A stretch of 20,923 nucleotides of DNA. Origin: a virus. Where the stretch lies: positions 1 through 20,923 of the IMG/VR virus record IMGVR_UViG_3300042861_000569; one strand, given 5' to 3'. The position numbers and the translations under genes are program-made. The number at the start of each line of letters is the position of its first letter. The first letter of the stretch is position 1. Shown here in pieces: positions 1 to 20,923 of this stretch. The notes beneath the pieces are model-generated. The model was not told the origin of the DNA and ran no database searches. It saw nothing but the letters and a program-made list of their open reading frames with translations.

Positions 1-511
1 ACATAGTGAACAAGGGCATCAGCGGAGCGATACCCAAGTTGTAAAAAAAATCTTTCGCACCTCCCTTGCTCAACTTCTCAAATACTTGCAGCTTCTGCTC
101 GTGTATATCAATGCTCACTGCCGCAGGATTCTCGTCTTCGCGCACTATCCAAGTCGCTGCAATGTTAAGCAAAATGTCGCGGTGTATCACTGTGTCTTGC
201 CTTTCGCGGATGATGTGGATGTATGCAGCAACGAGCGCAGCATTCTTTGCGTTGCTCAGTCCTGCGCCAAGTGCCTTCTCCATTCCTTCCAGTATCAACT
301 CCATCTCAGTTCCGCTTATGCCGCAGCTAAGTCGCTCAAGCAATCCCATCGACATTGAGAATCTTTCCAGTGGTAAGTTCAGCTCTTTCGGGAAGCGGTA
401 GTAGGTGTGCCCCTCGTGCTCGAATACTTTTACTAAGTTGTACTCCGACTTCTTTTGCTTACTGCGGAAGATAGAGCGCACTTGCTCTTTTAATTTGTTT
501 ATGTACTTCAT
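1..511 (-). CDS. Conserved phage protein, C-terminus off the window edge
   Basis: A reading frame opens with ATG at 511 and stays open to base 1, giving 170 residues with no stop, so the 3' end lies outside the window. The protein begins MKYINKLKEQVRSIFRSK, continues with a Y-x-L-V-K-V-F-E-x-x-G-x-x-Y-Y-R-F segment and is then mostly helical. It resembles an uncharacterised small protein that I associate with packaging or head modules of Bacteroidota phages; this is recall of family pattern, not a search. Its start overlaps the preceding gene by 53 nt. I keep this start because the basic amphipathic N-terminus and the YYRF segment follow it directly, and the next in-frame Met is about 50 residues on. 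Function unknown; a head, portal-adjacent or packaging role is inferred from position only. Confidence 0.8.
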   Translation of the reverse strand, partial: MKYINKLKEQVRSIFRSKQKKSEYNLVKVFEHEGHTYYRFPKELNLPLERFSMSMGLLERLSCGISGTEMELILEGMEKALGAGLSNAKNAALVAAYIHIIRERQDTVIHRDILLNIAATWIVREDENPAAVSIDIHEQKLQVFEKLSKGGAKDFFYNLGIAPLMPLFTM

Positions 512-716
512 TGATTGATTCTTTTATTTGCAATTCATTAGCGTTGGACATCTTTACAATTGTGCTTCTGCCATCGTGGAAGATATACATAATCTCATTT
601 AAGTTTACAATTATGTCAGTGTATCCAAGCTCCTCTGTTGTTAACTCTTGCAACTGCTCATCCTCAGTGTCCATAAACTGAATTAGCTTAGTATGAACGT
701 GGATAAACGCTGCCAT
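459..716 (-). CDS. Small FlbD-like beta-strand protein, 85 aa
   Basis: The 85-residue product starts MAAFIHVHTK. It has the pattern hydrophobic strand, I-x-V-N-L-N-E-I, then S-T-I-V-K-M-S-N-A-N-E-L and K-E-S-I-N-E-V. This layout (short strand, 'vN...I', 'T.i...ng', 'Es..EV') resembles the FlbD-type fold found in many small phage proteins; the resemblance is by eye. I chose the ATG at 716, two bases after the upstream stop, over an in-frame start at 794 that would lie inside the upstream gene. It sits between the zinc-ribbon protein and the partial gene at the left edge, which it overlaps by 53 nt. No function can be assigned; it is probably cytoplasmic. Confidence 0.72.
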   Translation of the reverse strand: MAAFIHVHTKLIQFMDTEDEQLQELTTEELGYTDIIVNLNEIMYIFHDGRSTIVKMSNANELQIKESINEVHKQIKRASALYLPQ

Positions 717-718
717 CG

Positions 719-925
719 CTACCAGTAACCGAATGGACACTGCGCATCTTCTACTCGCGTCTTCGCAGGCAGGAAGCAGCCGCATTCGTTGCAAGCGTTG
801 AGCTTCTTGTTCTTATGTTGGCACAAGTTACATATCGCAGTGCGCGGCTTGCTCAGCTCCGTCTTCTTCTTGTTACTGGTAACATAGTACCACCAACCTT
901 CAACTATTGCAAATATCCTGCTCAT
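719..925 (-). CDS. Small zinc-ribbon protein (DUF6171-like), 68 aa
   Basis: The 68-residue protein starts MSRIFAIVEGWW and carries six cysteines in a C32-x2-C35-x9-C45-x2-C48-x-C50-x12-C63 arrangement, ending CPFGYW. The 'R..iC..C ... C..CGC ... CP..W' pattern is the one I associate with DUF6171-type zinc ribbons common in phage late regions. Four or more of the cysteines probably bind zinc. I prefer the ATG at 925 because it gives a 4-nt ATGA overlap with the upstream stop, while the upstream extension to 1021 would be read inside the neighbouring gene. Function unknown; it could be a structural adaptor or a small nucleic-acid-binding protein. Confidence 0.75.
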   Translation of the reverse strand: MSRIFAIVEGWWYYVTSNKKKTELSKPRTAICNLCQHKNKKLNACNECGCFLPAKTRVEDAQCPFGYW

Positions 926-1236
926 TGTATCAATGCCGCTGAGAATGATAAACACTTGTATATATCGCCATCGATTGTGATGTCTTCCTGCGTTTGTTGC
1001 CCTGCGGTCAATGTTACCCATATCGTATAACCTTGCATCGGGTCAAGGTTCAGCCCTTCAATTGTTATGATGCCACCTTCATCGCTCTCTGCTTCAATCA
1101 TCATTATGTTGCCAGTGGCATTGTGCTGCACCCATACGAAGTATTCGGTATCAGGCTCAACAGCCCCGAAGGTGAAAGTTCCCAAGCAAGCATCTATGTA
1201 GTTGCCTGCATTGTAACAAGGTGTGCATACGCTCAT
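922..1236 (-). CDS. Hypothetical beta-rich phage protein, 104 aa
   Basis: This 104-residue protein starts MSVCTPCYNAGNYIDAC, with four cysteines in its first 17 residues. Beta-strand-like stretches follow, with Y-F-V-W-V, I-I-T-I-E-G-L and Y-T-I-W-V-T. The strand pattern suggests a small beta-sandwich or fibronectin-like fold, perhaps a virion decoration or head protein, since it directly follows the large terminase (ATGA overlap) in the packaging and head region. The N-terminal cysteines could bind a metal or form disulfides. I do not recognise a named family, and the structural role is inferred. Confidence 0.72.
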   Translation of the reverse strand: MSVCTPCYNAGNYIDACLGTFTFGAVEPDTEYFVWVQHNATGNIMMIEAESDEGGIITIEGLNLDPMQGYTIWVTLTAGQQTQEDITIDGDIYKCLSFSAALIQ

Positions 1237-2510
1237 AAGTATCGTTTAAGTATTGCGTTTACAAAGTAACGAAAACAATCTAAGAAATCTGCACGCTCGC
1301 TTAATATTTTTCTATTGCTCTTAATGATGCTGCCGTTTGAATCGCACTGCACTTGCTTTGCATCGAACACGAAGCCCTTACACTTTACTGAGTTTGCCCT
1401 GATATCGAGCTTCCGAAGCGCAGCATTGCAATCAATGCGGCTGTTGTAGTGGGTTGGGTTGGCAGGAATAATAATCTGTGAATCGCTGAGGTGTAGCCTG
1501 CGCTTAATCTGAGTGTATGCGCTTGAGTTGTCGCGCTGTTGCACTGTGCCGCCTTTACCCATCGCATCACCAGTTATGCGCAATAGTCCCATAGGTATTC
1601 CCATTCGCTCGATGTAATCGCAGAACGCATCAACGCTGCCCTTGTCAATCTTTATCTCATCCACCACCACGCAGCCTCTCGGAAGTTGTTGGATGACCAA
1701 TGCGCATAGTGGGTTAATGTTGAAATCGACACTTACGAAGATAGGGATGTTCTTGTTCAGCGTAATGCTATCATCGATGTGCTTCTCATCCTGCCACTCG
1801 TATAAGAACGGATTAGCCACATCATCAAGGATGTCCCAATCGCCCTCGACAAACCTTTGATACTGCACTGGCGGTAACTCTCGCAAGCTCTCAAGGTATT
1901 CGGCAGGAATGTGTGGGTTGTCAGTTATCTTCGATGGTATGTAACTCCAACGCTCAGGCAAGCTCCCGTCTCGATACCTATCGTATATTACTGACTTGAC
2001 CCAGTTGTTAGCAGGGTTGCAAGTTGCCAAGCAAACAATCGGAGGTTTGCCGTGCGCCTTATTCCAACTGCCGATGCGCTCCTGCACCTTATAGAAGGTC
2101 GGCTCTTGCAGTTCGTTCACCTCATCAAGCCCTGCGCCGTTAACCTCAAGACCACGAAAGCGGTTGAGGTCTTTGTCCTCATCAAAGCTCTCAGCCATAA
2201 AGATAAGCTCGCTGCCGTTGTTAAATGTTACAACATTGGTGTCTCGATTCCAACTTCTAATCTTAGCATCTAAGCCATCGCCAAGCAAGCCAGTGAATGA
2301 AGGAAACGTTGTACGCTTTAAATCGGGCAGCGACTTGCGGATGATTACCCATCTACTGCCGCCATAAGTAAGCGCAAGGTTTGCAATAGTCAATAGCAGC
2401 CAATAAGTTTTGCCACCTCGAATCGCGCCGCCGAATACTATCACTCGCTTCTCGCCGCTGATTGCCTGCTTAAATGCGACTGTCTGCGTCTCAGTTAGCG
2501 TATAGCTCAT
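1233..2510 (-). CDS. terL: Terminase large subunit (DNA-packaging ATPase/nuclease)
   Basis: This 425-residue protein is the packaging motor that pumps DNA into the procapsid and cuts concatemers. The N-terminal ATPase domain shows Walker A GGAIRGGKT (27-35), Walker B GAGLDE with catalytic D129-E130, and a motif III-like ATCNP (162-166). The C-terminal RNase H-like nuclease shows S-V-D-F-N-I-N-P with D262 and a later G-D-A with D315, both expected metal ligands. The length is normal for a full terminase. The start at 2510 overlaps the stop of the small-terminase candidate by an ATGA, so the two are translationally coupled. It acts at the portal in the cytoplasm. The identification is secure; the packaging mechanism (cos, pac or other) cannot be told from here. 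Confidence 0.96.
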   Translation of the reverse strand: MSYTLTETQTVAFKQAISGEKRVIVFGGAIRGGKTYWLLLTIANLALTYGGSRWVIIRKSLPDLKRTTFPSFTGLLGDGLDAKIRSWNRDTNVVTFNNGSELIFMAESFDEDKDLNRFRGLEVNGAGLDEVNELQEPTFYKVQERIGSWNKAHGKPPIVCLATCNPANNWVKSVIYDRYRDGSLPERWSYIPSKITDNPHIPAEYLESLRELPPVQYQRFVEGDWDILDDVANPFLYEWQDEKHIDDSITLNKNIPIFVSVDFNINPLCALVIQQLPRGCVVVDEIKIDKGSVDAFCDYIERMGIPMGLLRITGDAMGKGGTVQQRDNSSAYTQIKRRLHLSDSQIIIPANPTHYNSRIDCNAALRKLDIRANSVKCKGFVFDAKQVQCDSNGSIIKSNRKILSERADFLDCFRYFVNAILKRYL

Positions 2511-2812
2511 TCAGCCTTAGGCTCGGTCAATACTATAACCAATGGGTCGCTGCTTGTAATGTTGGTCTCTTGCGTCTGCTTAGGTTTGCCGTAGCCTCTA
2601 TCGAGCAGCATCTCTGCCGCCTTAATGTCACCACGCAATGCCTTAGCTTCAATCGCCTTAAGGATGCGCTCCGCAGTTGTTAGCCCGTTCTTCTCATCGC
2701 CAAGTATATCAGCCATTAGCTTACTCAGCTCAGGTAGCTTCTTGGGTCTGCCGTTAGGGTTTCCCGTTTGTCCTTTCTTGAACTTATGCTTCTCAATGTC
2801 CTTAGCTGCCAT
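2507..2812 (-). CDS. DUF5681-type small terminase candidate, 101 aa
   Basis: The 101-residue product starts MAAKDIEKHKFKKGQTGNPN; the 'FkkGqtGNPnGRPK' signature near the N-terminus is that of DUF5681. The rest is helical (L-P-E-L-S-K-L-M-A-D-I, then an alpha-rich A-E-R-I-L-K-A-I-E-A-K segment) and it ends near K-Q-T-Q-E-T-N. Members of this family often sit directly before terL and are taken as small terminase subunits or packaging adaptors that bind DNA. Here it overlaps terL by 4 nt, which supports that role. I prefer the ATG at 2812 over an upstream in-frame start at 2866, which would run back into the 45-residue gene. A TerS role is likely but not proven. Confidence 0.78.
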   Translation of the reverse strand: MAAKDIEKHKFKKGQTGNPNGRPKKLPELSKLMADILGDEKNGLTTAERILKAIEAKALRGDIKAAEMLLDRGYGKPKQTQETNITSSDPLVIVLTEPKAE

Positions 2813-2822
2813 TGTGCTGTTT

Positions 2823-2960
2823 TTATGCTGTTTTCTTTCTGCTCTTAGCAGCCTCTGCCTCTGCAATCGCCACTGCCTGCGCAGCAGGATAACCTTCGCT
2901 GATTAGCTTGCGGATGTTCATTGCGATAATTGCCTGAGAGTCTCCTTGAAATAGTGGCAT
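2823..2960 (-). CDS. Small conserved phage protein, 45 aa
   Basis: A 45-residue gene starts at the ATG at 2960 and stops with TAA at 2823. It starts MPLFQGDSQAIIAMNIRKLI, continues with S-E-G-Y-P-A-A-Q-A-V-A-I-A, and ends in a basic K-S-R-K-K-T-A tail. The pattern 'MPL..G.Sq..i..Ni..Li..GyP..QAvAIA...a.kSrk' recurs as a small protein in many phage genomes; I recognise the pattern but know no function. It fills the interval between the 103-residue gene and the TerS candidate, with 8 bases to the former and 10 to the latter, as expected for an operon gene. The basic C-terminus suggests nucleic-acid binding. Confidence 0.72.
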   Translation of the reverse strand: MPLFQGDSQAIIAMNIRKLISEGYPAAQAVAIAEAEAAKSRKKTA

Positions 2961-2968
2961 AGTATCAA

Positions 2969-3280
2969 TTACTTTTTATTATACAAAGATATGTTTTTTG
3001 CAATATCAATCTGCTCTTGTGTGAGCTTCAATCTTACAACCTTGTTATACATAATCACATCAGCGGTAAGGTAGCCGTTATCATCGTGCGTTAGCATTCC
3101 TATCAAGTATTCATTAGGCACTTTGACTTGAATATCTTGCGAATCTTCAATGATGCGCTGCATCCTTTCTAAGCCAAATCTTACAAGTGCATCCTGAGCA
3201 CTGCCAGTTATAGTTAAGTAACCTACGAAATGCTCATCTTCAATAACGAAGTATCCGCTGCGCCATCTATTTTTTTGCAT
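2969..3280 (-). CDS. Hypothetical protein, 103 aa
   Basis: This 103-residue protein has an N-terminal strand-rich part (G-Y-F-V-I-E-D-E-H-F-V-G-Y-L-T-I) and a C-terminal helix (L-T-Q-E-Q-I-D-I-A-K-N-I). No motif, membrane segment or cysteine cluster is visible, and I do not recognise it. Its start overlaps the upstream GGxRxGAG gene by 14 nt, so it belongs to the operon that begins at the promoter at 3450-3479 and leads to the terminase genes. A role around packaging or late-gene control is only a guess from position. Confidence 0.65.
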   Translation of the reverse strand: MQKNRWRSGYFVIEDEHFVGYLTITGSAQDALVRFGLERMQRIIEDSQDIQVKVPNEYLIGMLTHDDNGYLTADVIMYNKVVRLKLTQEQIDIAKNISLYNKK

Positions 3281-3443
3281 TAACCCTGTATTGAAGTAAG
3301 TATTGTTTAATCATCTCTCTAACTTCCTCTTTGCGGCTTGCAGGAATCCTCACAGTTAAGTTGCACGTTGCCTCGCCGTATGCAAATGGCGGTCCTGCAC
3401 CTTCGCGCACTCCGCCTCTACGTTCTATTTTCGTTTGTTCCAT
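3267..3443 (-). CDS. Small GGxRxGAG-motif, possible ribbon-helix-helix DNA-binding protein, 58 aa
   Basis: The 58-residue protein starts MEQTKIERRGGVREGAGPP. The 'RGGxRxGAG' signature is followed by N-L-T-V-R-I-P-A-S, then an amphipathic helix E-E-V-R-E-M-I-K-Q-Y-L-L. A basic arm plus one strand (T-V-R-I-P) plus helix is the usual look of small ribbon-helix-helix-like regulators in phages. I choose the ATG at 3443; the in-frame codon at 3452 is TTG and lies within the promoter's -7 box. As the first gene after the 3450-3479 promoter it is well placed to be an early autoregulator of the packaging operon. Regulatory function is inferred from fold and position. Confidence 0.68.
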   Translation of the reverse strand: MEQTKIERRGGVREGAGPPFAYGEATCNLTVRIPASRKEEVREMIKQYLLQYRVNAKK

Positions 3444-3449
3444 TGTTGA

Positions 3450-3479
3450 CAAAGGTAGTAATTAAATTTGATTATGCAA
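3450..3479 (-). promoter_or_regulatory. Bacteroidota-type promoter for the packaging operon
   Basis: On the minus strand a TTG (3477-3479) is followed by exactly 19 bases and then TACCTTTG (3450-3457). This matches the TTG-N19-TAnnTTTG promoter of the primary sigma factor in Bacteroidota without mismatch. The -7 box lies in the short gap between the VRR-NUC gene and the next gene, and the start site would fall almost on the ATG at 3443, so the mRNA would have no or nearly no leader. Confidence 0.72.
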
Positions 3480-3794
3480 TATCACTGCAATAAATTCTGC
3501 TTCACTTCTAACAATGTGATACTCGTGACCGAGTGAAAGGCAGAGCTGTTGGAACTTTATCTGCTCAGGTGACTGCCTGCCGCTTTCGGTCTTCCATTCA
3601 ATCCAACAAGTCTGCCCTTCGGGTTTCAAGTAGCACATATCGGCTACGCCTGCTACAACCCCCATTGCTTTATTCATTGCGCCCTTAATGCCATTTGCAC
3701 TGTTATTATTTATCGCAAATATGCGTCCACGTAAGTCGGGACGGCTGTTCCATAAGTTTTGGAATGCCTTAGATTGCATTTGTATTTCGCTCAT
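3462..3794 (-). CDS. VRR-NUC domain nuclease (resolvase-like), 110 aa
   Basis: The 110-residue protein carries the compact PD-(D/E)XK-type VRR-NUC core: G-V-A-D with D52, then W-I-E-W-K with E66 and K68, then S-P-E-Q with Q78, ending in a short helix. These are the expected metal and phosphate ligands of the fold. Phage members are thought to cut branched DNA, for example Holliday junctions, before or during packaging. The ATG at 3794 is preferred because the upstream in-frame start at 3821 lies in the repeat-rich intergenic region. It follows the putative origin and precedes the packaging promoter, so it is placed between replication and packaging. Domain call confident; substrate inferred. 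Confidence 0.87.
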   Translation of the reverse strand: MSEIQMQSKAFQNLWNSRPDLRGRIFAINNNSANGIKGAMNKAMGVVAGVADMCYLKPEGQTCWIEWKTESGRQSPEQIKFQQLCLSLGHEYHIVRSEAEFIAVILHNQI

Positions 3795-3797
3795 AAC

Positions 3798-3820
3798 TGG
3801 ACAGCTTGACAGCTTGGACA
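3798..3820. repeat. Inverse-orientation TGGACAGCTT-type repeats
   Basis: Three overlapping partial copies of the TGGACA-R-CTT element stand next to each other: TGGACAGCTTG (3798-3808), TGACAGCTTGG (3807-3817) and TTGGACA (3814-3820). They match the reverse complement of the AAGCTGTCCA elements at the other end of the same interval, so the gap is flanked by facing repeat clusters. Confidence 0.6.
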
Positions 3821-3854
3821 CCCTATTTTAGCACTTCCCAAAGTACTATACATA

Positions 3855-3894
3855 ATGTGTGTGTGTGTGCATATGTGCATATGTATATATATAT
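3855..3894. repeat. Perfect 40-nt alternating purine-pyrimidine tract
   Basis: Every base from 3855 to 3894 alternates purine and pyrimidine: a (GT)n run, then GCATAT repeats, then an (AT)n run. Such tracts can adopt Z-DNA or melt easily under negative supercoiling, which would fit a DNA-unwinding element inside an origin. The tract is seen directly; the role is inferred. Confidence 0.7.
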
Positions 3895-3918
3895 CTGTTA
3901 ATAATAGAATAGTAAGTT

Positions 3919-4006
3919 GTAAGTTGTCCAAAAGCTCTGCGGAGTTACTGCTGCAATGGTTTTCGATGGACAACTTACTTTTAGGTAAGCTGTCCAAAGG
4001 TGTCCA
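3919..4006. repeat. GTAAGYTGTCCA repeat cluster with a 12-bp hairpin
   Basis: GTAAGTTGTCCA at 3919-3930 recurs as its exact reverse complement at 3967-3978 and as GTAAGCTGTCCA at 3985-3996; a shorter AGGTGTCCA follows at 3998-4006. The 3967-3978 and 3985-3996 copies form a 12-bp inverted repeat (one wobble position) around a 6-base loop, so they can fold into a hairpin. No T-run follows on the minus strand, so it is not a standard terminator. Confidence 0.7.
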
Positions 4007-6130
4007 TTACATAGAGAGTTTGGAAACAAAGTACATAGTAACTTTGGAGTTACCTCTTGTTTTGCGGTCTTTTTGATATCCGAGAGTTGTTAGGATTGAA
4101 CCAATGCGCTGAGTGTTGAGGTAATTAAACTTAGTTTCCATCATTAAGTATTGCTGAATATCGGTAAGCGACATCCACTCTCCAAAGGCTCTATCTCCAA
4201 CTTCGAGCTTCTTATGTATTAAGTCCTCCTCAGGTGTTGAGTGCTTGAATGCCTCAGTTGATACGTTTAAAAGAGCGATTTCTTCTTTCAATACAGTGTA
4301 TGACTCGCCAGCTAAATACATCGCGTAAAGCTCACGCCAAAGCTCAGCCTTATCGCATTCATTATATAGCTTATGGTCAATGTCAAGTATGTGAATTGGT
4401 ATCTGCCTGCGGTTACCAGTTGGGTCGGATAGTATTTGCGTTTCATTTGATGTGCCGCAGAATACTGCAAGCCTGCGTAGGTCAGTTGATACTCTACCAT
4501 AAGGCTCGCGCACGTTTATAAACTCTTTAGATGTAAGTTCCTTGAGCCGCTTCTCCTCTTTTTTTGATTTGCCGCCATACTCATCATCTAATATTAGAAG
4601 CTTCTTGGTCATTAGTATTTCATCATCTTTTCCTGCATCCATTTTGGATTCAGCAAACAAGAAACGTAGCTCTTTAGGTAGTAAGTATCTAAACCAATGG
4701 GTCTTTCCAGTTCCTTGCTTTTCCCCTGAGAAGATGAGCACTAATGGCGAGTGATTGCCATAAGCAGAAGCAACAGCAGAAACAAGCCACTTGGTAATAA
4801 ACTTATCAGCATTGGGAGTGTCGGTTTTAACACTGGCAAGTAGTTTGGATAAGTTAGGGCGGTTGTCAACTGGCTTTACATCTTGCTCAAAGAACTCGTG
4901 CAGTGGGTTGTAGGTTTGAATACGATTTGAGAATAGTATGGAGGTAATTAAGTCTTTTGTTGACTCTTTAAAAATAGCTTTTGAATCGAGGAAGATTGAG
5001 TTAATGTCGCTATCATCAATCGGCTTGTTGTTAAGTTCTACGTTGCGAGTTATGGTATTTTTGCGCAGTGAAAAAGTATTGACAAATACTGCTATATCGG
5101 CACTTACGTTCTCCGATTTATACTTTATATCCTTGCTTACTATCTGCTGCACTATCTCAGTGCTTTGCTCTTGTGTAATGCCGCCAAACTTTTCGAGATT
5201 TTTTACTATTTCCTCTGAGCCAACTCCTGCTGCACGCTGTGAAGTAGCCGAGCGCATTATCTCTTTTGTTTGATTTGAATAGGCATCTATGCCGTTCTGC
5301 TTGGCGTGAAAGTAGATGGTTGCAATGGTTGACTTATTGCCTTTGCTTTCGCTGTGATTCTTAAGGCAAGCAGTGTACTGCCTATCGCAATCATCTGAGT
5401 TATACTTAGATGAATGCGAAGATAAAGTATGGAAGTGGTCTCGCCCTTGCTCGCCGAACTCACTAACAAGCGCATAGCATATTGAAATCCAATCTGAGTA
5501 ATCTTCGCAGAGGTTAACCTGCTTTTTATCCATTTGCGCAATCATAGAATCAAAGTCAGTTTTTACAACTACTACCTTATTATATTTGATTTCTTTTTTC
5601 TTGGGCAGATACTTCTTAAATACTGGAGCTTTGGTATTTTCATATAGGAAAGGGTCATAAGAAGCAAACCTTGCGCGAGCAACATTCTTGCAGGACTGGT
5701 CGATTATTAGCTGATATGAATTGTAAAGGTAAGATGCAATGCCGTTAAACGCATCAAGATGCCTACTGCCATCTATGCGATAGATAACGCATAAGCCGTT
5801 TCCACTAATGGAAACAAATACAGCATAAGTGTAAGGGTCAGCACTTAACTGCTTTCGCGTTTCTTCAACATTCTCGATGTTGTCTATATCCATTGCGATA
5901 AAGCCTGAGTGAGTGCGTAGCGCATCATCTTTGCGAGCTGCGAATGAGCCGCTGATTGTTACCAGTGGAGCGGTCTTTTTAAGAAGGTCTCTAACTTCTT
6001 TGTTCGGAGCTGCTCTGCATTGCAGCACTATGTCTTGCCATCTTCCTGAGCGTATGCCTTCAAGAAATGAGGTTATTTGGATGTCAACATCTTGGTCATC
6101 CTTGATGTTCTTGTAGTAGGAAATCTGCAT
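4007..6130 (-). CDS. Primase-helicase: BT4734-like N-domain, PriCT-2, SF3-type ATPase
   Basis: The 707-residue protein combines priming and unwinding. Residues about 1-180 match the BT4734/BF3469-type N-terminal domain, with A-M-D-I-D (D81, D83; possible primase metal ligands), S-I-S-G-N-G-L (107-113) and D-x-S-C-K-N-V-x-R-x-R-F-x-S-Y-D-P. Residues about 205-275 look like PriCT-2 (C-E-D-Y-S-D-W). Residues about 440-600 form the VirE/D5-like helicase with Walker A GEKQGTGKT (469-477), Walker B LLILDDE (511-517) and G-N-R-R (572-575). A canonical primase histidine is not obvious in the S-x-S-G-N-G-L region. Its start overlaps the SF2 helicase gene by 35 nt, and the origin-like repeats begin right after its stop. 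Confidence 0.9.
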   Translation of the reverse strand: MQISYYKNIKDDQDVDIQITSFLEGIRSGRWQDIVLQCRAAPNKEVRDLLKKTAPLVTISGSFAARKDDALRTHSGFIAMDIDNIENVEETRKQLSADPYTYAVFVSISGNGLCVIYRIDGSRHLDAFNGIASYLYNSYQLIIDQSCKNVARARFASYDPFLYENTKAPVFKKYLPKKKEIKYNKVVVVKTDFDSMIAQMDKKQVNLCEDYSDWISICYALVSEFGEQGRDHFHTLSSHSSKYNSDDCDRQYTACLKNHSESKGNKSTIATIYFHAKQNGIDAYSNQTKEIMRSATSQRAAGVGSEEIVKNLEKFGGITQEQSTEIVQQIVSKDIKYKSENVSADIAVFVNTFSLRKNTITRNVELNNKPIDDSDINSIFLDSKAIFKESTKDLITSILFSNRIQTYNPLHEFFEQDVKPVDNRPNLSKLLASVKTDTPNADKFITKWLVSAVASAYGNHSPLVLIFSGEKQGTGKTHWFRYLLPKELRFLFAESKMDAGKDDEILMTKKLLILDDEYGGKSKKEEKRLKELTSKEFINVREPYGRVSTDLRRLAVFCGTSNETQILSDPTGNRRQIPIHILDIDHKLYNECDKAELWRELYAMYLAGESYTVLKEEIALLNVSTEAFKHSTPEEDLIHKKLEVGDRAFGEWMSLTDIQQYLMMETKFNYLNTQRIGSILTTLGYQKDRKTRGNSKVTMYFVSKLSM

Positions 6131-7649
6131 TGTATAATTGTTTTAGGGTTGTTTTAAGTTTATTATCGACAAGCTCGCGATGGAAGCGGTTGAAATTCTT
6201 CTTTTTTTCCTTGCACCAGAGCCTCGCAATTTCGTGATTCTTTCTTTCAATGTGGAGATAGTTATCCGAATTTATTTTTTTAATGTTCTTTTTTGCCATA
6301 AACGCAACGTGCTCAACGGAAAGAAAAAGCGAGCGATACTCTTTGTGATTTGAGTTCATTGCGATGAGCTTTTTGATGTCCACGCTTTCTGTCATTAGGA
6401 TAAAGTCATCGATGCCTGCATCAAGCACAATCTTTTTAGGAAATTCATAGCCGCAGGAGCAAAGCATTTTTGAGGTATGAAGTAATGCTTGACACTTTGG
6501 GCATTCTTTTACTGGAGCTATTCCATTTCCTGGCTTCTTGGGATTGTGGAATATGCTTTCCCAATTGCGAGGCGAAGCCCAAGAGCCGTGCGTTAAGCAG
6601 TTGCCGCCCAAGTCGATGATAGTAAATGTGAGCTTTACTGGATGCGGTCTTGCTCCTCTGCCGCACATTTGCAACCATAGCGGCATTGATGCGGTTGCCT
6701 TGTTGACTATTACTGTCTCAATGTCGGGTTGGTCGAAGCCAGTTGTTGCAATAAAAACATTGTTTAGAATCGCATCAGGTGTTTCTGCAAACCATTTTAA
6801 TGTCTCTTGTCTATTTTGAGATTCTGCATCAAGGTGTCGAGAGTTAAATCCTGCTTCAATAAATGCAGCATTGACCGCCTCAGAATGTTCAACATTGCAA
6901 TTAAAGATAATTGTTTTTCGATTAAGCGAATGCTGCTTGTATGCGTTAATTGTGGAGTCAATGTATTTAGGCTCTTTATATTTTGCAGCCATTTCTGCAA
7001 GGTCAAAATCGCCACCTTTCATCTTTAGCTTTGAACGTTCAACTATTTTTTTAGCAGAGTAAGTTTGCTCAGGGCAGAGATACCCCTGCTCGATAAGCTC
7101 AGGAATATCTATTCCGCACACGATTTCATTGAAATAATTCTTTAACGGCTTTGTTTTTTTAGCAGCAATTGGTGTAGCTGTGAATCCTATAACAAATGGA
7201 GTAGGCTCAGGCTTACCATTTTTTAAATACTGGCAGGAGTGCTTTGGAGGCTCTTGATTTAAGACATCAAAGTAATCTAAAACCTTGCTAAAATTACCGA
7301 TATGGCACTCATCAACTATTACCAAACCAATATTTGTAAATTTAGTCAATCTCTTGTAAGCTGTTTCAACCATTGCAATGTATACTCTTGCAGAAGGAAT
7401 CTTTCGCATTCCTGCCACTACTTGCTGCGTTGGTAATTTTATCGCTTTAGCTGCTTGTGCAAGCAGTTCTTCTCTATGAACGAGTATAAGTATATCTTGG
7501 CTTGACTTAGCGCAGAAGCGGTCACATATAGCAGAAAAGCAAACTGTCTTGCCTCCTCCAGTTGCGAGCTGCGCAACAACCTTGCGATGTATGCGTAGTT
7601 TCTCGCTTATGTTATTTATGAAGCGTTCTTGGTAGGGGCGGAGGGTCAT
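6096..7649 (-). CDS. SF2 DEAD/DEAH-type DNA helicase with C-terminal zinc ribbon
   Basis: The 517-residue protein has all core SF2 motifs: Walker A ATGGGKT (29-35), DECH box (113-116), G-F-T-A-T-P (155-160), A-T-T-G-F-D-Q-P-D (301-309) and motif VI Q-M-C-G-R-G-A-R (327-334). A zinc ribbon follows, with C383, C386, C397 and C399 (C-P-K-C ... C-S-C-G-Y-E-F-P). The last about 110 residues are charged and helical. Phage helicases of this type take part in replication fork or recombination processing; which of the two cannot be told here. It starts with an ATGA overlap from the upstream 77-residue gene and overlaps the primase-helicase gene by 35 nt. Confidence 0.93.
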   Translation of the reverse strand: MTLRPYQERFINNISEKLRIHRKVVAQLATGGGKTVCFSAICDRFCAKSSQDILILVHREELLAQAAKAIKLPTQQVVAGMRKIPSARVYIAMVETAYKRLTKFTNIGLVIVDECHIGNFSKVLDYFDVLNQEPPKHSCQYLKNGKPEPTPFVIGFTATPIAAKKTKPLKNYFNEIVCGIDIPELIEQGYLCPEQTYSAKKIVERSKLKMKGGDFDLAEMAAKYKEPKYIDSTINAYKQHSLNRKTIIFNCNVEHSEAVNAAFIEAGFNSRHLDAESQNRQETLKWFAETPDAILNNVFIATTGFDQPDIETVIVNKATASMPLWLQMCGRGARPHPVKLTFTIIDLGGNCLTHGSWASPRNWESIFHNPKKPGNGIAPVKECPKCQALLHTSKMLCSCGYEFPKKIVLDAGIDDFILMTESVDIKKLIAMNSNHKEYRSLFLSVEHVAFMAKKNIKKINSDNYLHIERKNHEIARLWCKEKKKNFNRFHRELVDNKLKTTLKQLYNADFLLQEHQG

Positions 7650-7879
7650 AATCCGTAGTTTTGTTGATAGTAATCATTGCCATTTTTATATGGAATTGAA
7701 GTCCACTCAGCTTCACCTTCATCATAAGCCTCACTTATCTGCTCCCTTTCCATTGCTTTGGCTTGTTGGAAGTATTCGTTTAGGTCTACTGTTTCTTTAA
7801 ATGAAGCCAATCTTTGACCGAATCCGTTATCATAAGTGATTTGTTTTAACAACCACTCAACTGCTGTTTGGTTTTTCAT
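7646..7879 (-). CDS. Small QTAVEWL-family phage protein, 77 aa
   Basis: The 77-residue protein starts MKNQTAVEWLLKQI, contains A-K-A-M-E-R-E-Q-I-S-E-A-Y-D-E-G, and ends Y-Y-Q-Q-N-Y-G-L. This 'QTAveWL ... AK.mE.eQI..A...G ... YY...Y' pattern recurs as small proteins in Bacteroidota phages; function unknown. The gene at 8112-8324 in this window has the same beginning, middle and end, so the two are diverged paralogues. I choose the ATG at 7879 because it gives a 4-nt ATGA overlap with the preceding stop; an in-frame start at 7957 would lie inside the previous gene. Confidence 0.72.
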   Translation of the reverse strand: MKNQTAVEWLLKQITYDNGFGQRLASFKETVDLNEYFQQAKAMEREQISEAYDEGEAEWTSIPYKNGNDYYQQNYGL

Positions 7880-8115
7880 AAGTCTATAAGTTCTAAAATT
7901 GTGTGATAAGGAGTATTGATAAAAAAATATTCTCCGCTTTTTAAATATATTACGCAATGATTAATATCAATTTCGTTTTCTTCTTCATTAACTGCTTGTC
8001 TAAATGCAGTTACATCATTCAAATCAAAAGACATATTAACTGTATTAAACTGTACAATGCCAGTCATTTCTTCAAGATTGCGCTTAACAATTTTCACTTG
8101 GGTTTCTATAATCAT
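7876..8115 (-). CDS. Small hypothetical protein, 79 aa
   Basis: This 79-residue, AT-rich gene gives an acidic protein. It has an N-terminal strand (I-I-E-T-Q-V-K-I-V), an F-D-L-N-D-V-T-A-F segment, and a C-terminal L-K-S-G-E-Y-F-F-I-N-T-P-Y-H-T-I-L-E-L. The last part ('v.L.sGe.f.i.tpy..i') resembles small beta-rich phage proteins such as the FlbD-like product at 459-716, but the match is weak. It is linked to both neighbours by ATGA overlaps. Function unknown. Confidence 0.66.
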   Translation of the reverse strand: MIIETQVKIVKRNLEEMTGIVQFNTVNMSFDLNDVTAFRQAVNEEENEIDINHCVIYLKSGEYFFINTPYHTILELIDL

Positions 8116-8324
8116 TTGCTATACTTGCGTTGGTAAAATTGTTCACCTACGGACTTTCCGATGGCGATTTGCCCCCGAAATATATCGGTTGCGCACTCGT
8201 TGCAATTATCTATTATCTGCTTTCTATCCTTGCGCCTTGCCTCAGCGAATAGGTGAGCAAATGCTTTTGCTTTTTCTGACTTTTTCATCTCGCTGATGAG
8301 CCAGTTCAATGCTGTTTGTTCCAT
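8112..8324 (-). CDS. Small QTALNWL-family phage protein, 70 aa (paralogue of 7646-7879)
   Basis: The 70-residue protein starts MEQTALNWLISEM, has E-A-R-R-K-D-R-K-Q-I-I-D-N in the middle and ends E-Q-F-Y-Q-R-K-Y-S-K. These three blocks line up with those of the protein at 7646-7879, so this looks like an old duplication. Its start overlaps the upstream 97-residue gene by 19 nt, and its stop overlaps the next ATG by 4 nt. No function is known to me. Confidence 0.72.
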   Translation of the reverse strand: MEQTALNWLISEMKKSEKAKAFAHLFAEARRKDRKQIIDNCNECATDIFRGQIAIGKSVGEQFYQRKYSK

Positions 8325-8599
8325 TTTTCTATTGAATAAATATCGGTTAGTGATTCATTAAACTGGTATTCGATTCTCCCTTTTGCGCTCCAACAGTGCT
8401 CAACATAGCGCACATCTTCGGCGAGGGTAACAAACACAGTCATATTCTCCACGTTGTTGTAAAACATCCTAAGGTGTCTCTGATGAATCTCTATGTATCT
8501 GAACTTTCGATGCAGGAAGTAGTGCAGCACGTTGGTGAAGGGGTAGTTCTCAAATCCTTCGCAAGACCAAGAACTCTCGGATAAGTTGTTCTGCTGCAT
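8306..8599 (-). CDS. Hypothetical protein, 97 aa
   Basis: The 97-residue product starts MQQNNLSESSWSCEGFEN and is rich in aromatic residues and histidine (L-H-Y-F-L-H-R-K-F-R-Y, H-Q-R-H-L-R-M-F-Y). A beta-rich half (T-V-F-V-T-L-A-E-D-V-R-Y-V-E) follows. I do not recognise it. The first 50 nt overlap the end of the RecE-like nuclease gene; a shorter version from an internal Met at about residue 45 cannot be excluded. It lies in the recombination and replication operon. Confidence 0.6.
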   Translation of the reverse strand: MQQNNLSESSWSCEGFENYPFTNVLHYFLHRKFRYIEIHQRHLRMFYNNVENMTVFVTLAEDVRYVEHCWSAKGRIEYQFNESLTDIYSIEKWNKQH

Positions 8600-9113
8600 C
8601 TATTTCTGTTTGTGTATGGCGGTAAATAAAAAGTTCACCTTTGAACTTATTCGGCACTCCTATGTAGTAGAAGTTTGTTGCAGGAAAGCCAGTTAGGTAA
8701 GAGTACCAAACTGCTTGAATGTGATTGAAATGCTTGACCATATCGGAAGCAAAGCTCCTAAGGTTAGTGCAGGAAGTTGTCTTGATGTCGGCGTTAATTT
8801 GGAACTCAGGGCAATGAATATCGAGTATGCCTTTTGCCGCGATAAGCTCGCCATCAATCTCTATGTCTTTGATGAAGGTTATCTCCTTTGCTGACCTCTC
8901 GAAAATTAAGCTAAGCATTGGGTGCTTCGCTATTGCTGAGTACACTTGCCGAGCATTACTCGGCATCTCACTTGGCTCGGTCTCAAGAAGGTTTCTATGA
9001 AACTCTGCGCCTCTTTCAAGAGCACCGACAGCATATTGAATGCTGCCAGTGTAATGTCTCTTGATGGATGATGCGTTGATTGCATCAATTGAATTGTAGT
9101 GGTCGCGGCTCAT
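8550..9113 (-). CDS. RecE/Cas4-like PD-(D/E)XK exonuclease
   Basis: The 187-residue protein shows the RecB-family nuclease set in order: E-F-H-R with H39, G-I-L-D with D98, a D-I-K with D109 and K111, and Q133-x3-Y137 (H-I-Q-A-V-W-Y). It begins Y-N-S-I-D-A-I-N-A-S-S-I-K, the typical 'yn.i.a.nkSsL' opening of phage exonuclease VIII-like proteins. It probably resects dsDNA ends to leave ssDNA for recombination-dependent replication. It is coupled to the upstream 71-residue gene by an ATGA overlap. A partner annealase of the RecT or Erf type is not obvious nearby; the SSB-like protein at 11254 could help. The catalytic residues all appear intact. Confidence 0.87.
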   Translation of the reverse strand: MSRDHYNSIDAINASSIKRHYTGSIQYAVGALERGAEFHRNLLETEPSEMPSNARQVYSAIAKHPMLSLIFERSAKEITFIKDIEIDGELIAAKGILDIHCPEFQINADIKTTSCTNLRSFASDMVKHFNHIQAVWYSYLTGFPATNFYYIGVPNKFKGELFIYRHTQTEIDAAEQLIREFLVLRRI

Positions 9114-9325
9114 GCAATTAGCTGTCTTTTGTCTACTGGAATGAATCCGCTGCCGTTTCCGTGTACTACCTTAATAAAGTCAACCTCAACCTTTGCTGAG
9201 TTGATAATCACCTGAGCGATGTCCGCGATTGCTTTAGCTTTTTCGAGCTCCATATCGCCCTCTTTTACCATCTCGATAATTTCGAATAAATGGTCTCTTA
9301 AATCTTCTATTTTATTGCGTGCCAT
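9110..9325 (-). CDS. Small conserved phage protein, 71 aa
   Basis: The 71-residue, mostly helical protein starts MARNKIEDLRDHLFEIIE and contains K-A-I-A-D-I-A-Q-V-I-I-N-S-A-K-V-E-V-D-F, ending with a G-N-G-S-G-F-I segment. The 'DL.dhLFe.iE ... AkaIadvAq.IInsAKvEv' pattern occurs as a small protein in many phages near recombination nucleases; its function is unknown to me. It overlaps the HNH gene by 19 nt and is ATGA-coupled to the RecE-like nuclease, which suggests a shared role or at least co-expression. Confidence 0.74.
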   Translation of the reverse strand: MARNKIEDLRDHLFEIIEMVKEGDMELEKAKAIADIAQVIINSAKVEVDFIKVVHGNGSGFIPVDKRQLIA

Positions 9326-9903
9326 AATTTGTTAAGTGCTTTAATTGTTTCTTGTATTTCAATTGGATATTTCGTTATTCTGTTGCGCTCCATATTTTCG
9401 CTCATACTTATTTTCTCAAGATTATTTATATCAAAATTGCTTCTATTTTTATCTCGAAAAACAATCACTTCATTGCGATTTATCTTGCCATATTCAAGCT
9501 CGTAAAGATGGCGATGTAGAAGCACCCATTTTCGAGGCTCTGCAATCTTAATTGATGTGTAACCTTCTTCATCAATTCGAGTTGAGCCGACTGGTCTGTG
9601 GTTTGGCGGAACATTGCCCTTTTTAAATTGAGTAATTTGCCCACCTATTTGCAGACCTTTCATGCCTTTGTTCCATGGTATGTTGCCCTTTGGGAATTGC
9701 GCCTTGATGTTGCTATTTCTAATCCTTCCGCTAAAATCTGTTGCGAGGTATTGAGATGTCTTATGCAAGCTTAGCAAATTTGCTTTGCAATAACACTGCT
9801 TTACTGTTCTATTTATTAACTCTGCAACTTCTTTTGTGGAGCGGTGCGGATAATGTTCTACCAGCACCGCTATTTCTTCTGTTGTCCAGTTAGAGCGATT
9901 CAT
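9307..9903 (-). CDS. HNH-type homing endonuclease with N-terminal helix-turn-helix
   Basis: The 198-residue protein starts MNRSNWTTEEIAVLVEHYPH, a SANT/Myb-like helix-turn-helix (residues 5-45, with S-T-K-E-V-A-E-L-I-N-R-T). Linker motifs F-P-K-G-N-I-P-W-N-K-G (70-80) and Q-F-K-K-G-N-V-P-P-N (92-101) follow, then the HNH core: L-L-H-R-H-L-Y-E-L-E-Y-G (128-139), V-I-V-F-R-D-K-N (147-153) and I-N-N-L-E-K-I-S (159-166). The central His of the usual HHxDG motif is replaced by F-R-D, a variant I recall from phage relatives. I chose the ATG at 9903 because the upstream in-frame extension to 9990 reads through the previous gene. It is probably a free-standing homing nuclease. Confidence 0.87.
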   Translation of the reverse strand: MNRSNWTTEEIAVLVEHYPHRSTKEVAELINRTVKQCYCKANLLSLHKTSQYLATDFSGRIRNSNIKAQFPKGNIPWNKGMKGLQIGGQITQFKKGNVPPNHRPVGSTRIDEEGYTSIKIAEPRKWVLLHRHLYELEYGKINRNEVIVFRDKNRSNFDINNLEKISMSENMERNRITKYPIEIQETIKALNKLWHAIK

Positions 9904-10135
9904 AATATTGCTCTCCTCCTGAATCACCACCCATATCAGTAGGCTCAGGTAGTCTATCTGCCATTGCTTGCTGCCCATCGTGATATCCATTAGAGTAGGC
10001 TTGCACTATTGCATCTTTTAGCTTATCCTTAATCGGCTTGGTTTTATTTTCGGCAGGCATTATCTTGTTTAGGTATTCTGAGAACTCATTGAACTCATCT
10101 ACAATGTTGCTTAGGTAGGTCATCGGATTAGTCAA
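9890..10135 (-). CDS. Small hypothetical protein, 81 aa
   Basis: This 81-residue protein has an N-terminal helix, a basic K-P-I-K-D-K-L-K stretch, then A-I-V-Q-A-Y-S-N-G-Y-H-D-G-Q-Q-A and a flexible acidic C-terminus (P-T-D-M-G-G-D-S-G-G). The 'AYsnGYhdG' block resembles 'AFKAGFNRG' in the next upstream protein, so the two may share a small helical motif. It overlaps that gene by 8 nt and the HNH gene by 14 nt. No function is recognised. Confidence 0.65.
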   Translation of the reverse strand: MTNPMTYLSNIVDEFNEFSEYLNKIMPAENKTKPIKDKLKDAIVQAYSNGYHDGQQAMADRLPEPTDMGGDSGGEQYYESL

Positions 10136-10361
10136 GAGTTATGTGTTTAACTTCTAAAGGCTCAGCATCTAATTTCATATAAAGTTCAAATGATTCTTTT
10201 ATTATTTCTTCTTTATGCTCATTGAAATATTTTGTTTCAATAAGGTTGCCTCTATTAAATCCTGCTTTAAATGCTTCATAGATTTGCTCTTTAATTATCG
10301 GTTGCAACTTTTCAAAAAGTTCGAACTCAGGGGTGTTTGGGTATAAAATTATTCTTTCCAT
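10128..10361 (-). CDS. Small hypothetical protein, 77 aa
   Basis: An acidic and basic, helical 77-residue protein from a very AT-rich stretch. It contains I-K-E-Q-I-Y-E-A-F-K-A-G-F-N-R-G and ends A-E-P-L-E-V-K-H-I-T-L-D. The first block resembles one in the protein at 9890-10135, and the second ('aEPlEvK.I') resembles the end of the protein at 10364-10549. No catalytic motif or membrane segment is visible. It starts two bases after the upstream stop. Confidence 0.66.
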   Translation of the reverse strand: MERIILYPNTPEFELFEKLQPIIKEQIYEAFKAGFNRGNLIETKYFNEHKEEIIKESFELYMKLDAEPLEVKHITLD

Positions 10362-10363
10362 AG

Positions 10364-10549
10364 TTATTTGTTTTTATTTGTTTTTATTTCTTTTATTTCT
10401 ACTGGCTCTCCAGCAAGAATTTTTAAATATGTTTCTTTCCAAAATATTGCTGTTGGATGTTCATCTGGTAAATAATCAAACTTAACAATAAGGTCTGCTG
10501 CTTGAAAAGTATCAAGTAATTCTTTATTTATTTTATCTTCTTTGCTCAT
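10364..10549 (-). CDS. Small hypothetical protein, 61 aa
   Basis: This 61-residue, lysine-rich protein starts MSKEDKINKELLDTFQAADL and ends with G-E-P-V-E-I-K-E-I-K-T-N-K-N-K. The tail is encoded by two copies of an AATAAAAACA-like unit, so its end may vary by slippage. It is ATGA-coupled to the coiled-coil gene upstream. The AT content is far above that of the neighbouring replication genes. No function can be assigned. Confidence 0.62.
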   Translation of the reverse strand: MSKEDKINKELLDTFQAADLIVKFDYLPDEHPTAIFWKETYLKILAGEPVEIKEIKTNKNK

Positions 10550-11199
10550 CTTATAACTTGTGTTTTTACTTCGGTTAATTTAATTCCTTTGATTTGTGTT
10601 GTGCCAGTAAGCTCCATTGCTTTTGGCAGTTTGCGCATTAGCTCGGTTACATCGAACATCTCAGCTCGCATAATTGTCATCAAGACCGCTTGCCAATCTA
10701 CTTCGCCAACCATTTCTGCTCTTTTGCTGATGCGGATGTTCTTTGTGTGGTCGTTGTTTAAGGTTGTTGTAGTCATTGCGTCGGTGAAGTGTGCCATTAT
10801 ATCGGCAACCATTCCTGCACCACTATTCGCCAGTGCTGCCTTTGCTTCGGCTGCAATCTTTAAATCTGCCTCAGCCTTGATGCGCTCAAGCTCGTTTGAG
10901 TATTCTACCATTAAGCTCTTGCGCTGCTCAATGAAATCTCTTAGCGGCTGCGTTGCTGCTTTTTCGATGTCCATTAGCTGCTTCTTGAATGAGTCAAGCG
11001 GTAAGGTTATTGTCTTGCGATGCGTCTCGATATGCTTGATTGCATCGTTAACAGTTTTGATTGCTTCTGCGCTTGCATCATAGCTGAACTTATCTTCTAT
11101 TTTAGAAGGCACTGCCTTCATCATTTGCTGCGACTTAAGCACCTCCGCAGAATTTATCGCGTTGTGAAAGTCAGTAAGATTTTCTATATTTGTCTCCAT
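10546..11199 (-). CDS. Coiled-coil phage protein, possibly DUF1351-like, 217 aa
   Basis: The 217-residue protein is helical, with a long charged region at residues 45-120 (T-V-N-D-A-I-K-H-I-E-T-H-R-K-T, then S-F-K-K-Q-L-M-D-I-E-K-A) ending in an alanine-rich helix A-E-A-K-A-A-L-A. The order of features recalls DUF1351-like proteins found in phage recombination operons next to annealases and SSBs, but I am not certain. The start at 11199 is 10 bases downstream of an AT-rich stretch after a GC-rich hairpin. It is followed by an ATGA overlap. Its place just after the SSB-like gene suggests a DNA recombination or repair accessory role; this is inference. Confidence 0.7.
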   Translation of the reverse strand: METNIENLTDFHNAINSAEVLKSQQMMKAVPSKIEDKFSYDASAEAIKTVNDAIKHIETHRKTITLPLDSFKKQLMDIEKAATQPLRDFIEQRKSLMVEYSNELERIKAEADLKIAAEAKAALANSGAGMVADIMAHFTDAMTTTTLNNDHTKNIRISKRAEMVGEVDWQAVLMTIMRAEMFDVTELMRKLPKAMELTGTTQIKGIKLTEVKTQVIR

Positions 11200-11220
11200 G
11201 TTTTAGGGATTTTAAAATTA

Positions 11221-11242
11221 GGGAGCGCAGCGATGCGCCCCC
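11221..11242. terminator. GC-rich intergenic hairpin, possible bidirectional terminator
   Basis: GGG-A-GCGCA pairs with TGCGC-C-CCC around a 4-base loop (11221-11242), giving 8 pairs with one mismatch. On the plus strand it is followed by six T residues; on the minus strand, the direction of transcription here, it is followed by TAATTTTAAAA. It lies between the SSB-like gene and the coiled-coil gene and probably reduces read-through or protects the mRNA end. Confidence 0.6.
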
Positions 11243-11253
11243 TTTTTTGTTTA

Positions 11254-11886
11254 TTAAAATGGTGCTTCATTATCTTCTTCGCCAAGCCAAGCGGTTTCAA
11301 CTGGTGCAACATTCGGCTTAAATGGCTGAGAAATTCTTGCGATGTACTCATCTGAAATCTTTATCTTATCTTGAATAAAATCAGGCAATTTTAAGAAGGT
11401 AACTTCATCGTGCTCTTGCGTGTTATACATTAGCGGCTCGTTAAATGCAGGAGGGCATACCAAGCCTTTAGGCAGCGGAGACATTCCAATGATGTTAGCG
11501 TATGTCGCATCGCCTTTAGTAACGTGAGTGATGTTTAAAAGGCAAGCCTTGCCAAGTAGTGAGAAGATGTCAAAACTTCCTGCAACCTCATCAGGCATCT
11601 TCTTGCCTGCCCAAGATTCGATGTCGCGTCTTAGCACTGATTTGCTATTCATTGACAAGTTGTAGATTGCTCTTGCGTAGAAAGGTTTTAAGCCTTCGCC
11701 TTTTTCAAATTCGCAAAGTTCTGTCGGCAGCTCGAATATTAATTGAACTTTGCGTTTCTTGCCGGGAAACTGTCCTTGTTGCATAGTCGTACCTAAGTCG
11801 ACAATTTGGTAACATCTTGCAGGAAATGCGCCTTCAGGCGCAATCTGACGGGAGGTGTTATTCCCTACTGGTGCTGTTAAAGCCAT
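11254..11886 (-). CDS. Single-stranded-DNA-binding-like phage protein
   Basis: The 210-residue protein has an N-terminal strand-rich domain (P-A-R-C-Y-Q-I-V-D-L-G-T, then K-R-K-V-Q-L-I-F-E-L-P and F-Y-A-R-A-I-Y-N-L-S) and a conserved block S-V-L-R-R-D-I-E-S-W-A-G-K-K. The C-terminus ends L-G-E-E-D-N-E-A-P-F. An acidic tip closing in -PF is the hallmark of bacterial and phage SSB tails, which bind replication and recombination partners. The body matches a phage family common beside recombination nucleases that I take to be SSB-like; no OB fold can be proven by eye. It is flanked on both sides by GC-rich hairpins. Confidence 0.72.
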   Translation of the reverse strand: MALTAPVGNNTSRQIAPEGAFPARCYQIVDLGTTMQQGQFPGKKRKVQLIFELPTELCEFEKGEGLKPFYARAIYNLSMNSKSVLRRDIESWAGKKMPDEVAGSFDIFSLLGKACLLNITHVTKGDATYANIIGMSPLPKGLVCPPAFNEPLMYNTQEHDEVTFLKLPDFIQDKIKISDEYIARISQPFKPNVAPVETAWLGEEDNEAPF

Positions 11887-11891
11887 AGTGA

Positions 11892-12191
11892 TTATTTATT
11901 AAGTGATTGATTAATTACAATTGAATCGAAGGCAATCATTGCCTCCTCGAATACCTTGCGATATTTATGGTGAAACTCTGCTTTGGAGCTTTCGAAGTAC
12001 AAGCGATTGCAGTAAGGCACATCTTGTATCTTCTCTTTGCTGAACTGTCTTGCAACAGTTATTGCATCTAAGTCGCATCTTTGAAAGATGCCCTGCTTGC
12101 AGCCGTCATCTACTATGCAAAGTAGCAAGTTCTGTAAGTGGTCGTACTGCCAAAATTGTGTGTTGTCGAATGATTTAAAATATGTTTTCAT
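11892..12191 (-). CDS. Hypothetical protein, 99 aa
   Basis: The 99-residue protein starts MKTYFKSFDNTQFWQYDHL and contains four cysteines (I-V-D-D-G-C-K-Q-G-I-F-Q-R-C and V-P-Y-C; one more near L-L-C-I). The C-terminal half is helical and charged (H-H-K-Y-R-K-V-F-E-E-A). I do not recognise it. It starts downstream of a GC-rich hairpin and five bases separate its stop from the SSB-like gene, so it is probably expressed with it. Confidence 0.65.
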   Translation of the reverse strand: MKTYFKSFDNTQFWQYDHLQNLLLCIVDDGCKQGIFQRCDLDAITVARQFSKEKIQDVPYCNRLYFESSKAEFHHKYRKVFEEAMIAFDSIVINQSLNK

Positions 12192-12205
12192 AGGGTTTAA
12201 GTAAT

Positions 12206-12224
12206 GGGCGGTAGTGAGCCGCCC
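12206..12224. terminator. GC-rich intergenic hairpin
   Basis: GGGCGG (12206-12211) pairs with CCGCCC (12219-12224) around a 7-base loop, in the 43-base gap between the 70- and 99-residue genes. No strong T-run follows on the minus strand, so it may be an attenuator or an mRNA-stabilising element rather than a full terminator. A similar hairpin occupies the next large gap at 11221-11242. Confidence 0.45.
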
Positions 12225-12234
12225 TGATTAGTGA

Positions 12235-12447
12235 TTAAGAGAATGCAGGAGCCATTGAATAAGTACCTAAAGCCATAACGTACTCATTTCCGTCGTAGCC
12301 TACTTTTACTTTTTTGCGAACTATTTCTCCCATTACATTAAGAGTTACAAAATCGCCTTTACGGCTTAATACTTGTGCTGTAAAAATGCAATTTGAATCG
12401 CAAATACTTACCGCTTTGATTGTTGTGTTTGGCTGAATTGTTTTCAT
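12235..12447 (-). CDS. Small conserved phage protein, 70 aa
   Basis: The 70-residue protein starts MKTIQPNTTIKAVSICDSNC and continues with F-T-A-Q-V-L-S-R-K-G-D-F-V-T-L-N-V-M-G. It ends Y-V-M-A-L-G-T-Y-S-M-A-P-A-F-S. The pattern 'R.ICD.nCif...v..RkG.fvt..v.G ... G.YSMAPvf' recurs in phages as a small beta-rich protein; function unknown to me. I choose the ATG at 12447, about 40 bases after the predicted transcription start, because the upstream in-frame start at 12492 would lie in the promoter. As the first gene of the operon it may be an early, highly expressed protein. Confidence 0.75.
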   Translation of the reverse strand: MKTIQPNTTIKAVSICDSNCIFTAQVLSRKGDFVTLNVMGEIVRKKVKVGYDGNEYVMALGTYSMAPAFS

Positions 12448-12489
12448 GATTGATTGAGTGAGTAAATGTTTGATTGAATAATTATAGGG

Positions 12490-12519
12490 CAAATGTAAAA
12501 CTATATTTTAAATACGCAA
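12490..12519 (-). promoter_or_regulatory. Bacteroidota-type promoter for the replication operon
   Basis: On the minus strand TTG (12517-12519) is separated by exactly 19 bases from TACATTTG (12490-12497), a full match to TTG-N19-TAnnTTTG. The surrounding 149 bases (12448-12596) contain no gene and are very AT-rich. Transcription would start about 35-40 bases before the ATG at 12447. I see no clear terminator for the upstream lysis genes, so read-through from them is possible. Confidence 0.75.
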
Positions 12520-12596
12520 TACATAAACAAAAATAAATGCAAAATAATTTTATCTCGCAATGCAAGTGTTTGAATATCAGCCTATTTATTTTGTGC

Positions 12597-13217
12597 TTAT
12601 TGCGCAGCCTTAGCAGCTCCGAAGCCTATTAAAGCTCCAACACCTACTTTGAAAGCGGTTGTTTGATACCACTTCTTGTCTTGCTTGATGTAGATGTTGT
12701 TCATTCCAGTAATCTGCATTGATGGGTTATCGATGCGCATTCTAATAACTTTATCTCTACGCTTAAACAATCCTTTTCGAATGGTATCACCAACTGCATA
12801 GGTAAAATCGGCATTCATAATTAACGAGTCAATCTGCAAGTTGCCTTTAGTGGTTAGCTGCCCACCGATTACCCAAAACTTCTCAGCCTTGTAAAACTTT
12901 AGCGGCAATCTAAGGTGAGGCACTCGGTCGATGATAACAGTATCAGCAACCTTGAACTCCGTTTTAATTACTGTTCGCGTTTTGAACTTTACTACCTCAA
13001 CTGGATTCTCCAACTTGAGTTCGAGTGCTGCAATCTGCTTTGCCTGCATTGCCTCCTTAGAGTCGAACGCTGCAATGACTTGCGCCTGCGTTGCAATAGT
13101 TGTGCTATCCTCAAAGCGAGTTGATGTAAGCTTGTGAGGGCAAGGTTGAGTGCAGGTCCTAATTAAGAGCAGCAGCAGTATGAGGCAGATTGTTATCAAT
13201 AGCTTGTTGAAATCCAT
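12597..13217 (-). CDS. Membrane-anchored, spanin-like protein, 206 aa
   Basis: The 206-residue protein starts with a hydrophobic signal or anchor (residues 6-19, L-L-I-T-I-C-L-I-L-L-L-L-L-I), followed by C22 and C26. A helical region at about 40-75 rich in A, Q and E looks like a short coiled coil. A strand-rich part follows (V-V-K-F-K-T-R-T-V-I-K-T-E-F), and the C-terminus is hydrophobic and glycine-rich (V-G-V-G-A-L-I-G-F-G-A-A). An N-terminal anchor plus periplasmic coiled coil at the end of the lysis block suggests a spanin-type protein. The sequence before C22 is not a good lipobox. It also resembles DUF6808-type phage proteins. The start is fixed by the anchor, which produces a 59-nt overlap with the preceding gene. 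Confidence 0.62.
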   Translation of the reverse strand: MDFNKLLITICLILLLLLIRTCTQPCPHKLTSTRFEDSTTIATQAQVIAAFDSKEAMQAKQIAALELKLENPVEVVKFKTRTVIKTEFKVADTVIIDRVPHLRLPLKFYKAEKFWVIGGQLTTKGNLQIDSLIMNADFTYAVGDTIRKGLFKRRDKVIRMRIDNPSMQITGMNNIYIKQDKKWYQTTAFKVGVGALIGFGAAKAAQ

Positions 13218-13359
13218 CTTTTATAAGTTTAAAAAGTTTTTTCTTGCTTTTAACTAACAGCCGCTTATCCTTAACTTCCGCTTCCAAGATATTGAGTGCC
13301 ACGCAAACGGGCATAAAATTCTCAACAACGTGCAGCGATAGCTTCTCCTCAATACTCAT
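13159..13359 (-). CDS. Small basic helical protein, 66 aa
   Basis: The 66-residue protein starts MSIEEKLSLHVVENFMPVCV and is strongly basic in its middle (K-D-K-R-L-L-V-K-S-K-K-K-L-F-K-L-I-K). Its start overlaps the stop of the PAS-HisKA gene by an ATGA, so the two are translationally coupled; its own end overlaps the spanin-like gene by 59 nt. I do not recognise it. A partner or adaptor of the PAS-HisKA protein is a possibility from coupling alone. Confidence 0.6.
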   Translation of the reverse strand: MSIEEKLSLHVVENFMPVCVALNILEAEVKDKRLLVKSKKKLFKLIKDGFQQAIDNNLPHTAAALN

Positions 13360-13916
13360 ATCTCGCGAGATGCTTTCTTAATTAATTGGCGCATTGCCTC
13401 ATCGAGTTTATCAACGCAGGCATCTACCATTTCGAGCAGCGCAATCTTCTCATCATCGACATTGGTGTCTCGTAGCATCTGAGTTAATGGCTTGATGTTT
13501 ACGAATGGCTGCCGCAATTCGTGCGACAAGATAAAGCGAAACTCCTCAAGCAATGCTCGTTGCCTTTCGTATTCGTGCGCAGTTATTGATGAAACATCTA
13601 CGAGTTGGATACCAATAAAAGTTATTCGAGTGCCAATTGCAAAGCAGTTCCAAACATTGTAACGATGCACTAAGTTCTTATGCTTTGTTCTCGCGTAAAC
13701 TCTTGCAGGGTCAGGCGATTGTTTCTTTGCTTTTTTTATTGCCTCGATAAAATCTTCGCGGTCAGTTTCAATATCTATTATGTCGATAATCTTCTTAGGC
13801 TGAATGTGGCTAACATAGCTTTTAAATAAGCTATTGTTGCTTATTATGTTGCCGTCCATATCAGTGACAACATAAAATAAATCAAGGTTATTCTCTAAGA
13901 TGAATAGTAGAGACAT
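13356..13916 (-). CDS. Stand-alone PAS-HisKA protein without a kinase catalytic domain
   Basis: The 186-residue protein has a PAS-like domain at about 8-110: L-F-Y-V-V-T-D-M-D-G-N-I-I (13-25), D-I-I-D-I-E-T-D-R-E-D-F (45-56), I-T-F-I-G-I-Q-L-V-D-V-S (98-109). A helical linker leads into a HisKA dimerisation and phosphoacceptor domain at about 115-182. The H-box F-I-L-S-H-E-L-R-Q-P-F (128-138) has phosphoacceptor H132 followed by E133, then a second helix (A-L-L-E-M-V-D-A-C-V-D-K-L). The gene stops there: no N, G1 or G2 boxes of an ATPase domain exist here or in the next gene. It could be phosphorylated by a host kinase, hetero-dimerise with one, or act as a decoy. It lies among membrane lysis genes with no transmembrane segment of its own. 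Confidence 0.85.
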   Translation of the reverse strand: MSLLFILENNLDLFYVVTDMDGNIISNNSLFKSYVSHIQPKKIIDIIDIETDREDFIEAIKKAKKQSPDPARVYARTKHKNLVHRYNVWNCFAIGTRITFIGIQLVDVSSITAHEYERQRALLEEFRFILSHELRQPFVNIKPLTQMLRDTNVDDEKIALLEMVDACVDKLDEAMRQLIKKASREI

Positions 13917-14362
13917 TGGCGAAGTTCAGTGTATAGTTTCCCCCAAGAAGCAAGTGAGTTGTATAACCAATAAGCGGTGAGCAATATCGTAAAGCTAAAC
14001 AGCAACCCCATAACTGGCGCATCCATTGTATCCTTATGCTCAATAACAGTCTTAGGCTTTATCTCGATGCGCTGATATGGCTTAGGATGCACCAAGAATG
14101 GCGAGCTGCTCGGAGTGATTGTATCGCTTGCGTAGATGTCGTGAATCATAGGCGTTTCTTGATGCGGCATATTATAATAATCGTGCGCAAGTTCGTAGGT
14201 TTGACCCCATTGGTCAACTGCGTATTGCTTGCCAAAGATAGTGAACTTTTGCACTGGCTCGCCATAATGCCAAACTTCATAATGCGTATGCATCTTGCAG
14301 CCTTTGCCTAAGATGCAGTTGTCGCTTAGAGTAACGATAGTATCAGTTCTTTCAGTTATCAT
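13895..14362 (-). CDS. Hypothetical protein with one C-terminal transmembrane segment, 155 aa
   Basis: The 155-residue protein starts MITERTDTIVTLSDNCI. A soluble, histidine- and aromatic-rich N-terminal part of about 110 residues includes F-T-I-F-G-K-Q-Y-A-V-D-Q-W-G and A-H-D-Y-Y-N-M-P-H. A single hydrophobic segment, V-M-G-L-L-F-S-F-T-I-L-L-T-A-Y-W-L-Y, lies near residues 117-134, with about 20 residues after it. I chose the ATG at 14362, inside the end of the holin-like gene, over an in-frame start at 14395. It lies between the holin candidate and the PAS-HisKA gene, so a role in lysis control or the envelope is possible. I do not recognise the family. Confidence 0.66.
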   Translation of the reverse strand: MITERTDTIVTLSDNCILGKGCKMHTHYEVWHYGEPVQKFTIFGKQYAVDQWGQTYELAHDYYNMPHQETPMIHDIYASDTITPSSSPFLVHPKPYQRIEIKPKTVIEHKDTMDAPVMGLLFSFTILLTAYWLYNSLASWGKLYTELRQCLYYSS

Positions 14363-14552
14363 CTTGGTTAGCTTTAGGTATGTATCCTGCGGCAATCATA
14401 GCTGCCACAATAGCGGCAAGTGTCTCGGTTGAAATAGCTTTAAAAATCAGCGCAAAGACGCTTGATAGAATAACCAGTGAGCCGATTGTCGACCTCCAGT
14501 GCTTAACAACAATATCTACCATCTGCCTTGACTTGCTGATTTTTCTTCGCAT
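14352..14552 (-). CDS. Holin candidate, 66 aa
   Basis: The 66-residue protein has a basic N-terminus (M-R-R-K-I-S-K-S-R), a hydrophobic segment at about 22-40 (T-I-G-S-L-V-I-L-S-S-V-F-A-L-I-F-K-A-I) and a second, shorter one at about 45-58 (L-A-A-I-V-A-A-M-I-A-A-G-Y-I). The tail is polar (A-N-Q-D-D-N). Small size, one or two membrane helices and charged ends fit a holin, and it starts five bases after the lysozyme gene. Holin families are too diverse to name this one by eye. The next gene starts inside its last codons. Confidence 0.7.
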   Translation of the reverse strand: MRRKISKSRQMVDIVVKHWRSTIGSLVILSSVFALIFKAISTETLAAIVAAMIAAGYIPKANQDDN

Positions 14553-14557
14553 AGAGT

Positions 14558-15013
14558 TTATACGCTCTTGGAGAAATAAAGTTCTGCTTCTAATGTTCTG
14601 CGCTTAACCAAGCCGTTGACCTTTTTGCCGCCTGCATTTACCCACTTTCCAAACTCTCTTGAGATTGCAGGGTCAGCAGGATTCGCTTTTACTTTAGTTA
14701 ATAAAGTTGACTTAGCAAGCGCACCAGTTCCAAGATTAAAAGCAAAAGACACCAACGCATCAAACTGATTTTGATTGACTGATGTTGTGTTAAGCAGTGC
14801 GCTAACATTCTGCTCGAAGTCGCGCACTGTTTTGCGCAAGAGCGCATCTGCCTGCTCTTTGGTAATCTTATCACCCATCTTAACCTTTTGGTCGTTCGCA
14901 TAATAGGTGCTGCCGTAGCCGATAGTCGGCACGTTAGCACTGCAAAGGTAAGCAGTTAGCCGCAAGCCTTCGAAGGATTTAATTAGCTCAAGACCTTTGG
15001 GCGAGATTGTCAT
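14558..15013 (-). CDS. GH24-family lysozyme (endolysin)
   Basis: The 151-residue protein is a T4-lysozyme-like muramidase that cuts the glycan strands of peptidoglycan. It starts MTISPKGLELIKSFEGLRL; the catalytic Glu is E15 (S-F-E-G), and P-T-I-G-Y-G (29-34) holds T30. The E-x8-[D/C]-x5-T catalytic pattern is met with Cys at position 24 instead of Asp, a variant known in the family. F-D-A-L-V-S-F-A-F-N-L-G (103-114) and G-L-V-K-R-R near the end are typical. No signal peptide or SAR segment is visible, so export should depend on a holin, and a holin candidate follows. It directly follows the tail-tip gene. Confidence 0.93.
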   Translation of the reverse strand: MTISPKGLELIKSFEGLRLTAYLCSANVPTIGYGSTYYANDQKVKMGDKITKEQADALLRKTVRDFEQNVSALLNTTSVNQNQFDALVSFAFNLGTGALAKSTLLTKVKANPADPAISREFGKWVNAGGKKVNGLVKRRTLEAELYFSKSV

Positions 15014-15492
15014 TATTCTATATTATATTGAAATATTGCGTAAAATGGTAAATCTGCACCTGCAAATGATGTATCAGCAGAACTAAATTGAATTAAGTTT
15101 TCTTTAACTAATCCATTACATAAATTACCAGTATTAAGAGTTGCAGTACCAATTGCATTAACAGCAGTAATTGGTGTTATTGGAAATGTAAATGTAAAAT
15201 AACCTACACCACCTAAGCTAAAATCAACATCAACTATTCCACGTATAGTACAAGTTACAATATTTCCAACCCTTGAATATCTAGCTTCATCTAAAACAGG
15301 GTTTGAAAGGGTAAATACTCCACCACTAAATGTCGGTGTCCAAGTGCCACTTTCAAAAAGATTATTAACCTCAATCTTCTTAGTTGTTCCTTCGGGCGAT
15401 GAGGTAGTGTCGCTTACATCTACGATGCAAAGGTAGTCTGCTGCTTCTGCTGATGCGAGAGCTGTTAAGTCTGTTATTTTTATGCCTGCCAT
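15013..15492 (-). CDS. Small tail-tip / receptor-binding-like protein, 159 aa
   Basis: The 159-residue protein starts MAGIKITDLTALASAEAADY with L-C-I-V-D-V-S-D-T-T and G-T-T-K-K-I near 21-40. This 'kItdL.al.sa.aaD.l.ivDvSdT....Gttkki' opening is common in Bacteroidota phage tail proteins and seems to be an attachment module. The rest, from about residue 48 (S-G-T-W-T-P-T-F-S-G), is beta-rich (Y-S-R-V-G-N-I-V-T-C-T-I-R-G). The coding DNA for the C-terminal part is visibly more AT-rich than that for the N-terminal part, which suggests domain exchange. A receptor-binding or tail-tip role is inferred. Its stop touches the lysozyme start. Confidence 0.75.
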   Translation of the reverse strand: MAGIKITDLTALASAEAADYLCIVDVSDTTSSPEGTTKKIEVNNLFESGTWTPTFSGGVFTLSNPVLDEARYSRVGNIVTCTIRGIVDVDFSLGGVGYFTFTFPITPITAVNAIGTATLNTGNLCNGLVKENLIQFSSADTSFAGADLPFYAIFQYNIE

Positions 15493-15497
15493 AGTTT

Positions 15498-15668
15498 CTA
15501 AAAGTTTAGTATAAAGAAAACCGCCTCACTTGAGGTCGGGAAAGTTATGTTATTAATGGTGTACTGGTCAATGCTGATAAGCATAATGCCCTGCTCAGTT
15601 TCAAGATGGAAAGTGTTATCATCTACCACTTCGCAAAACTGCCCCTCTGTAATGTCTATGTTTATCAT
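15498..15668 (-). CDS. Small tail-associated hypothetical protein, 56 aa
   Basis: The 56-residue protein starts MINIDITEGQFCEVVDDNTF and is beta-rich throughout (G-I-M-L-I-S-I-D-Q-Y, A-V-F-F-I-L-N-F). The ATG at 15668 overlaps the stop of the tail fibre by an ATGA; an in-frame start at 15758 would lie inside that gene and is rejected. It sits between two tail proteins, so it may be a small structural piece or chaperone of the fibre. I do not recognise a family. Confidence 0.65.
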   Translation of the reverse strand: MINIDITEGQFCEVVDDNTFHLETEQGIMLISIDQYTINNITFPTSSEAVFFILNF

Positions 15669-18394
15669 TGCTTGATAATTTGAAAGTAAGAGATAACTGT
15701 TGAATCGGTAATCACTCCATTTTGAATTGCAAAGATAATATATTGGTTGACTGTCCAATCAATATTAGAATTTGTTTGCACCCCGTTGAAGTTACCTAAG
15801 TCACTTGATAGGTTTGATGCTGCATTGATTGTCTGAGTTACAGTTGCACTTTTAATCAGCACTTGCCTTTCTGTTCCTAAGTAGTTGTTGGTTGTATTCG
15901 TTGTTGTACTTGTTGCAATTAGCGTAGCGGCTGGCACTGTCAACGAATCGGCAGTGTTGATGTACATTCTTAAGGTAGTTAAGCCCGTTGTAATCGTTTT
16001 ACCAAACCTACATTTTATTTCAATAATATCACCAACCGCAAAAGTATTTGCAGGCACTAACTGACTTACAACTTTTGTATTTGCCGTTGTACCAGTTACC
16101 GCTGCTTGGTTATTTAAGTCTTTATAAATTGATGAAGTCTTATTGTTAAATGTAGTCCAATTAGCAGCAGTCAAAAAGCCCTTGTTGCTTGCGCTTGCTG
16201 CTTGCCCGTTTACATAGTCTATACTTATTACTCCTGCCGTTGCCTCAAAATCATTTGCAGTAAAAGCCGCAGCCCCTTTAGTTGTTCCGTCTGCTGCTGC
16301 ATCTGCTATGCTTATTGCAGGAGTTGTTCCTCCGCTTGATGCAATTGGAGATGTTCCGCTAACATTGGTAACAGTGCCATTGCCCTTGTTGTTGAATGTT
16401 GTCCAATCAGCCGAGCTTAATGCGCCTCTATTTGCTGCGCTTGCAGTTGGCAAGTTGAAAGTATGAGTATCAGTTGCGGAAGATATCGCAAAGTCAGTGC
16501 CCGAAGTTCCTACCACTAAGGTCTGCGCCGCTGCGGTTAAGCTATTTATAGCAGTGATGCCAGTGCCTGCCATTATACCACTCTGCTGAGTTACTGTTAG
16601 AACAACAGATGCAGTTGATGGAGGAGGATTTCCTGCGGGTTCAAATGAAATAAAAACAGCTAAATCTTGGGTGCTCCAAACAAACTCATAATAGTCTCCT
16701 GCTACAACATCTAATAAAAAGTTCCAAGATGGTAATATGTGCCCATCAAAACTACCGTGCTTTTTTGGAACAAGCACAATTCCTGATGAGCCTGCTACAT
16801 CAACTCCGTTTTTTCTAAGCCATATAGTAACATCGTGTTCTGATGCTGTTGGATTTCTAAACTGCGCCGACCATTGAATATTGTATATGCCAGTATTTGC
16901 AATTGTAACGCGAGAGCCGCTTACAACAGTTACTTGATTTGATAAGTCGGTTACTCCTAACAACATTGGATAACCAGTATTGATAACAGTAGCAAATTGG
17001 TCTGTCACATCTGAAAACGCACCATAGTAACCTAATGGAGTTGGTGTAGCAGTGTTATTCAATACCCCTGCGCCCGTTAATGTCAAGCCGCTGCCAATTG
17101 CAATCTCCTCCATTATGCCAGTGCTTGCAGAATATCTACCTACAAGGTTCTGAGTTGCCATTGATGTTGTAACAGTTCCGCTTGCGGTAATTGGACCGCC
17201 AGATATTAAGCCAGCAGTTGCAACCGATGTAACTGTGCCATTTGTCAGCGTTGGAAACAATGTCGGCGTTCCCGTTCCATCTAAGTAGTCGGCATTTGTT
17301 CCCGTTGGCACATCGAACTTGCCGTTAAAAGTATTCCAATCAGCAGAGCTGAGGTAGCCGTCGCTTGCTGCCCCTGCCTGACTGATTGAAATATCGGGAG
17401 TTGCTCCGCCGCTTGATGCAATCGGAGCTGTAGCAGTAACATCCTCAACGATAGTTGCAGGAAGCACTGGAATAGTCGGCTTGTTTAATATCTGATTGTT
17501 TCCGCTTGTAGCATTCCAATCAGTTGGCTGCTGAATAGTTTGTAAACCTACTCCCAGATTAACCCAATAAGTTGTATTGGTTGGAAGTATCGAATCATTT
17601 GCTGCGATGCAACGATAAACATTGCCGTTATACCAAACAGTATTACCAATCGCATAAGCATTGCCATTAGCTGCTAAGTGGTCTGTGGTAAAAGGCAAAG
17701 CTATCAATGCTCCTCCACCTCCTCCGCCGCCGATTGCCACCAATGGGTCTTCTGCCGTTCCGTTTCCGATTATTGTAACACCATCAACAGCAACTTCCGT
17801 TAAGCAAGGTGTGCAAGGTTGCAAATCGGGAAGTGGAATATCGCCAGTAGCGCAAGTATCATAGCAGCCATCTTCTGAACTGGTGATTACTTGCACATCC
17901 ACATCAACGGAAACGCAAGCCCATTCGTAGTTTGCAGTCAGCGTCTTAATTTCGTTTATGTAGCCAGATGGTACAACCTCGTAGTTAATAACCCCTATGC
18001 TCTGCTTAAATAGTGGGTCAGTGCCTGAGCTTAGTTTGTAGATTCTTGAAGCAAGCCAGTCCTGAGCATCTTCGCTGTCGCAAGGAAGATGAGATTTGCG
18101 CACAATTGCATAAGCAGTTAAGGGGAATGAGGTGATGTACAACTGCTTGCAGCCGCTCATCTTATAAGCATCGGTCTTGCTAACTGTTACCTTGCTGCGC
18201 TTCGCCCAAAACAGGGTACCATTCTTTGCATCGAAGTTGGTAACAACCTCAGCCTGCCCGTTGCCGATGTAATGCACCCAAGCCTTCTCGTTGCCGTTTG
18301 CATTAAGCTCGCATAAGCCGAACTGCTTATCGAAGATATTAGCTACCTCGATGCGCTGATTTAGCCTTTCAATTATTTGTCTAAGTAGATTCAT
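15665..18394 (-). CDS. Tail fibre / receptor-binding structural protein, 909 aa
   Basis: The 909-residue protein is modular. Residues 1-200 form a non-repetitive domain with several cysteines (C28, C82, C105, C160, C177, C181, C194, C197) that probably attaches to the tail. A seven-glycine linker (222-228) follows, then repeats: A-P-I-A-S-S-G-G near 323-330 and 683-689, and S-S-A-D-W-x-T-F-N-x-K near 349-359 and 660-670, with a weaker T-A-A-N-W-T-T-F-N-N-K at 742-752. Residues about 458-602 look like a C1q/TNF-type jelly roll (Y-N-I-Q-W-S-A-Q-F, W-L-R-K-N-G). A beta-rich C-terminal domain (about 755-909) is the likely tip. The start overlaps the previous stop by TAATG. Receptor binding at the host surface is inferred. 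Confidence 0.85.
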   Translation of the reverse strand: MNLLRQIIERLNQRIEVANIFDKQFGLCELNANGNEKAWVHYIGNGQAEVVTNFDAKNGTLFWAKRSKVTVSKTDAYKMSGCKQLYITSFPLTAYAIVRKSHLPCDSEDAQDWLASRIYKLSSGTDPLFKQSIGVINYEVVPSGYINEIKTLTANYEWACVSVDVDVQVITSSEDGCYDTCATGDIPLPDLQPCTPCLTEVAVDGVTIIGNGTAEDPLVAIGGGGGGGALIALPFTTDHLAANGNAYAIGNTVWYNGNVYRCIAANDSILPTNTTYWVNLGVGLQTIQQPTDWNATSGNNQILNKPTIPVLPATIVEDVTATAPIASSGGATPDISISQAGAASDGYLSSADWNTFNGKFDVPTGTNADYLDGTGTPTLFPTLTNGTVTSVATAGLISGGPITASGTVTTSMATQNLVGRYSASTGIMEEIAIGSGLTLTGAGVLNNTATPTPLGYYGAFSDVTDQFATVINTGYPMLLGVTDLSNQVTVVSGSRVTIANTGIYNIQWSAQFRNPTASEHDVTIWLRKNGVDVAGSSGIVLVPKKHGSFDGHILPSWNFLLDVVAGDYYEFVWSTQDLAVFISFEPAGNPPPSTASVVLTVTQQSGIMAGTGITAINSLTAAAQTLVVGTSGTDFAISSATDTHTFNLPTASAANRGALSSADWTTFNNKGNGTVTNVSGTSPIASSGGTTPAISIADAAADGTTKGAAAFTANDFEATAGVISIDYVNGQAASASNKGFLTAANWTTFNNKTSSIYKDLNNQAAVTGTTANTKVVSQLVPANTFAVGDIIEIKCRFGKTITTGLTTLRMYINTADSLTVPAATLIATSTTTNTTNNYLGTERQVLIKSATVTQTINAASNLSSDLGNFNGVQTNSNIDWTVNQYIIFAIQNGVITDSTVISYFQIIKQ

Positions 18395-18891
18395 TATTTC
18401 GATATATTGTTTGCTATTTGTTCTGCTAATAGTTCTGCGTGCAATTGGAGCATTCTATCTTGCTCCTCTTTTGTTGGTTGAAAGATTATTCCATAACCTT
18501 TAAATTTCTTGTATTTTGGATTGCCGCTATTAACACCAAATTGCAATCCTGCTGCCTTTCCTGCTTCGTCAGCTTGAATATAAATTGCTGACCCAAAGCC
18601 TTGATTAAAAACAGCTTTTGCATCTGTACCAAAAGAACGCTTTAAAAATCCAGTAAGTTCTAATGGGGGTCTCCCGTTTTCTGCTTTTATCTTTGCGTAT
18701 GCTTTAGTATATGGAACTGTTGGTAAGAAGTTGCCTGCTTGATTTTGCCCCCTGCCAGTATCAATTCCAAAGATTCGAATATACATCTCTCGCCGCATTT
18801 CTTGCACCGCGAAAAATAGCGGAGTAAAGCCGCCACTCCATTCAGAAAATAGAGCATTGATTCTATCGTTTACTTCTTTGACTGTTGCCAT
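18394..18891 (-). CDS. Virion-morphogenesis / tail-completion-like protein, 165 aa
   Basis: The 165-residue protein starts MATVKEVNDRINALFSEW. It contains R-E-M-Y-I-R-I-F-G-I, then Y-T-K-A-Y-A-K-I-K, the block P-P-L-E-L-T-G-F-L-K-R-S-F, and I-Y-I-Q-A-D-E-A-G-K-A-A-G-L-Q-F-G. The sequence 'T..aya.iKa..g..pLelTG.L..SF ... iY....  a..hQfG' resembles phage Mu gpG-type virion morphogenesis and tail-completion proteins that cap the head-tail junction; this is by pattern only. The ATG at 18891 overlaps the upstream stop by one base (TAATG) and I prefer it over the in-frame start at 18930. It follows a connector-like gene and precedes the fibre, as expected for a neck protein. Confidence 0.68.
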   Translation of the reverse strand: MATVKEVNDRINALFSEWSGGFTPLFFAVQEMRREMYIRIFGIDTGRGQNQAGNFLPTVPYTKAYAKIKAENGRPPLELTGFLKRSFGTDAKAVFNQGFGSAIYIQADEAGKAAGLQFGVNSGNPKYKKFKGYGIIFQPTKEEQDRMLQLHAELLAEQIANNISK

Positions 18892-19928
18892 TATGGAAGG
18901 GCAGTTACGTACTTCATATTCTTGCGGCAATCAAAGCAATTACTATCATCAGGCAGTCGCATATTCTGCAACATAGCTGCAAGCTCCTCATTGTATCTTG
19001 TTGCTGCGACATCTCTTGCCGCTATCATCCCATCGTTAGGGTCTGATGTTGCGAAGCCATTGTTTACACTCACTGTTGTATTTACCCTTTGATTTGGGCT
19101 GATTTGTAAGCCATAGTTAAATATCTCAACCGCAGTCGCATAAGCTAAAGGCATCGCCATTAAACCGCCTATGCTGCATAGCCAAGCTTCGCGGTCGCAA
19201 TTTACATTGTAAACCATCGACATACCTTGCGTGTATTTTTTAGTCTTAGAACTTAGCACATTAAAGCCGTCTGTTGTTAGCTCAATTCCAATTGCATCTA
19301 CAAATGGGCAGATATGTACTGAGCGAATGCCGCCGCCGCAATCATAGCAACTGCCCTTCTTAGTTATCATTTTTGTAGTGTCATATAGCGACTCATAGAC
19401 AAACGCTAAATCTAACTTGCGCCTATTCGCTTTGTAGGTCCTGCCGATAAACTCCTCAACCGCTTCTGATTGATAGAAGAATGAATCGACTAACTTCTGC
19501 GTAGTCATATCAAATACAAATATCTCTACTGGCACTGACATTGTATAGATGTCAATCTGCAAAGATGACAAGTAGAAGTTGAGAAAGCTCAATTGATTAG
19601 GGTCAATTGTTACTCTGATGCCTGCGTATTTTCCTGCTCCAAGAGCTAAGTCGATGTTGCTTGCGTTGGTCAGCACTTGTCCAATCCTTTTGCTATCGAT
19701 AACAGTGTCAGCCTTCATCATTGGAGATAAGCGGCTCAACATATCGCTTGACATCTTGCGCCAAGCGAACGCGAGCTTTGCATCAAATAGCTCAACTCCG
19801 CTCATATATTGGTTAGTGATTAACTGACCAAGTAAAGTTTGATTGATACCTAAATCATCTATATATAGCCCCGTTGTTGGCTCAGGTCTATCGCACCCCT
19901 TCAATCCTAAAAGTTTATCGTAGCACAT
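18891..19928 (-). CDS. Conserved virion protein, probable head-tail connector region, 345 aa
   Basis: The 345-residue protein starts MCYDKLLGLKGCDRPEPTTG. It has two C-x-x-C pairs (S-C-Y-D-C-G-G-G in the middle and N-C-F-D-C-R-K-N near the end) plus further single cysteines, which suggests metal binding or structural disulfides. The rest mixes strands and helices with no enzyme motif. Position after the capsid gene and before a morphogenesis-like protein suggests a head, connector or minor structural role. I reject the longer frame from a GTG at 19979: that codon lies in the terminator stem and would encode a run of phenylalanines from the T-tract. The ATG at 19928 is the first sensible start. 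Confidence 0.7.
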   Translation of the reverse strand: MCYDKLLGLKGCDRPEPTTGLYIDDLGINQTLLGQLITNQYMSGVELFDAKLAFAWRKMSSDMLSRLSPMMKADTVIDSKRIGQVLTNASNIDLALGAGKYAGIRVTIDPNQLSFLNFYLSSLQIDIYTMSVPVEIFVFDMTTQKLVDSFFYQSEAVEEFIGRTYKANRRKLDLAFVYESLYDTTKMITKKGSCYDCGGGIRSVHICPFVDAIGIELTTDGFNVLSSKTKKYTQGMSMVYNVNCDREAWLCSIGGLMAMPLAYATAVEIFNYGLQISPNQRVNTTVSVNNGFATSDPNDGMIAARDVAATRYNEELAAMLQNMRLPDDSNCFDCRKNMKYVTALP

Positions 19929-19948
19929 TTCAATTAGATATTTTTTAG

Positions 19949-19956
19949 CAAATATA
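19949..19956 (-). promoter_or_regulatory. Weak -7-like box upstream of the 345-aa gene
   Basis: TATATTTG (19949-19956, minus strand) matches TAnnTTTG and lies just after the terminator and 20 bases before the ATG at 19928. No TTG is found 18-20 bases upstream, because that place is taken by the terminator hairpin. It may be chance, or a weak restart point for transcription. Confidence 0.25.
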
Positions 19957-19985
19957 AAAAAAAAAGGAGAGGCATACACCTCTCC
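19956..19985 (-). terminator. Strong intrinsic terminator after the capsid gene
   Basis: On the minus strand GGAGAGG pairs perfectly with CCTCTCC around a 6-base loop (19966-19985), followed at once by ten T residues (19956-19965). This is a textbook rho-independent terminator. It lies four bases after the stop codon of the -1 frame extension of the capsid gene, not after the 0-frame stop, so the transcript covers both frames. Confidence 0.9.
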
Positions 19986-19988
19986 AAT

Positions 19989-20068
19989 TTATTGCGTAAG
20001 AAGATTATCTCCGCTTTCACTCAACAGCTCATCTGAATCTTCGCTCAGTAGAGGCTGTGAGTCAACTA
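19989..20068 (-). CDS. -1 frame C-terminal extension of the capsid protein (26 aa)
   Basis: After a -1 slip on the heptamer at 20069-20075 the frame reads GTA GTT GAC and runs 26 codons to TAA at 19989-19991. It encodes V-V-D-S-Q-P, then L-L-S-E-D-S-D-E and L-L-S-E-S-G-D-N, ending L-L-T-Q. The periodic LLSE-type strands look like the 'LLxExG' pieces found at ends of phage structural proteins. The frame has no ATG or GTG of its own between the preceding -1 frame stop and this end, so it can only be reached by frameshifting, or else the 0-frame stop is a sequencing error or mutation. It fills most of the gap before the terminator. Confidence 0.6.
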
Positions 20069-20075
20069 CGGGTTT
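20000..20075 (-). promoter_or_regulatory. Candidate -1 programmed frameshift signal
   Basis: The slippery heptamer A AAC CCG (X XXY YYZ) lies at 20069-20075 in the correct phase, ending directly before the 0-frame stop TAG. A spacer of 6 bases is followed by ACTCACAGC (20054-20062), which pairs with GCTGTTGAGT (20019-20028; one bulged T). In the loop GAAGATT (20036-20042) can pair with AATCTTC downstream (20000-20006), giving an H-type pseudoknot. Heptamer, spacing and structure all fit -1 frameshifting; efficiency cannot be judged from sequence. Confidence 0.6.
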
Positions 20076-20923
20076 ACAATTGAAACGCAGTTTACATAGT
20101 TCACACCTGCAAACTTATCTGATGCCTCATAGATATCAGTTGGCAATGCCGCGATGATACCAGTTGTAGTCATTACAATTGATAAGTTACCGCAATCATC
20201 CTTCATAGTCAAGTCAACTGGTAAGCCTGCTGGCGTAAACACCAAAGTCTTAGAGTAGTTGCTTCCTGCTACGGGAGTGATTCCTGCATTCCACTCAGCT
20301 AAGTTAAATGACAACCACTGGATTGCTCCTGCTGTTGTAACTAACGCTTTGTTTTGTGAACCTTGCGCAGCCGCTAATCTTGAATCGTAAGCAAAGCCGA
20401 AGCCGTTTTGCTGAGTGATTGCAAGTAAGTCGATGCCGTACTGAGTGCAGCATCCTGCTGCCATAGCGTTAGCATATCTCTGCATTGCAGCACCGCCGAA
20501 AGCAATTGGAGCAGCAGGATAGTTTGCCATTCTTGTAGCTTGCTGAATGTCAGCAATTGCGAAAGGGTTAGGCTCATTTCCGTTGATTGTATCAATCACC
20601 AAACAATCGCTTGTTACAGTGTAGAAACCTTCAACATCAGTTCCCCAATTACCGATTGCAGCAACCGCTTGAACAGCAGCAGCAGAAGCAACCTTGCGGT
20701 CAAGTACATCCATCAAGCGCATAATGCTTTCAAGCACATAGCGGCTGTTCTCTTGGCAATGGCGAGCGATGTCAGCAGCATTGATTAATTGAGACGCTGT
20801 GTAAGTGTCAGTAGTTTCAACTGTGTAAGTTGTTGTAGTATCGCCGTAAGTATTCTCAGAAGTACAAGTTAAGATGTTTCCACCTTCCTCAACTTCTGTC
20901 TCAGGCAAGCGTTGTATCCAACG
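20066..20923 (-). CDS. Probable major capsid protein, N-terminus off the window edge
   Basis: The frame is open to the right edge (R-W-I-Q-R precedes the TTG codon at 20908), so the gene is cut at its 5' end; 285 residues are visible and the true start lies outside. The protein has a helix-rich part (R-Y-V-L-E-S-I-M-R-L-M-D-V-L-D-R-K-V-A-S-A), then F-A-I-A-D-I-Q-Q-A-T-R-M, N-G-F-G-F-A-Y-D-S-R-L and a strand-rich end (L-P-V-D-L-T-M-K-D-D). Overall this resembles capsid proteins of Bacteroidota phages, although no fold can be proven by eye. Strong terminator, small downstream virion genes and position support the call. It ends N-P-stop on a slippery site, so a second, longer form with 26 extra residues is possible. 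Confidence 0.68.
   Translation of the reverse strand, partial: RWIQRLPETEVEEGGNILTCTSENTYGDTTTTYTVETTDTYTASQLINAADIARHCQENSRYVLESIMRLMDVLDRKVASAAAVQAVAAIGNWGTDVEGFYTVTSDCLVIDTINGNEPNPFAIADIQQATRMANYPAAPIAFGGAAMQRYANAMAAGCCTQYGIDLLAITQQNGFGFAYDSRLAAAQGSQNKALVTTAGAIQWLSFNLAEWNAGITPVAGSNYSKTLVFTPAGLPVDLTMKDDCGNLSIVMTTTGIIAALPTDIYEASDKFAGVNYVNCVSIVNP

Follow-up and report, generated by a model that had tools for sequence, protein, structure and literature searches.

A phage-encoded PAS-HisKA protein without an ATPase domain in the lysis block

RESULTS AND DISCUSSION

A histidine-kinase-like gene that ends after its DHp hairpin

What might a phage do with a protein that has the sensor and H-box of a histidine kinase and no ATPase domain? 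The question is raised by a gene in a 20,923-nt stretch of viral DNA (the window; positions 1 to 20,923 of IMG/VR virus record IMGVR_UViG_3300042861_000569), in which a D-V-T/S motif joins a PAS domain to a HisKA-type DHp hairpin and the reading frame ends right after the hairpin. The product is soluble and, as far as searched, phage-specific, and its gene is a core gene of its lineage of uncultured phages. The gene and its parts are listed below; the codon for H132 lies at 13521-13523 (minus strand).

13356..13916, minus strand: gene for the PAS-HisKA (PAS-DHp) protein without an ATPase domain; 186 amino acids, ATG start
13596..13886, minus strand: PAS domain, residues ~11-107; AF2 model, VIA-align Z scores, and invariant D107/V108
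13362..13580, minus strand: DHp (HisKA) helical hairpin, residues 113-185; PF00512 and AF2 helices
13506..13541, minus strand: H-box F126-R-F-x-L-S-H132-E-L-R-Q-P137; family conservation and synonymous codon turnover

A PAS fold joined to an invariant H-box

Pfam PAS models matched neither the window protein nor any of 19 scanned family members, and membership in the PAS superfamily therefore rests on the fold. The AF2 model, built from a 19-row family alignment (pLDDT 79; 71-79 over the five models), has strands and helices in PAS order followed by a helical hairpin, and its best Foldseek match was the chimeric LOV-histidine kinase SB2F1 (8a52; E = 4.5e-9). Alignment to PAS domains with VIA-align gave Z scores of 12.4-13.7 and rmsd values of 1.9-3.2 over 91-105 residues; because these matches barely cover the DHp part, support for the latter comes from the profile, the model, and Foldseek. 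The NCBIfam PAS-HisKA kinases PnpS, WalK, and PhoR aligned weakly across both the PAS and HisKA parts, and the first match of a PDB search with the family profile was the PAS-containing sensor kinase 3a0r (E = 9e-5); a phmmer search of the PDB with the single sequence gave no match. Thus, the PAS-like sensor domain of the original prediction was borne out by AF2, Foldseek, and VIA-align and not by a Pfam PAS profile. At the PAS-to-DHp junction (D107-V108-S/T109), D107 and V108 are invariant in the family, which indicates that the PAS-DHp signaling linkage has been kept.

Pfam HisKA (PF00512) matched residues 130-178 of the window protein (E = 4.2e-5; 23.9 bits, with a cut-off of 26.9) and all 19 scanned family members, with a best E value of 5.7e-11. 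In the DHp part of the AF2 model, which is a monomer and of moderate confidence in this part (block pLDDT ~64-79), helices span residues 113-139, 141-149, and 155-185. When relatives were picked by patterns leaving out the H-box, S131, H132, E133, R135, Q136, and P137 were invariant (118/118 distinct proteins), and S-H-E-x-R-Q-P was kept in 20 of 20 terminase-selected genomes that were re-read. The histidine codon was CAC in 89 and CAT in 83 of 172 distinct proteins, indicating that the residue is held while its codon drifts; Q136, at position H+4, was also invariant in 172 sequences. Variability is lowest in the H-box, with a mean entropy of 0.15 bits versus 1.11 for the PAS domain and 1.45 for the loop and helix 2. 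The HisKA domain and intact H-box claimed earlier were therefore confirmed, and H132 was never lost in relatives.

Position within the lysis block

The genes surrounding the PAS-HisKA gene are as follows.

14558..15013, minus strand: endolysin (phage lysozyme), first gene of the lysis block; PF00959, E = 3e-44; phrog_7; same cassette in all loci
14352..14552, minus strand: holin candidate of 66 amino acids with two hydrophobic segments; conserved position
13895..14395, minus strand: protein of ~150-166 amino acids with one C-terminal transmembrane (TM) segment; conserved position
13159..13359, minus strand: small protein of 66 amino acids (52-73 in the family) with the motif MPxxxAxxIL..xKDK; absent in L448
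12597..13217, minus strand: spanin-like protein; N-terminal TM segment followed by Cys, hydrophobic C terminus, weak DUF6549 match

Gene order was constant in every locus with enough flanking sequence: lysozyme, small two-TM protein, C-terminal-TM protein, PAS-HisKA protein, the small protein where present, and spanin-like protein. Homologues adjoined the holin-like and lysozyme genes in all loci checked, and the flanking membrane proteins of the lysis block, as predicted, were found on both sides. The last 22 bases of the C-terminal-TM gene are shared with the start of the PAS-HisKA gene, and in most relatives the start of the small-protein gene overlaps the PAS-HisKA stop as ATGA. The small basic protein to which the gene was said to be coupled is just slightly basic, and in L448, the most divergent relative, it is missing and the spanin-like gene directly follows the PAS-HisKA gene. 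Since it is missing there, the small downstream protein was ruled out as an obligatory partner.

The spanin-like protein has the topology expected of a unimolecular spanin and its family is a u-spanin candidate in these phages. The context of its cysteine in relatives is RTC, KSC, GTC, or DKC. It also gave a weak match to Csx23 among defense system models, which probably reflects membrane or coiled-coil similarity.

A role in lysis timing is suggested by a single hint, the position of the gene in the lysis block. One explanation of this kind is that the protein is a direct sensor acting on the holin, TM, or spanin-like proteins of its own cassette, with the DHp hairpin serving just as a dimerization and output helix and no link to two-component signaling. 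The gene's fixed place, with the holin/TM genes on one side, the spanin-like gene on the other, and reading frames that overlap, fits such an arrangement, yet the invariant residues are those of the catalytic H-box and not generic dimer positions, and the adjoining TM protein is more variable (median identity, 50%) than the PAS-HisKA protein (62%; lysozyme, 62%; spanin-like protein, 52%). We regard this explanation as quite unlikely.

A conserved core gene of its phage lineage

More than 400 relatives were found in IMG/VR (410-411 per scan), down to ~44-46% identity. Ka/Ks values of ~0.02-0.14 among relatives indicate that the gene is under strong purifying selection. Sister phages were chosen by terminase and not by the PAS-HisKA gene, and all 21 near-complete sister contigs obtained in this way (at least 33.7 kb) carried it; the C terminus was the same in 20 of 20 terminase-selected genomes that were re-read.

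Scans of GTDB with short peptide patterns, which reach close relatives only and leave room for distant bacterial PAS-HisKA proteins without an ATPase domain, revealed no bacterial homologue. tblastn of plasmids and cultured phages gave just generic HisKA-like matches with E values above 0.01, and tblastn against 50,697 phage records gave no relative. The protein had a weak match to phrog_9803 (E = 0.003), which no control genome matched, and was unmatched by defense system models. Two short uncultured-phage proteins in BFVD, A0A8D9CBR8 (165 amino acids) and A0A6J5RGP7 (169 amino acids), resemble the model and carry histidine kinase or PAS fold-4 annotations; from these matches, kinase-less PAS(-DHp) proteins may be present in further phage groups.

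Absence of ATPase and receiver domains

HATPase_c (PF02518) was absent from 31 related contigs (14 plus 17) of 24-39 kb, most of them 34-38 kb and none certified complete, in scans that matched 14 of 14 control genomes. The original prediction that the gene lacks an ATP-binding domain and that its neighbors encode none was thus upheld, and the HATPase_c domain that a class I histidine kinase has in the same protein or genome was lacking throughout the 31 contigs. A receiver domain was absent from the 14 related contigs tested. A separately encoded ATPase or receiver was therefore rejected on the basis of the 31 and 14 contigs, respectively, which leaves the host as the only source of partners. 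The length is 185-189 amino acids in 171 of the 172 distinct full proteins, which end just after DHp helix 2, and a degenerate CA-like C-terminal domain of the ChpT type was absent from all intact full-length relatives. In one relative, L185, an apparent frameshift within the PAS domain shortens the protein to 101 amino acids, with the H-box encoded further on; this may be a sequencing error.

It had been recognized beforehand that a frameshift cutting off a downstream ATPase domain would undo the prediction, and the constant length and lack of HATPase indicate that this is not the case. The window protein's score slightly under the Pfam HisKA cut-off and the shortened L185 protein (1 of 172) might point to a piece of a host kinase that was captured and is decaying, or to an assembly or frameshift artifact. 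Against this stand the length of the other 171 proteins, Ka/Ks values that speak against decay, the presence of the gene in 21 of 21 sister genomes, and the absence of HATPase from related contigs, and the explanation is extremely improbable; a frameshifted or degraded host kinase specifically was ruled out because the length is constant, selection acts on the gene, and the gene is core.

A putative role in host two-component signaling

With no kinase engine of its own, the PAS-HisKA protein probably works through host signaling proteins, and its most plausible function would be to intercept a histidine kinase or a response regulator of the host. The specific reading that we tentatively prefer, at a little short of an even chance, is that of a PAS-tuned DHp dimer that would be incapable of phosphorylating itself and whose H132 would pass phosphoryl groups to and from host two-component proteins or serve to dock with them. 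The DHp hairpins would form a four-helix-bundle dimer, the PAS domain would tune its activity via the D-V-T linker, and H132 would receive its phosphoryl group in trans, either from the ATPase domain of a host kinase or in a back-transfer reaction from a response regulator that is already phosphorylated. As phosphoryl acceptor, donor, or docking residue, H132 would then divert a host signaling pathway, perhaps an envelope-related one, near the time of lysis.

The case for H132 as a putative phospho-acceptor is made by its conservation, and the invariant H-box residues could serve in packing or docking. At H+4, the family has an invariant Q136 and not the N or T found in bifunctional kinase/phosphatases; FixL/DctB-type kinases naturally carry Q at this position. 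In HisKA domains, E or D at H+1 is reported to be specifically required for kinase activity (PMC3510030), and the phage family retains the acid (E133). The residue at H+4 (N or T) is needed for phosphatase activity, which was abolished in CrdS N375Q (PMC3510030), and since the invariant Q136 occupies this canonical position, a phosphatase is mildly disfavored. These considerations bear on the possibility that the DHp dimer dephosphorylates a host response regulator. Such a function requires no ATPase domain, and the DHp of EnvZ or NtrB is enough for phosphatase activity (PMC3510030), but the invariant Q in place of N/T and the inactive CrdS variant argue against it, albeit not conclusively, and we consider it improbable.

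CA-less or kinase-dead DHp proteins can modulate signaling, as do ChrS_CA-fs (PMC9491836), RetS on GacS, and DivL on CckA. By analogy, the phage DHp might bind or heterodimerize with a host histidine kinase as a pseudokinase-type modulator, with H132 never phosphorylated. Truncated ChrS, which a frameshift has deprived of a working CA domain, shows a strong phenotype for which its DHp is needed but not its histidine (PMC9491836), and RetS chains appeared among the more remote matches when the family profile was run against the PDB. However, this mode of action needs no invariant H132 or E133, yet both are kept under synonymous codon turnover, and we judge it somewhat unlikely.

The preferred reading, exchange or docking through H132, could be extended to a phosphorelay node within the lysis cassette, in which a host-charged PAS-DHp protein would set the time of lysis through its phosphorylation or PAS state. 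We hold this to be a minor possibility; if true, phages would read the signaling state of the host to time their exit.

Relation to known systems

Class I kinases with PAS-HisKA-HATPase architecture (ThkA-type 3a0r, PnpS, WalK, and 8a52) share with the phage protein the PAS fold, the coiled helix, a D-V-T-type motif, the HisKA DHp, and an S-H-E-x-R-x-P H-box. The phage protein differs in being without the catalytic ATP-binding domain and in having Q rather than T or N at H+4; it is ~20% identical in structural alignment and, as far as searched, belongs to a phage-only family. The dimeric DHp-type phosphotransferases Spo0B, ChpT, and PhyT also have a DHp hairpin with a phosphorylatable histidine and no autokinase activity, a likeness that for the phage protein is predicted. 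Unlike these proteins, the phage protein has a PAS sensor fused in front and its phosphotransfer is putative; ChpT, moreover, retains an atypical Bergerat-fold C-terminal domain (PMC3433190) that the phage protein lacks.

RetS, DivL, and ChrS_CA-fs are, like the phage protein, histidine-kinase-like without working autokinase and act on host kinases or regulators, but they are bacterial and have a CA domain or a remnant of one. In DivL and ChrS_CA-fs, the phospho-residue is dispensable (PMC9491836), whereas H132-E133 is invariant in the phage family. Among phage proteins, PIT4 of Pseudomonas phage LSL4 binds host two-component histidine kinase domains (PMC10714779). PIT4 is the product of an early gene; the PAS-HisKA protein, in contrast, has a sensor and H-box architecture and a position in the lysis block, and its binding is putative.

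The open-licence literature searched described no phage system in which a PAS-HisKA protein without an ATPase domain is encoded in the lysis block. The domains are known; their combination as a core gene of a phage lysis block appears to be new. Inhibition of individual host kinases by phages has precedent; a kinase-less sensor and putative phospho-acceptor that is core to a large phage lineage and locked into its lysis block has none in the literature searched. It suggests that host two-component signaling is a routine late-infection target or input of environmental, probably Bacteroidota, phages.

Likely host and sister phages

The closest matches of the primase were in phages of Nonlabens, Cellulophaga, and Flavobacterium, and a sister phage's portal was nearest to those of Polaribacter phages only; on this basis, the host is likely a member of the Bacteroidota. 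Three cultured phages of the kind nearest in primase or portal have no annotated PAS or HisKA gene. Contig L298 (62,297 bases; loci L361 and L362) was examined for flanking host sequence and instead contained two different phage terminases, together with two sets of replication genes; it probably represents two related phages joined, either as an assembly chimera or as concatenated genomes. In a sister phage, adjacent glycosyltransferase-like and methyltransferase-like genes (L364:4685-5638 and 4135-4827) lie between structural genes, and a similar pair is present in L362.
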